A stretch of 64,000 nucleotides of DNA from an uncultured Planctomycetota bacterium (GCA_900696535.1 CAADGM010000016.1:62001-126000), one strand, 5' to 3'; numbered from the stretch's first letter, positions 1-64,000 are shown. Notes: generated by a model not told the origin, from the letters alone. Numbers and translations are program-made.

Positions 1-263
1 CGCCCCAGCACCCGGATGTCCGCCGCGAACTCGTCGCCGATGGCGATGTAAAACGAGCCGTCCGGCCGCAGCACCCGGCAGCACGCTTCCATCCAGGCAC
101 GCGACCACGCCACGTACTCCGCGTCCGGCACGTCGTCGGCGTAGCGGTCGTAGACGTACCCGATATTGAATGGCGGGTCCGCAAAGACGAGGTGGACGCT
201 CCCGGGCTCCCACTTGCCGAGGATCTTGACCGAATCGCCACAGTATATGGTGTCCGGATTCAT
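1..263 (-). CDS. DNA methyltransferase, N-terminal part (cut by window edge)
   Basis: This is the first 87 codons of a site-specific DNA methyltransferase that would transfer a methyl group from S-adenosylmethionine to an adenine N6 or cytosine N4. The catalytic motif DPPFNIGY is at residues 29-36, and a second conserved stretch, RPDGSFYIAIGDE, follows at 66-78. A catalytic motif this close to the N-terminus, with the cofactor motif expected later, fits the beta-type order. The ATG at 263 is the only sensible start, and a promoter-like pair lies just upstream. No restriction enzyme gene is visible on this side. The recognition sequence cannot be told from this fragment. Confidence 0.85.
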   Translation of the reverse strand, partial: MNPDTIYCGDSVKILGKWEPGSVHLVFADPPFNIGYVYDRYADDVPDAEYVAWSRAWMEACCRVLRPDGSFYIAIGDEFAADIRVLG

Positions 264-280
264 AGACGCTCCCAAGCGGT

Positions 281-309
281 GGTATATCGAACGGAGCTGC
301 CAGAAACAA
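281..309 (-). promoter_or_regulatory. sigma70-type promoter of the DNA methyltransferase
   Basis: On the minus strand TTGTTT (304-309) is followed by a 17-base spacer and TATACC (281-286), which leaves a leader of about 10-20 bases before the ATG at 263. Assigned by eye from spacing and hexamers only. Confidence 0.45.
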
Positions 310-374
310 GCCCCGCCCCTCCAAGCCGACTAATCCTGCCCCGGGAACGCTTCCGCCGGCAGGCCCGCGCCGCG

Positions 375-1004
375 CTACGAACCCTGCGGAGCCGGCGCCG
401 CGTCCCCTTCCACCCCGGTTGTCGGAACGCTCTCCGGGCCAGCGGGCGCGATCTCGACGCCGGACACGAGCCAGCGATCGCCCACGCGGCTCACGCGGAA
501 CCGGAGGCGGCGAGTCTTCTCGCCATCGCTGACGAGCGCGTGCACTTCGGCCCGGCTCGGCGTGCTCGCCGGCGCGAGCGCCAGCCCGTCGTCACGCAGC
601 GTCGGCAGGTAGTACGCTAGCATCGCCGACCACTGCTCCACGGTCTTGCGGACCGCGGCCGCCCCCAGCTTGCCCGCCGCGCCCGTGCTGAGGCCGTGCG
701 CAGCCGCGATCTCGTCGCGCGCCGCCAGGTGCCAGGCGGCCTGCGCGATCGCCGCACGCGCTCGCCGCGGGTCGCGCGCCCGAGTTGACTCGACATCCTC
801 GCGGAAGAACGTCACCAGCGCGCGGACCGTGTCGAGCGGCGACTCTGTCCCAATCCGCGCATCCGGCGGAGGCGGGGCGAGGTCCGCCGTGTCCGCTTCG
901 CCGCAGCCGCCCGAGAGCATCAGCAGCGCCACGACGAGCGCCCCCCCAGCGACAGCGGAACCCAGACAGTTCGAGGCGTACTGCGCGACGCGTTGCATCA
1001 CCAT
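375..1004 (-). CDS. putative lipoprotein, function unknown
   Basis: A 209-residue protein of no recognised family. The N-terminus has a hydrophobic segment ending in a lipobox-like LSGGC at about residues 30-34, so it is probably exported and lipid-anchored. The rest is helical and charged and ends in an Ala/Pro-rich tail. The middle part (about 60-190) has the look of a stress or transport-associated helical domain, but no signature was found. It starts 3 bases after the metG stop, so it is very likely cotranscribed with metG. The function should be left open. Confidence 0.7.
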   Translation of the reverse strand: MVMQRVAQYASNCLGSAVAGGALVVALLMLSGGCGEADTADLAPPPPDARIGTESPLDTVRALVTFFREDVESTRARDPRRARAAIAQAAWHLAARDEIAAAHGLSTGAAGKLGAAAVRKTVEQWSAMLAYYLPTLRDDGLALAPASTPSRAEVHALVSDGEKTRRLRFRVSRVGDRWLVSGVEIAPAGPESVPTTGVEGDAAPAPQGS

Positions 1005-1007
1005 GAT

Positions 1008-2693
1008 CTAGCCCAGTGCATCCGGTTCGAGGTTGCTGAAGAGGAGAGTCGGCGGCCCGAGCGCGTGACCGGCCGAAAGCGGCGCTGGCGGAGACCACGT
1101 CGGCGCCTCGGTCGGCAGTCCCAACATGCCCTGGATCTTCGCCGTCACGCCCGGCATGAACGGCCAGCTCATCACCGCGAGCACCTGGATCGATCGGATG
1201 CAGGTGGCGATCGTCGCGGCACACTCGGCCAGGTCGGACTTTCGCGACGCCCACGGTGCACGCGCGCTGAAGTACTCGTTGCAGGCGCGGGCGAAGGCCA
1301 TCAGCGACTCCAGCCCAGCGCGAAATCGGCACTGCTCGAGGCAGGCGCCGACCTCGCGCAGCGACGCCTCCCCCCGAACGACGTGCTGACGATCCGCGTC
1401 CGTGGACGCACCGTCGTCGGGCACGCGGCCCTCGAAATAGCGGGCGGCGAACGTCAGCGCCCGGTTCACGAAGTTGCCGTAGGCCGCCACGAGCTCGGAG
1501 TTGTTCCGCGTGATGAACTCGGCAGGATCGAAGTAGGTCCGGGCGCCCTCGGGCGCGACGCTCGTCAGGTAGTAGCGCAGCGCGCTGGGATCGAGCCCCT
1601 TCTTGAGATACTCCTCGATCCACACGGGCGCATCCGGCGGCGTCGAGCTCTTGCTGATCTTGCGGGGCTCGCCGTCCACCCTCAGGTTGAGATAGCTGTT
1701 GGCAACGACGGCGTGCGGAAGCTGCCAACGGCCGTCGGCCATCAGCATCGCCGGCCACGTCAGGGCGTGGAAGACGGTGTTGTCCTCGCCGATGAAGTGG
1801 ACGATCGCCGTTTCCGGGTCGGCCCACCAGCGTTCGTACGCCCGCCAGTCGCCTTCGTGCAGCTTGCACCACTCCGCGGTGAACGACATGTAGCCGATGG
1901 GGGCGTCGAACCAGACGTAGAGCACCTTGCCCTTCGCGTCCGGATCATCCAGCGGCACGGGCACGCCCCAGGTGATGTCGCGCGTCATCGAGCGCTCGGG
2001 CAGACCCTGCTTGATCTGGCCGAGCGCGAAGTTCAGCACGGTCGGCCGCCAGTGCCCCTGCTTCGACTCGAGCCACTCGCGCAGGGGCTTCTCGAAGTCG
2101 GCCAGGCGCAGGTACCAGTGGGTCGTCTCGCGGACCACCGCCGGCTCACCCGTGATGGCGCTGACCGGGCTGCGCAGCAGCAGCGGGTCGATCATGCTGC
2201 CGCAGGACTCGCACTGGTCCCCCGTCGCGTTCTCCGCTCCGCAGTGGTGGCACGTGCCGCGAACGAACCGATCGGGCAGGAAGCGCTCGGCCTTGGGGTC
2301 GTAGAGCTGCTTCGTGCGGCGCTTGGTGAAGAAGCCCTTCTCGTGGATGCGCAGGAAGAACTCCTGGCTTAGCCGCTCGTGAAGGGCGACGAAATCGGGA
2401 TGGTGGGTACCACCGTAGATGTCGAACTCGATGCCCAGCCCGGCGAAGTCCCGGGCCTGGCGCTGGTTGTAGAACGCGGCGATCGCCGCGGGCGTGCTGT
2501 TCTCACGCAGCGCCGTGATCTCCGCGGTCGCCCCGTTGTCATCGCTACCGCAGATGAAACGCACTTCATGGCCCGCCGCGCGCAGGTAGCGCACGTACGT
2601 GTCCGCCGGCAGGTAGGCACCGGCGATGTGCCCCACGTGCAGGCGGTTGTTCGAATAGGGCAGCGCGGCGGTGACGAGGTATCGCTTGGGCAT
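1008..2693 (-). CDS. metG: methionyl-tRNA synthetase
   Basis: Charges tRNA-Met with methionine in the cytoplasm. This class I synthetase carries HVGH (the HIGH motif) at residues 19-22, a CxxC...CxxC zinc knuckle at about 124-142 (CHHCG and CESCG) and KISKS (KMSKS) near residue 345. Its 561 residues match forms without the C-terminal tRNA-binding domain. The ATG at 2693 (MPKRYLVTA) is preferred over the in-frame start 36 bases upstream, because the family begins at the first beta strand and a promoter at 2728-2757 lies just upstream. The lipoprotein gene follows after 3 bases. Confidence 0.96.
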   Translation of the reverse strand: MPKRYLVTAALPYSNNRLHVGHIAGAYLPADTYVRYLRAAGHEVRFICGSDDNGATAEITALRENSTPAAIAAFYNQRQARDFAGLGIEFDIYGGTHHPDFVALHERLSQEFFLRIHEKGFFTKRRTKQLYDPKAERFLPDRFVRGTCHHCGAENATGDQCESCGSMIDPLLLRSPVSAITGEPAVVRETTHWYLRLADFEKPLREWLESKQGHWRPTVLNFALGQIKQGLPERSMTRDITWGVPVPLDDPDAKGKVLYVWFDAPIGYMSFTAEWCKLHEGDWRAYERWWADPETAIVHFIGEDNTVFHALTWPAMLMADGRWQLPHAVVANSYLNLRVDGEPRKISKSSTPPDAPVWIEEYLKKGLDPSALRYYLTSVAPEGARTYFDPAEFITRNNSELVAAYGNFVNRALTFAARYFEGRVPDDGASTDADRQHVVRGEASLREVGACLEQCRFRAGLESLMAFARACNEYFSARAPWASRKSDLAECAATIATCIRSIQVLAVMSWPFMPGVTAKIQGMLGLPTEAPTWSPPAPLSAGHALGPPTLLFSNLEPDALG

Positions 2694-2727
2694 TCGGCGT
2701 CCATTCTCCGACGAGGCAGCGCGGAGC

Positions 2728-2757
2728 ACTGTACGCGCCGAGTTGTGCGGCGTGCAA
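2728..2757 (-). promoter_or_regulatory. metG: probable metG promoter
   Basis: Minus strand: TTGCAC (2752-2757), an 18-base spacer and TACAGT (2728-2733), about 35 bases before the chosen metG ATG. It lies just downstream of the terminator of the preceding unit, which supports an independent metG transcript. Confidence 0.4.
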
Positions 2758-2768
2758 CATCAAGACAA

Positions 2769-2812
2769 GGGAACCGCCGCACGGACGCATCCGCATCCGC
2801 GCGACGGTTCCC
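2769..2812 (-). terminator. 17-bp hairpin terminator of the miniprotein gene
   Basis: A near-perfect 17-bp stem (two G-U pairs on the minus strand) with a 10-base loop begins 27 bases after the miniprotein stop codon and is followed on the minus strand by the T-rich run TTGTCTTG. It ends the upstream unit before the metG promoter. The U tract is imperfect, so efficiency is uncertain. Confidence 0.65.
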
Positions 2813-2838
2813 AGGCTGTTCCAGTCGCTTGGCGGAGC

Positions 2839-3006
2839 TTAGTCGCCGCGGCCGACGAACCACCACACGCCCAGGCCGATGAGGATCAGCCAGGGCAGGA
2901 AGAGGATGCCGCCGAGGGCCGGCACCAGATTGCCAGCGCCGGCAAGGAGCTGGTTGAGAATGTTGTTCTGGCCCAGCAACTGGTTCAGAATGGCCGTAAG
3001 ATCCAT
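2839..3006 (-). CDS. 55-residue membrane miniprotein
   Basis: A small gene supported by a complete set of signals: a consensus-like promoter at 3090-3117, the ribosome binding site AGGAGTG about 7 bases before the ATG, and a 17-bp terminator after the stop. The protein has an Asn/Gln/Leu-rich amphipathic first half with a repeated ILNQLL unit (about residues 6-11 and 16-21), then one strongly hydrophobic segment at about 30-51 ending in GVWWFVGRGD. It resembles no family I can name. It is likely an inner-membrane single-span protein whose N-terminal helix could self-associate. A toxin or membrane-stress role is possible but nothing shows it. Confidence 0.75.
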   Translation of the reverse strand: MDLTAILNQLLGQNNILNQLLAGAGNLVPALGGILFLPWLILIGLGVWWFVGRGD

Positions 3007-3089
3007 CGGTTCACTCCTGCTGACTTGCTACCACTCGCTGAGTCCCGCCGCCACGGCGAGACCCCACCGAATACGAAAACCGGTGGGCG

Positions 3090-3117
3090 ATCCTAGGCAC
3101 TTTCGAAGCGCTGTCAA
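3090..3117 (-). promoter_or_regulatory. strong sigma70-type promoter of the miniprotein gene
   Basis: Minus strand: TTGACA (3112-3117, perfect consensus), a 16-base spacer and TAGGAT (3090-3095). The start of transcription would be near 3083, giving a leader of about 75 bases. Just upstream of the -35 box lies the 14-base perfect palindrome GGGCGAATTCGCCC at 3126-3139, which could be an operator. Confidence 0.6.
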
Positions 3118-3178
3118 GTCCGCTTGGGCGAATTCGCCCGCTCTTCCAGCGGCAAGGCGAACTCCGACCCACACGCGC

Positions 3179-4219
3179 TCATCGCAATCTCGCCCACAGG
3201 ACCTTCAGACATGCTTCGTCGCCAGCGAAATCCGCCGGTGGCGTCGGGGCGTCCAGCCATTCAACCCGACGGCCAGCCGCCAGTGCCGCGGCAGTCAGTG
3301 CCCGCTTCAGCCACGCCGGCGTGGCGTTCTCCGCATTCGCCGACAGGTGCAGGAGCCCGCCTGGACTGAGGACCCCCACCGCGGAAACGAGCAGGCGGTG
3401 CAGGTCGCGTTCGAGCGTAAATGTGCGGTGCGGCCGCTCCAGCCGAGCGAATGTCGGCGGGTCGAGGATGATGATGTCGGCCGCGAGACCGGCGCGTGCG
3501 AGCCGCCTGATACCATCAAAAACGTCACAGCAGTACCACAAGTGACGACATTCCGTCACGCTGTTGCTGGACACGTTCTCGCGAGCCCAATTCAAGTAGC
3601 GTTTCGATACATCGACCGTTATGACGTGATCCGCCCCGCCGGCCGCTGCCGCGACCGTGAATCCCCCCGTGTACGCGAACGTGTCCAGGACTCGCTTGCC
3701 AGTCGCGACCCGTCGGATCGCCCGGCGCTGCTCCCGATGATCGAGGAAGAGCCCCGTCGAGAACCCGTCGAACGGACGAACCATAAAATTGAGTCCATGC
3801 TCGCGGACGGCGAAGGCCGCCGGCGCGGGCGGGCCAATCCAAGGCGTCGGGTCGCGATTGGCGGCATCGATCGCCGCAGTTCGGTTCGTGCGGTCCCGGG
3901 GGAAGAGCTTGCGGTACACCGTCGGGGCGCCAACTGCTTCGGCCAGTGTCGCGAGGGCGTCACGCAGCGCGTCGTCCGGAACCGCGAGCCGCCCCAGGTG
4001 ACACTGCGCGATCAGGACTTCCCCCAACCTCTCGACGACCAAGCCGTCCACCCCGTCCCAGCGATCGTTGAACAGGCGGCAGACGTCGGTCTCTGGATCG
4101 TCGAGCAACCGCCGACGACGCGCCAGAGCGCTCCTGAGCGCCGCGGCGAGGTCCCTCTCGCGCGCCACCGATGCCGGCGCGGCGCGCGGGCGCTCAGGCC
4201 TCCCGGATGCGGAGGACAT
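3179..4219 (-). CDS. class I SAM-dependent rRNA methyltransferase, RlmI-like
   Basis: Probably methylates a 23S rRNA cytosine, as RlmI does. The Rossmann SAM site VLDTFAYTGGF is in the middle, followed by an acidic motif (VITVDVSKR) and the catalytic DPPTFAR motif. The N-terminal part (RLFNDRWDGVDGLVVERLG) matches the PUA-like/EEHEP region of this family. The start is uncertain: ATG at 4219, an upstream ATG at 4258 and a GTG at 4168 are all in frame, and the first two overlap the end of tyrS by 26 and 65 bases. A GGAGG sits over the tyrS stop codon, but it is too far from the GTG to decide. The exact rRNA target is not shown by the sequence. Confidence 0.8.
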   Translation of the reverse strand: MSSASGRPERPRAAPASVARERDLAAALRSALARRRRLLDDPETDVCRLFNDRWDGVDGLVVERLGEVLIAQCHLGRLAVPDDALRDALATLAEAVGAPTVYRKLFPRDRTNRTAAIDAANRDPTPWIGPPAPAAFAVREHGLNFMVRPFDGFSTGLFLDHREQRRAIRRVATGKRVLDTFAYTGGFTVAAAAGGADHVITVDVSKRYLNWARENVSSNSVTECRHLWYCCDVFDGIRRLARAGLAADIIILDPPTFARLERPHRTFTLERDLHRLLVSAVGVLSPGGLLHLSANAENATPAWLKRALTAAALAAGRRVEWLDAPTPPADFAGDEACLKVLWARLR

Positions 4220-5486
4220 GAAAGTGCTTCTTGCCCTTGCGCAGGATGACGTAACCACCGGCGAGCACGTCGTCCCGCGTGAGCGTGCGACCGGCGTCGC
4301 TGACGACCACGTTGTTCACAAAGATCGAGTGGTTCGGCAGATCCTTGCGCGCCTGGCCGCGCGACGGATACAGACCGGCGTCGGTCACGAGCCCGACGAC
4401 GGTCGCGTCCGGCGTGCCAAGTCGGCTGGCCGGCAGGTCCGTACTCGGGGCGCCTTGGAATGCCTCGCGCAGCTCCATGGCGCTCAGCGTACGATAGTCC
4501 GAATCCTTGCTGAAGAGGACCTGCGTAGCACGCTTCGCGCGAGCGAGCGCGTCCGGACCGTGCACCAGCCGCGTGACCTCCTCGGCCAGCAGCGACTGCC
4601 CCTCGCGCTTGTGGGGCGCTGCCGCGTGCGCGCGGGCGGCCTCCTCAATCTCGGCGACCGGCAGGAAGGTGAACATCTTCAGGTAGCGCTCGACGGCCCC
4701 GTCCTCCGTGTTCAGCCAGAACTGGTAGAACGCGTACGGACTGGTCCGGTCAGGATCGAGCCAGACGTTGCCTTCCTCCGACTTGCCGAACTTCTTGCCG
4801 TCGTCGCGGGTCACGAGCGGCGTGGTCAGGCCGAAGGCTTCGACCCCGCGGAGGCGGCGGATCAGGTCGGCGCCCGAGAGAATGTTGCCCCACTGGTCAC
4901 TGGCGCCCATCTGGAGACGGCAGCCGTACTGGTCGTAGAGCGCGAGGAAGTCGTACGCCTGGAGCAGCATGTAGCTGAACTCGGTGTACGAGATGCCGTG
5001 CTCGCGGGTTTCGAGGCGAACTCGGACCGAGTCGCGCACGATCATCTGGTTGACCGAGAAGTGCTTGCCGATGTCGCGGAGGAACTCGACAAAGCGGAGC
5101 TGGCCGAGCCAGTCGAAGTTATTGACCACCAGGCCGCGATCCCCGTCCAGGTCCAGGAAGCGCTCGATCTGGCGCCGCATGCCGGCCAAGTTCAACTCGA
5201 GTTGCTCGAGCGTCAGCAGGCTCCGCTCGCTCTCCTTGCCGCTCGGGTCGCCGATCAGGCCAGTGGCCCCCCCGCCGACGGCGATGGGCCGATGGCCGGC
5301 CCGCTGGAAGCGCACCAGGTTGATGAGCTGCGTGAGGCTGCCAACGTGAAGGCTATCGGCGGTCGGATCGAAGCCGATGTAGCCCGTCATTGCGCCAGCG
5401 CGCAGCGCGTCGGCCAGCGCCGGCGAGGACACCTGCTGGAGGATGCCACGGGCTTGAAGGTCGTCGAGAAAGTCGGGTTTGGCCAT
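4194..5486 (-). CDS. tyrS: tyrosyl-tRNA synthetase
   Basis: Charges tRNA-Tyr with tyrosine. The 430-residue protein has HVGS (HIGH) at residues 47-50, the tyrosine-site signature (GYIGFDPTADSLHVGS), KFGKS (KMSKS) near residue 233 and a C-terminal S4 RNA-binding domain from about 360. The length matches bacterial TyrS. The ATG at 5486 begins MAKPDFL, and a possible promoter is at 5496-5525. The RlmI-like gene overlaps or abuts the 3' end, so the two are probably cotranscribed. Confidence 0.96.
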   Translation of the reverse strand: MAKPDFLDDLQARGILQQVSSPALADALRAGAMTGYIGFDPTADSLHVGSLTQLINLVRFQRAGHRPIAVGGGATGLIGDPSGKESERSLLTLEQLELNLAGMRRQIERFLDLDGDRGLVVNNFDWLGQLRFVEFLRDIGKHFSVNQMIVRDSVRVRLETREHGISYTEFSYMLLQAYDFLALYDQYGCRLQMGASDQWGNILSGADLIRRLRGVEAFGLTTPLVTRDDGKKFGKSEEGNVWLDPDRTSPYAFYQFWLNTEDGAVERYLKMFTFLPVAEIEEAARAHAAAPHKREGQSLLAEEVTRLVHGPDALARAKRATQVLFSKDSDYRTLSAMELREAFQGAPSTDLPASRLGTPDATVVGLVTDAGLYPSRGQARKDLPNHSIFVNNVVVSDAGRTLTRDDVLAGGYVILRKGKKHFHVLRIREA

Positions 5487-5495
5487 AGACCGCTC

Positions 5496-5525
5496 ATCTT
5501 AACGCTGCCGCGGCGCGCCTGGCAA
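5496..5525 (-). promoter_or_regulatory. tyrS: possible tyrS promoter
   Basis: Minus strand: TTGCCA (5520-5525), an 18-base spacer and TAAGAT (5496-5501), 10 bases before the ATG. No T-box leader was seen between this element and the gene. Low-confidence visual call. Confidence 0.35.
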
Positions 5526-5686
5526 AGACGGCCGCCGCGCAGCGCAACGCTCGCGCCGTCCGAGTTCACGCGCGTGCGGCGAGCCGCGACATATCGCACC
5601 TGACATGCTTGTCCGGTGTACTTGAGCCCCAAGGGGCGCTGGCCGATTTTCCCCGTAGCTAACCCCCCGTTGCAGGCGAGGCGTCC

Positions 5687-6481
5687 GTGACCTTGGATCT
5701 CGACGAACTGACCGAAGGCTGGAGCTGTCCGTCCGGGGAGCTGCGCGCTCGCCTGATCACCGGCCGCGACGGGTGCGAGTTCGTGCAGATCCGGCTCGAC
5801 CTGGGTGTGATGCAACTCGCGCCGACCGGCCGCCCGGATGGGGCCGAATTCCGCGGCTTTCGCACCGCGTGCGAGTGCGTCGACCAGGCCGCGCGCGAGC
5901 GGCAACGCGTCGACCGCGAGGCGTGGCAGGAGCTCGAGCGCGAATTGCAGCAGTTCAACTATCGCCGGGTGGCCTACGGGCACCTGGCCGAGGACGCCTT
6001 GCGTGCCAGCGACGACGCGGCCACGCGCCGATACATCGCCGCGGCGCTCGACGACGTGACCGCCTGCGAGCGGCGCGTGCGGTTGCAGCGCGAGGTGCTC
6101 GGCGAGACCCCGGAGACGAGCACGCTCAGCGCGACGCTGGCCTTTGACCGCGGCCGCCTTCAGACCCAACTGCACCTGGTGGACGGCCAGTTCGAGCGTG
6201 CCGTCGAGCAAGCCGAAGCCAGCGCCGCCGAGCTCGAGCGGCTGCTGGCGGAACTGGGCCATGATCCGGACGCCATCGCGGACGACCCGGGCGTCGCCTA
6301 CCTCCGCGAGCTCAGCGTCAAGCTCCGCCGCGAGTACGGCATCACACAGACCTTGCGTGAGCAGCTCGCCGAGGCGATCGAGCGTGAGGACTTCGAGTCC
6401 GCGGCCCAGCTTCGTGACGCGCTGCGTCGACGCTCGGGAACGCCCGAGCGTCCAACCGACTGGGACTGGCCGGACATGTAG
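5687..6481 (+). CDS. UVR-motif (UvrB/UvrC domain) protein, function unknown
   Basis: A 264-residue soluble protein with a GTG start behind GGCGAGGC. The first about 60 residues form a small domain (GCEFVQIRLDLGVMQL) seen in uncharacterised planctomycete proteins. The middle is a long, charged, probably coiled-coil region (about 65-215). The C-terminus carries a UVR motif, EQLAEAIEREDFESAAQLRD, at about 227-250, as found in UvrB, UvrC, ClpC and McsA, where it mediates protein-protein contacts. It stands alone between divergent tyrS and convergent HU genes. A role as an adaptor for DNA repair or a Clp protease is inference. Confidence 0.75.
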   Translation: MTLDLDELTEGWSCPSGELRARLITGRDGCEFVQIRLDLGVMQLAPTGRPDGAEFRGFRTACECVDQAARERQRVDREAWQELERELQQFNYRRVAYGHLAEDALRASDDAATRRYIAAALDDVTACERRVRLQREVLGETPETSTLSATLAFDRGRLQTQLHLVDGQFERAVEQAEASAAELERLLAELGHDPDAIADDPGVAYLRELSVKLRREYGITQTLREQLAEAIEREDFESAAQLRDALRRRSGTPERPTDWDWPDM

Positions 6482-6638
6482 GCCCGCGCCGCACAGGCCG
6501 CGCAGCAACGGCTGGCTGATCGAGGAAGCGCAGTCGGCGGCGGCACGCGCACGCGTGCCGTCGCCGACGCGTCATTCCCGCTCGACACTCGCCGCCGTTG
6601 GCGAGGTCCCCACCGCCCCCCTCGGCCCCGCCCCGTCG

Positions 6639-6986
6639 TCAGACCATTTCCTTGAGCGCCTTGAGCGGGCGGACCTTGACAATCTTGCGGGCCGGCTTGG
6701 CCTTGACGGTCATCATCTCGCCGGGCTTGAACGGGTTGGGCATCTGCCGCGCCTTGGTCGCGGGCTTCTTGATCACCGTGACCTTCATCAGGCCGGGAAC
6801 GGTGAAAATGCCCGGGCCGCGAAGGTCCTTCTTGATGAGCTCGCCCATGGCCTCCATGACCATGGACACCTGCTTGCGTGTCAGGCCGGTCATGTCGGCG
6901 ATGTTTGTGAACACCTCGGACTTGCTGCGTGCCTTGTCGCCACTCTTGGCCTTCGGAGCCGCCGCCATCTTCATGCCTTTAGCCAT
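6639..6986 (-). CDS. HU-like histone-like DNA-binding protein
   Basis: A 115-residue nucleoid protein of the HU/IHF family. The body (SEVFTNIADMTGLTRKQV...) gives the helical dimerisation part, and the later basic strands (PGLMKVTVIKKPATKARQM and the closing VRPLKALKEMV) match the DNA-binding arm and C-terminus. The head is Lys/Ala-rich (MAKGMKMAAAPKAK), longer than in E. coli HU, as is common in planctomycetes. The ATG at 6986 is chosen because GAGGT lies 8 bases upstream; longer in-frame starts lack a site. It probably compacts or bends DNA. The long upstream region is structured (see 7165-7233). Confidence 0.88.
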   Translation of the reverse strand: MAKGMKMAAAPKAKSGDKARSKSEVFTNIADMTGLTRKQVSMVMEAMGELIKKDLRGPGIFTVPGLMKVTVIKKPATKARQMPNPFKPGEMMTVKAKPARKIVKVRPLKALKEMV

Positions 6987-7164
6987 TGCTGTTGTACCTC
7001 CCAAGCCACCTGCGGGTCTTCCTGTCCCCAGGCGGCGGGTGCCAGAAAACTGCTCGTCGAGCCGGGATCTCGTCGCCGTGGCGCATGCCCTCTTCGGGCG
7101 AGACGGGACCGCGCATCCCGCTGCGGACATCCGCGTCCGCGATCGACACGTCGCGTTTTCGCAT

Positions 7165-7233
7165 GGATTTTCGCCCGAGTCAAGGGACTCGAGCGTCGCG
7201 GCAACGAAAATCCCCGACTTTTCCCGCGGAAAA
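7165..7233 (-). other. nested hairpins in the 332-base gap upstream of the HU gene
   Basis: The gap 6987-7318 holds no gene. Within it, a perfect 9-bp outer stem (7165-7173 with 7205-7213, GGATTTTCG/CGAAAATCC) encloses a perfect 6-bp hairpin (7176-7181 with 7186-7191, loop AAGG). A second hairpin, TTTTCC-CGC-GGAAAA, follows at 7219-7233. The A/T-rich arms stand out in this GC-rich region. It may be a structured 5' leader of the HU gene or a protein-binding site; no known riboswitch was recognised. Confidence 0.4.
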
Positions 7234-7318
7234 TGCCGCCGCGCCCGCCCGAGCCCCCCCAGCCCGTCTTACGCCGCCGTGCGACGCCGCACCACGTCGC
7301 CCCCCCGGGTTCGTTCGC

Positions 7319-8371
7319 TCACGAGGCGGCCGGTGGTTCGGGCTCCTGGTTGATGAGGTCCAGCGCCCGGCGAAGCAGCCCGAGGCTCTTGCGGTCGAAA
7401 CGGAACTTCAACCGGGGCAGCTCAGCGTGCTCCCCGCGCTCGGCCGGGAGCGCGGCGCACTGCTCGAACCGGCCCGCCGAGAGGATCCGCGCGTACTCGT
7501 CGTTCAGACGCTCCAGCGTCGCCGGCGAGACGGCTCGATGGAGGCGCAAGATCAGGTCGGGACCGACGTAACGCATGGAGTGGTAGACCCGGTAGAAGTT
7601 GACGACCTCGCGGACGGCCGCGTCCACGTCATCGGTGATGCGGAACAAGTGCATGTCCTGGTCGCTGATCATGCCCGTACGGAGGAGTTCGGCCGCGACG
7701 TACGCGCGCCACTGGGGCCAGTAGGTCCCCCCCGGCTGCTCGCACATGACGATCGGGATCAGGGGGGCCTTGCCGGTCTGGATGAGGGTCAGGGCCTCGA
7801 AGCTCTCGTCCTGCGTCCCGAACCCGCCCGGGAACAGCGCCAAGGCCGACGCCTCCTTCATGAACATCAGCTTCCGCGTGAAGAAGTAGCGGAAGTTCAC
7901 CAGCTTGTTGTCCTCGGCGATGATCTCGTTGGTTTTCTGCTCGAAGGGGAGCTGGATGGCCACGCCGAAGCTCTGAGCGACGCCCGCCCCGTCGTGCCCG
8001 GCCTTCATGATCCCGTCGCCGGCCCCGGTGATGACCATCCACCCATGCTCGCTGATCTTCTCGGCGAACCGATACGCCTGGACGTAGTCGGGGTGGGTTT
8101 CCGACACCCGGGCCGAACCGAAGATGCTGACCTTGCGGATGTTGCGGTAGGGCGCGAAGACTTTGAGGGCGTAGCGCAGCTCGGCCAGGGCCGTCTCCAT
8201 CAGCTTCATGTCCCCGCGGTTGGTTGGGTCGCGAGCCAGGCGGCAGAGCGTCAGCAAGGCGTCGGAAAGGAGATCCTGGTGTGGTCCCGCGAAGTGGCGC
8301 TCCGCGAACTGCTGGATGTCGGCGGCACGCTGCTGGCGGCGCTGCTCGTCCGTTTGCAGGTCGGTTGTCAT
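7319..8371 (-). CDS. LOG-family (TIGR00730-like) Rossmann protein
   Basis: A 350-residue member of the lysine-decarboxylase-like/LOG superfamily, whose characterised members are nucleotide 5'-monophosphate phosphoribohydrolases. The family signature PGGFGTQDE is at about residues 180-188, with an upstream FGSARV strand and the nucleotide-site run GAGDGIMKAGHDGA. It is longer than plant-type LOG (about 200 residues), having an N-terminal helical extension and a C-terminal region of about 120 residues, like the large bacterial LOG group. The usual GGG at the nucleotide site reads GAGDGIM. The substrate is not determined by the sequence. A CTATACT -10 box lies at 8507-8513. Confidence 0.85.
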   Translation of the reverse strand: MTTDLQTDEQRRQQRAADIQQFAERHFAGPHQDLLSDALLTLCRLARDPTNRGDMKLMETALAELRYALKVFAPYRNIRKVSIFGSARVSETHPDYVQAYRFAEKISEHGWMVITGAGDGIMKAGHDGAGVAQSFGVAIQLPFEQKTNEIIAEDNKLVNFRYFFTRKLMFMKEASALALFPGGFGTQDESFEALTLIQTGKAPLIPIVMCEQPGGTYWPQWRAYVAAELLRTGMISDQDMHLFRITDDVDAAVREVVNFYRVYHSMRYVGPDLILRLHRAVSPATLERLNDEYARILSAGRFEQCAALPAERGEHAELPRLKFRFDRKSLGLLRRALDLINQEPEPPAAS

Positions 8372-8506
8372 AGCCTCCTCAGGCTCGTCGGCGGCAAGCC
8401 CGCCGGGAAACGCTCCCGACGGCGGAAGCCGCGCTCGGCTCGGCGGGATGGCGGCGGGTCAGGGAAGCGGGGCGCCCGCCCGACGTGCCCCGCCTACGCG
8501 TAAGTC

Positions 8507-8513
8507 AGTATAG
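8507..8513 (-). promoter_or_regulatory. -10 box (CTATACT) of the LOG-family gene
   Basis: The minus strand reads GCTATACTG here, one of several CTATACT boxes in this window. No clear -35 hexamer is present at 16-18 bases. The predicted leader is about 130 bases. Confidence 0.35.
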
Positions 8514-8545
8514 CGTCGGGCGCTGCGATTCGGCTCGCCGCCGGA

Positions 8546-8574
8546 TTGACCACTCCGGACGCGCGATTTAGGAT
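8546..8574 (+). promoter_or_regulatory. sigma70-type promoter of the GT2 gene
   Basis: TTGACC (8546-8551), an exact 17-base spacer and TAGGAT (8569-8574), with transcription expected near 8581 and the ATG at 8629. One of the best promoter matches in the window; the same TAGGAT -10 box serves the miniprotein gene. Confidence 0.6.
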
Positions 8575-8628
8575 AGCTCGCTTTGTGTATGGGAATTGCA
8601 TGCCCTCACAAGGCGGGTGCGGTTCGCG

Positions 8629-10158
8629 ATGGAGACTGAAGTCTTAGCGCAGTGGGCCTCATGGGCCTACCTGACCGTGCTGACGCTCATCTGCATCTAC
8701 GGGGCACACCGTTACTTCCTGGTGCTGCTCTTCTATCGGGTCCGCAACCGGGCACCCGCACCGGCCGGCCGCTTCACCGACCTGCCGCCGGTGACCGTCC
8801 AGCTCCCGATGTACAACGAGAAGTTCGTTGCGGAGCGCATTATCGCCAACGCCTGCGCGATTGACTACCCCCGCGACAGGCTCCAGATCCAGGTGCTGGA
8901 CGATTCGACCGACGAAACGCGCGAAATCGCGGCGGCGGCGGTCGAGCGCATGCGCGCCGCCGGTCACAACATCGAGTACCTGCACCGGACGGACCGGACG
9001 GGCTACAAGGCCGGGGCGCTCGAGGCCGGCACGCGTGTTGCCAGCGGCGAGTTCATCGCCATCTTCGATGCCGACTTCGTCCCACCCCCGACGATCCTGC
9101 GCGACACGATCGACTACTTCACCGATCCTCGGGTCGGTATGGTCCAGAGCCGCTGGGAGCACCTCAACCGCGACATGTCGCTGCTCACCCGGGCCCAGGC
9201 GATCCTGCTCGACGGGCACTTCATGATCGAGCACACCGCCCGCAATCGCACCGGGCGGTTCATGAGCTTCAACGGTACGGCGGGCGTCTGGCGCAAGGCA
9301 GCCATCGCCGATGCTGGCGGCTGGCAGCACGACACGCTGACCGAAGACCTCGACCTCTCCTACCGCGCGCAGCTCCGGGGATGGAAGTTCGTCTTCCTGC
9401 CCGCAGTGACCGCCCCGGCCGAGCTGCCACCCGAGATGAACGCCTTCAAGGCGCAGCAGCACCGCTGGACGAAGGGCGGCGCGCAGACGTGCCTCAAGCT
9501 CCTGCCGCGCGTCCTTGCCAGCCGGGCCAGCCTGCCCGTGAAGATCGAGGCTTTCTTCCACCTGACGAGCGGCGTCGTGTACGTGCTGGTCGTGCTCTTG
9601 AGCCTGCTCCTGGGGCCCGCCCTGCTGGCCAAGCTGGTCGCGCCCACGACACAGTCGAGCTGGGTCAAGGCGTTCGAGCTGGTGCTGTTCATCGTCGGCT
9701 TCGGGTCCACCGTGGCCTTCTATATGCTCAGCCAGCGGGCCCTGCTGCGCGGCTGGTGGTACGGTCTCGCGCACGTGCCGGCCCTCATGGCGGTCGGCAT
9801 CGGCATCGCCTTTAACAACGCCGTGGCCGCGATCGACGGTTTCTTCGGCCGCACGGGCGAGTTCGTGCGCACGCCGAAGTTCGGCGACGCGATCGGCCAG
9901 CGGGGCCAGACCTGGCGGAAGCGGCTGCACGGGTTCCGACCGAAGTCGAATTGGAAGGCGTGGATGGAGCTCGGGCTGGGGCTCTATCTGCTTGGGTGCG
10001 GCGTCGCGCTCTTCTTTTTCGAGCAGTGGTACGAGCGCGTCTCGATGGCCCTGCCGTTCCTGCTCATCTTCATCGTCGGGTACTTCTACGTAGCCTTCCA
10101 GACTTTCGCGACGCAGTGGCTCACGGACCGGGCCCTGCGCTCGGGCGCGGCGGCGTAG
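8629..10158 (+). CDS. membrane GT2 glycan synthase (cellulose-synthase-like)
   Basis: A processive-type family 2 glycosyltransferase of 509 residues, which would polymerise a beta-linked polysaccharide from a nucleotide sugar at the inner membrane. The GT-A catalytic series is intact: DDSTDE near residue 91, DADF near 147, TEDLDL near 239 and QQHRW near 277-281. One transmembrane segment precedes the catalytic domain and at least four follow it (about 300-500). The layout resembles CslA-type mannan/glucomannan synthases more than BcsA, since no PilZ domain follows. The ATG at 8629 is chosen for AGGCGGG upstream; a TTG at 8596 is an alternative. No partner subunit is adjacent. Confidence 0.88.
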   Translation: METEVLAQWASWAYLTVLTLICIYGAHRYFLVLLFYRVRNRAPAPAGRFTDLPPVTVQLPMYNEKFVAERIIANACAIDYPRDRLQIQVLDDSTDETREIAAAAVERMRAAGHNIEYLHRTDRTGYKAGALEAGTRVASGEFIAIFDADFVPPPTILRDTIDYFTDPRVGMVQSRWEHLNRDMSLLTRAQAILLDGHFMIEHTARNRTGRFMSFNGTAGVWRKAAIADAGGWQHDTLTEDLDLSYRAQLRGWKFVFLPAVTAPAELPPEMNAFKAQQHRWTKGGAQTCLKLLPRVLASRASLPVKIEAFFHLTSGVVYVLVVLLSLLLGPALLAKLVAPTTQSSWVKAFELVLFIVGFGSTVAFYMLSQRALLRGWWYGLAHVPALMAVGIGIAFNNAVAAIDGFFGRTGEFVRTPKFGDAIGQRGQTWRKRLHGFRPKSNWKAWMELGLGLYLLGCGVALFFFEQWYERVSMALPFLLIFIVGYFYVAFQTFATQWLTDRALRSGAAA

Positions 10159-11041
10159 GCGGCCGCGGCCGCCCCAGCAGCAGCGTCCCCACCACACCCG
10201 CCAGAACCAGCGGCCCCCCGATCAGCGTCGACGCAGCAGGCGTCTCGCTCACGGCGAGGAACGTCCACACCGGGTTCAGCACAACCTCCAGCAACACGAC
10301 CATCCCCGCCCGATGGGCCTCCACGCGCTGCAGCGCCCAAGTGAACAGGAAGTACGGCAGCGTGAACTGCACCAGGCCCATCAGCACGACCAGTCCCCAC
10401 TGCCGCGCCGTCAGCTCAAACGTCCCCCAGATCAGCGTCGGCGCGATCAGCAGCACTCCGGAGCCCAGCGCGTTCATGGCCGCAACGACCATCGCGTTCA
10501 CCGGCCGCAGGCCGCGGAGTGCGACCGTGAGGGCGCCGTAGCCCAGACCGCTGGTCAGGGCGACGAGGAGCGCGGCCAGGGAGTCGCGCGCGTGCCCGGC
10601 GAAGATGATCGCCACGCCCGCCATCGCCACCACGAGCACGGCGCCTTCGGCACGCCGCGGGCGTTCGCGCAGGAGCAGGGGCGACAGCAGGAAGATCCAG
10701 ATCGGCGACGTGTACTGGAGGATGATCGCGTTCGCGCTCGTCGTCATCGTATTGGAGATCACGAACGTGGCGGTCATCAGCGTGAACATCAGCACGCACC
10801 CCACGGGCCAGGCAGCGCCCACGTTCCTGAGCGTGTGGCGGCGCGGCCAGGCCAGCGGCAGGAACACCAGGCCGCCGATCAGCGAGCGCAGGCAGGCGAT
10901 CGTAATGCCTGGCATCTGGTCCGCGCTGAGCACCTTGATGAGCACGCCATTGAGGCTCCAAAGCGTCGCCGCGGCAAGCAGCGCGAGGACGCCGGCGTAC
11001 CGGGTGGGCGCCGAGGCGGGGCCGGGGCGGGCGGCAGACAT
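10121..11041 (-). CDS. EamA-family (DMT) transporter
   Basis: A 306-residue inner-membrane protein with about ten hydrophobic segments arranged as two EamA repeats, the pattern of drug/metabolite exporters such as RhaT or YdcZ relatives. A conserved first helix (ATLWSLNGVLIKVL) and the start of the second repeat (TSGLGYGALTVALRGL) are visible. The substrate cannot be told. The start MSAARPGP at 11041 is taken because the longer open frame upstream has no membrane character. The 3' end overlaps the convergent GT2 gene by 38 bases. Confidence 0.82.
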   Translation of the reverse strand: MSAARPGPASAPTRYAGVLALLAAATLWSLNGVLIKVLSADQMPGITIACLRSLIGGLVFLPLAWPRRHTLRNVGAAWPVGCVLMFTLMTATFVISNTMTTSANAIILQYTSPIWIFLLSPLLLRERPRRAEGAVLVVAMAGVAIIFAGHARDSLAALLVALTSGLGYGALTVALRGLRPVNAMVVAAMNALGSGVLLIAPTLIWGTFELTARQWGLVVLMGLVQFTLPYFLFTWALQRVEAHRAGMVVLLEVVLNPVWTFLAVSETPAASTLIGGPLVLAGVVGTLLLGRPRPPTPPRPSAGPGP

Positions 11042-11264
11042 GTGGCGAACGATACTCGCGGGAAGCGTCCCGTGGCATGCAGCCTGCGGCCCAAAGCACG
11101 ACCATATCGGGCCTGGCGGTCCCGCGAGGCGCTCTTGCGCCGGTCTTCGATCGGTGTTGTGCAGGACTTCTTCGGCGCGTGCTCGGGCTTCGCGGCCCGG
11201 CGCCGTACAATGACGGGCACGTAGAGTTGGACGCCGCCGTGCGGGGGACGAAGGAGGCTGCAAC

Positions 11265-12983
11265 GTGAGTCGATCACCGTCCCTGAGCCGCGTGCGATCC
11301 CTGTTTGCGGGCTGGGCGCTGCTGTCGTGCCTGCCTGCGGTGCTCGCCGCCCCCATCGTGCGGCCCTCGACCGACGCCGGCAGCACCTACCGCGGGCCGG
11401 CCGCGGGCGTCGACTGGGCGCGCCCCGTCGCCTCGGGCGACCTGGATGGCGACGGCCACGACGAGCTCATCATCTCGGCCTCCAAGTCGTGGGGCGGCTT
11501 CACCAGCCGCGTGTACGTCATCCGCGGCGGACCGGACGCGGATCGACGCGGAATCGTGGACCTCTCGGGGGTCGCCGCCGACCAGGTCATCATCGGCGCC
11601 ACGGTGGACGACAACCTCGGCGCGTCGATCGCCACGGGAGACGTCAACGGCGACGGCGTCGACGACCTGCTCCTGTGTGCGTCGAACGCGTCTTCCGGCG
11701 CCCTGACGAATTGCGGCATCGCCTACCTGATCTACGGCGGGCCAGACTTCTTCGCCCAGTCCACGCGCCCCCTGTCCGTCGCCAGCAACTGGGACCTGCG
11801 GATCATCGGCCCCGAGTCGGGCGCCGACATGGGCGGCAGCAGCCTGTTCGGCGGCCTGGACGCCCAGGCGGCCGCCATCGGTCGACTCGACGCCGACGAA
11901 TACGGGGACATCGCGCTCGGCGCGCACCTGGCCAACGGCGGCGGCAGCGACTCCGGCCGCGCGTACATCGTGTTCGGCGGGCCGTTCCCGTCCGGCTTTA
12001 CGCTCGACCTGGGTTCGGGCGGCTTCCCGCTCGTGCGCATCGACGGTCGCGCCACTTACGACGAGCTCGGGACGGTGGTGCGGACGGGCGACATCACCGG
12101 CGACGGCATCGATGAGCTGATTCTCGGCGTGCAGTACGCCAGCCGCGGGCTGTTCACCTCCGACGGCGCGGTGTACATCTTCCGCGGCCGGGCAGCCTGG
12201 CCTGCCCTCTGGCGGCTCAATCAGACGCCCGCCGACATGACCCTCATCGGCCGACGCAAAAACGACGAGCTCGGCGCGTCGCTCGCGGTCGCCGACTTCA
12301 CCGGCGACGGCATCGCGGACCTCGCCTCGGCTGCCCCGGGCGCCGAGATGGGCACGCTCAACGACCAGCGGGGAGACGGGTTCATCTACGGACTGGTCGG
12401 CTCAACGAGCTACCAGACCGGGACCTACTCGATCGACTATGGCGTCGTCACGCCCAACTTCCTCCTGATCGGCGACTTCGAGGAGAACCTCGGCATGCTC
12501 GTAACCGCGGGCGACTTCAACGACGACGGCATCGCCGACATCGCCGCGGGCGAGTGGTTCGGCGAGGCAGCCTCCAACGGCGTCGTCGAGGTGCTCTACG
12601 GGCGGCCGTTCGCGCCGGGGGCCACGTTCAATGCCGGCGTCAACACCGACCTGCGAATCGTCGGCGCCCCAAACGACCGCATCTCGTTCTCGCTGGCCTC
12701 GGCGGACACGAACGGCGACGGCCGCGACGACGTCGTCTTCGGCACGCCGTTCAACAACGGCGACCGCGGCACGGTATACGTCATGACGCACATCCAGGGC
12801 GACGCGGACCTGGACGGTGATCTGGACCTGCGCGACGTGGCGGCGTTTCAGCCCTGCTTCGCGGGCGCCGGCGCGCCGCCGCCGGGAGCGGGCTGCACGC
12901 AGTTCGACTTCAACCTGAACAGCTTCGTGGACGCGCCCGACCTGCTGAAGCTCGAAGCCTGGATGACCGGGCCGGGCGTGTAG
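11265..12983 (+). CDS. secreted seven-bladed FG-GAP propeller protein with C-terminal calcium-loop module
   Basis: A 572-residue exported protein. A signal peptide (about 1-29, ending LPAVLAAP) is followed by seven integrin-alpha/FG-GAP repeats, each with a D.(D/N).DG..D calcium loop (for example DLDGDGHDELIIS, DVNGDGVDDLLLC, DFNDDGIADIAAG), consistent with one seven-bladed beta propeller. The C-terminus (about 512-572) carries a dockerin-like pair, GDADLDGDLDLRDVAAF and FDFNLNSFVDAPDLLKL. The start is GTG, behind a strong GAAGGAGG. A surface adhesion or matrix role is the usual inference; no enzyme motif is seen. Confidence 0.85.
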   Translation: MSRSPSLSRVRSLFAGWALLSCLPAVLAAPIVRPSTDAGSTYRGPAAGVDWARPVASGDLDGDGHDELIISASKSWGGFTSRVYVIRGGPDADRRGIVDLSGVAADQVIIGATVDDNLGASIATGDVNGDGVDDLLLCASNASSGALTNCGIAYLIYGGPDFFAQSTRPLSVASNWDLRIIGPESGADMGGSSLFGGLDAQAAAIGRLDADEYGDIALGAHLANGGGSDSGRAYIVFGGPFPSGFTLDLGSGGFPLVRIDGRATYDELGTVVRTGDITGDGIDELILGVQYASRGLFTSDGAVYIFRGRAAWPALWRLNQTPADMTLIGRRKNDELGASLAVADFTGDGIADLASAAPGAEMGTLNDQRGDGFIYGLVGSTSYQTGTYSIDYGVVTPNFLLIGDFEENLGMLVTAGDFNDDGIADIAAGEWFGEAASNGVVEVLYGRPFAPGATFNAGVNTDLRIVGAPNDRISFSLASADTNGDGRDDVVFGTPFNNGDRGTVYVMTHIQGDADLDGDLDLRDVAAFQPCFAGAGAPPPGAGCTQFDFNLNSFVDAPDLLKLEAWMTGPGV

Positions 12984-12990
12984 AGCCTAT

Positions 12991-13139
12991 CCGAGAATCC
13001 GTGGAGCATCCGCTATCAACGGGTGCCGGTTGCTCGGAGACGAGTGGCAGGCCGCCATCCAGGCCGCTCTGTCGTCCGACCTGTGCAACACCTGCCGATA
13101 GCGGGTGCTCCACGTCGTGCTCCTCTGAGTTCTGGGAAA
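12991..13139. repeat. fold-back dispersed repeat, copy A
   Basis: Two 26-base arms (13000-13025 and 13089-13114) match as inverted repeats at 22 of 26 positions, with a 63-base centre. The right two thirds of the element is clearly homologous to 20137-20298, sharing the motif GATAGCGGGTGCTCCACG and the end GTTCTGGGAA. A truncated left end recurs at 36873-36893. No coding capacity. It sits within the gap 12984-13422, which otherwise holds only the tRNA terminator. Confidence 0.6.
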
Positions 13140-13380
13140 CGTTCTTGAACCTCCTCCTCCGTCCCGGAGAGGGGTTGGGGGGCAGAATTCTCGGCGGGAG
13201 CAGCGCCCTCATCTCTCCGGCTGTCGCCGAGCCGGGTCCGGAGATTGCCTCACGTGTTCGTCGTCCCGGCGCTGGGAATAGACTCAGCCTCGCCGGCTCG
13301 ACACCCGCCAAACGACATCCCAACGCGCGCTTGGCGCCGCGGCTCTGCGCTTCGGTCGTTCGAGGGTCGCTGGGCGCACG

Positions 13381-13407
13381 AAAAAACCGCGACCTGCGCC
13401 GCGGTTC
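13381..13407 (-). terminator. intrinsic terminator of tRNA-Gly
   Basis: On the minus strand AACCGCG (13400-13406) pairs perfectly with CGCGGTT (13385-13391) across an 8-base loop, and the stem runs into a T tract (13381-13386). It lies 16 bases after the tRNA, on the same strand. Confidence 0.75.
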
Positions 13408-13422
13408 CTTGTCGATCTCAAA

Positions 13423-13494
13423 AGCGGGTGATGGGACTTGAACCCACGACATTCACGTTGGCAACGTGACGCTCTACCACTGAGCTACACCCGC
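13423..13494 (-). tRNA. tRNA-Gly (GCC)
   Basis: A 72-base cloverleaf with the acceptor stem GCGGGTG/CACCCGC, the D-arm AGCTCAGTGGTAGAGC, an anticodon arm with loop TTGCCAA (anticodon GCC, reading GGC/GGU) and the T-arm loop GTTCAAG. The discriminator is U and no CCA is encoded. An intrinsic terminator follows on the minus strand. Confidence 0.96.
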
Positions 13495-13886
13495 AGTGGT
13501 CGGCCGGCGGCGCCACAGGGATACCGCATGCCTACGACGTTCATATCCCGGCCGGCGCGGTTTGGCAAGGGGTCGGCAGCGCGGCCGGGTCGCGGCGCGC
13601 CGGTAACCGGCACGGGCATTGAGACTTAGAACGCCTGACTGGACGGAGACCTGCCCGCGAGGAGGCAACCCTCCACCAGGCGTACGCCGCGCGCTCGCGA
13701 TCGCGCTTCGGATCAGATTCCCACCTCGGCGGGCGCTCCGAACCCTGAGCCTCGAACGCTCGATGCGCCCCGAGCCGATACCGTGATCGGGCCGCGGCAC
13801 ACTTGCGCGCGTGCGGAGATTATGCGACACTCCGCGGCGCATGACGATCGAGTCGATGAAATGGGCACCATGAGCGCGACGGCGTT
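13495..13886. other. 392-base gap with no gene seen
   Basis: Region between tRNA-Gly and the sugar-phosphate transferase. It must hold the promoters of both, but no convincing -35/-10 pair, repeat or conserved structure was found. Confidence 0.4.
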
Positions 13887-14603
13887 ATGAGCACGGCGGA
13901 TCGTAACTCGTCCTCGCGCGCCGCCCCGCCGACGCCCGTCGCGTCGCCGCTCGGCCGGACAGCTCTCGACACGCCGGTACGGTGCGGCGCGTCGCGCGCG
14001 TACCTGCTGCTCAAGCACACCGTCGATCGGGTGTCGGCGGCGCTCGCCCTGGCGGTGGCGTGGCCGCTCATGCTCTATCTCGCCTGGCGCATCCGCCGGG
14101 ACTCGCCCGGCCCAGCGCTGTTTCGGCAGACGCGCGCCGGGGCGGGCGGGCGGCCGTTCACGATGTACAAGTTCCGCACGATGCGGACGGACGCGGACCC
14201 GTTCGGCGACTCGCCACAGAGCGGCCAGGATCCGCGGCTGACGCGCCTGGGGCGGTGGCTTCGGGAGACGAGCCTGGACGAATTGCCGCAGCTCATCAAC
14301 GTGCTGCGCGGGGAGATGTCGCTGGTGGGGCCGCGGCCACTGTACGTGCAGCAGATGGCGGAGTGGGACGCGCGGCAGCGTGGCCGGTTGCTGGTTCGGC
14401 CGGGGCTGACGGGGCTGGCGCAGGTGCACGGCCGGGGGAGCCTGACGATCGAGGAGAAACTCGAGTACGACGTGCGGTACGTGGAGACGTGCGGGCTGTG
14501 GACGGACGTTCGAATCCTGTGGGAGACGGTCTTCGGCGTGTCGCGCGGCGCGGGGATCTACGAGGTGCGCTACTCGAAGGACCGGGAGCGGCGGGGTGGA
14601 TGA
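13887..14603 (+). CDS. undecaprenyl-phosphate sugar-phosphate transferase (bacterial sugar transferase)
   Basis: Initiates glycan assembly by moving a sugar-1-phosphate from a nucleotide sugar to undecaprenyl phosphate. The 238-residue protein has the short monotopic form: one membrane segment at about 50-66, then the catalytic domain with LFRQTRAGAGGRPFTMYKFRTM, the DE pair in TSLDELPQLINVLRGEMSLV, GPRP and the RPGLTGLAQV signature. It lacks the extra N-terminal helices of WbaP. It stands alone, 33 kb from the main EPS locus, so it may supply a separate pathway. A Pro/Ala-rich N-terminal tail precedes the membrane segment. Confidence 0.92.
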   Translation: MSTADRNSSSRAAPPTPVASPLGRTALDTPVRCGASRAYLLLKHTVDRVSAALALAVAWPLMLYLAWRIRRDSPGPALFRQTRAGAGGRPFTMYKFRTMRTDADPFGDSPQSGQDPRLTRLGRWLRETSLDELPQLINVLRGEMSLVGPRPLYVQQMAEWDARQRGRLLVRPGLTGLAQVHGRGSLTIEEKLEYDVRYVETCGLWTDVRILWETVFGVSRGAGIYEVRYSKDRERRGG

Positions 14604-14656
14604 GCGGCCGAGCAGCCGTTCGAGAAACGGCCGGAGCAGCCCCGCCTTGCAACTCA

Positions 14657-14682
14657 GTAGCGCCGGACCTCCGTATCCGACG
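14657..14682 (+). repeat. small palindromic repeat GTAGC-GGAC-CTCCGT-TCC, copy 1
   Basis: A 26-base unit with a GGAC/GTCC-type hairpin around a CTCCGT loop. An inverted copy is at 14740-14765 and a perfect-hairpin copy at 39630-39657. The gap 14604-14906 contains only these repeats. The pair faces each other and could fold together in either transcript. Confidence 0.5.
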
Positions 14683-14739
14683 ACGCTCCGTGGCACCCGG
14701 CCCGCGAGTTCGACGCTCTCGGCCACACTGATGCGGCAC

Positions 14740-14765
14740 CGCTGGACACGGAGGTCCAGTGCTAC
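14740..14765 (-). repeat. small palindromic repeat, copy 2 (inverted)
   Basis: On the minus strand it reads GTAGCACTGGACCTCCGTGT and closes with CCAGCG. The core hairpin is CTGGAC-CTCCGT-GTCCAG. It is in inverted orientation to copy 1, about 60 bases away. Confidence 0.5.
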
Positions 14766-14906
14766 GGTTCTTGAGCGGGCTGCTGGCGTGAGCGATCCCA
14801 CCGCGCGCAAGGTCGCGGCCGGCGTCTCGTGTATGGGCCATCGACGCCGGCCGCTGGGTAGGACCTTACTTGTCAGCCGCGTTCAGCGCGGCCACACGCG
14901 CTCGGG

Positions 14907-17021
14907 TTACAGGCATCCGCACCAGCCGCTGAGGCACGTCACGAACGCGTCGATGTCGTCGAAGTCGACCACGCCGTCGCAGTTGACGTCGCCGTTCTGC
15001 CACACGCACAGCGGGTACTCGGCGGTGTAGGCGGACGGACCGCTCAGGGCCGCGACAAACGGGTCGATGTCGTCGAAGTTGACCACGCCGTCGCAGTTCA
15101 TATCGCCCTTGTTGTAGCTGAACTCATAGGCGCCACGGTCGATCAGCGGGGCCCCGCCGGTGCCCGTGTCGGGCCGGGCCGGCACGTCGTAGCGGCGGAC
15201 GCGGCGGTCGAGGTCGAGCGGGATCTGCTCGAACGTGTTGTTGTTGCCGTTGAGGTCGTAGGTGTCGGTGTAGATGAGCGCGACGTTGCCGGCGTCGATG
15301 CAGGGGCTGGTGGGCAGGAGCCGGCAGTTGTCATCGAAGTCACCGGCGATGTTGTTGGGGCCGTCGGCGTCGACGAACTGCGGATCCGCGTCGAAGCCCT
15401 GGAGCGTGGTGTAGGTCCGCGAGATCAGGGCGCCGTTCCACGCGTTCAGGTTCTGGTTGCCGACGGGGTTACCTGGGATGTTGTCCCAGTTGCCCCACAG
15501 GATCGAGTTGCCGATGGTGACCGACGGCACGCCCGTGCCGACGCCCTTGTTGGCGAAGACGCCGCCGCAGTAGCCGCTCGTCGAGGCGTTCTTGGAGATC
15601 GTTGCGTTGCGGATGACCATGCCGTGCCCGGCGATGCCCGCGACTGCGATCGCCCCACCGTCGCCGAACTGGGCCGTGTTGCCGGACATCAGGCAGCCGA
15701 ACATCGTCGCGTTGGAGAACGAGACCTTGATGCCGCCGCCGCCGCCGACGGCCGAGTTGCCCAGGAAGCGGCAGTTGAGGAAGTACGGCGCGCTGGCGGA
15801 ACTGACGTAGACGGCGCCGCCCTCGCCCTCCGTGTAGCCGTTGTAGAACACGGACTCGACGAAGGCCGGCGAGCTGTTGATCATGTACACGGCCCCGCCG
15901 TCGGTGCTCGACCGGTTGTTTGACAGCGAGCAGTTGCGGACGACCAGGTTGCCGCCGTTCATGTAGATCGCGCCACCCCGGCTATCGGCGCCGGAGCCGT
16001 TCGCGTTGCCGCGGACGATGTAGAAGCCGTCCAGCAGCGTGCTCGAAGACGTGTTACTGGCATCGACGACGTGGTAGGCGTCGTCCGCCGTGCCCGAAGC
16101 GCCGATCGAGCCCGAGAGGTACGTCGGGTAGAGCTGACCCGCCGGCCGGTCATGGATCGACGACTCGCTGCCGGAGAAGTTGCCGTACATCTTCAGCCCG
16201 GCAGGAATGACGAAGCTCTCGCTGCGGCTGGTGCCGGTCGTGGTGTAGTAGAAGCCGTTGGCGACCCAGATCTCGACGTACGCGCCGTTGATGATCTTGG
16301 CATACTTCAGCACGGGCTGGAGGTCGCGGAACGCGCCCGCCCAGGAGCGGCCGTCGGCGTCGGTGCCGTCGATCTTGTCCACGTAGAAGCGGACGCGGGA
16401 GGCGCTCATCTTGACGAGCTGGATGCCGCCCACCACGCCCGGCCCCTGCGAGCCGAAGCCGATCACCTTCACCGTCAGGCTGCCGCCCGCGTTGACGTTG
16501 ACGATGTGCAGCGTGTAGGTCAGCCCCGGGCCGTGGAAGTTGCCCGCCGGGTTGCCGCCGGCGTCCTGGAGGTCGTCGCCCACGCAGTTGCTCACCAGCA
16601 CCTGCGCCCGAGAGTTCGAGTTCGGCGAGGCCGTGTAGGTGTACACGGCGTACTGCCCGAACTGGAGGTTGCTGAACGTGAAGTTCATGTCCATCGACGA
16701 GCTGGTCTGGTAGTCCTCGATCAGCTTGTCGAAGTCGCCCGAGGTCTGCGGGTCAGAGGCGTGCTCGAAGGTACCCTCGAGCGAGCGCGTGAAGCTCACC
16801 GCCGAGTTCGTGCCGTCCAGGTTCTTCAGCGTCGATACCTGGGGCGTGCCCGAATTGATGTCGTTCCAGAAGCCCGGTTGGGCCGCCCCGGCGGCGTAGG
16901 ACGACGCGGGCACGCCCGCCCCGTTCCCGCTCGTGCGGTTCATGTCGATATTGAAGGACTGCCCGAACGCGGCGGCCGTCGCCAGGCCGCAGACCGTAGC
17001 CAGAATCAGACGCATGTACAT
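14907..17021 (-). CDS. secreted right-handed beta-helix protein with two C-terminal calcium-loop repeats
   Basis: A 704-residue exported protein. A signal peptide (MYMRLILATVCGLATAAAFG) leads into a jelly-roll-like domain (about 20-200), followed by a parallel beta-helix region (about 215-600) with GG..Y....S...F..C.F..N.A-type coils, as in polymorphic outer-membrane and pectate-lyase-like proteins. The last about 65 residues hold two dockerin-like motifs, GDMNCDGVVNFDDIDPFV and GDVNCDGVVDFDDIDAFV. The ATG at 17021 follows AAGGAG with a 6-base gap, so the upstream in-frame ATG at 17039 is rejected. Probably surface-attached; it may bind or cut polysaccharide, but no catalytic residues are evident. 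A 10-bp hairpin lies in the leader at 17073-17101. Confidence 0.85.
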   Translation of the reverse strand: MYMRLILATVCGLATAAAFGQSFNIDMNRTSGNGAGVPASSYAAGAAQPGFWNDINSGTPQVSTLKNLDGTNSAVSFTRSLEGTFEHASDPQTSGDFDKLIEDYQTSSSMDMNFTFSNLQFGQYAVYTYTASPNSNSRAQVLVSNCVGDDLQDAGGNPAGNFHGPGLTYTLHIVNVNAGGSLTVKVIGFGSQGPGVVGGIQLVKMSASRVRFYVDKIDGTDADGRSWAGAFRDLQPVLKYAKIINGAYVEIWVANGFYYTTTGTSRSESFVIPAGLKMYGNFSGSESSIHDRPAGQLYPTYLSGSIGASGTADDAYHVVDASNTSSSTLLDGFYIVRGNANGSGADSRGGAIYMNGGNLVVRNCSLSNNRSSTDGGAVYMINSSPAFVESVFYNGYTEGEGGAVYVSSASAPYFLNCRFLGNSAVGGGGGIKVSFSNATMFGCLMSGNTAQFGDGGAIAVAGIAGHGMVIRNATISKNASTSGYCGGVFANKGVGTGVPSVTIGNSILWGNWDNIPGNPVGNQNLNAWNGALISRTYTTLQGFDADPQFVDADGPNNIAGDFDDNCRLLPTSPCIDAGNVALIYTDTYDLNGNNNTFEQIPLDLDRRVRRYDVPARPDTGTGGAPLIDRGAYEFSYNKGDMNCDGVVNFDDIDPFVAALSGPSAYTAEYPLCVWQNGDVNCDGVVDFDDIDAFVTCLSGWCGCL

Positions 17022-17072
17022 TGCTTTCTCCTTCCGCATGGTGGTTGCTGTTTAAGGGGTTCACAGTTTCCA

Positions 17073-17101
17073 ACGATCAGCCGTGGCCCTTGGCCGATCG
17101 T
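17073..17101 (-). other. hairpin upstream of the beta-helix gene
   Basis: ACGATCAGCC (17073-17082) pairs with GGCCGATCGT (17092-17101) with one mismatch and a 9-base loop, about 50 bases before the start codon. It may be a leader structure or operator. Confidence 0.3.
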
Positions 17102-17285
17102 CAGCCCTCTGAAGGCAGTAACCGGAACCGCACCCGGCGACCTTAGGAAATTCGTTCGGTCGCTGAACCCCCGGGAGCAGCCCCCACGTCGCCGGCAGCG
17201 AGCGGGACGGCGGCGGACGACGAATTGGCCTCAGGAAGAAACCCGGACAGGGCGATAGGGACGCCCGCGAGCCCAGGAACGCGGC

Positions 17286-18197
17286 TCAGCTGGGGCGCGT
17301 CTCGGCGTGGAGGTTCAGGGGCCCACAGCCGCCGCCCAGTCCGGGATTCGTCGCGATGGCCGCCGTCACGAACGCCTTGGCACGCTGCACCGCCGCGAGC
17401 AGCGGCTCGCCGCGGGCCATCAAGGCTGTGATGGCGGCGGAGTAGACGCATCCGGCGCCGTGCAGGTGCGTGGTGTCGACGCGCGGGGCGGCGAAGCGGT
17501 GTATCTCCCCCTCCCACCAAAGCACGTCGATGGCCACTTCGCCCCGCCCGGCCGCGACGCTGGCTCCGGCGCTCTCAGCCGGCCCCGCACCGCCGTGGAT
17601 CGCCCCCCCTGGCTCACCACCGGCAGCCGGCGTGCCGCCGTCGCCGCGTACGCCGACAAGGGCGCCCCCCTTTACGAGCACTCCCCGGGTGCCGGTCAGG
17701 GCGATTCGTGCCGCGGCCCGCTCCATGTCGGCGAGGCTGCGGACATCCATCTCGGCCAATGCCGCCGCCTCGAAGCGGTTTGGGGTGATGAGCCAGGCGC
17801 GCGGGAGTAGCCATCGTCGCATCGCCCGGGCTGCGTCCTCGTCGATCAGGGCGTGGCCGTGCTTCGAGACCATGACCGGGTCGACCACAACGGGGAAGCC
17901 GTAGCCGTCCAGCCGTCCCGCCAGCGCCTCGATGAGCGCGGCGCTGCCCAGCGCCCCGGTCTTGGCGGCCGTCGGGGGGATGTCCGCGACGACGGCGTCG
18001 AGCTGCCCCAGGACCAGTTCCGGCGGGAGTAGGTGGACCGCCTGCACGCCCTGCGTGTTCTGCACGGTCAGCAGGGTGATGACCGCCTCGCCATAGACGC
18101 CGTGCTGATGGAAGGTCTTAAGGTCTGCCTGGACGCCGGCCCCGCCGCTCGGGTCGGATCCGGCGATGGTGAGGGCGACGGCCTTCACGAGCACCAC
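17286..18197 (-). CDS. thiD: hydroxymethylpyrimidine/phosphomethylpyrimidine kinase
   Basis: Phosphorylates HMP and HMP-P in thiamine biosynthesis. The ribokinase-like fold is shown by TIAGSDPSGGAGVQADLKTF at the N-terminus, DPVMVSKHG in the middle, TPNRFEAAAL, and the anion-hole/ATP motif THLHGAGCVYSAAITAL near the C-terminus (the ThiD form of GTGD). About 35 Gly/Ala-rich residues are inserted at about 188-222, making it longer (303) than typical ThiD (about 265). GTG codons at 18197 and 18188 are both possible starts; GGGAG 8 bases before 18188 favours the shorter. It lies 53 bases after the selenoprotein gene on the same strand. Confidence 0.92.
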   Translation of the reverse strand: MVLVKAVALTIAGSDPSGGAGVQADLKTFHQHGVYGEAVITLLTVQNTQGVQAVHLLPPELVLGQLDAVVADIPPTAAKTGALGSAALIEALAGRLDGYGFPVVVDPVMVSKHGHALIDEDAARAMRRWLLPRAWLITPNRFEAAALAEMDVRSLADMERAAARIALTGTRGVLVKGGALVGVRGDGGTPAAGGEPGGAIHGGAGPAESAGASVAAGRGEVAIDVLWWEGEIHRFAAPRVDTTHLHGAGCVYSAAITALMARGEPLLAAVQRAKAFVTAAIATNPGLGGGCGPLNLHAETRPS

Positions 18198-18249
18198 TCC
18201 CGCGTGCGAGGCGGCACGCGGCCGGCACGCCGCCCGTTCGATCGCGCCG

Positions 18250-18480
18250 TCACTTTCCGGCCAGCGGCGTGAGGCGATCGAGGATCTCGTGCTCCTCCGG
18301 GAAGCGGCCGACCTCGTGCTTGCTGAAGAGGAGCTTTCCGTCGGCCTTCACGTCGAAGATGCCGCCTGAACCGGCGATCAGCTCCGCGTCAACGCCGAAG
18401 GTCTCCTTGATGCTGGCCGCCAGACTGGCGGCCCGGGGCAGGTAGTTTCACTGTCGGCAGTACGTGATCGACACTTTCAT
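18250..18480 (-). CDS. SelW-like (Rdx family) selenoprotein with in-frame TGA
   Basis: A 76-residue thioredoxin-like Rdx protein (SelW/SelT/SelH family) whose codon 11 is TGA (18448-18450), read as selenocysteine. The motif is Y-C8-R-Q-U11-N-Y-L-P-R-A, the family's CxxU/CxxC redox site followed by its conserved NYLPRA. The rest of the family pattern continues in the same frame after the TGA (SLAASIKETFG, GGIFDVKADGKLLFSK, GRFPEEHEIL), ending at TGA 18250-18252. GAGGAG sits 8 bases before the ATG, and a promoter-like pair is at 18523-18551. A bacterial SECIS hairpin follows the TGA at 18415-18433. It is probably cotranscribed with thiD. A nonsense mutation is the alternative, but the TGA sits exactly where family members have Cys or Sec. 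Confidence 0.88.
18415..18433 (-). promoter_or_regulatory. bacterial SECIS element
   Basis: On the minus strand GGCCGCCA-GUC-UGGCGGCC forms a perfect 8-bp stem with a three-base loop starting with G (a five-base AGUCU loop if the A-U pair opens). The loop G lies 23 bases after the UGA. Published bacterial SECIS models ask for a short apical loop with an early G and a spacing of roughly 16-37 bases, so this fits. It overlaps codons 17-22. Confidence 0.78.
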
Positions 18481-18522
18481 CGCGCAGGCTCCTCACCGTC
18501 GCCAGCCACCCCGTCGTCGGCG

Positions 18523-18551
18523 ATGGTAGGCGCCGCGACTGCCGGCGACAA
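18523..18551 (-). promoter_or_regulatory. possible promoter of the selenoprotein-thiD unit
   Basis: Minus strand: TTGTCG (18546-18551), an exact 17-base spacer and TACCAT (18523-18528), about 43 bases before the ATG at 18480. It faces away from the divergent redoxin-like gene. Confidence 0.42.
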
Positions 18552-18647
18552 GCGCGCCGCGCGGCTGGCAGTTCCAGCGCCCGGAAACTATCCTACGATG
18601 TCTCGTGGGCCGCCGAGCGCCCGCGGCGTGTGTACTGGGGACCGGAT

Positions 18648-19973
18648 ATGAACGCGATCCATCGACTCGCATTGCTTCCCTTGGCGCTGCTGCTCGCAGC
18701 CTCCGCCTCTGCCCAGAACGAGAACGCCGGGAGCATGGAGGAGGGCCGGAAGGCGGCCATTGGCGAGCCCGCCCCGCCGCTGCGCGTCCGCACGGGCTCC
18801 GGCCGGGAGACGAAGGTCGAAAACGTCCTCGAGCGCCATCGCCGCAAGCTCGTGATCCTGTTCTTCTACCGATCGAATGACCCGGCCTCGAACGACGCGG
18901 CGCCGATACTCAAGAAGATCGCGGACGAGTACGGCAAGCGCGGCGTTTCGATCATTCCGATCACGGATGAGAAGAAGGAGAAAGCCGACGCGTTCGTGAA
19001 GGCCAAGGAGCTTTCCGGCGAGTATCTCGCTCAGGTAGACATGGAGTTCCCCTACAACGTTTCCGCCCCACCGCGGATCTACCTCATCGACCCGGACGGC
19101 ATCCTGGTCAATCACTTCCACCCGGCGGACCGGCTCGAGGAGCGGGTCAAGGAGGCGATGCGGCGCAACCCGCCGGCCGGCGCGGACCCCGAGACGATCC
19201 GCAGGCTGTACGAGCGCGCCGAGGCGGCCCTGAAGGCCGAGCAGGTTGGTCGAGCGTATGGGTTGGCGCTGGAGGTCGAGCAACTGACGGACAAGGAGAC
19301 GTCCGTCGGGCAGAACGTCCGCAAGTTGAAGGAGACCGTCGAGAAGGCCGCCCGCGAGAAGCTCGACGCGGCGCGCAAGGCGTTCAACGAGAAGAAGTAT
19401 GACGAGGCTCTCCCCCGGCTGGCGGAGCTGAGCGTTCGCTTCGCCGGCACGCCCCTGGGCACCGACGCGGACACCGAGGTCAGCCGGGTGATGGGCGAGC
19501 GCGACCAGAAGTCGAAGATGCGTGCGGCGCTCGACGAGGCCCGGGCCCAGGTGATCTTCGACCGGGCGAGTGACCACGAGGCGGACGGGCGTTTCATGGA
19601 CGCCATTCGCGCGCATCGCGAGATCATGGACCGCTACCCGGACTCGGAGCTGGCCAAGAAGTCGGAGACGGCGGTGGACCGCATCTCGGCCGACCCGAAG
19701 GTCCAGGCGCAGATCGCTGCCGAGCGGGCCGAAGCCGAGGCGGAGCGCTGGTTCGACATCGCGGAGCGCTTTGCAAAGGCGGGGATGAACGCCAAGGCCC
19801 GCGAGTACTACGGCATGGTGCAGGAGAAGCACCCCAAGTCGCGGGCCGCTGCACGCGTGGCCGAACGGCTCAAGGCCCTGCCGGCCGACGAGCCCGACGA
19901 AGACACCGGCGGCGACGAGAAGGCCGACGAGGAAGCCGGCGAGGAGGCAAGCGGGGAGCCGAGCGAGGGGTAG
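18648..19973 (+). CDS. exported redoxin-like domain protein with helical C-terminal repeats
   Basis: A 441-residue periplasmic protein. A signal peptide (about 1-22, ending LLAASASAQN) is followed by an AhpC/TSA-type thioredoxin fold at about 35-160 (IGEPAPPLRV, RKLVILFFYRSND, PPRIYLIDPDGILVNHF). The active-site CxxC is missing: the loop after FFYR reads SNDPASN, so it is not a classical disulfide oxidoreductase. From about 175 the protein is charged and helical with TPR-like units (YDEALPRLAELSVRFAGT and DAIRAHREIMDRYPDSEL), ending in an acidic tail. The ATG at 18648 has GGGGA upstream. A scaffold or redox-sensing role is inference. It is divergent from the selenoprotein gene. Confidence 0.78.
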   Translation: MNAIHRLALLPLALLLAASASAQNENAGSMEEGRKAAIGEPAPPLRVRTGSGRETKVENVLERHRRKLVILFFYRSNDPASNDAAPILKKIADEYGKRGVSIIPITDEKKEKADAFVKAKELSGEYLAQVDMEFPYNVSAPPRIYLIDPDGILVNHFHPADRLEERVKEAMRRNPPAGADPETIRRLYERAEAALKAEQVGRAYGLALEVEQLTDKETSVGQNVRKLKETVEKAAREKLDAARKAFNEKKYDEALPRLAELSVRFAGTPLGTDADTEVSRVMGERDQKSKMRAALDEARAQVIFDRASDHEADGRFMDAIRAHREIMDRYPDSELAKKSETAVDRISADPKVQAQIAAERAEAEAERWFDIAERFAKAGMNAKAREYYGMVQEKHPKSRAAARVAERLKALPADEPDEDTGGDEKADEEAGEEASGEPSEG

Positions 19974-20419
19974 CGCCGGGGCGGCACGCCCCTACTTCTC
20001 AGGACCAGTGGCGCGGGCCTCCGTGCCCGCCGGCAGGCAGGGACGCCTGCCCAACTGCGCGCACACGCGTCGCGGTGCGTCGGAGGCGCCGTGCGGGAGA
20101 TCTCCCTGGGTTCGGGCGGCGACTGTCAGCTTCTGCCCAGGAGAACCTGCTCCACAACCTCTTGAGCCCCCGCGAACAGCGGGTGCTTGCCGCTTAGAGC
20201 CGAGTTGCAGGCTGTAATTCAGGCCGGCCTGCCGCCTGACTGGTCCAACACCCGCTGATAGCGAGTGCTCCACGTCGCGCTGCTCCGGGTTCTGGGAATG
20301 GTGCTGGCCGCTGCACAGGCCCCGAATCCGGCGCGCTCGCAGGCTGCCAGCCCCTGGGGACGCCGAACGCGGCAAGACGACGAAAGCCGGGTCTGCCGAA
20401 GCTGCTGGCCCCGGGCCGA
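19974..20419. other. 446-base gap holding repeats only
   Basis: No gene seen. The left part (about 20005-20050) is a GC-rich run with short inverted repeats around GGCAGGCAGGGACGCCTGCC; the right part is fold-back repeat copy B (20137-20298). Confidence 0.4.
20137..20298. repeat. fold-back dispersed repeat, copy B
   Basis: Aligns over most of its length with copy A (12991-13139): shared blocks include GATAGCGRGTGCTCCACGTC and GGGTTCTGGGAA at the right, plus a central GAG.CGAGT.GCAGGC. The left arm is degenerate (CGCGAACAGCGGGTG), so the inverted repeat is weaker than in copy A. Noncoding. Confidence 0.6.
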
Positions 20420-22180
20420 TCAGTCGCACGTCGCGCCGATGCGCTCCACAAACGGATCGATGTCGTCGAACGTCACGCCGCCGGCGCCGTCCACGTCGTT
20501 GTTGGCATATGAGCAACTCGGCAGCGCGCCGAAGATCGCCACGTGCTGGTCGATCCAGCTTTGCTCGCCCGACAGCGCCGCGACGAAGAAGTCGATGTCG
20601 TCGAAGTCCACATCGCCGTCGCAGTCGCTGTCGCCGCGGCAAACGGCCGGAGCACAGGGGTTCGCGCCACACGGGACGCCCGCGATGAACTCTCCGCCTG
20701 CGGCCAGGCACAGAGGCTCGACCGCCTCGACGCAGCCGCCCGCCACGCAGCACGCCCCCGCCGGCCCGCCCGCCAGGCGCAGCTCATAGCGCGCGCCGCA
20801 CGCGACGCTCCCGCTCTCCCGCTCGGCGGCAACAACGAGGTGATAGCGGCCCGCCGGCGCCGCGGTCCGCACGCGCAACAGCGGCTCACAACTTGCGGCG
20901 AAGTACGCCGTCAGCGACTCGTAAGCCGGGTTACACAGGTCGCCCGGACTCAGGACCGGGCCGATGAGGCGCACGTACCCGGCGAACTCGGCCCGGATCG
21001 ACCACCCGAGGTCGCCCCCGGCATGGTTCACGACGTACCAGTCCGAGTCGTTTTCGAAGGGCGTGGCCCGGGAGCTGCCGCACACGATCCCTGCCCCGCT
21101 GCTGAGCTGCCCGCCGAAGACCAGGCCGGCGTCGCAGCCACCGTTCACCGGAGCAAGCAGGTCGTCGCACAGCGGCTCGCCCTCGGCGACCGCCTGCGGG
21201 GCACAGGTCATCGGGCACGGCGGACACGGGTTCGGATCGCAGCTTGTGAAATCGCCCGAATACACGCCGCCGGCGCCGGCGCACTCGGCACCCGACAGCA
21301 ATCTGCACCCCCCACCGTCCGGCAGGCAGCAACCCCCGCGAATCGGCGGCGCGACGCGTGCGCGGTAGGCGGCGCCGCAGTTCAGTGTCCCGGCGCTGAA
21401 GCTCGGCGCGATGACGAGCCAGTACACGCCCGGCGGCTCGTTCCAAGCAGTGACGCACACTTCGGTGCAGTCTGCGGAGCCGGCGCGCGCGGCCCGGATG
21501 ATCGCGAAGTCGCACTGTTCCTGGGGCGTCCCGCTGGCCGGCGCGATGACGTACAGGTCTGCGACGAACTCGGCCACCACGCACAACCGCACGTCGCCGC
21601 CCGGGTGGTTGTAGACGAACCAGTCAAAGTCACGCTGGCCACCCACCGACGCGACCGTCCCGCACACCGTGCCCCCGGGCATCGCCAGCGACACCGTGTC
21701 GAACGGGTAGCCCGCACCGGGCGAGTTGCATCCGCCGTTCACCGTGTCTACCGGCTGGCCGCAGTCGGGCTCGCCCTCCGCAGGCGTTCCCGCCGGACAA
21801 GGGCAGCAGATGTCCGTGCAGTTGGACCCGACGCCGAAGAAGTGCCCGCCGGCAGCCGCGCACGCGTCCGCGGTCCGCGGTTCGCAGCCCTGGGACGCGC
21901 CGCCGGCCGCGATCAGGCAGCAGGCCCCGACCTGGTACACGCCGCGCCCACTCGCGACCTGAAACCCGCACGGGCGACCGACGCTGAACTCATCGGAGAT
22001 CGATGACCACTCCAATGCGTCCTCGCGCGTCCAGCGCAGCCATGGATCGCCCGTCACGACGGCGCTGGCGGCGAGGTCGCCGCCCCACTCGGCCATGTCC
22101 GCTCGGGCTCCACCCGCCCCTCCCGCAGCGAATGCTCCCAGCAACACCACACCGAGCCCGAACCTCACCGCGCAGCTCAT
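20420..22180 (-). CDS. secreted Cys-rich modular protein with C-terminal calcium-loop pair
   Basis: A 586-residue exported protein. A signal peptide (about 1-28) is followed by three copies of a small Cys-rich module (GACCL..G...GC......C.AAGG.F.G..SNC and similar; also GGCCLPDGGGCR and GACCVAGGCVE) alternating with two pre-peptidase-like beta domains (FDWFVYNHPGGDVRLCV and DWYVVNHAGGDLGWSI). The C-terminus has two dockerin-like motifs, CDGDVDFDDIDFFVAALSG and a degenerate VTFDDIDPFVERIG. The ATG at 22180 sits behind AGGAAGGGAG. It would be stabilised by disulfides outside the cytoplasm. No enzyme domain is recognised; it resembles large planctomycete surface proteins. Confidence 0.8.
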   Translation of the reverse strand: MSCAVRFGLGVVLLGAFAAGGAGGARADMAEWGGDLAASAVVTGDPWLRWTREDALEWSSISDEFSVGRPCGFQVASGRGVYQVGACCLIAAGGASQGCEPRTADACAAAGGHFFGVGSNCTDICCPCPAGTPAEGEPDCGQPVDTVNGGCNSPGAGYPFDTVSLAMPGGTVCGTVASVGGQRDFDWFVYNHPGGDVRLCVVAEFVADLYVIAPASGTPQEQCDFAIIRAARAGSADCTEVCVTAWNEPPGVYWLVIAPSFSAGTLNCGAAYRARVAPPIRGGCCLPDGGGCRLLSGAECAGAGGVYSGDFTSCDPNPCPPCPMTCAPQAVAEGEPLCDDLLAPVNGGCDAGLVFGGQLSSGAGIVCGSSRATPFENDSDWYVVNHAGGDLGWSIRAEFAGYVRLIGPVLSPGDLCNPAYESLTAYFAASCEPLLRVRTAAPAGRYHLVVAAERESGSVACGARYELRLAGGPAGACCVAGGCVEAVEPLCLAAGGEFIAGVPCGANPCAPAVCRGDSDCDGDVDFDDIDFFVAALSGEQSWIDQHVAIFGALPSCSYANNDVDGAGGVTFDDIDPFVERIGATCD

Positions 22181-22611
22181 GCGAACGCTCCCTTCCTCGG
22201 CTCCAACACCCCGCTTCACCATTGCTCCGGCCCGATCATGCGCCCGCCCAACGTCGACAGGACGGCGGAAGCCAGCGGCACTTTGCCGGGCCACCGCGCG
22301 GCGCGACGCACAACTCAGCGTCCCACGGGCAAGGGGCCGGCGTCAATAGGTGTTTGTCCCTCGGCGTGGCGATGGCCCCTCGACCCGGTCCGACTGCGAG
22401 CGACCGCGCCGCCGCGAGCGGAGTGCCCACAAGCCAGCCGGCACTACGTAAAGCTCGTCGCCAAAGAGTTTTATGTGACAGTCAAGATGGACCGATCGAT
22501 CCTTTGTCCCGCGAAGGTGGGGCGCGTGCGTCGGCTCGTTACAATGTGGGTACGTGACCGGTCCCAGGGAGGGAATCGGAGCCACGCACACAGACGCGCC
22601 CGCAACGGGCA
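22181..22611. other. 431-base divergent intergenic region
   Basis: Separates the Cys-rich protein (minus) from the GH15-like gene (plus). A possible -10 box TACAAT is at 22540-22545 for the plus gene, but without a recognisable -35. Nothing else was seen. Confidence 0.3.
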
Positions 22612-25600
22612 ATGAGGATGCGTCACCATATGAAATCAATCTGGTTCCATATTCGCCGCCGTGCGGCGGTCGTGCTGGTAGCCCTGCTGTGCGGCTCGCT
22701 CGCTCGCGCCGTCCCCGAGTTCGTCGAGCATATCCCGGGGAGCGCCGTGTACGGCGAGCCGGGCGGGACGACGATGCGTCAGCCAGAATCGCCCGTTGCC
22801 GGCGACACGATCCAGCTTTGGATCAGGATCGGCTTCTCGTTCTACTACACCGACGTCGCCGTCTACTACACGCTCGACGGCTCGACGCCCGTTGGGAGCT
22901 TCGGCAACCCCCTCGGCACGACCCAGGTGCTGCGATCAAGCCTCGGGCAGATCAGCTTCATCCGAAACGAGCCCACGGGCGGGCCGAACATCGACTGGTG
23001 GCGAGCGACGCTGCCGCCAGCCGCGAGCGTGTCCGGTACGACCCTCCGCTACTTCATCGGCGCCTGGCACAGCGGCGGCGGCATCGAGGTGTACGGCAAC
23101 AATTACGGCTGCGCGGACAGCACGTGCGACAATCCGGCCAACCCCAAGACGATCCACAGCGTGACCGTGGGCAGCCCGCCCTTCCCCTGGCCGGGAAAGG
23201 GGCACCCGTTCGTCGATCACGGCGTCGGCTACCCGCCCGTGTATCACTGGAAGGAGGAGGGCGTCGTCGGGAACAACAACATCAACGTCATGGTGGATCA
23301 GAACGGCACTGTCTACGACATCTACTACCCATCCGCCGGGTGCGTGCAGGGTGTGGGCACGAAGAACGAGGGCTACGTCGACGGGCTCGACACGTTTCCG
23401 CCCGGGCTGCCGCCCGGACACCGCGGGCAGATGAACGTCAACCAGGCGATGGGCGGCCTGCGGATCGACGGGAAGACTTACTGGCTGAGCAACGTAAACG
23501 GGGCGAGCTACGACAACGTCGACCAGCAGTACGTCCCCCGAACCACCGTGATCTACACGACGGCCCGGCTGTATGACAACGGCAACAACATCCTGGTTGA
23601 GCAGTATGACTTCTCACCCAAGGGCATCACGTACCCGACCGACCTCGGCGGCAACCCCAACAAGGGCATCTATCTCAAGCGCTACCTCATCACGAACAAC
23701 GGGCCGACGAGCAAGAGCGGCCAGTTCTACTTCTACGGCGACTTCGCGCTCAACGGCGGCGACGCGTTCGACGTCATGGATCACGACCTTGCGCGCGGCG
23801 CCATGTACGCGCGGGACACGACGTATCGCAACGCGAGCGACGTCGGGGAGTACAACCCCACGTCCTTCCCGAGCTACGTCAAGGACGTCTCGCTCTACCT
23901 GGCGGCCGCGATGAAGCTCGCCCCCGTCCCGGGCGCCGCGGGCGGTACGCCGGCCGGTGCCTCCTGGCGGCAGGTCTCCGCCGACAACGACCAGGGCTGG
24001 ATCGGGATGGACATCACGCTCCCGCCGGGCGTAACGCGAGAAGTCAACGTCGCGATCGTGGGCGGCTTCGACGCTTTCCCCGACGCCACCGGCACGTACA
24101 CCTGGCAGATTGCCCCTGTCATCGACTGGTTCATCGCCCAGAACGTCAGCCAGCTCCAGGCCCTGACCGAGGCGTACTGGCAGGCATGGCTCGACGCCGG
24201 CACAACGGTCAACTTTCCCGACCCGGTCTACAACGAGTTGTTCGAGCGCGGCCTGCTGGCCACGGCGCTGCACCAGGACGAGAAGAACGGCGGCATCGTC
24301 GCCGGGATGCATAACGGCGCGTACCCGTTCGTCTGGCCGCGCGACGCGGCCTGGGCCGCGATCACGCTGGCGCGAACCGGGCACGTCGACGGCGCGACCG
24401 AGGCGATGCGCTTTCTACGCGACGTGGCCTACCGGGACAACGAAAGCTGGGGCCGCAAGGGCTGGTGGAAGCAGAAGTACACCACCGACGGCTACCAGGT
24501 CTGGACCGCCCCCCAGATCGACGAGACCTCCTGCTACCCCTGGGCGGCGAAGTTCATCTATGACGTCACGGGCGATGTAGCGTGGCTGGCCGACCACTAC
24601 GACGAGGTGTGGGAGGCCGCGGTCGTCTCTGTGCTCGAGTACTCGCCAGTCGTGTTCGAGGACGGGATCAGCAAGCGCAAGAGCGCGGTCGACGGCCGGC
24701 TCTTCTACAACGTGACGCTCGACCTCGTACACTCGAACAACCTCTGGGAGGACCAGTTCGGCCCGTTCAACTACTCGGTCGCGTCCGTCGTTCGCGGACT
24801 GGAGGACGCCGCCGCCATCGCCGACCGCCTCGACCAGGTCTGGTGCCCGGGTGGTCCGGGGACTTGCGGCTACGACGAGGATCGCGCCCTGTTCCTGGCC
24901 CGGGCGGCGCAGCTCCGAGGCGGCCTCGATGCCCGGCTGGCCTGGAACGGCGAGAACACCGACATCAGCCAGCTCGGCATCACCTATCCGTTTGAGGTTT
25001 ATCCCCCCGGCCACCCGCGGGCCGAACTGCTCCTCAACCGCATCCGCGGCACCGCCAGCAACAACCTGGGGCAGTTCCAGCCGCTCGTCAACGGGCCCGG
25101 GGAGTGGGAGCACCTGGTCAACCGCTACTGGGGCGACACGTACTGGCACAACCCCTTCGGCCCCAACCCGAACGCCAGCCCGTGGTACCTCACCACGATG
25201 TGGTACGGCGCCTACCACGCGACGCGGCAGGACATTCATCCAGGCAAGGCCGACATCGGCGACCACAAGCTCCGCCTCGACCGGCTGATCGCCGAGCTCG
25301 GCCCCATCGGCTTCGGTGCCGAGCAGATCGCCCCGAGTAACAGCCTGCTCTACCCCGGTCAGACGGACTTCACCCACCAGGCCGCCTGGCCAAACGCCTG
25401 GGAGTCAATGAGCTTCTTCGTCGACAGCCTCATGCTCTTCAGCGGCTTCAGCCCGGACGCGCCCGGCAACACGCTGCGCGTGGCCCCCAAGCTGCCCGCG
25501 GCGTGGAGCACGATGACGTTCAACAACCTGCATGTCGGCTCGCACCGCGTCAGCCTCACGGCCAGCGAGGCCGCCACGTCGAGCACGCACGTCCTGACCA

Positions 25601-25986
25601 ACACGACTGGCGGTGCGATCGACTTCGAGACGTACGTCCGCATCCCGAACACGCGGACGCCGCGCGTCGTGACCCGCAACGGCGAGCTGCACCCGTACAC
25701 GTACGACCCCGGCACCGGGCGTACGCGATTGACCGGGGCGGTCAGCACCGGCGCCGGCGCCGCGACAACGCTGGTCGTCGACCACAGCATCCCGGGCGAC
25801 TTCACAGGCGATGACCGCGTCAGCATCGCCGACTTCGACGTCCTGACGCTGGCTCTGGCCGGACCGGACAACCCCCGCCCACCGGCTGTGAGCGTCGTCA
25901 ATTGGGAGAAGTCGAAGCTGGACGGTGACGCGGACGTTGACATGGGCGACCTGGCCGTGTTCCAGACGATCTTCACGGGCTTGTAA
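22612..25986 (+). CDS. secreted GH15-like glucoamylase/glucodextranase with C-terminal calcium-loop module
   Basis: A large (1124-residue) exported glycoside hydrolase of the (alpha/alpha)6 barrel type, probably acting on alpha-glucans outside the cell. After a signal peptide (about 7-33), an N-terminal beta-sandwich (about 180-500) precedes the barrel (about 520-1000). Visible barrel motifs are GMHNGAYPFVWPRDAAWAAI near 573, QIDETSCYPW near 636 (candidate general acid) and GFGAEQIAPSN near 904 (candidate general base), then HQAAWPNAWESMSFF. The last about 70 residues hold a dockerin-like pair, GDFTGDDRVSIADFDVL and DGDADVDMGDLAVFQTI. The start may be ATG 22612 or ATG 22630; GAGGA lies between them. 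GH15 assignment is by motif only, and exact substrate is unknown. Confidence 0.82.
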   Translation: MRMRHHMKSIWFHIRRRAAVVLVALLCGSLARAVPEFVEHIPGSAVYGEPGGTTMRQPESPVAGDTIQLWIRIGFSFYYTDVAVYYTLDGSTPVGSFGNPLGTTQVLRSSLGQISFIRNEPTGGPNIDWWRATLPPAASVSGTTLRYFIGAWHSGGGIEVYGNNYGCADSTCDNPANPKTIHSVTVGSPPFPWPGKGHPFVDHGVGYPPVYHWKEEGVVGNNNINVMVDQNGTVYDIYYPSAGCVQGVGTKNEGYVDGLDTFPPGLPPGHRGQMNVNQAMGGLRIDGKTYWLSNVNGASYDNVDQQYVPRTTVIYTTARLYDNGNNILVEQYDFSPKGITYPTDLGGNPNKGIYLKRYLITNNGPTSKSGQFYFYGDFALNGGDAFDVMDHDLARGAMYARDTTYRNASDVGEYNPTSFPSYVKDVSLYLAAAMKLAPVPGAAGGTPAGASWRQVSADNDQGWIGMDITLPPGVTREVNVAIVGGFDAFPDATGTYTWQIAPVIDWFIAQNVSQLQALTEAYWQAWLDAGTTVNFPDPVYNELFERGLLATALHQDEKNGGIVAGMHNGAYPFVWPRDAAWAAITLARTGHVDGATEAMRFLRDVAYRDNESWGRKGWWKQKYTTDGYQVWTAPQIDETSCYPWAAKFIYDVTGDVAWLADHYDEVWEAAVVSVLEYSPVVFEDGISKRKSAVDGRLFYNVTLDLVHSNNLWEDQFGPFNYSVASVVRGLEDAAAIADRLDQVWCPGGPGTCGYDEDRALFLARAAQLRGGLDARLAWNGENTDISQLGITYPFEVYPPGHPRAELLLNRIRGTASNNLGQFQPLVNGPGEWEHLVNRYWGDTYWHNPFGPNPNASPWYLTTMWYGAYHATRQDIHPGKADIGDHKLRLDRLIAELGPIGFGAEQIAPSNSLLYPGQTDFTHQAAWPNAWESMSFFVDSLMLFSGFSPDAPGNTLRVAPKLPAAWSTMTFNNLHVGSHRVSLTASEAATSSTHVLTNTTGGAIDFETYVRIPNTRTPRVVTRNGELHPYTYDPGTGRTRLTGAVSTGAGAATTLVVDHSIPGDFTGDDRVSIADFDVLTLALAGPDNPRPPAVSVVNWEKSKLDGDADVDMGDLAVFQTIFTGL

Positions 25987-26013
25987 GCGCAGGAAGCGGT
26001 CTCGGACTCCCGC

Positions 26014-26019
26014 TATACT
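26014..26019 (+). promoter_or_regulatory. -10 box of yceI (TATACT)
   Basis: CGCTATACTCTCC, 47 bases before the ATG. The 12-base core GCTATACTCTCC is identical upstream of nadA. No -35 hexamer is evident. Confidence 0.4.
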
Positions 26020-26065
26020 CTCCGCGATTCGAGCCGAGAGGTCTTTGGTTGCGAGGAGTCCCAGG

Positions 26066-26728
26066 ATGAAGAGCGCGATTCGTCTGCTGGTGCCCGGTGT
26101 ACTCGCTTTGATCGCATTGACGGCCGCCTGGGCCGCCCAGCCGGCCGCGACCCCCGCGGCAGCCGCCGCCGCCGATGAGCCCGCCAAGAAAGCCGACGAG
26201 CCGGCCAAGGCCGCGGACCTGGCCGGGAGTTACAAGGTCGACGGGGTTCACTCGTCTAACGTGTTCCGCATCAAGCACCTGGACACGGCCTACTTCTACG
26301 GCCGCTTCAACGACTGTGACGGCGAGTTCACCCTCGACCCCGCCGACCCGGACAAGTGCCGCTTCGACAGCCGCCTGAAAGTCGTCAGCGTCGACACCGC
26401 CAACAGCGGCCGCGACGACCACTTGCGCAGCGAAGAGTACTTCGACGCCGAGAAGCACCCGCACATCACGTTCAAGAGCAAGAGCGCGAAGAAGGCCGGC
26501 GGCAGCGCGCTGGAGGTCAGCGGCGACCTGACGCTCCGCGGCGTGACCAAGCCCCTGACCGCGACGGTCGAGCTCACCGGCTCGGGCAAGGGCTTCCGCG
26601 GCGAGTTCCGCGCGGGTTGGGAGACGACGTTTACGATCAAGCGGAGCGACTTCGGCATGACCGCCGGCCAGGGTGCCCTCAGCGACGACGTGCGCATCAC
26701 GATCAGCGTCGAGGGCATCAAGAGCTAA
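26066..26728 (+). CDS. YceI-family lipocalin-like protein
   Basis: A 220-residue exported protein of the YceI family, which binds polyisoprenoid-like lipids in a beta-barrel. The signal peptide (about 1-24, ending TAAWAAQ) is followed by an Ala/Lys-rich linker to about 50. The barrel then shows the family pattern: GSYKVDGVHSSNVFRIKHLD, a strand-rich middle (SVDTANSGRDDHLRSEEYFD; KHPHITFKS), LTLRGVTKPLTATVEL, and the closing FTIKRSDFGM...LSDDVRITISVEG. The ATG at 26066 follows GAGGAG. A role in isoprenoid or quinone handling, or stress, is inference. Confidence 0.92.
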   Translation: MKSAIRLLVPGVLALIALTAAWAAQPAATPAAAAAADEPAKKADEPAKAADLAGSYKVDGVHSSNVFRIKHLDTAYFYGRFNDCDGEFTLDPADPDKCRFDSRLKVVSVDTANSGRDDHLRSEEYFDAEKHPHITFKSKSAKKAGGSALEVSGDLTLRGVTKPLTATVELTGSGKGFRGEFRAGWETTFTIKRSDFGMTAGQGALSDDVRITISVEGIKS

Positions 26729-26837
26729 GCCGACTCGTTCAGGCATACGCTAGCCGCGCGCGGCGCCGCTGACGGGGCGGCGCCCGCGTCGCACGAACCC
26801 GCCGCCGGTCTCATGCCAGCGTGTACGGAGCCCGACC

Positions 26838-27170
26838 GTGCCCGAGAGCCTTGCTGACAAGCGCTGCGTCCCCTGCCAGGGCGGGACGCCGCCCATGAAG
26901 CCCGAGCAGTTTCTCCCCCTGCTGGACCAGCTCTCCGGCTGGGAGGTGATCCAGAACCACCATCTGTACAAGCAGTACAACTTTCCCGACTTCGTCAGCG
27001 CGCTGGCGTTCGTGAACCGAATGGGCGCCGTGGCCGAAGCAGAGAACCACCACCCCGACATTCACCTGGCCTGGGGCAAGGTCGCGGTCCAGATCTACAC
27101 GCACAAGATCGACGGGCTCAGCGAGAGCGACTTCGTTCTGGCGGCCAAGCTCGACACCCTGCCGCACTGA
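26838..27170 (+). CDS. phhB: pterin-4a-carbinolamine dehydratase
   Basis: Dehydrates 4a-hydroxytetrahydrobiopterin, recycling the pterin cofactor of aromatic amino acid hydroxylases, or acts in a related pterin pathway. The 110-residue protein matches the family: RCVPCQGGTPPM near the N-terminus, LLDQLSGWEV, FVNRMGAVAEAENHHPDI with the catalytic HHP, and a C-terminal THKIDGLSESDFVLAAKLD. The GTG at 26838 keeps the conserved CxPC.GG head, so the internal ATG at 26895 is rejected. No hydroxylase lies nearby, as is common for orphan PCD genes. Confidence 0.94.
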   Translation: MPESLADKRCVPCQGGTPPMKPEQFLPLLDQLSGWEVIQNHHLYKQYNFPDFVSALAFVNRMGAVAEAENHHPDIHLAWGKVAVQIYTHKIDGLSESDFVLAAKLDTLPH

Positions 27171-27369
27171 CACGCACCGGGTTCGTCGTGTGACGCACCC
27201 GCGCGAGTCGCACCGCGCCGGCAGGGAAGCGGCCGTCCGCTCGTCGGCGGCCGCCTCCAGACGATGCTCGGTTCGGAGTTCGCCGCTCCCTCACGACCGC
27301 GGTTCCGATCGAGCGGCCGCGCGTCCAGCGATCTTCCGAACTGCCGGACGTGGAGGAGCCGGCTCCCCC

Positions 27370-29316
27370 CTACTTCAGCAGGTGCTCCTGCCAGAACTGC
27401 ATCATCAGTGCGGTGAAGCGGTCGCTGTTCTCCTTCTTGCGGAACCCGTGCCCCTCGTCGAGCGCGTTGGCAAACCACACCGGCCGGCCAAGCTCCCGCA
27501 GCCGCTCCACGATCTGGTGCGCCTCGCCCACCGGTACCCGCGGGTCGTTCTGCCCGTGGGCCACGAACAGCGCCGCTTGGATCCGCTCCGCGTTGCTCAG
27601 CGGCGAGATACGCTCCAGAACCGCCCGCACCTCCGGATCACGCTCGTCGCCGTACTCCTCGCGCCGCAGGTCCCGGCGATACTCGGCCGTCCGTTCCAGG
27701 AAGGTGATGAAATTGGCGATGCCGACCACGTTCACGCCCGCCTTGAAGCGCTCCGGGTAGTTCGCCAGCGACGCGAGCACCACGTAACCACCGTATGAGC
27801 CGCCGTAGATCCCGACGCGCGACGCGTCGAGCTCCGGCTGCTTGGCGATCCAGTCCAGCAGCGCACCCACGTCCTTCACCGAGTCCTCGCGGAGAATGCC
27901 GTTGTCAAGCTGGTGGAAGGTCCGGCCGTAGCCGGTGCTGCCGCGGATGTTGGGGGCGATGACGCTGACGCCCAGCTCGGCCAGCATGAACTGGAACGTC
28001 GCGGCGAACGTCGGCTGCGTCTGCCCCTCGGGCCCGCCGTGGGCGTAGATCACGACCGGGCGCGGGCCGGCCTGGCGGGCCTTCCAGTAGAGCGCCGGGA
28101 TCATCCGGGGCCGCCCGTCCAACTGGTCAAAGGTCGGATAGCGGATCAGCTCGGGCTCGATGAAATTGCTGGGGTCCAGCCCGCCGATCTCGCTCTCCGT
28201 CCAGCGCGTGATCACGGCGTCGGGGAACGTGAGCGTGAACACGTCGCCGGGAATCTGCGGCGAGTTGATCGTGATTCCGAGCACGCCGCCGTCGCGCGCG
28301 AACTCGAGCCCCCCGATCACGCCGTGCGGCAGCGCGTCGATCACGCGTCGCTGCCCGCCGTCAGCGTCGGCGAAGTACAGGTGCACCGAGCCGTCGTCGT
28401 TGACGGTGAAGGCGATACCCCGGCCGGTCGGCTCGACGGCCACGTCCTCGACATCCCAGGCGATGTCGGCCGTGAGGTTCTTCCACTGCTTGCCGGCCAG
28501 GTCGTACTTGAACAGGTTTCGGAACTCGCCCTCCCGGTCGCTCGTGAAGTAGATCGCGCGACCGTCCGCGGCCCACGCCGCGCTGCCGTAATACACCGGC
28601 GGCGTCAGCGGGTTGATCTCCTCGGCCTGGCCGCTGGCCACGTCGAACACGAACCACTGCGTCTGCTTCTCGGAGATGTACTTGTTGACGAGCAGGCGGC
28701 TTCCGTCGGGCGAGAACTCCCCCGGCCCGAACGCGCCCTCGACCTCCCATGCCAGACGAGGACGCCCATCCGGCAGGTCGGCCAGGTAGATGTCCATGTC
28801 GCGGCCGTTTCGCAGGTTGCTGGAAAAGGCCAGCCGCCGGCCGTCGCGCGACACGCTGCCGCCGCCGTTGCGCGACTTGCCGTCCGTCAGCATCGTCCAG
28901 GTCCCCGCGTCCAGATCCATCGTGTAGATCTGGGTGTTCTCGTTCCCGCCCACGTCCTTGCCGAACGGGAACCGCCGCTGCTTGCTGCCGGGGACGAAGC
29001 GCCCGCCGCCGACGGGTTCGTCGAAGAACGTGAGCTGCCGGCGCATGCCCAGCGGCGCGGTGACCAGGTGGACCTGGGCCGTATCGCCGAAGCGCGTCGT
29101 CACCAGCATCGACTTGCCGTCGTCGGCCAGGCTCGCGAGGCTGGCTCGACGAACGTTCAGGTATGGGCGCAAGCGGTCGCGCAGGGCGGCGTCCTGCTCT
29201 GGCACGCCCTCCAGCACCATCTGGCCCACTTGGCGGGTCGGTACGTCCGCTGCCAGCAGCGGCAAAGAGCACACGAGTCCAGCAACCCACGCGGCAACAG
29301 CGCAAGCCCTACGCAT
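27370..29316 (-). CDS. exported S9 family prolyl oligopeptidase-type serine peptidase
   Basis: A 648-residue exported peptidase of the S9 (DPP IV/acylaminoacyl peptidase) type. A signal peptide (about 1-23, ending LPLLAAD) is followed by a WD40/TolB-like beta propeller (about 60-370) and an alpha/beta hydrolase domain (about 390-648). The nucleophile elbow is GIYGGSYGGY near residue 505, with the catalytic Asp in HGQNDPRVP and His in DEGHGF. It would trim oligopeptides in the periplasm. The ATG at 29316 directly follows a GTG and has GAGGAGAG upstream. A CTATACT -10 box is at 29363-29369. Confidence 0.92.
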   Translation of the reverse strand: MRRACAVAAWVAGLVCSLPLLAADVPTRQVGQMVLEGVPEQDAALRDRLRPYLNVRRASLASLADDGKSMLVTTRFGDTAQVHLVTAPLGMRRQLTFFDEPVGGGRFVPGSKQRRFPFGKDVGGNENTQIYTMDLDAGTWTMLTDGKSRNGGGSVSRDGRRLAFSSNLRNGRDMDIYLADLPDGRPRLAWEVEGAFGPGEFSPDGSRLLVNKYISEKQTQWFVFDVASGQAEEINPLTPPVYYGSAAWAADGRAIYFTSDREGEFRNLFKYDLAGKQWKNLTADIAWDVEDVAVEPTGRGIAFTVNDDGSVHLYFADADGGQRRVIDALPHGVIGGLEFARDGGVLGITINSPQIPGDVFTLTFPDAVITRWTESEIGGLDPSNFIEPELIRYPTFDQLDGRPRMIPALYWKARQAGPRPVVIYAHGGPEGQTQPTFAATFQFMLAELGVSVIAPNIRGSTGYGRTFHQLDNGILREDSVKDVGALLDWIAKQPELDASRVGIYGGSYGGYVVLASLANYPERFKAGVNVVGIANFITFLERTAEYRRDLRREEYGDERDPEVRAVLERISPLSNAERIQAALFVAHGQNDPRVPVGEAHQIVERLRELGRPVWFANALDEGHGFRKKENSDRFTALMMQFWQEHLLK

Positions 29317-29362
29317 CACGCTCTCTCCTCAAAGCCGGCCCGCTCGGCTCGGCGCACCCGGC

Positions 29363-29369
29363 AGTATAG
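29363..29369 (-). promoter_or_regulatory. -10 box (CTATACT) of the S9 peptidase gene
   Basis: The minus strand reads CCTATACTG, about 47 bases before the ATG. No clear -35 is present. Confidence 0.35.
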
Positions 29370-29454
29370 GGCATGACTGGCCCAACGGCCCGTCGCGGCG
29401 GCCGCTCGTGCCTGCGCCGCAAAGCTGCCGCGCAGGCACGCCGAACCTGGGCAG

Positions 29455-29600
29455 CCGATCGCGTAAGCGATCGGGGGGGCCCGCATCCGAGCCGATCGCG
29501 CGAGCGATCGGACGGCGCGTAGCCCGACCAATCGCGCCCGGATCGCGACCGACCGCTTGCCCAGTCGGCTCGGTTCGTGACCGACCGCTCGCGCAGGCGG
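29455..29600. repeat. four-copy array of 20-base hairpin repeats
   Basis: Two perfect 8-bp hairpins, CCGATCGC-GTAA-GCGATCGG (29455-29474) and CCGATCGC-GCGA-GCGATCGG (29492-29511), are followed by two degenerate relatives starting GACCGACCGC at 29547-29568 and 29579-29600. Both perfect copies have GNRA tetraloops when read on the plus strand. They lie in the 497-base gap between the S9 gene and nadA, which holds no gene. Confidence 0.55.
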
Positions 29601-29602
29601 GA

Positions 29603-29621
29603 GCGCGGCCGCGGGCCGCGC
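29603..29621. other. 8-bp GC palindrome with 3-base spacer
   Basis: GCGCGGCC-GCG-GGCCGCGC, directly after the hairpin array. Neither strand has a T tract, so a terminator is unlikely. Confidence 0.35.
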
Positions 29622-29772
29622 GACAGACTAGACCTCCGCGTGCGCGGGGGTGACGGCGTGGAATCCGACATTCCCGTGTGCGCGGCAGCGGCCGTCATTC
29701 CTGCAACAGCGGGAATGGCGGACGAGGCCCGGCCACACCTGGGGACGACCCCACGGGCCGGAGCTACTCGGC

Positions 29773-29778
29773 TATACT
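29773..29778 (+). promoter_or_regulatory. nadA: -10 box of nadA (TATACT)
   Basis: GGCTATACTCTCCC, 35 bases before the nadA ATG, sharing the 12-base core with the yceI promoter. No -35 and no strong Shine-Dalgarno were seen. Confidence 0.42.
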
Positions 29779-29813
29779 CTCCCATGCAATCGTAATCTTC
29801 CTTCGAGCGCGCG

Positions 29814-30959
29814 ATGCCGACGCAAGTTCCCCTACCGCCCAGCTATCACGAGGCCGGTGAAGCCGAGCTGAAACGCCGCATCGAGGCCGCCCGCGAGCGG
29901 CTCGGTCGGCGCCTGTGCATCCTCGGTCACCACTACCAGCAGGATGACGTGATCGCGTTCGCCGACTTCACCGGCGACAGCCTGAGGCTCTCCCAGCTCG
30001 CTGCCCAGCAGACGCAGGCGGAGTTCATCGTATTCTGCGGCGTGCACTTCATGGCCGAGTCGGCGGACATTCTGACGGCACCTGAGCAGCAGGTGATCCT
30101 GCCGGACCTGACCGCCGGGTGCAGCATGGCGGACATGGCCCACGTGGACGACGTGGAGGCGGCCTGGCCGATGCTCGAAGCGTGGGCCGGCTGCCCAGTC
30201 ACGCCGATCACGTACGTGAACAGCTCGGCGGCGGTGAAGGCGTTCGTGGGGCGCAAGGAGGGGGCGTGCTGCACCAGCTCGAACGCGAAGCTCGTGCTGG
30301 AGTGGGCGCTGCACGGCGCCAGGCCGGACGTGGGCGCGCCCGCCGATGCCGGCCACAAGGTCATCTTCCTGCCCGATCAGCACTTGGGCCGCAACACGGC
30401 GTACGCGCTCGGCTGGCCGCTCGAGAGCATGGCAGTCTACGATCCGCACCAGCCGTTCGGGGGGCTCGACGAGGAGACGCTTCGCCGGGCGCGGTTCATC
30501 CTGTGGAAGGGGCATTGCTCGGTGCACGCGCTGTTCAAGCCGTCGCAGGTCGAGGCGTACCGCGCGCGGCCGGAGCCGTGGAACGTGCTGGTGCATCCCG
30601 AGTGCACGTGGGAGGTGTGCCAGAGGGCGGACTACGTGGGCAGCACCGAGTACATCATCCGCACGGTGCGCGAGGCCGCGCCGGGGACCTGCTGGGCGGT
30701 GGGCACCGAGATCCACCTGGTGAACCGCCTGGCAAGCGTGCACCGCGACAGGACCGTGCGGTCGCTGGCGGGTGTGCAGTGCCTGTGCAGCACGATGTAC
30801 CGGATCGACCTGCGACACCTGGCCTGGGTGCTCGACAGCCTAGTGGATGGCCGCGTGGTGAACCGTGTGCAGGTGGACGACGAAACGCGGCACTGGGCCC
30901 GCGTAGCGCTCGATCGCATGCTCTCGCTGGTGCCCAGCCAGCCGGTCTCGGCACGGTGA
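29814..30959 (+). CDS. nadA: quinolinate synthase
   Basis: Condenses iminoaspartate with dihydroxyacetone phosphate to quinolinate in NAD synthesis, using a 4Fe-4S cluster. The 381-residue protein has the triplicated NadA fold, with ILGHHYQQDDV at the N-terminus, the cluster ligands at Cys103 (AGCSMADM), Cys264 (HPECTWEVC) and Cys323 or 325 (QCLCSTMYRI), and the substrate motifs VNSSAAVKA and LPDQHLGRNTA. nadB and nadC are not in the window. A start codon without a clear ribosome site follows a good -10 box. Confidence 0.95.
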   Translation: MPTQVPLPPSYHEAGEAELKRRIEAARERLGRRLCILGHHYQQDDVIAFADFTGDSLRLSQLAAQQTQAEFIVFCGVHFMAESADILTAPEQQVILPDLTAGCSMADMAHVDDVEAAWPMLEAWAGCPVTPITYVNSSAAVKAFVGRKEGACCTSSNAKLVLEWALHGARPDVGAPADAGHKVIFLPDQHLGRNTAYALGWPLESMAVYDPHQPFGGLDEETLRRARFILWKGHCSVHALFKPSQVEAYRARPEPWNVLVHPECTWEVCQRADYVGSTEYIIRTVREAAPGTCWAVGTEIHLVNRLASVHRDRTVRSLAGVQCLCSTMYRIDLRHLAWVLDSLVDGRVVNRVQVDDETRHWARVALDRMLSLVPSQPVSAR

Positions 30960-31046
30960 GTGTCCGTTGACCGCGGCGTCGCGGGGGCGCTCGGGGCCAA
31001 ACATCGCGCCTTGAAGAAGCCGGCCCGCCCGAGGAAGATCGCCTCG

Positions 31047-32929
<1,883 letters not shown>

Positions 32930-32933
<4 letters not shown>

Positions 32934-33373
32934 GGCGCGGAAGCGGCCGGGTCAAGCACGCGCCTTCGCGTGGCGCGTGGGGTGCCGTCATGGTAGCGGA
33001 CGTCGTGCCCGTCGGACCCGCTCGATTCCGTTTCACGCGCGCCCAGCGCGTGCTGCGCAAGACCGACTTCGACCGCGCGATGCGCGAGGGGATCCGCGTT
33101 CTCGACGAGCGCCTGACGATCTGGGGCCGTCCGAACGGCGCAGCCCTGACCCGGCTGGGCCTCACGGTCGGCCGGCGGCATGGCGGCGCTGTCCAGCGCA
33201 ATCGGCTCAAGCGCCAGCTTCGCGAGGCATTCCGGCTCGTCCAGCGCGAGCTTCCGGCCGGGCTCGATCTCGTGTGCCAGCCGCGCACGGGTGTCAAGGC
33301 CCGGCTTGCCGATTGGCAGGACTCGCTTCGCCGGCTCGCCGCGCGTATTGTCGAGCGGTCGCGGCGTGCGTAG
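32930..33373 (+). CDS. rnpA: ribonuclease P protein component
   Basis: Protein subunit of RNase P, which matures tRNA 5' ends. The signature GRRHGGAVQRNRLKRQLREA matches the conserved RNR motif, and the leading FTRAQRVLRKTDFDRAMREG matches the family N-terminus. A GTG at 32930 overlaps the typA stop (GTGA); an internal ATG at 32990 would give a protein nearer the usual length (about 127 against 147 residues). Unusually, rpmH is not upstream and yidC/yidD are not downstream. Confidence 0.92.
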
Positions 33374-33548
33374 GAGCGACCCCGAAACCCGGATCTACAG
33401 GAACCGGAGCATCGAGCCGGTGGCCTGGCAGAGGGACTCGACGCACCTCCGCCCCCTCACTGGGAGGGACCGGGGGTAAGGGATCGCTTCCAGGTTCACT
33501 CGCCTCGGTGGGACACGGGCCGCAGGACGGGCTCTGACGACGGACGAT

Positions 33549-34682
33549 ATGGCGGACGGCGAGGTCATCCTGGTTCTCACTGCCTCGGCCGGGGCAGGTC
33601 ATAACATGGCCGCGGCGGCCATCGGGGAAGAGCTGCGCCGGCAGCGTCCGCGTCTCGCGGTCGAGGTCCGTGACATCCTCACGGTGTGCGGGCCGCTGTT
33701 TCGCATGATCTGCCGCGACGGCTATGACGCGCTCGTCCGCTACGCCCCGGCCTGGATGAGCACGTTGTACGAAGCGACGGACCGCGCGGCGCAGACGCCG
33801 GAAGAGCACTTCAGGCGGCTTGTGCAGGCCGCAGGCAAGTCGCCCATTGAGCGGTACCTTTGTCGGCGCCGGCCGCGGCTGATCGTCAACACGCACTGGC
33901 TGGCGGCCGAGATCGCGGCCGGGCTGATTCGCCGGCAACGCCTGAACTGTCCGCAGGTCACGGTGACGACCGACCTCGAGACGCACAAGATCTGGATCCA
34001 GGAGCCCACGCTGCGGTACTACTGCGCGACCGAGCTCGGGCGGACGTACCTGCACACCTGGGGCGTGCCCGAGGAGCGCACGCGGGTCACGGGCATCCCG
34101 GTCCGGGCGGGTTTCGTCTCGCCGCCGACGCGAGACGAGGCGCGGCGCAGGTGCGGGCTTCGAGCGGACGCTCCTATCGTCCTGTGGCTCTGCGGAAACG
34201 CGGGCGACACGCCTCCCCGCGCGCACCTCGAAGCGCTGATCGACATGCCGGCCGATGCGGACCTCGTCGCGATCGTGGGGCGGCAGGCGAAGCTCCAAGC
34301 CGTACTTGAGCGCGTCGCCCGCGCCGCGCGGCGGCGCGTGGACGTGGTCGGCTTCACGGACCGCATGCACGAATACATGGCGGCGGCGGACCTGGCGGTC
34401 GGCAAGGCCGGCGGGCTGACCGTATCCGAGGCCCTGGCCTGCGGGCTGCCGCTCGTGATCATCCACCCGATCCCGGGGCAGGAGGAGCGCAACAGCGACT
34501 ACCTGCTCGAGGCCGGCGCCGCGATCCGTGTGAACCACGTGCGGCTGCTCGGGCATCGGGTCAGCGAGTTGCTCGCCGATCCCGCGCGGATGGAGGCGAT
34601 GCGCCAGGCGGCGCGCCGGCTGGCACGGCCCGACGCCGCGGCCGACATCGTTCGGGACGTTCTCGGCATGACTGGGTTGTGA
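33549..34682 (+). CDS. processive diacylglycerol/MGDG-synthase-like glycosyltransferase
   Basis: A 377-residue GT28-type glycosyltransferase. The N-terminal part is MGDG-synthase-like (LTASAGAGHNMAAAAIGEEL, then the acceptor region), and the C-terminal part binds the nucleotide sugar (VDVVGFTDRMHEYMAAADLAVGKAGGLTVSEALACGLP). Relatives such as UgtP add glucose or galactose to diacylglycerol to form membrane glycolipids or lipoteichoic acid anchors; MurG is a more distant relation. A single gene, about 175 bases after rnpA. The product is probably a membrane glycolipid; the sugar is unknown. Confidence 0.85.
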   Translation: MADGEVILVLTASAGAGHNMAAAAIGEELRRQRPRLAVEVRDILTVCGPLFRMICRDGYDALVRYAPAWMSTLYEATDRAAQTPEEHFRRLVQAAGKSPIERYLCRRRPRLIVNTHWLAAEIAAGLIRRQRLNCPQVTVTTDLETHKIWIQEPTLRYYCATELGRTYLHTWGVPEERTRVTGIPVRAGFVSPPTRDEARRRCGLRADAPIVLWLCGNAGDTPPRAHLEALIDMPADADLVAIVGRQAKLQAVLERVARAARRRVDVVGFTDRMHEYMAAADLAVGKAGGLTVSEALACGLPLVIIHPIPGQEERNSDYLLEAGAAIRVNHVRLLGHRVSELLADPARMEAMRQAARRLARPDAAADIVRDVLGMTGL

Positions 34683-34760
34683 GGCGGGAGCGTGTCTTTG
34701 TGTGACGGAGTGGCGTGTTGAGAGTGAGCGCGATTCGTGGCGGGGAGGTGTGGTGGCGAC

Positions 34761-34787
34761 GGGGTGGGGAGGTGGGGTGGTGAGAGG
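34761..34787 (+). other. G-quadruplex-prone G-rich tract
   Basis: The plus strand reads GGGG-T-GGGG-AGGT-GGGG-TGGTGAGA-GGG, inside a G/T-biased stretch (about 34685-34830) between two convergent genes. The last loop is 8 bases, slightly beyond the usual limit. Confidence 0.35.
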
Positions 34788-34921
34788 GTGCGGAGGTGAG
34801 GGCGACGGGGCGGTGGGCACCGAGGACGCAGGCAGGACCCATGCGGGGCCTGGCAGCCGGTGCCCCAGGGGGCTCAGCCACCACAAGAGCGGCCAGAGGC
34901 CGGTCCCGCAGCGGGGGTGCG

Positions 34922-35332
34922 TCAACCGGGGCGCGTCTGTCCGCGGCGCCCCGTCGCTCGCCGACGCCACTCCAGAACGGCTAGCACCGCCGTCGCGCCC
35001 GCCATGTCGGCCAGCCAGTCGCCCAGTTCCGGGCTCCGCCCCACGAACTGCTGCGTCCACTCGTCGAAGACAGCGTAAGCCGCGACAGCCCCCCACACTT
35101 TCACGACGAACCAGTCGCCGAGCGGACGCCCGCGCGCCGCGAAGAACTGCCAGAGCAGCAGCGCAAGCACGGCGTACGCCAGAACGTGGGCGGTCTTGTC
35201 CTCCCCCGGTACGCCCTGCAATTCCAGCCGCGGCAAGTGCGTGAGGCAGAAGAGTGAGATCCAGTACGCCGGCAGCGCCCGCCGCCAGAAGTACCCCCAG
35301 CGCGACAGCCCCGGCCGCGCCGAGCCCGTCAC
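34922..35332 (-). CDS. VanZ-like membrane protein
   Basis: A 136-residue inner-membrane protein with four hydrophobic segments and the VanZ pattern (HVLAYAVLALLLW; DEWTQQFVGRSPELGDWLAD). Proteins of this family are widespread, and most have no link to glycopeptide resistance. Its ATG overlaps the parA stop codon (ATGA), so it is translationally coupled to parA. Function unknown. Confidence 0.8.
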   Translation of the reverse strand: MTGSARPGLSRWGYFWRRALPAYWISLFCLTHLPRLELQGVPGEDKTAHVLAYAVLALLLWQFFAARGRPLGDWFVVKVWGAVAAYAVFDEWTQQFVGRSPELGDWLADMAGATAVLAVLEWRRRATGRRGQTRPG

Positions 35333-36192
35333 GCCCCACCGCCCGCCGCGAACACCTCGGCGGGAAGCCGCGCGCCCGCCACCGGCGTCGGCAGCGGCTC
35401 ATCCACGCCGCCCATCGCGAGCACTTCCTCGGCCAGCGCCGCGTAGTCCTCCGCCCCGTGGCTCGACGGCGCGTAGGCGAAGATCGTCTTGCCGAAGCTC
35501 GGACACTCGGCGAGCTTGATGTTCCGCCGGACCATCGTCTCGAACACCCGCGCCCCGTGCCACGGGTCCGTCTGCTGGGCGGCCGCGACGAAGCGCCTGA
35601 CGTCGTCGACAACCTCCTGCGCCAGGCGTGTGCCGCGCTCGAACATGCACAGCACCACGCCGCTGATCCGCAGCCGCGGATTCAGCGACTCCCGAACCAG
35701 GCTGACCGTTTGCAGCAGCCGGCCGAGGCCCTGGAGCGCGAGGAAGTGCGGCTGAAGCGGGATAATCACCTCGTGAACGGCCACGAGCGCGTTGACCGTG
35801 AGCAGCCCCAGCGACGGCGCACAGTCCACCAGGCAGAAGTCGAAGCCCGCCTGGTACGGCCCCAGCACGCGCGACAGCACCGTCTCACGCTCGGGTCGCT
35901 CGACCAGCTCCAGCTCGGCCCCGACCAGGTTGAGGTGCGACGGAATGACGACCAGCCGCTCGTCCGCCGCCCTGGCCGCGTCCGCCAGCGCGACGCCGCG
36001 CGTCAGCACGTCGTACACCGTGGCGTCCGTCTCGCCGGCCTCGACGCCCGTGTGAATCGTGGCGTGGCACTGGGGGTCCAGGTCGACGAGCAGGACGTTG
36101 CGTCCCCGCCGCGCCAGACCGGCGGCCAGGTTCACCGCCGAGGTCGTCTTGCCGACGCCGCCCTTCTGATTGAGGATCGCGATGGAGCGCAT
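35329..36192 (-). CDS. ParA/Soj family ATPase
   Basis: A 287-residue ParA-type ATPase that would position DNA or protein cargo. The deviant Walker A QKGGVGKTTSAVNLAAGLA is at about residues 9-27, Walker A' at VLLVDLDPQ and Walker B at FCLVDCAPS. The ATG at 36192 has no Shine-Dalgarno, but a TATACT box ends 7 bases upstream, so the transcript may be leaderless. No parB or parS-like sites are next to it, so it could serve chromosome segregation or cargo such as chemoreceptors. It is coupled to the VanZ gene downstream. Confidence 0.9.
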   Translation of the reverse strand: MRSIAILNQKGGVGKTTSAVNLAAGLARRGRNVLLVDLDPQCHATIHTGVEAGETDATVYDVLTRGVALADAARAADERLVVIPSHLNLVGAELELVERPERETVLSRVLGPYQAGFDFCLVDCAPSLGLLTVNALVAVHEVIIPLQPHFLALQGLGRLLQTVSLVRESLNPRLRISGVVLCMFERGTRLAQEVVDDVRRFVAAAQQTDPWHGARVFETMVRRNIKLAECPSFGKTIFAYAPSSHGAEDYAALAEEVLAMGGVDEPLPTPVAGARLPAEVFAAGGGA

Positions 36193-36199
36193 GGCCGGC

Positions 36200-36205
36200 A
36201 GTATA
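36200..36205 (-). promoter_or_regulatory. -10 box directly upstream of parA (TATACT)
   Basis: Minus strand TATACT followed by 7 bases and then ATG. A weak -35 (TTCGGT at 36223-36228) lies 17 bases before it. Transcription would start at or next to the ATG. Confidence 0.35.
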
Positions 36206-36267
36206 CGCACGCCGCGGCCCGGACCGAAGCGGCGCGCCCGTGCGAGCCGCCCGGAGGCAGCCGGCGC

Positions 36268-36867
36268 TCAAATGATCTTGCGCAGGGCCGCCAGCATGCG
36301 CTGTCGCACCGCCGGCTCGAATTCCGCGAGCAGCGCGTCCACTGCCGCGGGCCCCTCCGACATGCGAAGCTGTGCCGCCGCGCCGCGCAGGACGGCGTCC
36401 CGCTCGCTCACGAACCGCTCGAACGCCGCCCCGAGCTCGTCGCGGGTCCAATGGCTGAGCGGATCACCCACGTTCGTCTGCCGCTTGGCCCAGCGCGCCA
36501 GCGACTTCGGGTCGTCGCCGTCGACCTCGTACAGCGCGGCGATCACCCGCACGCGGCTGGCCGGCGTGCCCAGGTGCTCGGTGATCTCGGCGGGCAGGGC
36601 CGACAGCCGATCATCCAGCGTGCGCCCCGCGACCGTGTCCAGCCACCCGGCCGCGCGCTCGGGCTCGACCCGCGGCTCCACGAGCACGGCCGGCGGAACC
36701 TGGAGCGTGCGCAGCCCAAGCGGAAACTGGACCGACACACGGTGCCGCGCCGCCCCGTCCACCGTCGTGCTCTGCACGCGCAGGACGGTCCCCGTCCCCC
36801 ACTCCGGCCGCGTGGGCACGGCGACCTTGCGTCCTACGAGCTCACTCGTGATCGCCAGCGGCGTCAT
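36268..36867 (-). CDS. DUF3553-like protein
   Basis: A 199-residue soluble protein. The N-terminal about 60 residues match a small beta-barrel (VGRKVAVPTRPEWGTGTVLR, VSVQFPLGLRTLQVP), as in DUF3553 and CarD/KOW-like modules. The remaining helical part (about 75-199) has no recognised signature. The ATG is preceded by GGGAGAGG, whose sequence abuts the truncated repeat at 36873. It lies in the same run as the RNase H fusion and parA. Nucleic-acid or RNA polymerase contact is a guess from the fold. Confidence 0.65.
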   Translation of the reverse strand: MTPLAITSELVGRKVAVPTRPEWGTGTVLRVQSTTVDGAARHRVSVQFPLGLRTLQVPPAVLVEPRVEPERAAGWLDTVAGRTLDDRLSALPAEITEHLGTPASRVRVIAALYEVDGDDPKSLARWAKRQTNVGDPLSHWTRDELGAAFERFVSERDAVLRGAAAQLRMSEGPAAVDALLAEFEPAVRQRMLAALRKII

Positions 36868-36872
36868 TACCT

Positions 36873-36893
36873 CTCCCAGAACCTGTGGAGCAC
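36873..36893. repeat. truncated left end of the fold-back repeat
   Basis: TCCCAGAACCTGTGGAGCACC, similar to TCCGAGAATCCGTGGAGCATC at the left end of copy A. It adjoins the ribosome binding site of the DUF3553-like gene, so insertion of the element probably set the present leader. Confidence 0.45.
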
Positions 36894-36940
36894 CTGCGTC
36901 CGCGCTGTCGCGGTCCGGTCTTGCGGGACGCGCTGAGCGA

Positions 36941-37810
36941 TCAGTCGACCCCGTTGCCGCCGCCCATGGCCGAGAGCTGGAACGTCGCCATGCAGCCCGC
37001 GCGTGGGCACCGGATGGTCATCGTGGGCACGCCCGCGAACTCACCCTGGTCCGTGTTGAGCATCGCCAGCACGGTCGGCAGCAGGGCCCCCGCCGCGTGG
37101 ACGCACAGCCCCGCCGGGGTCGAGCCGCCGATCTCCCATGCCGTTCCGGAGAAGCAGGGCGCCGGGCACGCGCCCGCGCGGGGCGGCGACACCAGCTCAA
37201 CGCGCACGCACCGGCCGCGCGCTGCACCCTGGGGCGATCCCCTGGCTCCACTCGAGTCCGAGCGCGCCGCCGCCTGCTTTCCCGGGGCCGGAGCCGGCGG
37301 CGCTGCGCCGGGCCCCGCGGACGGCGGGCTCGCACCGCTCCCGCCGGCGGACTCGACCTCGGCGCGAACGGCCGGATCGACGTCGAAGACCACCACGTCG
37401 GCGCGTCGATCCATCGCCAGGTTGGCCAGCTCGTCGGCGCGCCGGTTCTCCTCCCGCCGGATGTGCCGCACGGACCAGCGGCCGACCTTCAGGAGCAGCA
37501 ACTGGACGTGCTCAAAGAGGGCGACAAGGTGCGGCTTGCGGACCTGGTAGGCGCCGGTCACCTGCCGAACGAGCAGCTCGCTGTCGGAGAAGATCGTGAG
37601 GTCGTGCTGCCCCAGGCGCTGGGCCCGCTCGAGTCCCCGGATCAGGGCGGTGTACTCGGCGACGTTGTTCGTCTGCTCGCCGAGGTAGTAACCGGCCTCG
37701 TGGATGAGCGCGCCGCCGGTCTCGGAGAGGACCACGCCGGCCCCCGCCGGCCCAGGGTTACCCCGGGCACCGCCGTCGACGTGGAGAGTGAGTTGCAGCG
37801 GCGGCGGCAC
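36941..37810 (-). CDS. ribonuclease HI-like protein fused to a TIGR04076-like domain
   Basis: The N-terminal about 135 residues are an RNase HI domain that would cut RNA in RNA-DNA hybrids: catalytic residues are in HVDGGARGNPGPAGAG, NVAEYTALIRGLE, FSDSELLVRQV and RADELAN. A Pro/Ala/Ser-rich linker (about 150-205) leads to a C-terminal domain (CVRVELVSPPRAGACPAPCF, GSTPAGLCVHAAGALLPTVL, TIRCPRAGCMATFQL) that resembles the small stand-alone TIGR04076 proteins. The GTG start is 9 bases after the zinc-ribbon gene stop, with GAGG inside that gap. The meaning of the fusion is unknown. Confidence 0.8.
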   Translation of the reverse strand: MPPPLQLTLHVDGGARGNPGPAGAGVVLSETGGALIHEAGYYLGEQTNNVAEYTALIRGLERAQRLGQHDLTIFSDSELLVRQVTGAYQVRKPHLVALFEHVQLLLLKVGRWSVRHIRREENRRADELANLAMDRRADVVVFDVDPAVRAEVESAGGSGASPPSAGPGAAPPAPAPGKQAAARSDSSGARGSPQGAARGRCVRVELVSPPRAGACPAPCFSGTAWEIGGSTPAGLCVHAAGALLPTVLAMLNTDQGEFAGVPTMTIRCPRAGCMATFQLSAMGGGNGVD

Positions 37811-37819
37811 CCACGAGCC

Positions 37820-38551
37820 TCAGCGTGACTTGTCCATGAACAGAATCCGCCCGCAACTGCCGCAGGTCTGCACCTCGTCGCGCGTGAGCAGCGCGTTGGC
37901 CCGCTCGGCGGAGAGCGACATGTTGCACCCGTCGCAGATGAACTCCTGCCGCCGCGGATGGACCTGCACAACGCGCGCCATCACTTCGCCCTCGTATCGG
38001 TCCGAAAGGCGGTTGAACAGGTCCAGCACCTTGCCGTCGAGCCGGCTGGCTGCCGCGTCGCGCTGCTGCTCCAGGGCCGACAGGCGGGCGGAGAAGGACG
38101 CCAGCGACTGCTCGAGCTGGGCCTTGATGTTGCCGAGCCGCTGGGACTCCTCCTTGACCAGGGCCTCCTGCTCCGCGACGGCCTTGCGCTTGGTCTCGAC
38201 CTCCCCGAGCAGCTCCAGCGCCCGTGTCTCCTGCCGCGTGCGGTCGGCCTTCTCGTTATTGAGCTGCGACATGATCGCCGCGTATTCCTTGTTCGTGCGG
38301 ACGGTGTTCAGGGTGTCCCGAAGCCGGGCGACGTGGGCGTCACGGGCCTTCAGGTCGAGGTCGGCGGCATCGGCGGCCACCTGCGTGTGCTTCAGGTCGG
38401 CCCGCCCGGCCTCCAGGGTGTGTTCGGCGGCGCGGAGCTTCTCAGTCTGTCTCGCGACGCTGCGTTCCTTCGCCGCAAGCTGGCGGCGGATTTCTGCGAT
38501 CTGTAGTTCGATCTCTCGCAGGGCCAGCAGAGCTTCCAGCGTGGCTCCCAT
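37820..38551 (-). CDS. C4-type zinc-ribbon coiled-coil protein (DUF164/CT398 type)
   Basis: A 243-residue protein with a long antiparallel coiled coil (about 10-180) and a C-terminal zinc ribbon (FICDGCNMSLSAE and VQTCGSCGRILFMD, two CxxC pairs). Relatives include CT398/CdsZ of chlamydiae and HP0958/FlgZ of Helicobacter, which act as chaperones of secretion or flagellar factors. The ATG at 38551 follows GGAG; a GTG and TTG just upstream are alternatives. It is coupled to the RNase H fusion, 9 bases downstream. Confidence 0.88.
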   Translation of the reverse strand: MGATLEALLALREIELQIAEIRRQLAAKERSVARQTEKLRAAEHTLEAGRADLKHTQVAADAADLDLKARDAHVARLRDTLNTVRTNKEYAAIMSQLNNEKADRTRQETRALELLGEVETKRKAVAEQEALVKEESQRLGNIKAQLEQSLASFSARLSALEQQRDAAASRLDGKVLDLFNRLSDRYEGEVMARVVQVHPRRQEFICDGCNMSLSAERANALLTRDEVQTCGSCGRILFMDKSR

Positions 38552-38640
38552 CAACACGCTCCGACGCGATATGTCAAACCATCACGGTTAACAAGCCACG
38601 TAGTATCGCCTGAAGCGTCCCCCGCGGCAAGCGCCGCGCG

Positions 38641-39603
38641 TCAAACCGTGCTCGCCTGCCGCGATCCGGCCTCGGCGGCATCCCCCCCCAGCAGGCCGGA
38701 CAGCCACTGCCGCAGCGCCGCGTCGTCGCCCGCCAGCCGCCGGAACGCTTCCGTCGACACCCGGATCGCGTCCCGTCCAATCTTGCCCACCCTTCCCGCC
38801 GCGTCCCGCGAGGCCAGCGTCAGCGCCCCCCAGGCGATCGGCAGGCCGCAGAACAGCCGCAACTCCAGCGCCGCGGCCGGAAGCGCCGTGACGAAGTCCA
38901 CGCCCCGCAGAAGGCTCGTGCGAGCCTGGCGCATCGCGGCCGTAGCGATCTCGGTATGTGACAGACCCCGGTCGCCCCGCGGAAGGTAGCGCCGACTGTG
39001 GCGGGCGTCGGCCCAGGCATCCTTGAGGATGTTGACGAGCTGCAACCCGATGCCGAGCTCGACCGCCAGCGCCCGAAGCTCCAGGAGCGAAGGCCGCCCG
39101 AGATACGCGCTCATCATCGTGCAGAGCATCTCCCCCACCGTGCCGGCCACGTAGTAGCAGTAGGCCCGCAGCTCGGCCTCATCCAGCACCGCCGGGTACG
39201 GCAGATCCCGCTCGGCCGAGCGCTCCAGGAGGCCGGCAACCCCGGCGCTCATCTCGCGTGCGCAGCGTGCCAGTGCGGCGCGGTAGCCCGGCTCCAGGGC
39301 CTCGATCCGCTCGAACACCTGCGGAACAGCGCGCATCAGTGCGCGCTCGGGCTCGTTGACGCCCAGCGGATCCGCCAGCGCCGCCGCGGCCTGCGCGTCC
39401 CCGTCCAGGGCGGCGTCGACCCGGCGCAGTCGACTCACCCGCCCTGCCGCGTCCAGCTCGGGCGCGTCCTCGATCGTGTCCACGATGCGCATGAGCAGGT
39501 AGGCGACACCGACTGCGTCGGCAAGCGGCGCCGGCAGGAGCGGAATCAGCAAGGCGTAGGTTCGCGATACGCCTTGCAGGTGTTGTGCGACGAACGCGTC
39601 CAT
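38641..39603 (-). CDS. squalene/phytoene synthase family protein
   Basis: A 320-residue head-to-head prenyl synthase that would join two farnesyl (or longer) diphosphates. Both Mg-binding acidic motifs are present: DTIEDAPELD near residue 45 and LQLVNILKDAWADARHSR near 200, as is YCYYVAGTVGEML. The first motif (LMRIVDTIED) looks closer to squalene synthase than to phytoene synthase. It follows dxs and the prenyl synthase on the same strand, so sterol or hopanoid precursor supply is likely. The start MDAFVAQ at 39603 is chosen; GAGAGAGG lies upstream. Confidence 0.85.
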   Translation of the reverse strand: MDAFVAQHLQGVSRTYALLIPLLPAPLADAVGVAYLLMRIVDTIEDAPELDAAGRVSRLRRVDAALDGDAQAAAALADPLGVNEPERALMRAVPQVFERIEALEPGYRAALARCAREMSAGVAGLLERSAERDLPYPAVLDEAELRAYCYYVAGTVGEMLCTMMSAYLGRPSLLELRALAVELGIGLQLVNILKDAWADARHSRRYLPRGDRGLSHTEIATAAMRQARTSLLRGVDFVTALPAAALELRLFCGLPIAWGALTLASRDAAGRVGKIGRDAIRVSTEAFRRLAGDDAALRQWLSGLLGGDAAEAGSRQASTV

Positions 39604-39629
39604 CGCCCTCTCTCGCCCACAGCCGCGCC

Positions 39630-39657
39630 GTAGCGCCGGACCTCCGCGTCCGGCGCC
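39630..39657 (+). repeat. small palindromic repeat, copy 3 (perfect hairpin)
   Basis: GCGCCGGAC (39633-39641), loop CTCCGC, GTCCGGCGC (39648-39656): a perfect 9-bp hairpin, the best copy of the family at 14657 and 14740. It lies between dxs and the squalene synthase gene, so it would be transcribed as part of the operon. Confidence 0.55.
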
Positions 39658-39723
39658 CCACGGTCGTGTCACAGCGACAGCGTGGAACGCGAACGTCCAA
39701 CGCGACCGTACGCGGGCCGACGT

Positions 39724-41667
39724 CTACTCCGCTGCGCCGCCGGCCCGCTGCGTCCGCTCGGTCGGCGCCGGATGCCGCGCGTGGCCGTTGACCCGGTCCG
39801 CCAGGACCAGCCGCCGAATCGTGCCCGCGATGGTCAACGGATCAAGCCCGGCCTCGACGAGCTGCCCGCCGCGCGAGCCGTGATCGTAGAAGCGGTCGGC
39901 CAGGCCCATCCGGAAGATCGACTCGGTTGGCAGTCCGAGGCGGTTCGCGGTTTCCAGAATCGCGCTGCCGAATCCGCCGATCAGCGCGTGCTCCTCCGCC
40001 GTGATCACCGGCGTGCCGCGCGTGATCGCGGTGGTGACCATGTCCTCGTCAATCGGCTTGCAGAAGCGCGCATTCACGACCGTGACGAAGATGTCCTCCT
40101 CCGCCAGGCGCTCCGCCGCGGCCAGCGCCGCCGGGACCATCGTCCCGTACGCCAGGATCGTCGCGTCGGGTCCCTCGCGGAGCACGCGGGCCTTGCCGAG
40201 CTGGAACGGCGTGCCGTCTCCGCAGACGTCCGGCACCATATCACGCGGGTAGCGCACCGCCCATGGGCCGTCGAGCGAGAGCCCCAGGCGCATCGCGGCC
40301 TCGAGCTCCGGCTCGTCGGCCGGTGCCATGAGTACGAAGTCCTGGAGCCCGCGCAGGTAGGCCAGGTCGAGGTATCCGTGATGGACGGCCCCATCGCCGC
40401 CCACCAGGCCGGCGCGGTCGATGCAGAAGCCCACCGGCAACTTCTGGAGCACGACTTCCTGGAAGACCTGGTCGAAGGCCCGCTGGAGGAACGTCGAATA
40501 GATGCACGCCAGCGGACGCAGGCCGGCCTTGGCCATGCCCGCGGCCACGTCCACCGTGCAGCTCTCCGCGATGCCGCAGTCGAGGCAGCGGTCGGGCAGC
40601 GTCTGCCGGATGCGGGCCACGCCGGTGCCGTCGGGCATGGCCGCGGTCAGCGCGTAGACGCGCTCATCTTCGGCCATGATGCGCAGGGCCGCGTCCGCGA
40701 GCGCGGTCGTCCAGGACTTGCGCTCGCCCTTGATGATGGTGACCGAGTCGCCCTCGATCTTGAAGCGATCCGGGCTGTGGTAGGCACACGGATCCTTCGT
40801 GGCCCAGGAGCACCCGCGCCCCTTCTCCGTGTGAACGTGCAGCAGCACGGGGTTCGGCACGTCCTTGAGCAGCTCGAGCAGCTCGACCAGGTGCGGCAGG
40901 TCATGCCCGTCTACGGGACCGACGTACAGGAAGCCCATCTGCTCCCAGATCTGGTGCGGCGAGACGGTCGCCTTGATGCCCACCTTCAGGTGCTCGAGCG
41001 CGTCGTACATGCTCTGCCCGACGAGCGGGACGCGCGGCAGAATCGCCTTGACCTGGTGCTTGACATCCTCGTAGAGACTGCTGACGCGGAAGCGGGCCAG
41101 GTACTTCGCCAGGCCCCCCTGCGACGGCGCAATGCCCATCGAGTTATCGTTCAGAATCACAAGGAACTGCCGCTTGAGCGTGCCCGCCTGGTTCAGTCCC
41201 TCGAAGGCCACGCCGTTCACGATGCTCGCGTCGCCAACCAGCGCGACCACACGGTTGTTGCGGCCCATCGCCGCGTCACCACGGGCCATGCCGACCGCCG
41301 TGGGAATCGCCGTACCGGCATGCCCGACGTTGAACAGGTCGTAGGGGCTTTCGCTGGTGGAGGGGAAGCCGCTGGCACCGCCCTTCTGGCGCAGGTTCTC
41401 GAGCAGCGCGTTCCGACCGGTCAGCAGCTTGTGCACGTAGCACTGGTGGCCGACGTCCCACAGGAGCCGGTCCTTCGAGAAGTCGAAGACCCGGTGCAGG
41501 GCGATCGTCAGCTCCACGACGCCGAGATTGCTCGCCAGGTGGCCGCCGTGCCGGCTCACCACGTCAATGATGCGTGCCCGGATCTCGGCGGCAAGCCGGT
41601 CGAGCTCGGGCATCGAAAGTTGGCACAAGTCCTCGGGCGAGCTGATTCGGTCAAGCAAGCGTGTCAT
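39724..41667 (-). CDS. dxs: 1-deoxy-D-xylulose-5-phosphate synthase
   Basis: First step of the MEP pathway: condenses pyruvate and glyceraldehyde 3-phosphate using thiamine diphosphate. The 647-residue protein has the transketolase layout: the ThDP motif GDASIVNGVAFEGLN...NDN at about 143-174, the N-terminal HGGHLASNLGVVELT, the pyrimidine-binding domain (DRAGLVGGDGAVHHG) and the C-terminal transketolase domain (ARFCKPIDEDM). It starts 86 bases after the prenyl synthase gene, and the squalene synthase gene follows. Length and motifs are complete. Confidence 0.97.
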   Translation of the reverse strand: MTRLLDRISSPEDLCQLSMPELDRLAAEIRARIIDVVSRHGGHLASNLGVVELTIALHRVFDFSKDRLLWDVGHQCYVHKLLTGRNALLENLRQKGGASGFPSTSESPYDLFNVGHAGTAIPTAVGMARGDAAMGRNNRVVALVGDASIVNGVAFEGLNQAGTLKRQFLVILNDNSMGIAPSQGGLAKYLARFRVSSLYEDVKHQVKAILPRVPLVGQSMYDALEHLKVGIKATVSPHQIWEQMGFLYVGPVDGHDLPHLVELLELLKDVPNPVLLHVHTEKGRGCSWATKDPCAYHSPDRFKIEGDSVTIIKGERKSWTTALADAALRIMAEDERVYALTAAMPDGTGVARIRQTLPDRCLDCGIAESCTVDVAAGMAKAGLRPLACIYSTFLQRAFDQVFQEVVLQKLPVGFCIDRAGLVGGDGAVHHGYLDLAYLRGLQDFVLMAPADEPELEAAMRLGLSLDGPWAVRYPRDMVPDVCGDGTPFQLGKARVLREGPDATILAYGTMVPAALAAAERLAEEDIFVTVVNARFCKPIDEDMVTTAITRGTPVITAEEHALIGGFGSAILETANRLGLPTESIFRMGLADRFYDHGSRGGQLVEAGLDPLTIAGTIRRLVLADRVNGHARHPAPTERTQRAGGAAE

Positions 41668-41753
41668 CAGTTGTCTGTTCTCCAGCGTCCGTCGCCATGC
41701 GTTCGCCGCATCGCGGGTATCGGCCCGCCCGCGCCGCGAGCCGGTGCAAACCG

Positions 41754-42686
41754 TTAATGATCGCGGGAAACCACGTAGCGCGCCAAGTCGGCCAGCCGCT
41801 GCCCCGCCGGGCCCAGCGGCTCCAGGGCCGCCACTGCCTCCGCTGCCAATCGCTCGGCCTCGGCCCGGGCGGCCGCAACGCCGAACACGGCCGGGTAGGT
41901 CTGCTTGTCAACCGCGGCGTCTTTCAGCGTGCGCTTGCCCATCTGCTCAGCCGAAGCGGTCTGGTCGAGCAGGTCGTCCGCGACCTGGAACGCCAGGCCC
42001 AGGCTCTCGCCGAAGCGCGCCAATGCCTCGCGGTGTGCTGCACTTGACCCACCACACAGCGCCCCGAGCCGGCAGCACGTCTCAATCAGGGCGGCCGTCT
42101 TGTGGCGGTGAATGAATTGCACCACCTCACGCTGCGGCGGCTGCCGCTCACCCGCCATGTCGGCCGCCTGACCGGCGATCATGCGCTCCGTGCCCTCAGC
42201 CAGCGCGGCGACGAGTTCGCGGGCAATCGCCGCGTCGACCGGGCACTGAGCCACCAGCCGAAGCGCATGCACGGCGAGCCAGTCCCCCGCCAGAATCGCC
42301 AGCGCCTCGCCGAAGACGCGATGGTTCGTGGGCCGCCCCCGCCGCAGGTCGTCGTCGTCCATCGCCGGCAGATCGTCATGAATGAGCGAAAACGTGTGCA
42401 CCAGCTCAATCGCGACGGCCGCCGGCAGCGCCGCCTCCGGGTCGCCGCCGGACGCGCGGCAGCTCTCCACCACCAGCACCGGGCGGAAGCGCTTGCCGCC
42501 CGCCTGCACGGAGTACGCGACCGCCTCCGTCAATCGGCTATGCCCGGCCGGCCGGGCAGCGAGGCTATCGAGGTGACGCTGGAGCACTCGCTCCACCAAC
42601 TCGCGCGTTGCCGGGTACCAGTCCGGCAGGATATTCGCGCGCCCGGAGCAGGCGGCATCGGTGGCAACGTTCTCACGTACGGGCAT
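41754..42686 (-). CDS. ispA: polyprenyl (farnesyl/geranylgeranyl) diphosphate synthase
   Basis: Chain-elongating prenyltransferase of 310 residues. The first aspartate-rich motif is DDLPAMDDDDLRRG, with the IspA-type two-residue insert, and the second is DDLLDQT; GGKRFRPVL and HRHKTAALIE are also present. It makes the FPP used by the squalene synthase two genes downstream. The start is uncertain: ATG 42686 (MPVREN) or ATG 42719, neither with a clear ribosome site. xseA/xseB, frequent partners, are not here. Confidence 0.92.
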   Translation of the reverse strand: MPVRENVATDAACSGRANILPDWYPATRELVERVLQRHLDSLAARPAGHSRLTEAVAYSVQAGGKRFRPVLVVESCRASGGDPEAALPAAVAIELVHTFSLIHDDLPAMDDDDLRRGRPTNHRVFGEALAILAGDWLAVHALRLVAQCPVDAAIARELVAALAEGTERMIAGQAADMAGERQPPQREVVQFIHRHKTAALIETCCRLGALCGGSSAAHREALARFGESLGLAFQVADDLLDQTASAEQMGKRTLKDAAVDKQTYPAVFGVAAARAEAERLAAEAVAALEPLGPAGQRLADLARYVVSRDH

Positions 42687-42768
42687 TGAGGCCCGCGGGT
42701 TCGAATGGACGCGCGGCATTGCCCAAGGATAGAGTGCGGCGCGCCGGATTGCCAGCGATTACCTGACC

Positions 42769-43350
42769 ATGCGCACCGAGTTAACGCCGGAGTTGGTCCT
42801 GCGGGCCTACGCGGCCGGGATCTTCCCGATGGCCGAGCCGGGAGGCGCCATCGCCTGGTTCGACCCGCCGCACCGCGGGATCATCCCGCTCGACACGTTC
42901 CGCCCGCCCCGCTCGGTGCGGCAGGTCGTTCGCCGCCGCAAGTTCGAGGTCCGCATTAACACGGCGTTCCGGGACGTCATCGCGGGCTGTGCCGATCGTC
43001 CGGAAGGCACCTGGATCGACCCGATCATCACGCGCGTGTACGTGCGGCTTCACGAGATGGGCCGGGCGCACAGCGTCGAGAGCTGGCACGAGGGCCGGCT
43101 CGCCGGCGGGCTCTACGGCGTGGCACTGGGCGGCGCCTTCTTCGGCGAGTCCATGTTCACGCGCGTCACCGACGCTTCCAAGGTCGCACTCGTCGCGCTG
43201 GTGGAGCGGCTCCGTGAGCGCGGATTCGTACTGCTCGATACACAGTGGACGACGCCGCACCTCGAGCGACTCGGAGCGATCGAGATTCCCCGGGCCGAGT
43301 ACCGTCGTCGGCTCGACGCCGCCCTCGCGCTGCGGTGCACGTTCGCGTAG
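42769..43350 (+). CDS. aat: leucyl/phenylalanyl-tRNA-protein transferase
   Basis: Adds Leu or Phe to N-terminal Lys or Arg of proteins, marking them for ClpAP through the N-end rule. The 193-residue protein shows the family motifs GIFPMAEPGGAIAWFDPPHRG, TWIDPIITRVYVRLHEMG, HSVESWHEGRLAGGLYGVALG and FFGESMFTR..DASKVAL. It is transcribed away from ispA and converges with the YgfZ-like gene. Confidence 0.96.
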   Translation: MRTELTPELVLRAYAAGIFPMAEPGGAIAWFDPPHRGIIPLDTFRPPRSVRQVVRRRKFEVRINTAFRDVIAGCADRPEGTWIDPIITRVYVRLHEMGRAHSVESWHEGRLAGGLYGVALGGAFFGESMFTRVTDASKVALVALVERLRERGFVLLDTQWTTPHLERLGAIEIPRAEYRRRLDAALALRCTFA

Positions 43351-43418
43351 CTTCGTGTGGCCGGCATCTTGCCCACCGCTCGCGGGCTGGAATCCCGCGC
43401 CGCCCTGACGGCGCCGGA

Positions 43419-44477
43419 CTACGCCGCAGGCAGCGGCACGATAACCACGGACTGCCCACTCTCCCCCGCGACGATGCCATCATGCGATGGCAGCCCCGTC
43501 TTCAGGTATCCCAACCCGATCCATCGACCGGTCCGCGGATGCCGCGCGACCGACGTCACTCGCCCCACAACGCCCCCCCCCTGCCGCAGCACATCCCCCG
43601 CCGCCAGCGCCCCGCCCCCTTCCGCCCGAAGCCCCACCAGCCTGCGCGCCAACGCCCCGCGTGACCGCATGCGCTCCAGGATCTCGTAGCCCACAAAGCA
43701 CCCCTTCGAAAGCGAAATGCCGCGCTCAATTTGCCCCGTCTCCGGCGGCAACACCTGCTCGTCGATATCCAACCCCAGCCACGGCACACCCGCCTCGATG
43801 CGAAGGGCGTGAAACGCCTGCCACCCCGCCGGTTGGGCACCCGCCTCCACCAGCCGATCCCACCATGCCGCCGCCTGCTCCCGCGGCACGATCAGCTCGA
43901 AGCCGGGCACCCGCCCCAGATCGTTGCGCACCAGCCGCACGTCCGGGCCGACCAGCAGGTGCCCCAGGGCGGGTAGCGCGGCGAAGTTCGTGTTGCCCAG
44001 CGCTCGGGCCACATCAACGGCGGACGGCCCGTACACCGCGAGCCGCGCGTCTTCCGCCGACGCGTCCGCGAGGCGCACGCTCTCGCTGAACAAGTAGCGA
44101 TCGAGGTGCTTCAGCGCGGCGGCCACCACCTCGCCATCCACGTCGAGCCACAGCGCCTCACCTACCGCCAGGATGATCACGTCGAAGACGACCCGGCCGC
44201 GCGGATCAAGCGCGAAGGCGTAGTTCCCGCTGCCGGAATCGAGCGTCTGGACAACATTCGTCACCAGTCCGCTCAGCCATCGAGCCCGATCCGCCCCCGT
44301 CACGACCACGCGCCCACGGTCACTTCGATCCACCAGCCCCGCCCGCGTCGAAAGCGCGTCGTACTCCGCCGCCACGTCGCCGAACGAGTCCGCAACGTGC
44401 ATCCCCGCCGGCGCGTCGCCGCGGCGTGCGTCGGCCGGGTAGTGTCGCGCCGCGTGGAAGGCTGTCAGCGTGGGCAT
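43419..44477 (-). CDS. ygfZ: YgfZ/GcvT-like folate-binding protein
   Basis: A 352-residue protein of the aminomethyltransferase-like fold that in E. coli supports assembly of certain Fe-S enzymes. The YgfZ signature is SLSKGCFVGYEILERMRSRG at about 268-287 (usually KGCYxGQE), holding the conserved Cys. The N-terminal part has the GcvT-like DRGRVVVTGADRARWLSGL. The Gln of GQE is replaced by Tyr (VGYE). A glycine-cleavage T-protein is less likely because of this motif. Confidence 0.88.
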   Translation of the reverse strand: MPTLTAFHAARHYPADARRGDAPAGMHVADSFGDVAAEYDALSTRAGLVDRSDRGRVVVTGADRARWLSGLVTNVVQTLDSGSGNYAFALDPRGRVVFDVIILAVGEALWLDVDGEVVAAALKHLDRYLFSESVRLADASAEDARLAVYGPSAVDVARALGNTNFAALPALGHLLVGPDVRLVRNDLGRVPGFELIVPREQAAAWWDRLVEAGAQPAGWQAFHALRIEAGVPWLGLDIDEQVLPPETGQIERGISLSKGCFVGYEILERMRSRGALARRLVGLRAEGGGALAAGDVLRQGGGVVGRVTSVARHPRTGRWIGLGYLKTGLPSHDGIVAGESGQSVVIVPLPAA

Positions 44478-44579
44478 CGGGTGCGTCCCTGGCTCTGGTT
44501 CGAATCACGCACGCGGCGGCGGCGCCACGGTGGCGCAGTGCCGGCCTGCCACCGACTCAGCGAAGTCGCTTGCGCACGG

Positions 44580-44585
44580 CTATAT
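44580..44585 (+). promoter_or_regulatory. possible -10 box of cinA (TATATT)
   Basis: GGCTATATTGAG, 41 bases before the ATG; related to the CTATACT boxes elsewhere. No -35 recognised. Confidence 0.3.
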
Positions 44586-44625
44586 TGAGCCTAGCCCTCT
44601 GCGGTCTCGAATCAATGGAGCACCG

Positions 44626-45918
44626 ATGCGGCGCGCGTGGATCATCTCGTCGGGCACGGAACTCGTGCTCGGTCAGTCGCTCGATACCAACAGCGCTTGG
44701 CTGGCCCGCGAGCTGGCCGGACTTGGCATCCGCTCAGAGCGGCACGTCACGCTCCCCGACACTGCCGGCGCGCTGCGCGAGGTTCTCCTCGCCGCGGTCG
44801 AGCAAGCCGACCTCGTGCTGATCACGGGCGGGCTTGGTCCGACTGAGGACGACCTCACGCGCTTCGAATTGGCGGCGGCGCTCGGCGTCGAGCTCGAGCG
44901 CGACGCGGCCAGCATCGAGCAGATGCGCGCCTTCTTCGCCACGCGCGGCCGCCAGCCGACCGAAGCCAACCTCGTCCAGGCGCTCATCCCGCGCGGCGCG
45001 CGGGCGCTGCCCAACTCCTGCGGCACCGCGCCGGGTATCCGCATCGAGCTGCGCGGCGTACCCTGTTTCGCGTTGCCCGGAGTGCCCACCGAGATGCGGG
45101 CCATGTTCGCGGCTTCCGTCGCGCCCGAGATCCGGTCCCTGGCTGAAGGGACCGTGCTCCGCACGCGTACGCTGCACACCTTCGGCATCCCCGAGGCCGA
45201 GTTGGGCAGCCGCATCGCCGACCTGATGCGTCGCGGCAACAACCCGGAAGTCGGCACGACCGCCGAGTTCTCCGTGATCGGCATTCGCATGAACGCGACG
45301 GCCGCATCCGAAGCTGCCGCGCTCGAGATGCTGGACGTGACGGAGCGCGAAATCCGCGCCCGGCTCGGAAGCGCGGTCTACGGGGTGGACGGCCAGACGC
45401 TGGCCGGGGCCACCGGTCGCGGGTTGCTCGCTGCCGGCCGGACACTCGCCGTCGCGGAGTCCTGCACCGGGGGGCTGCTCGGGGCGCTGATCACCGACGA
45501 GCCGGGCAGCAGTGCCTACTTCCTGGGGGGCATTATCAGCTACGCCAACGAGATCAAGAGGGACCTGCTCGGCGTACCGGGGGGCCTGCTCGACCGCCAC
45601 GGCGCCGTCAGCCGACCGGTCGCCGGGGCGATGGCGGAAGGGGCGGCGGTGCTGCTGCGCGCGGATTACGGTCTGGGCATCACGGGAATCGCCGGTCCGA
45701 CGGGTGGAACGCCTGAGAAGCCGGTCGGACTGGTGTACGTCGGCCTGTCGACGCCCGCGACCACGCGCACCTTCGAGCTGCGGCTCGGCAGCGACGCCCC
45801 GCGCGAGGCGATCCGCACCCGGGCCGCCCGGGCGGCCCTGAACGCGCTCCGGCTGGAACTGCTTGAGTCGGCCGGCCCACGCGCCGCAGATGCGCCGTCC
45901 ACCCATGCACCCAAATAG
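44626..45918 (+). CDS. cinA: CinA family nicotinamide-nucleotide amidase
   Basis: A 430-residue protein with both CinA domains: an N-terminal MoaB/MogA-like domain (SSGTELVLGQSLDTNSAWL; LITGGLGPTEDDLT; LPGVPTEMR) and a C-terminal PncC-type amidase (VAESCTGGLLGALITDEPGS; GIAGPTGGTPEKPVGLVYVG). It would recycle NMN to NaMN or hydrolyse ADP-ribose. The ATG at 44626 follows GGAG with a 6-base gap. Single gene between divergent ygfZ and the TPR gene. Confidence 0.94.
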   Translation: MRRAWIISSGTELVLGQSLDTNSAWLARELAGLGIRSERHVTLPDTAGALREVLLAAVEQADLVLITGGLGPTEDDLTRFELAAALGVELERDAASIEQMRAFFATRGRQPTEANLVQALIPRGARALPNSCGTAPGIRIELRGVPCFALPGVPTEMRAMFAASVAPEIRSLAEGTVLRTRTLHTFGIPEAELGSRIADLMRRGNNPEVGTTAEFSVIGIRMNATAASEAAALEMLDVTEREIRARLGSAVYGVDGQTLAGATGRGLLAAGRTLAVAESCTGGLLGALITDEPGSSAYFLGGIISYANEIKRDLLGVPGGLLDRHGAVSRPVAGAMAEGAAVLLRADYGLGITGIAGPTGGTPEKPVGLVYVGLSTPATTRTFELRLGSDAPREAIRTRAARAALNALRLELLESAGPRAADAPSTHAPK

Positions 45919-45957
45919 CCGCCCCGCCGGGCGCTCTTGCGGCCGGCGCGGATGCCC

Positions 45958-45986
45958 TTACCGTAGATGCGTTTATGGCCGATAAT
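45958..45986 (+). promoter_or_regulatory. possible promoter of the TPR gene
   Basis: TTACCG (45958-45963), a 17-base spacer and GATAAT (45981-45986), about 110 bases before the ATG at 46098. Confidence 0.45.
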
Positions 45987-46097
45987 GCCGGGAGTGTGGC
46001 GGCGCGCCGCGCCGGGCGACGGCGGCATGCGCGAACCGCCCGCACCGGCTCGCGTATCGAATCGCAGCCTCGATCTGGTCACGACGGAGTGTGTCGC

Positions 46098-47237
46098 ATG
46101 CGACTTCGGATGCTGATGGCGGGTCTCACGACGGCGGTCCTTTCGGCGTGGGCAGTTGCGCAGCCGGCAGCTCCTGCCGTGCGCGACGCGATGCTCGAGA
46201 CGCGCTCGACGCCCGACCTGGTGGCGGACGCCACGGCGCTGCTGGCCGAGTTCAAGTCGACCCGCTCGGAGTCCCTGCTCGCCGACGCGCGCCGCGTGCT
46301 CGGTGTGCTGCTCACGCGCGACCCGCTGAACACGGACGCGAACCTGCTCTCCGGCGAGCTTGGCCTGGAGGCCAACGACTACGACACGGCCCGCAAGTAC
46401 TTCGCGCAGGTCACACAGATCGAGCCGAACAACTACCGCGCCAACGTCGGACTGGGGCGCATCTGGAATGCGAACCGCTCGTTCCGGCAAGCGGTCCTGT
46501 TCCTCGAGCTGGCCGAGCGCGTCGCCCCGGACGTCAAGCGCGGCTCGGCAGTCAAGCGGTTGCTGGCTTCGTCGTACCTGGGCATGGGCAACGTGACCAA
46601 GGCGCTCGAGAAAATCGAGGAGGCCATCCGGCTCGACCCCGAGAGCCTCGAGTCCCTGCGGGCACGCATGGACATCAACCTCCAGCTCGCCGCGCGCGAC
46701 CCCGCCTTCATCCCCGTCGCCGTCTCGGACTCCAGCGACTACCGCGCCCGTGTCCGCAAGCAGGCCGAGGCGGAGCCCGGCAGTGTCGAGCGTCTCCGCG
46801 AGGTCGAGCAGGCCTACGACGCGGCCATCCTGGCCGTTCGAACGCTGCACAACTCGTACTATGAGCGCGACGCCCAACGCCGTCCGACCAACCGGCTGAT
46901 CCGCGACAAGGAAGCTGAAGCTGCCGCAGCGCTCAATCGCCTGGCGGAACTGGCCGGCGAGGTCGCCGTCATCCGGCTGACGATTGCCAACCACGACATC
47001 ATCCAGTTCGCGGCCGCGAAGGCTGTCGAGCTGGACCCGAAGAACGTCAAGTACCTCGAGAACCTGGCCGCCCTCTACCAGCGCACAAACCAGCGCGAGC
47101 AGGCCATCGAGACGTGCCAGAAGATCCTCGCGCTGCAACCATCCCACGCCGCAGCGCGGCAGTTCCTCGACTCCGTCGGCGTTCCCGTGACGACCGAGCC
47201 CGCCGCGGAGCCGCCGTCGCCCGCACCGGGCGATTGA
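46098..47237 (+). CDS. exported tetratricopeptide repeat protein
   Basis: A 379-residue protein with a signal peptide (about 1-23, ending WAVAQ) and TPR units at about 95-200 (YDTARKYFAQVTQIEPNNYR, SFRQAVLFLELAERVAP, VTKALEKIEEAIRLDPES) and again at about 325-365 (YLENLAALYQRTNQREQAIE). A less regular helical region lies between. It would be a periplasmic scaffold. It is just left of the EPS locus and may belong to it, as TPR proteins accompany exosortase-type EPS genes, but the spacing (about 180 bases to the next open frame) does not prove it. The ATG at 46098 follows GGAG. Confidence 0.8.
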   Translation: MRLRMLMAGLTTAVLSAWAVAQPAAPAVRDAMLETRSTPDLVADATALLAEFKSTRSESLLADARRVLGVLLTRDPLNTDANLLSGELGLEANDYDTARKYFAQVTQIEPNNYRANVGLGRIWNANRSFRQAVLFLELAERVAPDVKRGSAVKRLLASSYLGMGNVTKALEKIEEAIRLDPESLESLRARMDINLQLAARDPAFIPVAVSDSSDYRARVRKQAEAEPGSVERLREVEQAYDAAILAVRTLHNSYYERDAQRRPTNRLIRDKEAEAAAALNRLAELAGEVAVIRLTIANHDIIQFAAAKAVELDPKNVKYLENLAALYQRTNQREQAIETCQKILALQPSHAAARQFLDSVGVPVTTEPAAEPPSPAPGD

Positions 47238-47418
47238 GCCGGTCACCCGCGCCGCGTCCCAGAATCGCACCCCCCGCCCCGCCACCTGGGCCGCTTTGCG
47301 CGCGGCCGCGCGGCGATTCGTATGATCCACTGCGAGTGAGAGACCGGGGCAGGCCGGCGTAGACCGCCGGTCCGCGTCCGATCGTGGCACGCCGCCGGCG
47401 AGCCGCACGGCCGCGCCG

Positions 47419-48873
47419 ATGCCTCGCGCTGGTCAAGCGACGGTGGGCCGCGACGTGGATCCCGACAGCACCACAATGGGTCTTTGTGATCGACGCGGCA
47501 CGCGCGGCCCGGGCAGTACCGCTGCAAACAGACCGCCCTTGATTCACCGCTCGACCCAGCGCTGGCTGGCCGCCGCGGCGCTCCTGCTCGTCGTGTACGG
47601 GACCTTGGGCCCGATCGCGGGCGGACGGGGGCCGTGGTACCAGGCCCCCGCCCAATGGTGTCTCGTACCGCCGGCAACGCCCAGCGACGCCAACGACCGA
47701 CTCACGAACCTCCTCGTTTACATCCCGGTCGGGGCGGCCTTCCGACTGATCGTCCGGCGACGCGGCTGGTCCGGGTGGCCCGACCTCGTCGTGAGCCTCG
47801 GACTCGCCACCGGTCTGAGCTACGCGACCGAACTGCTCCAGCAGGCGCTTCCCGGACGGCAATCGAGCCGTATCGACCTGTATTGGAACGCGGCCGGGGC
47901 GATCATCGGAGCGCTGGCGGTCGTGCCCGCGCAAGGCTGGCTGCGCCGATTCCACGCCACGCTGTTTGAACGCCTTCACCGGCCCGGCGTGGGCTGGCAC
48001 GTGTGCACGTGGGCCGCCATCGCCGCGACGCTCCTGGTCATGACGGCGCCCTGGCAGCTCCACCGCCCGGCGACCCCCGCCGGCTGGGCGACCGCCTGGG
48101 AGTGGGCCGACCCGCTGCGGGCGGCGCGCTTCCTCGCATTCGCGGCGCTCGGGATGCTCCTCTTCGTTCGCCTGGTGGCCGCGGGGCGGGGCCGCGCCGC
48201 GGCGGTGTGCGGCGCTTTCCTGCGGCTGGCCGCGCTGGCGCTGGTGGCCGAGCTGGCGCAGTCCGTACTGAGTGAGCACGTTTCCAGCCTCTCACACGCG
48301 CTCACCGCGATGTGCGGATCGGCAGCAGGTGCCATCGCCGGCACGCTCGTGTTCAGAGCGGCGGCGATGAGCAACACCCCGGATCACCGCGACGGTGCGA
48401 CGACCGTCGGCGCCCCCACGCTCGCCCCCGTTCCGACGGTGCAGCGCCTCGCGGCACTGGGTCTCGTCGGCGTCGTCGCCGCCATCCTGCTCGGCGGTGT
48501 GGTGGCCGAGTTGCTCTACCGCGGCGTGCAGCTCGACCCGCGCTTCTCGTGGACGCCCTTCCGTGCGCACTTCCGCGTTGCGTTCACGACGGCGCTGGCC
48601 GACGCGACGCAGTCCCTGGCCATGTTCGGGACCGTCACGCTGCTCGCCCTGGCCGGCGCGCGCCGCCACGGTCCGCCGCTGGCGTTGATGAGCGTGGGCA
48701 CGACAGCGCTCTTGCTCGAGGTCGGGCGCGCGTTCGTGGCCGGACGCAGCGGAGATGTCACCACGATCATCCTCGCGCTGCTCGCCTGGGCGGCCACGTG
48801 CTACGCCTGGCGCAAGCTTGTGCCGTCCGGCACACTGAGCACGCTGGTCCAGCCCGTCTCGCGGCCAACCTGA
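47419..48873 (+). CDS. VanZ-like polytopic membrane protein of the EPS locus
   Basis: A protein of up to 484 residues with about ten hydrophobic segments. The first half has the VanZ pattern (DRLTNLLVYIPVGAAFRL, GLATGLSYATELLQQ, SSRIDLYWNAAGAIIG), repeated loosely in the second half (ALVAELAQSVL..HVSSLSHALTAMCGSAAG). It looks like an internally duplicated VanZ. The start is uncertain: ATG 47419, ATG 47476 and TTG 47539 are all before the first membrane segment at about residue 46. It heads the plus-strand EPS genes. VanZ proteins occur in exosortase EPS loci, but their role is unknown. Confidence 0.75.
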   Translation: MPRAGQATVGRDVDPDSTTMGLCDRRGTRGPGSTAANRPPLIHRSTQRWLAAAALLLVVYGTLGPIAGGRGPWYQAPAQWCLVPPATPSDANDRLTNLLVYIPVGAAFRLIVRRRGWSGWPDLVVSLGLATGLSYATELLQQALPGRQSSRIDLYWNAAGAIIGALAVVPAQGWLRRFHATLFERLHRPGVGWHVCTWAAIAATLLVMTAPWQLHRPATPAGWATAWEWADPLRAARFLAFAALGMLLFVRLVAAGRGRAAAVCGAFLRLAALALVAELAQSVLSEHVSSLSHALTAMCGSAAGAIAGTLVFRAAAMSNTPDHRDGATTVGAPTLAPVPTVQRLAALGLVGVVAAILLGGVVAELLYRGVQLDPRFSWTPFRAHFRVAFTTALADATQSLAMFGTVTLLALAGARRHGPPLALMSVGTTALLLEVGRAFVAGRSGDVTTIILALLAWAATCYAWRKLVPSGTLSTLVQPVSRPT

Positions 48874-48906
48874 CCGGCGGAAGTTGCGCCCGACCCCGCA
48901 TCTCTG

Positions 48907-48927
48907 GCACCGGTCTTCAGCCGGTGC
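48907..48927 (+). terminator. hairpin after the VanZ-like gene
   Basis: GCACCGG-TCTTCAG-CCGGTGC, a perfect 7-bp stem 34 bases after the stop codon. No T tract follows, so it may be a repeat or attenuator rather than a full terminator. Confidence 0.3.
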
Positions 48928-49071
48928 TCCCGAGCAACAGCGCGTACGCCGCCCTGTCCGCTGCCGCTCGGCATCCTCCGATAAGACAGAAAGAGCCGTG
49001 CTCTGTCGCGCGCCGCCGCTCCGCGGAGAAACCGCGCCGGCAGCGCCGCGTGCCGTGGATGCCCTGCGCCG

Positions 49072-50265
49072 ATGCGGATAGGACTGGACGCACGAACGCT
49101 GATCGCCACCCGCCCCCGCGGAACCGGGAGAAACCTCCTCGACACGTACCGCGTCCTGCCCGCCCTGCGCCCCGACTGGGAGTTCATCCTCTACCACCAG
49201 CGACCGCTCGATGACGCCGGCGACGTCGAGGCGCCACCCTGGAAGCTACCCAACGTGCGCCTTCGGCAGATTGATCTGCCCGGCGACCGCTTCGACGTGT
49301 GGTTTCAGGTTCGTCTGCCGCTGGCGGCCCGGGAGGACGGCGTTCACCTGCTGCACTGTCCGGCCAACGCGGCCCCGCGCTGGCGGCCGGTCCGCTGCGT
49401 GACGACCGTGCACGACCTCGCGCCGCTGACGGTGCCAGGCGAGGCATCCCGCGCCGAGCAAGCCGCCTTTCGTCGCGGGCTGCTCCGAGCGATCAGCGGT
49501 ACGAGCGTGGTCATCACGCCATCGGAGGCGACGCGTGACGAACTCTGCCGGCAGTTCAACGTCACTGGCGAGCGCGTGGCGATCGTACCGTGGGCGCCCG
49601 ACTCCCGGATCACCGCGACCGCGGACACCCCGATCAGCGAGACCGAGCGACAGCGCATCCGCGACACCTTTGGCCTGGACCAGCAGTACTTCTTGAGTTT
49701 CGCGGGCGACGCGCGTCGCAAGAACGCCGAAGGGCTCATCCAAGCGCTGGCGACGCTCGCGGCGGCGGAGCGCGCGGGCGTCCAAGTCGCGTTCGTGGGC
49801 ATCACCCGCCCGGCGCGCCGCGCCGAGCTCGAGCAACTGGCGGCGTCGCTCGGCGTGGCGCCGGCCTGCCGACTGCTCTCGTTCGTACCCTACGAGGACC
49901 TGCCCACGCTCATTCGCGCGTCGGCCGGCGTGCTCATTCCCAGCCTCGCCGAGGGCTTCGGGCTCCCCGTGCTGGACGCCTTCGCCTGCGGCGCGCCCGT
50001 GGTCGCGTCGCGCTGCCCGAGCCTGGCAGAGGTCGCCGACGACGCGGCCGAGTACTGCGACGCGCACGATCCGGCCACCATCGCGAGCGCGATTCAGGCG
50101 CTTCGCGAGCCACGGCGCGCCGCCGAGCTCGTCGCCCGAGGCCGGAAGCGCGTGGCGCACTTCAGTTGGCTCGCCACCGCGCAGGCCATGCTGCGAGCGT
50201 ATGAGCGAGCCCTGGGCATCGCCGATCCGGCAACGCCGACGGCACAGGAGGTCCGGATCGCGTGA
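49072..50265 (+). CDS. GT4 family glycosyltransferase
   Basis: A 397-residue GT-B glycosyltransferase, probably adding a hexose or mannose residue to the EPS repeat unit. The N-terminus MRIGLDARTLIATRPRGTGR is typical of GT4 enzymes. The C-terminal donor site is PSLAEGFGLPVLDAFACGAP, where the second acidic residue of the EX7E motif is Asp rather than Glu. It ends in a GTGA overlap with the next gene, showing translational coupling. Confidence 0.88.
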   Translation: MRIGLDARTLIATRPRGTGRNLLDTYRVLPALRPDWEFILYHQRPLDDAGDVEAPPWKLPNVRLRQIDLPGDRFDVWFQVRLPLAAREDGVHLLHCPANAAPRWRPVRCVTTVHDLAPLTVPGEASRAEQAAFRRGLLRAISGTSVVITPSEATRDELCRQFNVTGERVAIVPWAPDSRITATADTPISETERQRIRDTFGLDQQYFLSFAGDARRKNAEGLIQALATLAAAERAGVQVAFVGITRPARRAELEQLAASLGVAPACRLLSFVPYEDLPTLIRASAGVLIPSLAEGFGLPVLDAFACGAPVVASRCPSLAEVADDAAEYCDAHDPATIASAIQALREPRRAAELVARGRKRVAHFSWLATAQAMLRAYERALGIADPATPTAQEVRIA

Positions 50266-51458
50266 GCCCCGCCTCGAACAACGCAAGCCGCGGCCCCCTT
50301 GGCCTCCGCCTCGATTGCCGCCACTATCGCGGCGATCGCCCCTGCCGGGCGGGCATCCAGGGCGCCTGTCCGAGCGCGTGCACCGCCTTCGAGCCGCTTG
50401 GCGACCGCATTCTTGTCATCAAGCTCGCGGCCCTAGGCGATGTCATCCGCACGGCGGCGATCCTGCCCGGCCTCAAGCGATACTGGCCGCAGAGTCACAT
50501 CACCTGGGTGTCTCGCCCCAGCGGCGTGCGTGTCCTCAGCGGACACCCACTCATTGACCGGCTCCTTCCCTTTGACGCGGAGTCCCTCTGTCACCTCGAG
50601 CTCGAACGCTTCGACCTGTGTCTCAGTCTCGACAAGGAGCCCGCCCCCGCCGCGCTGGCTATGCGCATCGCAGCCCCGGACAAGCGCGGCATCGGACTGG
50701 GGCCCTTCGGTACACCCTTCCCGCTGAACCCCGAGTGTGAACGCTACTTCCTGCTGGGGCTCGACGACCGCGCGAAGTTCCATGAGAACCGCGCGTCGTA
50801 CCCGCAGCTCATCTACGAGGCCCTCGGACTCGAGTACCGCGGCGAGCGCTACCGCCTGCATCCGCCCGGCGACGCTTGCCGGCGGGCAGCGGACGTCTGG
50901 CACAGGCTGGGCGTCGAGCCCGACGACGTCATCGTCGGTCTCAACACGGGGGCCGGCCGCGTCTTCGCCAACAAGAACTGGCCGCCGGAGAAGTACGCGG
51001 CCCTGGCCGCGCGCCTGTTGGCCGAGCCGGGGCTGCGCGTGGCCCTGCTCGGCGGGCCGGACGAGGAGGAGCAGAACAAGCGCATCGCCGCCGCGTGCCC
51101 GGGAGCGCTGCTGACCGGCAGCCACCACGACGAACCGACCTTCGCCGCGCTGGTGCGGCGCTGCCAAGCGCTCGTCACCGGCGACACGATGGCCATGCAC
51201 GTCGCCATCGCGGCCGACGTTCCGTGCGTCGTGCTCTTCGGGCCCACGTGCGAGCAGGAGATTGATTTGTTTGGCCGCGGTGAAAAGGTGCGGACAACGC
51301 TGCCCTGCTCGCCCTGCTATCGCCGCACATGCGACTTCTCGCCGAGCTGCATGGACGACATCTCACTCGCGCGCGTGCTGGCCGCCGTGCGCCGCTGGCT
51401 CCCCACCCGGGTGAAGTCGCAGACCGTAACGCTGCCTGTGCTGGAGAGCGTATCGTGA
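50262..51458 (+). CDS. GT9 (heptosyltransferase-like) glycosyltransferase with Cys-rich head
   Basis: A 398-residue family 9 glycosyltransferase. The GT9 core begins at about residue 48 (RILVIKLAALGDVIRTAAILP) and has NTGAGRVFANKNWPPEKYA and the donor site CQALVTGDTMAMHVAIAADVP...LFGPT. Before it lies a head of about 45 residues with four cysteines (CRHYRGDRPCRAG...GACPSAC), which may bind a metal. More cysteines near the C-terminus (CSPCYRRTCDFSPSC) repeat the theme. Coupled to both neighbours by GTGA overlaps. Confidence 0.88.
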   Translation: MSPASNNASRGPLGLRLDCRHYRGDRPCRAGIQGACPSACTAFEPLGDRILVIKLAALGDVIRTAAILPGLKRYWPQSHITWVSRPSGVRVLSGHPLIDRLLPFDAESLCHLELERFDLCLSLDKEPAPAALAMRIAAPDKRGIGLGPFGTPFPLNPECERYFLLGLDDRAKFHENRASYPQLIYEALGLEYRGERYRLHPPGDACRRAADVWHRLGVEPDDVIVGLNTGAGRVFANKNWPPEKYAALAARLLAEPGLRVALLGGPDEEEQNKRIAAACPGALLTGSHHDEPTFAALVRRCQALVTGDTMAMHVAIAADVPCVVLFGPTCEQEIDLFGRGEKVRTTLPCSPCYRRTCDFSPSCMDDISLARVLAAVRRWLPTRVKSQTVTLPVLESVS

Positions 51459-52750
51459 GCGACGCCGTACGGCTGCTGCGCGTGCTGGTCGTCGCCGGCG
51501 GCGAGCCGTGGCCACTCGATCACGGCGGCCGGCTGCACCTGTACCACGTCCTGCGGCACCTGTGCACGTGCACCGACGTCACGCTCGCCATTCCCGCGCG
51601 CTTTCGGCATGCCGATCGGCTTCCCGATGGCGTGAAGCGCGTCGAGATCCGCGCCGAGAGCGCCAGCCGCTTCGTACCGGACGACGCCATTGGCCGCCCC
51701 ACGTGGATCGAGCAGCGGGCAGCGCGGCACTTCGGGCTGCGTCCCGAGATCGCGACGTACCTCTGCGAATCCACCGCGGACGGAGCGTTCGACGTGGTGA
51801 TGCTCTGCGGGTCGGTGCTCGGCCAGTACGCCCGCTGCTGCCGGTGCCCGGTGGTCTGGAATCCGCAAGATGAACTGGTGCTGGCCACGCTGCGCGAGCG
51901 GCGCGCACAACCCTGGACGCGCTGGCCCGCACTGCTGAGGCGCGCGGCGCTGTACGCCGTCTGTGAGCGAGCCATTCAGCAACGCGTCGCCGCCAGCGTG
52001 TACGTCTCGCCGATCGACGCCGCCTGGGCGCGGCGCTGGTCGCCGGGGGCCAACATTGTCTCGATCCCGAACGGCGTAGACCTCGACTACTTCCGCCCCA
52101 CAGACCGCGAACCCGTGCCCGGCCGAGTCGTCTTCGTCGGTGCACTCGACTTCGCCCCCAACGTCGATGCCGCCTGCTGGCTCGCGGAGCGCGTCTGGCC
52201 AGCCCTGCGCGCCCGCGATGCGCGCCGCACGCTGCACATCGTCGGTCGCGCGCCGCTGCCCCGCGTGCGGGCCCTGGCTCAGCAGCCCGGCGTCGTCGTG
52301 CGGGCCGATGTCCCGGACGTTCGACCCGAGCTGGCGGCGGCGGTGGTGGTGGCGGTCCCCATGCGCACCGGCGGCGGACTCAAGAACAAAATCCTCGAAG
52401 CCGCGGCGATGCGGCGACCCGTGGTCGCCAGCCCGGTCGCGCTGGGCGGCCTGACGGCGCGGCCCGGGCTGGACGTGCTCGTCGCGGAGGGCGCTTACGA
52501 GTGGACCACACAGCTCGAGCGGCTGCTTTCTGATCCACATGACGCGGAGGTGCTCGCGGCTCGCGGTCGCGCCTGGGTGGAGACAGCGCACGACTGGGCC
52601 CGCACGGGCGAGCAGTTCCGTGCGATACTCGCGCTGGCCGCGGGCAGGCCCGCCACCGCGCCGCCTGCACATGAACCGTTGCCATACGAACCGCCCGCCG
52701 CGCCGCCGCCGGCCGCGGTCGTCGAGACCCAGGAGGCCGTATGCCCCTGA
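51455..52750 (+). CDS. EPS-locus GT4 glycosyltransferase (exosortase-associated sugar transferase type)
   Basis: A 431-residue GT4 enzyme. The acceptor half has the short GGEPWPLDHGGRLHLYHVLR; the donor half has IPNGVDLDYFRP, VFVGALDFAPNVDA and PMRTGGGLKNKILEAAAM. The last motif is typical of the PEP-CTERM/exosortase-associated sugar transferases (TIGR03087 type). The GTG start overlaps the previous stop (GTGA), and the next gene overlaps its end by 10 bases. A Pro/Ala-rich tail closes the protein. Confidence 0.87.
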   Translation: MSDAVRLLRVLVVAGGEPWPLDHGGRLHLYHVLRHLCTCTDVTLAIPARFRHADRLPDGVKRVEIRAESASRFVPDDAIGRPTWIEQRAARHFGLRPEIATYLCESTADGAFDVVMLCGSVLGQYARCCRCPVVWNPQDELVLATLRERRAQPWTRWPALLRRAALYAVCERAIQQRVAASVYVSPIDAAWARRWSPGANIVSIPNGVDLDYFRPTDREPVPGRVVFVGALDFAPNVDAACWLAERVWPALRARDARRTLHIVGRAPLPRVRALAQQPGVVVRADVPDVRPELAAAVVVAVPMRTGGGLKNKILEAAAMRRPVVASPVALGGLTARPGLDVLVAEGAYEWTTQLERLLSDPHDAEVLAARGRAWVETAHDWARTGEQFRAILALAAGRPATAPPAHEPLPYEPPAAPPPAAVVETQEAVCP

Positions 52751-54186
52751 CTGCACTGGCCTTCCTGCTCGTGTACGTCGTCGGCGTGGGGACGGCGCTC
52801 TTGTACCCACTCGCGGGCATCGTGGTCTACATCCTGGTCTATCACATCAACCCAGAAACCCAGTGGTGGGGTTCGTCAGTCGCGTTCCTCGGGCCGCGTA
52901 TGTCGCTCATCGTGGCGATCGCCACGCTGATCGGCATGCTGGTCCGCTGGCCGAAGCTCGAGCATGGTGCCCGCCAGTTTGCCGGCCCCTACGTCCTGGG
53001 GCTCCTGCTGCTGGCCGTCGCCGGCGGCAGCCTGCTGTGGGGGCTGGGCATCGGCGAGCGCGGCCTGTACCAGGCGGAGAAGTTCGCCAAGATCCTCATC
53101 TTCGTCTTCATCCTCATCCGGTGCGTACGCACGCCCCTCGAGTATCACGCGGTCGTGGTCGCCTGGCTCGTGGGCGTGCTCTACATCGGCTACCAGGCGC
53201 TGGGTGGCGGCGGCGTCGTCATCCGCGGACGGCTCAACGAGGGCATCGGCGGCCCTGACTTCGCCGAGTCCAGCGACCTCGCCGTGCACCTCGTGGCCAC
53301 GCTGCCGTGGATCGGTGCGCTCTTCTTCATGGCCCGCACGTGGCTTGGCCGAGGCGCCCTGCTCGTGGTTGGCGCCCTCGCGGTCAATACGCTCATCATG
53401 ACGCGCACCCGCAACGCGCTCGTCGGCCTGGCGCTGGTGATGCTCGGGTGCGTGCTGGCCCTCCCACGCGGTTACCGCCTGAGAGGCGTGGCCGCGGTCG
53501 TCGCCGGCTCGCTCATGGCCGTGCAGCTCACGGACCCCGGCTGGTGGAGCCGAATGGCGACCATCGCCGAGTACAAGACCGACCCCGCCTCGCTCGGCCG
53601 GCTGGACTATTGGTGGGCCGCACTGGCCATGGTGCGCGACCATCCCCTCGGAATCGGCATTGGCAACTTCCACTCGGCGGTCCGCGACTACGTCCCGGGT
53701 CTCACCGAGGAGCGTGGCTGCCACAGCACGCCGCTCGCTTGTCTGGCCGAGTTGGGCTACTTCGGACTGGGCGTCTTCGCCTTGGCGGCGGTCGTGGCCC
53801 TGGCGCGACTGGGTCGCGTGCGCCGAGCGGCCCAGGCACTGCCCCAGACTCTGGAACTCAAGTGGTGGCGCGTTCGAACCCGCTTCCACCTGGGCTGGCA
53901 CGCCGTCGCGCTGCGGGCCGGACTGCTCGGGTATCTCGGCTGCGGCCTCTTCACCACGCGCACGTTCAGCGAGAACTACTGGCTCATGATCGGACTGAGC
54001 GTGTGCCTGTGGAACGCGAGCAAGTACATCGCGGCAACATCGGGCGCGGCGGAACTCCGGCCGCGCGCCGCCTCGGAACCCGCCGAGCTGCCGTCCCCCG
54101 CGGGCGGGCCGGCGATCATCGGGGAGCCCTGCGCGGCGGCGGCCAGCTCGCTGCATCAGCGGTTGCAATCACACGCGCACGCGTAG
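52741..54186 (+). CDS. exosortase-A-associated O-antigen ligase/Wzy-like protein
   Basis: A 481-residue protein with ten or more membrane segments. The N-terminus (LLVYVVGVGTALLYPLAGIV, then NPETQWWG and MSLIVAIATLIGML) matches the exosortase-associated putative O-glycosylation ligases (TIGR03097 type). The large periplasmic loop carries the ligase pattern (HPLGIGIGNF and the His in RGCHSTPLACLAELGYFGLG). It would polymerise EPS units or transfer glycan. A Pro/Ala-rich cytoplasmic tail follows. The start overlaps the upstream gene by 10 bases. Confidence 0.88.
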   Translation: MPLTALAFLLVYVVGVGTALLYPLAGIVVYILVYHINPETQWWGSSVAFLGPRMSLIVAIATLIGMLVRWPKLEHGARQFAGPYVLGLLLLAVAGGSLLWGLGIGERGLYQAEKFAKILIFVFILIRCVRTPLEYHAVVVAWLVGVLYIGYQALGGGGVVIRGRLNEGIGGPDFAESSDLAVHLVATLPWIGALFFMARTWLGRGALLVVGALAVNTLIMTRTRNALVGLALVMLGCVLALPRGYRLRGVAAVVAGSLMAVQLTDPGWWSRMATIAEYKTDPASLGRLDYWWAALAMVRDHPLGIGIGNFHSAVRDYVPGLTEERGCHSTPLACLAELGYFGLGVFALAAVVALARLGRVRRAAQALPQTLELKWWRVRTRFHLGWHAVALRAGLLGYLGCGLFTTRTFSENYWLMIGLSVCLWNASKYIAATSGAAELRPRAASEPAELPSPAGGPAIIGEPCAAAASSLHQRLQSHAHA

Positions 54187-54195
54187 CCGGAGCCC

Positions 54196-57100
54196 GTGGG
54201 CATGAACGTCGCGCTGGTCATCGACAGCCTCGACCTGGGCGGCGCAGAGCGGGTGGTCGAGCGCCTGGCACTGGGCCTGCAGGCCGCGGGCGACCGCCCG
54301 GTTGTCTACTGCCTGAAGGCTCCGGGCGCCGGAGCAGCGCGTCTCGCGGCGACGGGCATCCTCGTGCGATCGCTCCCGCCCCGCCGGCGAGACGTGCTGG
54401 CCCCGCTGCGGCTGGCGGGGTGGCTGCTCTCTGACGGCGTCCACGTCGTCCATGCCCATAGCAGCGCGGCACTTGCGGCCGCGTTTCCCGCCGCGCGCGC
54501 CCTTCGCATCCCGGCAGTCCACACGCGCCATGGCGACCTGCTTGGCCGGCCGAGCGTCTACCGGCGCATCGCCGACCGGCTGGCACCGTTCGTCGACCGC
54601 ACGGTCCTGGTGGCACACTCCCTGAGGCCATGCCTGCCTCGCGGGCGTGCCGTGCAGCGCGCCGTCGTGATTCAGAACGGCGTGGACTGCCAATGTGTTG
54701 ATCGCGACGCCGCTCGACAGGAGCTGGAAGCGCTGTGCGCCCGCCCGCTGACAGGCCCCGTCCTGCTCAGCGTCGGCACCGTGTGCGCCGAGCGCGACAC
54801 ACTCGGGCTCATCGCCGCGTTCGCCCAACTCGCCGAGGACGAACCACACGCGACGCTCGTTTGCGCCGGCGGCAGCCGCGGACCGGACTACCTGGAACAG
54901 GTGCGCGCGGCCGCGCGGAACGCCGGCGTCGCCGAGCGCGTCATCCTGCCCGGCACGCATGCGGCGGCGTGGCGGCTCATGGCCGGAGCGGACGTCTTCG
55001 TACTCGGCTCAGCCAGCGAGGCCGCCCCGCTCGCCGTGCTCGAAGCCATGAGCCAGTCTGTCCCCATCGTCGCGACCACGGTGGGCGACGTGGGCGGCCG
55101 GCCCGCCCCCCCCGCCGAGTTCGCGTTCCTCGAGCACGGTCGTGACGCCCTGCTCGTGCCGCCGCGCGATCCGAAAGCGCTCGCTGGCGCGATCCGCGCG
55201 TGCCTGCGCGACCCCGCGGCTGCCCGCCGGCGCGCCGAGCACGCGAGGGAGCGCTACCGGGCGCGCTTCACGGCCGACCGCATGGTCGCGCAATACCGCG
55301 CGCTCTACGCGGCCCTCCACCCGCGCGCCGCCGTCCGCCCGCACAGTCCCCGCATCGTCCCCGATTCGCCGTGCGTACTCATGGTCGGCCCGGCGACCGA
55401 ACTCGTCGGCGGCATGAACAGCGTGATCGAGACGCTGCTTCACGGCCCGCTGGCCATGCGAGCCAGCCTGGACCGGTTCGGGTTGCCGCCACCCACCGGC
55501 GGCTCGTGCCGCGCCCGGGCCCCCGCGAGTCGGGCAGCCGGGCTCTTCCGACGCCTGCTCGCGCACAGCCGCGCGCTGTTCGACCTGGGCGCGCGGATTC
55601 GGCGGCAGCGGCCCCACGTCGTCCACATCCACACGTGTAGTTTCACCTCGTTCTATCGCAGCGTGGCCGACCTGGTCGTCGCGCGCTGGATGCGCGCCCG
55701 CGTCGTGCTGCACATCCACGGCGGGAGTTTCGCGGCGTTCTGTGACCGTGCCGGGCCGGCCGGCCGGGCCATCATCGCCTGGACTGCCCGCTGCGCCGGC
55801 GCCGTGGTGGTCTTGTCTCACCGCGCGGCCACGTTGCTGCGCCCCTACGTGGGTGACGCACGCATCGAGGTCGTCCCGAACGGTGTCCCCGTGTCGCCCG
55901 AGCCGCGACCGCCGTCCGGCGCGGGCCGCCCGTGCCGGTTTGTGTTCCTCGGAGCCGTGCGCCGTGCCAAGGGGCTGTCGGAGCTGCTCGACGCCGCGTC
56001 ACGGCTGGCGCGCGAGGGCGTTCCCTTCGAGCTGCGCATCGCGGGGCCAGTGGACGACGAGGCGCGCGAGTGGTTGAGCCGGGCGACGATGCTCGGCCTC
56101 GAGCGCCAGGTCCAGTTCCTTGGCCCGGTCCGTGGACCAGGCAAGCAAGCGCTGCTGGCGGAGTGCGACTGCCTGGTGCTGCCAAGCCACGAGGAGGCCA
56201 TGCCCATGGCGATCCTCGAAGCCGGCGCCGCGGGCCTGGCCGTGATCGCCACCCGCGTCGGCGACGTGGCTGACGTGCGCGGCGAAGGGTCGGAAGCGGC
56301 CGGCCCGGGCGGCGGCGCTGTCGCGGGCCAGCTTGTTGATCCGGGCGACGTTGGCGCGCTGAGCGCGGCGATGCGGCACTACGCTGCGAACCCGGCAGAG
56401 CGCGACGCGGCCGGACGAGCACTGCAAGCGCGCGTCGCGGCGCGCTTCTCGATCGAGGCAACGTCTGCGGCCTTGGCGGCCGTCTATGGCCAGGTCCGCG
56501 CGGCGCGCGGCATCGCCGCCGACACGCGGGTCTACGAGCACCTGGTGCGTACGACCATCTATCCGCTCCACGAGCGGTTGCGCGGGCGACGCACCGTGGA
56601 GAAGTTGCACGCGCTGCGCGCGCTCATGCGGCACGCGCCCGCCGAGCTTCAGCGCTTCGTTGACCAGCGCCTGGTGGAAACGCTCCAGTTCGCCCGGCGC
56701 AACCTGCCCTTCTTCGCCGAGATCGAGCTTCGCGACGCGGACTCGCCTGCGCGTGCCGGCGCGCGGGCCGCGCTCTCGCGCCTGCCCGTGCTGAGCAAGG
56801 CCGACGTCCGCCGCCACAGCGACGAACTCACCTGGCCCGACGTGCCGGGCGGGCTCGTTCCGGCCTCCAGCGGCGGCACAACGGGCGACACACTTCACTT
56901 CCACATCGACCGCATCCGCCAGGCGCAGGACCTTGCGGCGCGACTCTTCATGCAGAGCCTCTTCGGAGTCCTGCCCGGCGCGCGGCGGCTGCACCTGTGG
57001 GGTTCACCGATCGAGGCCCGGGCCCGCTGGCTGCGCCGCGTGCGCGACCGCGTCATCAACGAGCGCCTGGTAAGCGCATTCGATCTCTCACCGCGACGCC

Positions 57101-57921
57101 TCGATGCCTATCTCGACGTGCTCGCAGGTTGGCAACCCGCGGTCGTCTACGGCTACCCCTCCGCCCTGGCGGCGCTGGCCCACCACGCGATCGAGCGGGC
57201 GCGGACGCTGCCCCCCGGGCCGCTGCGCCTAGTCGTTCTGACCGGCGAGGAGATCTACCCCCAGCAGCGCGAGGTCATCCAGGCCGCCTTCGGAGCGCCG
57301 GTCGCCTCCGAGTACGGCAATCGCGAGGTGGGGCTGATCGCTCACGAGTGCCCCCACGGCAACCTTCACGTGATCACGCCGCACGTCTGCGTCGAGATCC
57401 TGCGGGGCGGTGAGCCGGCAGCGCTCGGCCAGACCGGCGAGATCGTCTGCACGACGCTCGGCACGCGCGGCCAGCCGATGATCCGCTACCGCGTCGGCGA
57501 CCTGGGGCGCCTGCTCGAGCACGGCTGCACATGCGGCCTGCCACTGCCACTGCTGAAGCTCGAGGGTGGCAAGGTCAGCGGCCTGCTGCGCCTTCCGGAC
57601 GGGCGCCTGTGCCACGGCGCGGTGTCGTCCTACGCCGTGCAGGGCCTGCCCGGGATTCGGGCGTTTCGCACCCACCAGCGCAGCCGGGCGCGGATCGACG
57701 TGCTGGTGGAAGCGGACGAGCGCTTCACGTCCGCGGCGGCCGAGACCGTTCGGCAGCGGTACCGCAAGCTCTTTGGCCCCGCCGTCCAGGTCGAGTGTCA
57801 GGTCGTGGAGCGGATTCCGCCCGACCCCTCGGGCAAGCGGCGACACGTGATCTCGGACGTGGTCGACCAGGCCGACGCGGCGGCGCTAGATCACGTCAGC
57901 GAAACGGTGCTCGGTTCGTGA
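54196..57921 (+). CDS. GT4-GT4-PaaK/CapK-like three-domain fusion
   Basis: One 1241-codon reading frame joins three enzymes normally made separately. Residues 1-375 are a GT4 glycosyltransferase (VALVIDSLDLGGAERVVERL; donor motif GSASEAAPLAVLEAM near 274). Residues 390-775 are a second GT4 (VLMVGPATELVGGMNSVIE; PSHEEAMPMAILEAG near 665). Residues about 790-1241 are a phenylacetate-CoA-ligase/CapK-like adenylate-forming domain (PASSGGTTGDTLHFH near 888, SEYGNREVGLIAHECPHG, IRYRVGDLGRL). CapK-like proteins are common in capsule loci, where their reaction is poorly known. The start may be GTG 54196 or ATG 54202. The 3' end overlaps the convergent permease by 36 bases. Confidence 0.88.
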   Translation: MGMNVALVIDSLDLGGAERVVERLALGLQAAGDRPVVYCLKAPGAGAARLAATGILVRSLPPRRRDVLAPLRLAGWLLSDGVHVVHAHSSAALAAAFPAARALRIPAVHTRHGDLLGRPSVYRRIADRLAPFVDRTVLVAHSLRPCLPRGRAVQRAVVIQNGVDCQCVDRDAARQELEALCARPLTGPVLLSVGTVCAERDTLGLIAAFAQLAEDEPHATLVCAGGSRGPDYLEQVRAAARNAGVAERVILPGTHAAAWRLMAGADVFVLGSASEAAPLAVLEAMSQSVPIVATTVGDVGGRPAPPAEFAFLEHGRDALLVPPRDPKALAGAIRACLRDPAAARRRAEHARERYRARFTADRMVAQYRALYAALHPRAAVRPHSPRIVPDSPCVLMVGPATELVGGMNSVIETLLHGPLAMRASLDRFGLPPPTGGSCRARAPASRAAGLFRRLLAHSRALFDLGARIRRQRPHVVHIHTCSFTSFYRSVADLVVARWMRARVVLHIHGGSFAAFCDRAGPAGRAIIAWTARCAGAVVVLSHRAATLLRPYVGDARIEVVPNGVPVSPEPRPPSGAGRPCRFVFLGAVRRAKGLSELLDAASRLAREGVPFELRIAGPVDDEAREWLSRATMLGLERQVQFLGPVRGPGKQALLAECDCLVLPSHEEAMPMAILEAGAAGLAVIATRVGDVADVRGEGSEAAGPGGGAVAGQLVDPGDVGALSAAMRHYAANPAERDAAGRALQARVAARFSIEATSAALAAVYGQVRAARGIAADTRVYEHLVRTTIYPLHERLRGRRTVEKLHALRALMRHAPAELQRFVDQRLVETLQFARRNLPFFAEIELRDADSPARAGARAALSRLPVLSKADVRRHSDELTWPDVPGGLVPASSGGTTGDTLHFHIDRIRQAQDLAARLFMQSLFGVLPGARRLHLWGSPIEARARWLRRVRDRVINERLVSAFDLSPRRLDAYLDVLAGWQPAVVYGYPSALAALAHHAIERARTLPPGPLRLVVLTGEEIYPQQREVIQAAFGAPVASEYGNREVGLIAHECPHGNLHVITPHVCVEILRGGEPAALGQTGEIVCTTLGTRGQPMIRYRVGDLGRLLEHGCTCGLPLPLLKLEGGKVSGLLRLPDGRLCHGAVSSYAVQGLPGIRAFRTHQRSRARIDVLVEADERFTSAAAETVRQRYRKLFGPAVQVECQVVERIPPDPSGKRRHVISDVVDQADAAALDHVSETVLGS

Positions 57922-58734
57922 AAACACGGTGAGCCCCACCGCCAGGCAGATCAGCGTGACAGCCAGACCCGGCAGGAGCAGTAGCGGGTCCAGGGTGTAG
58001 TTCGGCAGCAGCGCCCAGCGCGTGCCTTCAACGACCGCCACCATCGGGTTCAGTGCGTACCAGGAGCGCCACGCGGGCGGGATGAGCGACAGTGGGTAGA
58101 CCACCGGCGTCGCCAACATCCACGCCTGAACGAGGAACGTGGACGCGGCCGAGACATCCCGGAACCGCACGTTCAGTGAGGCCAGCGTCAACCCGATGCC
58201 CAGCGCGGCCAGCGCGGCCAGAATCGCCCAGAGCGGCAGCGTCAGAACGGGCCAGCCGGGCCACACGCCGTAGTACCCAGCCAACAAGCCGTAGCTCGGC
58301 AGCACGCAAAGCAGGTCGATCGTTGAGGCTCCCAGCGCCGCCAGCGGGAGAATCAGCCGCGGGAAGTACGCCTTGGTGATCAGCCCCGAGTTCGCCACGA
58401 GGCTCACCATGACGGCGCGCAGACTGCGGCCGAAGAACGTCCAGATGAGCACGGCGGCGAAGCATGACAGGGCGTACGGCACCGCGCCCGCGCTGATGCC
58501 CGCCAGGTGATGAAAGAGGAGCGTGTAGAGAGCCGCCCCCGCCAGGGGCTCGACCAGCGCCCACGACACTCCGAGGACAGTCTGCCGGTAGCGAACCCGG
58601 ATGTCGCGCCACGCGAGGAACGCCAGCAGCTCGCCATGTCGGCGCAGCGCCGTCCACGGCACGACGGGACCTCGTCCCCCTGCTTCGATCACGGTCAGCG
58701 TTGTCGCCGGATTGGCCGGGGCGGCGGCTGACAT
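57886..58734 (-). CDS. ABC-2 type polysaccharide export permease (Wzm-like)
   Basis: A 282-residue membrane protein with six hydrophobic segments and the ABC-2 pattern of polysaccharide/teichoic acid exporters (LLAFLAWRDIRVRYRQTVLG, then VPYALSCFAAVLIWTFF, LVANSGLITKAYFPRLILP, LNVRFRDVSAASTFLVQAWM, PVVYPLSLIP). The ATPase partner (Wzt-like, TagH-like) is not adjacent in the window. Its start lies 3 bases after the stop of the ExeA-like ATPase on the same strand, so those two are coupled. The ExeA-like ATPase is not an ABC ATPase and cannot replace the partner. Confidence 0.88.
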   Translation of the reverse strand: MSAAAPANPATTLTVIEAGGRGPVVPWTALRRHGELLAFLAWRDIRVRYRQTVLGVSWALVEPLAGAALYTLLFHHLAGISAGAVPYALSCFAAVLIWTFFGRSLRAVMVSLVANSGLITKAYFPRLILPLAALGASTIDLLCVLPSYGLLAGYYGVWPGWPVLTLPLWAILAALAALGIGLTLASLNVRFRDVSAASTFLVQAWMLATPVVYPLSLIPPAWRSWYALNPMVAVVEGTRWALLPNYTLDPLLLLPGLAVTLICLAVGLTVFSRTEHRFADVI

Positions 58735-58737
58735 GGG

Positions 58738-60156
58738 CTAGTCGGTGTTTCCGGGGTAGGCGGGCGGGCCGGAAATGCGCGTCGCCAGCGCCGCCAGCGG
58801 TCGGCCGGCGACAACCAGCGTCGTCGTCACGCGATGCCGGGCATCTCGCACCCGGGCCATGATTTCGCCCAACCGCGACTCGAGTCCATGCAGCGGCGGT
58901 CGCGCGGGCTGCGTAGTCGGCGGCGGGTCCCGGTTCGCGGCCGCGACGGTTGGCGATGTCGAGTCCGTGGTCTCGACGCACGAAACCGCGTCCGCGACGC
59001 CAGTGGCCGCCGTCTGTTCGCCCTCGGTGCCAGGCCCGTCACCGGCGTCGCAAGTGCCGTACTCGCGCTGCCCGGCCGGGCCGTCCGGCGCGGGATCTTC
59101 CGCGCGCAGTCCGATGTCCTGGCTATCGGGCCCCGCCGCAGCCGAGTCGGCGACCTCGACCGCCGCGTCCTCGTGGTGGGCTGCCGGCATGTTGGAGGCT
59201 GCCACGCAAGTGTCGTCCGCGCTGACGAACGTGGGCAGCGAGGCGTCCTCGACCAGGCGCGCCACGGACGTCGGCGCGGTGCGGCGCGCTGCCGGTCGCG
59301 ACCACGCGACAGACTCAGCGTCGCGCGCCTGCCGCGGGCGGCGCCACGGACCGCAGATCGCGTCGTAGGCCGCCGCGATGTGCTCGGCTTCGATCGTCGC
59401 GCGCTCGTCGCCGTAGGCGTCGATCAGCGCGCTGTCGCAAATCTGGTTGATCGCGGCGGGGTTGCCGCGCGCCGCGCGGTGTATCTGCTCGATGGCCGAC
59501 GGCGTGAAAACGATCGTCCCCCCCCCGGCCGTGGCGAGCCGGTGCTCGATGTACGCCGCCGTGTCGTTCGCGCTGAGCGGCTCGAGCCGGCAGATGCGGA
59601 AGAGTCGGCGTCGCAGGCGCGCCAGGGCGGGCGTCCCGAGCCGCGTGGCCAACTCGTCCGTCCCCAGCGCCACCAGCGTGACCACCGGCCCATCTTGCGC
59701 CTCGCGCGCCAGCAGCGCCAGGATGTCGCTCCAGGCGTTTTCGCGAAGCGCGTCCGCGTTGTCGGCGATCGCGACCACCGGTGCTCGCGTGCGACCGCGC
59801 GCGCGAACCCAGGAAGACAGGACCGCGTCGTACGGCGGCTCCGTGGCCAGCCGGCCGCCGCCGCGGAGGGTGTTGAGCGGATACACCGAGATTTCGGTCT
59901 GCCCTTTGGGTTGGCCGAGACCGTGAATCCAAAGGACATACGCCGTTCGGTTCACGCTCTCCGCCAAGAGCCTGGCCACGAGCGTTTTACCGGACCCCGA
60001 GGCCCCTAGAATCACGACGCCGCTCTTGCCCGTGCGGGCGGCGAACTGCGCCGTGGCCAGCGCTTCCTGGTGCGAGGCGCCTGCGAAGAAGAACGCCGGT
60101 GCCGGCGGCCCTTCGAACGGCGGCAAGCGAAGGCCAAAATGGCGATAGGCGTGCAT
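58738..60156 (-). CDS. ExeA-like AAA ATPase (exosortase-locus type)
   Basis: A 472-residue protein. The N-terminal about 270 residues are an ExeA/GspA-type AAA+ ATPase: YRHFGLRLPPFEG...F.GASHQEALA opens it, Walker A GASGSGKT is at 51-58, Walker B-like VVAIADNAD follows, and RLRRRLFRICRLEPL is a sensor region. This is the layout of the XrtA-associated ATPase of EPS loci (TIGR03015 type). The remainder (about 280-440) is a low-complexity acidic/Ala-rich linker ending in a short conserved-looking segment. MHAYRHFG at 60156 is the start. Likely coordinates EPS export. Confidence 0.85.
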   Translation of the reverse strand: MHAYRHFGLRLPPFEGPPAPAFFFAGASHQEALATAQFAARTGKSGVVILGASGSGKTLVARLLAESVNRTAYVLWIHGLGQPKGQTEISVYPLNTLRGGGRLATEPPYDAVLSSWVRARGRTRAPVVAIADNADALRENAWSDILALLAREAQDGPVVTLVALGTDELATRLGTPALARLRRRLFRICRLEPLSANDTAAYIEHRLATAGGGTIVFTPSAIEQIHRAARGNPAAINQICDSALIDAYGDERATIEAEHIAAAYDAICGPWRRPRQARDAESVAWSRPAARRTAPTSVARLVEDASLPTFVSADDTCVAASNMPAAHHEDAAVEVADSAAAGPDSQDIGLRAEDPAPDGPAGQREYGTCDAGDGPGTEGEQTAATGVADAVSCVETTDSTSPTVAAANRDPPPTTQPARPPLHGLESRLGEIMARVRDARHRVTTTLVVAGRPLAALATRISGPPAYPGNTD

Positions 60157-60386
60157 TGGACGCACAGACTCCGGGGTCCTGCGGATACATCGGCTGAGCC
60201 GGCAAGGACCTCGAACAACGTGCCGCGCAGCTTCGACGCCCCCCGTCTATCAGTCCGCCCGGGATAAACCCGTTTCACATGCCCCGGAAATGAGTCGATA
60301 ACTGCCGACAGAGGTGCGCCACTGCGCAAGACTCCGCGCGGCCGTGGCCACGCGGACAACCAGCCTGATCCCACGAGGATGCCGCG
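60157..60386. other. divergent promoter region of the EPS export genes
   Basis: 230 bases between the ExeA-like ATPase (minus) and the Wza-like gene (plus). No convincing promoter pair or operator was recognised. Confidence 0.3.
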
Positions 60387-61208
60387 ATGCGGACCGCCGT
60401 GCGTGAACGCATACCTGAACACCCGGGAGCAACCACGCTGCTCTGGACCGCGCTGTGCGTCGTCGGCCTGGCCACGAGCGGCTGCGCCACGCGACACGGC
60501 GACGCGGTGGCGTTCGTCAAGGAGAGCGAGGCCGAAGTTTCCACCGGCACGTACATCGTCCGCCCGCCCGACGTGATCACCATCCACGCACCGCGCACCC
60601 CGGAGATCGACGGCGCCTCGCAGATGATCCGCAGCGACGGCAAGATCGTACTGCGGCTCCTGGGCGAGATCGAAGTTGCCGGCCTGACCACGAGCGCGAT
60701 CGCCGACAAGATCAAGGCCCAGCTCGCGCGCTACTATGTCGACCCGGAAGTGATGGTGCAGGTCTCGGGCTACAACAGCCAGTTCTACTACATCTTTGGC
60801 GAGGTCACGCATCCGGGGCCGGTGCGCTTCACCGGCCGCGACACGCTGCTGATGGCGATGGCCCAGGCTCAGCCGACGTTCTTCGCGTGGAAGTCGCAGA
60901 TTCGCGTGACGCGGCCGGCCGACGAGAAGGGCGAACGCAAGACGATCATCTTCGACCTCGACAAGGTGGTGGCCGAAGGGGACACGAGCATCAACTTCCT
61001 GCTCCAGGAAGGCGACATCATCGAGGTGCCGCCCACGCCGCTGGCCTGGCTCGGGCACCGCGTCCGCGAGGTGCTCTACCCGGTCGAGCCGGTGTACAGG
61101 GCCTACACGCTGCCGGCGGGAGGCATCAACGCTCACCGAACCTACCAGGATGAGTTTGGCGGCTCGAACGACGACACGGACAGCTTCCGGCGTCGGTTCG
61201 CCCGCTGA
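60387..61208 (+). CDS. polysaccharide biosynthesis/export lipoprotein (Wza-like)
   Basis: A 273-residue outer-membrane polysaccharide exporter. A signal peptide ends in the lipobox LATSGC with Cys33. The Poly_export domain follows (STGTYIVRPPDVITIHA; IRSDGKIVLRLLGEIEVAGL; YVDPEVMVQVSGYNSQFYYI), then a SLBB-type domain (GEVTHPGPVRFTGRDTLLMA...). It pairs with the chain-length protein and CpsD kinase in the next two genes. It is shorter than E. coli Wza (379), lacking the C-terminal amphipathic barrel helix of that protein. Confidence 0.92.
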   Translation: MRTAVRERIPEHPGATTLLWTALCVVGLATSGCATRHGDAVAFVKESEAEVSTGTYIVRPPDVITIHAPRTPEIDGASQMIRSDGKIVLRLLGEIEVAGLTTSAIADKIKAQLARYYVDPEVMVQVSGYNSQFYYIFGEVTHPGPVRFTGRDTLLMAMAQAQPTFFAWKSQIRVTRPADEKGERKTIIFDLDKVVAEGDTSINFLLQEGDIIEVPPTPLAWLGHRVREVLYPVEPVYRAYTLPAGGINAHRTYQDEFGGSNDDTDSFRRRFAR

Positions 61209-61232
61209 GGACAGGCGAGGATACGCCACCGC

Positions 61233-63005
61233 ATGAGCAGCGCGCCCGGACAAGCCTTCGACGACCTCCGCCAGAGCCTCCACGAGGTCACGCGCGTCGT
61301 GCGCCAGCGGTGGCGGCTCTCGACGATCGGGCTGGCGGTGGTCGGCGCGGCGGCCTTCTGGATCAGCCAGTACCTGCCGCGCGAGTACACCGCGTCGTCG
61401 CTGTTCGAGCGACGCGACGACGTCGTGCTCCAGAACATCATCCAAGGCAACTCGCCGTACAGCTTCGAGCGACTGAAGTCGACCATGTCGCTCGACATGG
61501 TGGGGTCGCGGGCCCTGTTGCGCGGCGTGATCAGCATCGGGTTGCTGCCGCGGGAAACGCTGACCAGCCCCGGCGCGCTGAGCGACGCCGAGCGCGCGTC
61601 GCTGGAGTCCGTCCTGAAGCAGTACGAGCTGCGGGCGGACGTACGGCTGGTGCACAGCAGCTCGACCCTGGACCAGATCCTGCTGCGCTGCGCCGGGAAC
61701 GACCCGCAGGTGGTGCGGGCGCTGGTCGTAGCCCTGCGGGACAACTACATCGCCGAGTCCCGCGAGCGGATGCACGAGATTCTCGGCAGCACGCGGTCGT
61801 TCTTCGCCGGCGAGGTCGAGCGGCTGCGCGGCGAGCTCGCGCGCCGCGAGTCCGAGCTGCGCAGCGGTTACGACGAGTTCCCCGGGCTGGACCCGACCGA
61901 CATCGTGGGCGTGGGCAACCGTCTCGAGCTGCTCCGGGCGCAGCGCGACAGCTACTTCCAGCGCAAGGCCGCGCTGGAGGCCGAGGCGGCGGCCCGCGAG
62001 CAGTTCCTCCAGACCGCCGCGGCCCGCGAGGCCGAGTTCGTGCAGAAGTACAGCCCGGCGCCGACGTCGTCGCCGGCCGGAGGCGTGAGCGACGCCGTGG
62101 TTGACGAAGCCGTCCGCGCCGTGAAGCGCGAGCTGGTGGAGCTGGTCACGGTCCGTCGGATGACGATGGAGCATCCGCAGGTGCGGGCGTTGCAGGATCG
62201 GCTGGACGCGCTGGAGTCGCTGCGGACGGCGTTGGCCGAGACGGCGCCGGTCGAGTCGCCGCCGGAGCGTCCCGGGCCGCCGCCCGGCAGCGAGGTGCTG
62301 GCGCAGTGGCAGGCCCAGCAGATGCGCGTGGAACTGGAGCTGGACGCGACGCGCAAGCAGCTCACGGTCGTTTCCCGCCAGTTCGACGAGGCCGAGGAGC
62401 GACTCGCCCGCTTCGAGTCTCTGTATGAACAGCTCGTCGCCAAGGACGACACGTTTCGTGACGTTCTTGACCGGCGGGCCCAGCTCTCGCAGGAGCTGGC
62501 GGTCTGGCAGAGTCACTTGTCGGGGCTCGAGCGGATCATGACCGCCGAGACCGGCGAGCGTGGCACGCAGTTCGCGCTGATCGAGGAACCGGAGGACGTC
62601 ACCCAGCCGACACGTCCGCGCGTCGCCTCGGTATTCGCGGTCTGTTCCAGCATGGGCCTGGCGGCGGCCGTGCTGCTGGCGGCGCTGGCGGAGCTGCTCG
62701 ACCGGTCGTTCCGCTCGGTCAATCAGGTGGCCCGCTCTCTTGGAGTTCCCGTACTCGCCTGCATTGGCGTCGCACCCACGCCGACCCAGCGCCGCCGAGC
62801 GCTTCGCGCTCGACTGTTCTGGACACCAACACTCAGCCTGCTGGTCATCGCGCTTCTGGCGTCGGCCAGCCTGGCCTACACGAGCCTCCGCTGGCCGCAC
62901 GTACACCGCGCGGCCCTCGAGCGCGTCGCCGGCGCGCTCCAGCACGCGGGCGTCAGCGGCCTCTTTCCGGTCTCGCCGCCCACTGGGGAGGTTCCGCCGC
63001 CATGA
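61233..63005 (+). CDS. Wzz/GumC-like polysaccharide chain-length protein
   Basis: A 590-residue inner-membrane PCP protein that would control EPS chain length and contact the Wza-like pore. One membrane segment at about 30-50 precedes a long periplasmic part with a Wzz-type domain (PREYTASSLFERRDDVV) and coiled coils (about 190-430). A second segment at about 470-490 (MGLAAAVLLAALAELLDR) matches the Wzz C-terminal helix. A third hydrophobic stretch at about 525-545 (LFWTPTLSLLVIALLASASL) is extra. It overlaps the CpsD-like gene by 4 bases (ATGA). Confidence 0.88.
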   Translation: MSSAPGQAFDDLRQSLHEVTRVVRQRWRLSTIGLAVVGAAAFWISQYLPREYTASSLFERRDDVVLQNIIQGNSPYSFERLKSTMSLDMVGSRALLRGVISIGLLPRETLTSPGALSDAERASLESVLKQYELRADVRLVHSSSTLDQILLRCAGNDPQVVRALVVALRDNYIAESRERMHEILGSTRSFFAGEVERLRGELARRESELRSGYDEFPGLDPTDIVGVGNRLELLRAQRDSYFQRKAALEAEAAAREQFLQTAAAREAEFVQKYSPAPTSSPAGGVSDAVVDEAVRAVKRELVELVTVRRMTMEHPQVRALQDRLDALESLRTALAETAPVESPPERPGPPPGSEVLAQWQAQQMRVELELDATRKQLTVVSRQFDEAEERLARFESLYEQLVAKDDTFRDVLDRRAQLSQELAVWQSHLSGLERIMTAETGERGTQFALIEEPEDVTQPTRPRVASVFAVCSSMGLAAAVLLAALAELLDRSFRSVNQVARSLGVPVLACIGVAPTPTQRRRALRARLFWTPTLSLLVIALLASASLAYTSLRWPHVHRAALERVAGALQHAGVSGLFPVSPPTGEVPPP

Positions 63006-63895
63006 GCTCGATGAGCAAAGTTCTGGCCAAGCTCGACGCTGACGAGTCCCGCGCGCCCGAACCGGCCGCGGCGGAAGACGTGCTGGCGGCGGGGATGGCC
63101 GATTCGTCCGCCGAGGGGCTCGGCGATAACGCGGACGGTTCCCAGTTCGTTCCCGATCCGTCACGGCCGCTCGACATGCGGCCGCCTGTCCTCGGCACTC
63201 CGTCGTTCGACATCAACGGGGAGACGCGCGCGTGGGATGCCGCCCGAATTGATCCGGTCATCACGCTCTTCCACCAGCGCTACGCACCGATCAGCGAGCA
63301 GTATCGCGGCGTGCGGGCGCGCCTGCTGGCGACGAACGCGAGCCAGGCCGCCCAGGCGATCGTGGTCACCAGCGCGGTGCCCGGCGAGGGCAAGACCGCC
63401 GCGACGATCAACCTCGGGCTGGCCCTGGCCGAAGGCGGCGAGCACCGCGTGCTCATCGCGGACGCGGACTTCCGCCGGACGTCGGTCGCGCGGATGCTCG
63501 GTGCGGAAGATCGCCCCGGGCTGGCGGACGTACTCCGCGGCGAGGCAACGCTCGGCCAGGCCCTCCAGCCCACGCCCCTTCCGAACCTGAAGCTGCTGCC
63601 GGCGGGAACCGTCAGCGCGCAGGACTTCAGCGAGCTGCTGGGCGGCACGAACGTGGCGACGACGCTGGACGACTTGCGTCTCGGCTTCCACTACGTGCTT
63701 CTGGACACGCCTCCCGTGACGACCGTTTCCGACGTGAGCCTGCTGGCCCCGAATTGCGACGGCGCCCTGGTCGTGGTCTGGATGCGCCGGACACCCGAGC
63801 CGCTCGTGCAGCAAGCCATCCGCACGCTTCAGGCGAACAACGTGAAGGTTCTGGGCTGCCTGCTGTCCCGATTCCATGAGCGCGGCGCCAATTGA
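63002..63895 (+). CDS. CpsD/CapB-family tyrosine kinase-like ATPase
   Basis: A 297-residue cytoplasmic BY-kinase-type ATPase. Walker A SAVPGEGKT is at about 124-132, Walker A' VLIADADFRR at about 150 and Walker B YVLLDTPPVT at about 230. Its companion is the chain-length protein just upstream, which in this split design normally activates the kinase. The C-terminus ends ...LLSRFHERGAN without the Tyr-rich cluster usual for BY-kinases, so classic autophosphorylation there is not possible. Confidence 0.9.
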   Translation: MSSMSKVLAKLDADESRAPEPAAAEDVLAAGMADSSAEGLGDNADGSQFVPDPSRPLDMRPPVLGTPSFDINGETRAWDAARIDPVITLFHQRYAPISEQYRGVRARLLATNASQAAQAIVVTSAVPGEGKTAATINLGLALAEGGEHRVLIADADFRRTSVARMLGAEDRPGLADVLRGEATLGQALQPTPLPNLKLLPAGTVSAQDFSELLGGTNVATTLDDLRLGFHYVLLDTPPVTTVSDVSLLAPNCDGALVVVWMRRTPEPLVQQAIRTLQANNVKVLGCLLSRFHERGAN

Positions 63896-64000
63896 CATGA
63901 ACGACGATGCCTGCCGGACGGCGGCCACTGACTCCGTCGAGCGTCTGTCCGGCGCCGACGTGGGCGGCGCGGCGGCAACAGACGCCGAGCTGCGCGTCAC
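63876..64000 (+). CDS. start of an unidentified EPS-locus gene (cut by window edge)
   Basis: An open frame from ATG 63876 (MSAAPIDMNDD) or ATG 63897 overlaps or abuts the CpsD stop and runs to the edge with no stop, reading SVERLSGADVGGAAATDAEL and beyond. Only about 40 residues are visible, without a domain. The genomic position would suit an exosortase or another EPS gene, but nothing in the visible part identifies it. Confidence 0.5.
   Translation, partial: MSAAPIDMNDDACRTAATDSVERLSGADVGGAAATDAELRV

Follow-up and report, generated by a model that had tools for sequence, protein, structure and literature searches.

CapK-like adenylating proteins are found in bacterial polysaccharide loci. 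Haft et al. 2006 (PMC1569441) constructed a phylogenetic profile of the PEP-CTERM system, in which NE2015, a "possible CapK protein", is the 15th best match; the link of CapK to the XrtA/PEP-CTERM system is thus not new, being visible already in 2006. The XrtA/PEP-CTERM exopolysaccharide (EPS) loci described there share TIGR03087 glycosyltransferase, export, chain-length, autokinase, FemAB and deacetylase genes with the locus analysed here, which lies in the window (the whole stretch of DNA, 64,000 nucleotides) and its continuation. Their CapK is a separate protein, whereas in the window it is fused to two family GT4 glycosyltransferases, in a member of the Planctomycetota with its exosortase genes on other contigs. 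In the EPS cluster of Rubrivivax gelatinosus, capK directly adjoins group-1 glycosyltransferases, as it does here, and transposon insertions in capK were recovered in a screen (PMC3684757); in contrast to the window, these are separate genes, and the phylum is a different one. GT4-GT4 double proteins of related Planctomycetota possess the same two domains in the same order on a single chain, but their CapK is encoded by a separate gene. The open papers that we searched, including few from subscription journals, contain no account of a GT4-GT4-CapK fusion, nor of a settled CapK reaction.

The source genome (G000) is a draft in 270 contigs that totals 4.24 Mb, with 96% completeness and ~6% estimated contamination; its named relatives place it in the Planctomycetota, Phycisphaerae-type. 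The fused gene and its neighbours in the window are as follows.

49072-50265, + strand: GT4, upstream operon gene (profile matches; order as in family relatives)
50262-51458, + strand: GT9, upstream operon gene (profile matches; order as in family relatives)
51329-52750, + strand: TIGR03087-like glycosyltransferase, upstream operon gene (profile matches; order as in family relatives)
52741-54186, + strand: TIGR03097-like protein of the O-antigen-ligase type, upstream operon gene (profile matches; order as in family relatives)
54196-57921, + strand: whole fused gene, one open frame of 1241 codons with uniform codon-position GC
54202-55320, + strand: first GT4 domain, residues 3-375 (Pfam, NCBIfam, GT-B model, HepE/BshA-like fold)
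55018-55044, + strand: EX7E motif of the first GT4 domain, E275 and E283 (alignment of 17 relatives)
55321-55365, + strand: linker 1, residues 376-390 (pLDDT <50 at 378-388)
55366-56505, + strand: second GT4 domain, residues 391-770 (Pfam, model, BshA-like fold)
56194-56220, + strand: EX7E motif of the second GT4 domain, E667 and E675 (alignment)
56506-56535, + strand: linker 2, residues 771-780 (unfused relatives have a stop or a change of frame at this junction)
56536-57870, + strand: PaaK/CapK-like adenylate-forming domain, residues 781-1225 (NCBIfam PaaK-type matches, PaaK relatives in the PDB, Foldseek matches to PaaK2, BT_0428 and NatL2)
56866-56886, + strand: SSGGTTG, A3-type ATP-phosphate loop of the CapK domain, residues 891-897 (motif and alignment)
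57826-57837, + strand: PSGK, A10-type motif with the catalytic lysine, residues 1211-1214 (SGK in all homologues covering the site)
57886-58734, - strand: ABC-2 permease, convergent with the fusion (profile matches)
58738-60165, - strand: XrtA-type ATPase, TIGR03015-like, convergent with the fusion (profile matches)
60387-63895, + strand: EPS export protein, chain-length protein and XrtA-type tyrosine autokinase (profile matches)

Judged by its gene content, the locus is probably an XrtA/PEP-CTERM-type exopolysaccharide operon. Two models, TIGR03019 (FemAB) and TIGR03087 (one glycosyltransferase), score above their curated cut-offs, TIGR03006 (deacetylase-like) falls just below, and TIGR03015, 03018, 03007, 03027 and 03097 are clearly below. 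The FemAB/GNAT-type gene lies at L062:5876-7027. The upstream order of GT4, GT9, TIGR03087-like glycosyltransferase and ligase is largely common to fused and unfused relatives. In the source genome, 31 PEP-CTERM matches exceed the cut-off, and two exosortase genes (PF09721) are located outside the EPS locus. A 1050-codon ORF at 60012-63164 on the - strand was rejected as a gene: codon-position GC and family matches show it to be a spurious reading of the strand opposite the export and chain-length genes.

The fused frame opens with GTG, closes with TGA and is free of stops in between; the start codon is probably the ATG at 54202, two codons in. Codon-position GC is gene-like in a single frame over the whole length, with a third-position GC of 82-92% in each 300-base slice, both junctions included. 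A first-pass annotation had read this frame as one 1241-residue protein with two GT4 glycosyltransferases and a PaaK/CapK-like domain. The stop-free frame confirms the former, and the Pfam and NCBIfam matches, motifs and folds the latter; the hallmark sites that it had placed near residues 274, 665 and 890 correspond to E275, E667 and the SSGGTTG starting at 891.

Three GT4 profiles of Pfam (PF13692, PF00534 and PF13439) exceed their cut-offs on two stretches each, indicating two full GT4 units. The nearest named NCBIfam model for the first is TIGR03088, with a score below cut-off. The EX7E glutamate pairs lie in the C-terminal halves of the domains and are nearly invariant among the 17 aligned relatives. 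AlphaFold2 models give both domains a GT-B fold, for which Foldseek retrieves HepE, BshA and other GT4 structures. Residue 200 of the first domain is an arginine in place of the lysine present in nearly all relatives, a conservative change near the donor site. Both domains are predicted to be active GT4 glycosyltransferases, their active-site motifs being kept. Since they are neighbours and are fused across the family, it is plausible that they would act in series.

The last third of the fused protein matches PaaK-like proteins of solved structure (PDB). NCBIfam PaaK-type models match residues ~968-1177 well below their curated cut-offs (the best, NF045666, at 106 bits vs 300), and no Pfam match was obtained for the CapK part at E<=0.001. 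Foldseek assigns the domain to the PaaK fold, with PaaK2 and BT_0428 as top matches (E about 1e-21) and ClxA, NatL2 and AjiA1 as further neighbours. NatL2 (6siw), BT_0428 (4r1l), PaaK1/PaaK2 (2y27, 2y4o), ClxA (9s3l) and AjiA1 (6wuq) have the same fold and motifs at 18-22% identity; unlike the CapK domain they are stand-alone enzymes, and the substrates of NatL2 and PaaK are small molecules, not glycans. The A3, A5, A7 and A10-type motifs are all present (SSGGTTG; YGNRE, 1040-1044; YRVGD, 1098-1102; PSGK). The A8-type hinge, GRxxD, is without its usual Arg...Asp and reads GKVSG (residues 1124-1129 of the fused protein). A GKVSG-like hinge is found in nearly all members of the window's family, fused and unfused alike, and the hinge reads GRTTD in other families of the order. 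Ordinary CoA-ligase chemistry should therefore not be assumed for this domain. It stays in the ANL superfamily, because the fold and the other motifs fit despite the altered hinge. Given the PaaK fold and the A3/A5/A7/A10-type motifs, we predict that the CapK domain adenylates a carboxylate in an ATP-dependent manner. No dedicated acyl or amino-acid source was identified within the 64-kb window. An N-acyl amino acid made by the exosortase-linked synthase TIGR03694 was rejected as a candidate substrate, as the synthase gene was not found in the source genome.

The three domains are joined in the same manner in other genomes. A full-length match in one open frame occurs in G016 (52% identity, residues 2-1223) and G019 (48%, residues 3-1230), so that complete fusions exist in two further genera of the window's family at 48-52% identity. 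G026 belongs to the genus of G016; its contig opens partway through the first domain and shows the second GT4 joined in frame to CapK. Altogether, four among 114 genomes of the order, in three genera (G000, G016, G019 and G026), carry the fusion. The matching named records are metagenome-assembled genomes of separate origins and assemblies: CAIWOY010000235 (isolate AlinenSedimentsCore3, "uncultured Phycisphaerales"), PMMM01000232 (isolate fen_1342, "Phycisphaerales") and JACRLV010000188 (isolate NC_groundwater_1890, "Planctomycetota"). Across 55 codons at the junction, G016 and G026 differ by 20 bases with no stop and no frame change. Such recurrence in separate assemblies, together with the coding-like evolution of the junction, makes a shared assembly error very unlikely. 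AlphaFold2 predicts three folded enzymes, with a mean pLDDT of 85.3 for residues 1-780 and 87.9 for residues 389-1241, although the relative placement of the domains in these models is unreliable (pTM 0.64 and 0.53). Low pLDDT is mainly confined to linker 1, a few loops and the C-terminal tail, and the second junction is modelled as a short loop between helices. Neither of the two refuting conditions named by the first-pass annotation was borne out: the architecture recurs in independent assemblies (G016, G019, and the GT4-CapK junction in G026), the domain borders fit folded enzymes with short linkers, and the split genes of relatives, proposed as a sign of sequencing error, are real unfused genes and give no evidence of an error here. 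From sequence comparison, the GT4-GT4-CapK protein is judged a genuine, rare and lineage-specific fusion.

Counting the locus as present at E<=1e-60, we find it in 14 of the 27 family genomes, four of which have the triple fusion. In the remaining ten, as far as contigs allow, GT4-GT4 forms one frame and CapK lies in another frame or past a stop; parts of the locus are unseen in G018, G025, G002 and G004 owing to contig breaks. In G002 the CapK ATG comes after nothing more than a TGA and a short spacer in the same frame. G079, which belongs to a different family of the class, has a 798-codon GT-GT frame closed by a TGA, with CapK following in that same frame. The GT4-GT4 double protein also occurs in other families of the class (G069, G070, G098, G185), and in other families of the order (G027, G034, G031, G050) the two glycosyltransferases and CapK are separate adjoining genes. 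Samples comprising 397 genomes of the class and 392 of the phylum yielded no further fusion, and none of the plasmid records had a match spanning 80% of the fused protein. A search for related loci yielded none with the single protein as query and six with an alignment, all from Planctomycetota; other phyla were scanned for close relatives only. This distribution shows a stepwise build inside one conserved operon, from three genes to GT4-GT4 plus CapK and then to the triple protein. In a tree of the three concatenated domains, the window protein groups with G016/G026, and G019 with the unfused G009, G012 and G014 (UFboot 99). A tree constrained to unite the four fused proteins in a single clade is rejected (AU p=0.014). 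These results favour two fusions, or a single fusion followed by re-splitting, with moderate strength because trees of the individual domains have weak support and conflict at some points.

Several apparent fusions were rejected. The fusion flagged in G079 (4-1226) is split by the TGA between GT-GT and CapK, the one flagged in G002 (1327) by the TGA and ATG in between, and a putative GT-CapK fusion of G450 has an upstream half that does not resemble a GT when read in the frame concerned. A larger fusion of 1641 codons in G019 was also discarded: its N-terminal ~400 codons are an open stretch upstream of the first GT start that contains an N-run and has no match to GT or CapK domains, and the supported part is GT-GT-CapK. 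Separately, the first GT4 of G002 (L055:9953-10860) is shorter by ~65 residues, in frame and including the EX7E region; this is either a degenerate enzyme or an assembly collapse.

The best explanation of these observations, to which we give a probability of roughly 0.6, is a genuine fusion of three adjoining EPS-operon genes with linked activities in building and modifying a glycan. What is generally known of GT4 enzymes points to two successive sugar transfers to a lipid-linked precursor in the cytoplasm. On the cytoplasmic side, the two GT4 domains would thus extend a lipid-linked repeat unit by two consecutive sugars. CapK would use ATP to form an acyl- or aminoacyl-adenylate, and the activated group would be passed onto the same growing glycan, either directly, via a carrier or via the nearby FemAB-like transferase. 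Fusion would provide the three activities in equal amounts and hold them in one place. An unlikely extension of this reading is that CapK acylates or aminoacylates in cis, without CoA, the sugar just added by the fused pair, the fusion having been favoured more than once. If true, the protein would be an enzyme that glycosylates twice and then decorates, performing a glycan-modifying reaction unassigned to any PaaK/CapK protein in the papers searched. From the fusion, the first-pass annotation had proposed a coupled series of two transfers plus acyl or amino-acid activation. A shared pathway of the three enzymes gains support, and such an activation is plausible. Its further claim that the fused partner is a strong clue to the CapK substrate does not hold up well: the clue is weak, because the fusion is present in only three genera, unfused relatives run the same operon, and CapK can adjoin FemAB elsewhere in the order. 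The fusion strengthens the case for three enzymes working together, and by itself does not reveal the group that CapK attaches.

A competing reading, possible though in our opinion doubtful, is that genes lying end to end were joined neutrally and do the same work as separate proteins, with no channelling or coupling. The ten unfused family members that keep the same operon and the restriction of the fused state to three genera agree with this, and G002 and G079, where only an in-frame stop and a short spacer part GT-GT from CapK, indicate that the step is an easy one. On the other hand, the three active sites are kept over deep divergence (~50% identity), and the tree test speaks against a single origin (AU p=0.014), implying repeated fusion or re-splitting; neither point is decisive against neutrality. 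Probable repeated fusion of the same neighbours argues modestly for CapK acting on the glycan that the GT4 pair makes, or on a precursor of that glycan; the argument is not decisive, because CapK has other neighbours elsewhere.

We assign a comparably low probability to the CapK domain being a plain acyl-CoA ligase that feeds a soluble pool for another acyltransferase and does not itself act on the glycan. The PaaK fold with PaaK1/PaaK2 as structural neighbours, the CoA-ligase names of the NCBIfam relatives and the FemAB/GNAT-type gene within the locus speak for this. Against it, the GRxxD hinge is altered in the window's family (GKVSG in the window), and some PaaK-family members work without CoA, among them NatL2, which forms an ester straight from the adenylate (PMC7204872).

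The true partner of CapK might instead be the FemAB-like protein, for which it would activate a carboxylate, the fusion to glycosyltransferases being incidental. FemAB directly follows CapK in G037, G041, G059 and G339, where no glycosyltransferase of this type adjoins, and a FemAB gene is also present in the window's locus. As several genomes of the order place CapK beside FemAB and not beside a glycosyltransferase, the acceptor for CapK is not necessarily a glycosyltransferase product. However, CapK directly follows the second glycosyltransferase in G027, G031, G034 and G050, and several genes separate FemAB from CapK in the window's family. FemAB proteins of known function, moreover, use aminoacyl-tRNA and not adenylates, and we regard this alternative as improbable. 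That a sequencing or assembly error joined separate genes is barely credible: the contig-rich draft with its contamination and the many unfused relatives would allow for it, but three genera, sequenced in separate projects, have the fusion, codon bias is continuous over the junctions, and two congeneric species show an open, in-frame junction.

The GT4-GT4-CapK protein is a true and rare fusion, built stepwise in a known kind of EPS locus, and offers a useful handle on CapK. A single chain with two glycosyltransferases and an intact CapK is a compact expression target, and the natural first candidate for the acceptor is the glycan product of its GT4 pair.

Two observations on gene order are added here. 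At L019, L020, L024 and L078 (G041, G037, G059 and G339), CapK is followed by FemAB and then by a TIGR03087-like glycosyltransferase; CapK and FemAB are possibly a functional pair in these genomes. In the window and its continuation (57886-63895 and L062), the block of export, chain-length, autokinase, FemAB, glycosyltransferase and deacetylase genes has the same direction as the fusion, with the ABC permease and ATPase in between. The export-to-deacetylase block is inverted, being convergent with the fusion or the CapK gene, in G016, G019, G026 and G014 (L046, L047, L048 and L053), and the EPS locus has accordingly been rearranged as a block.
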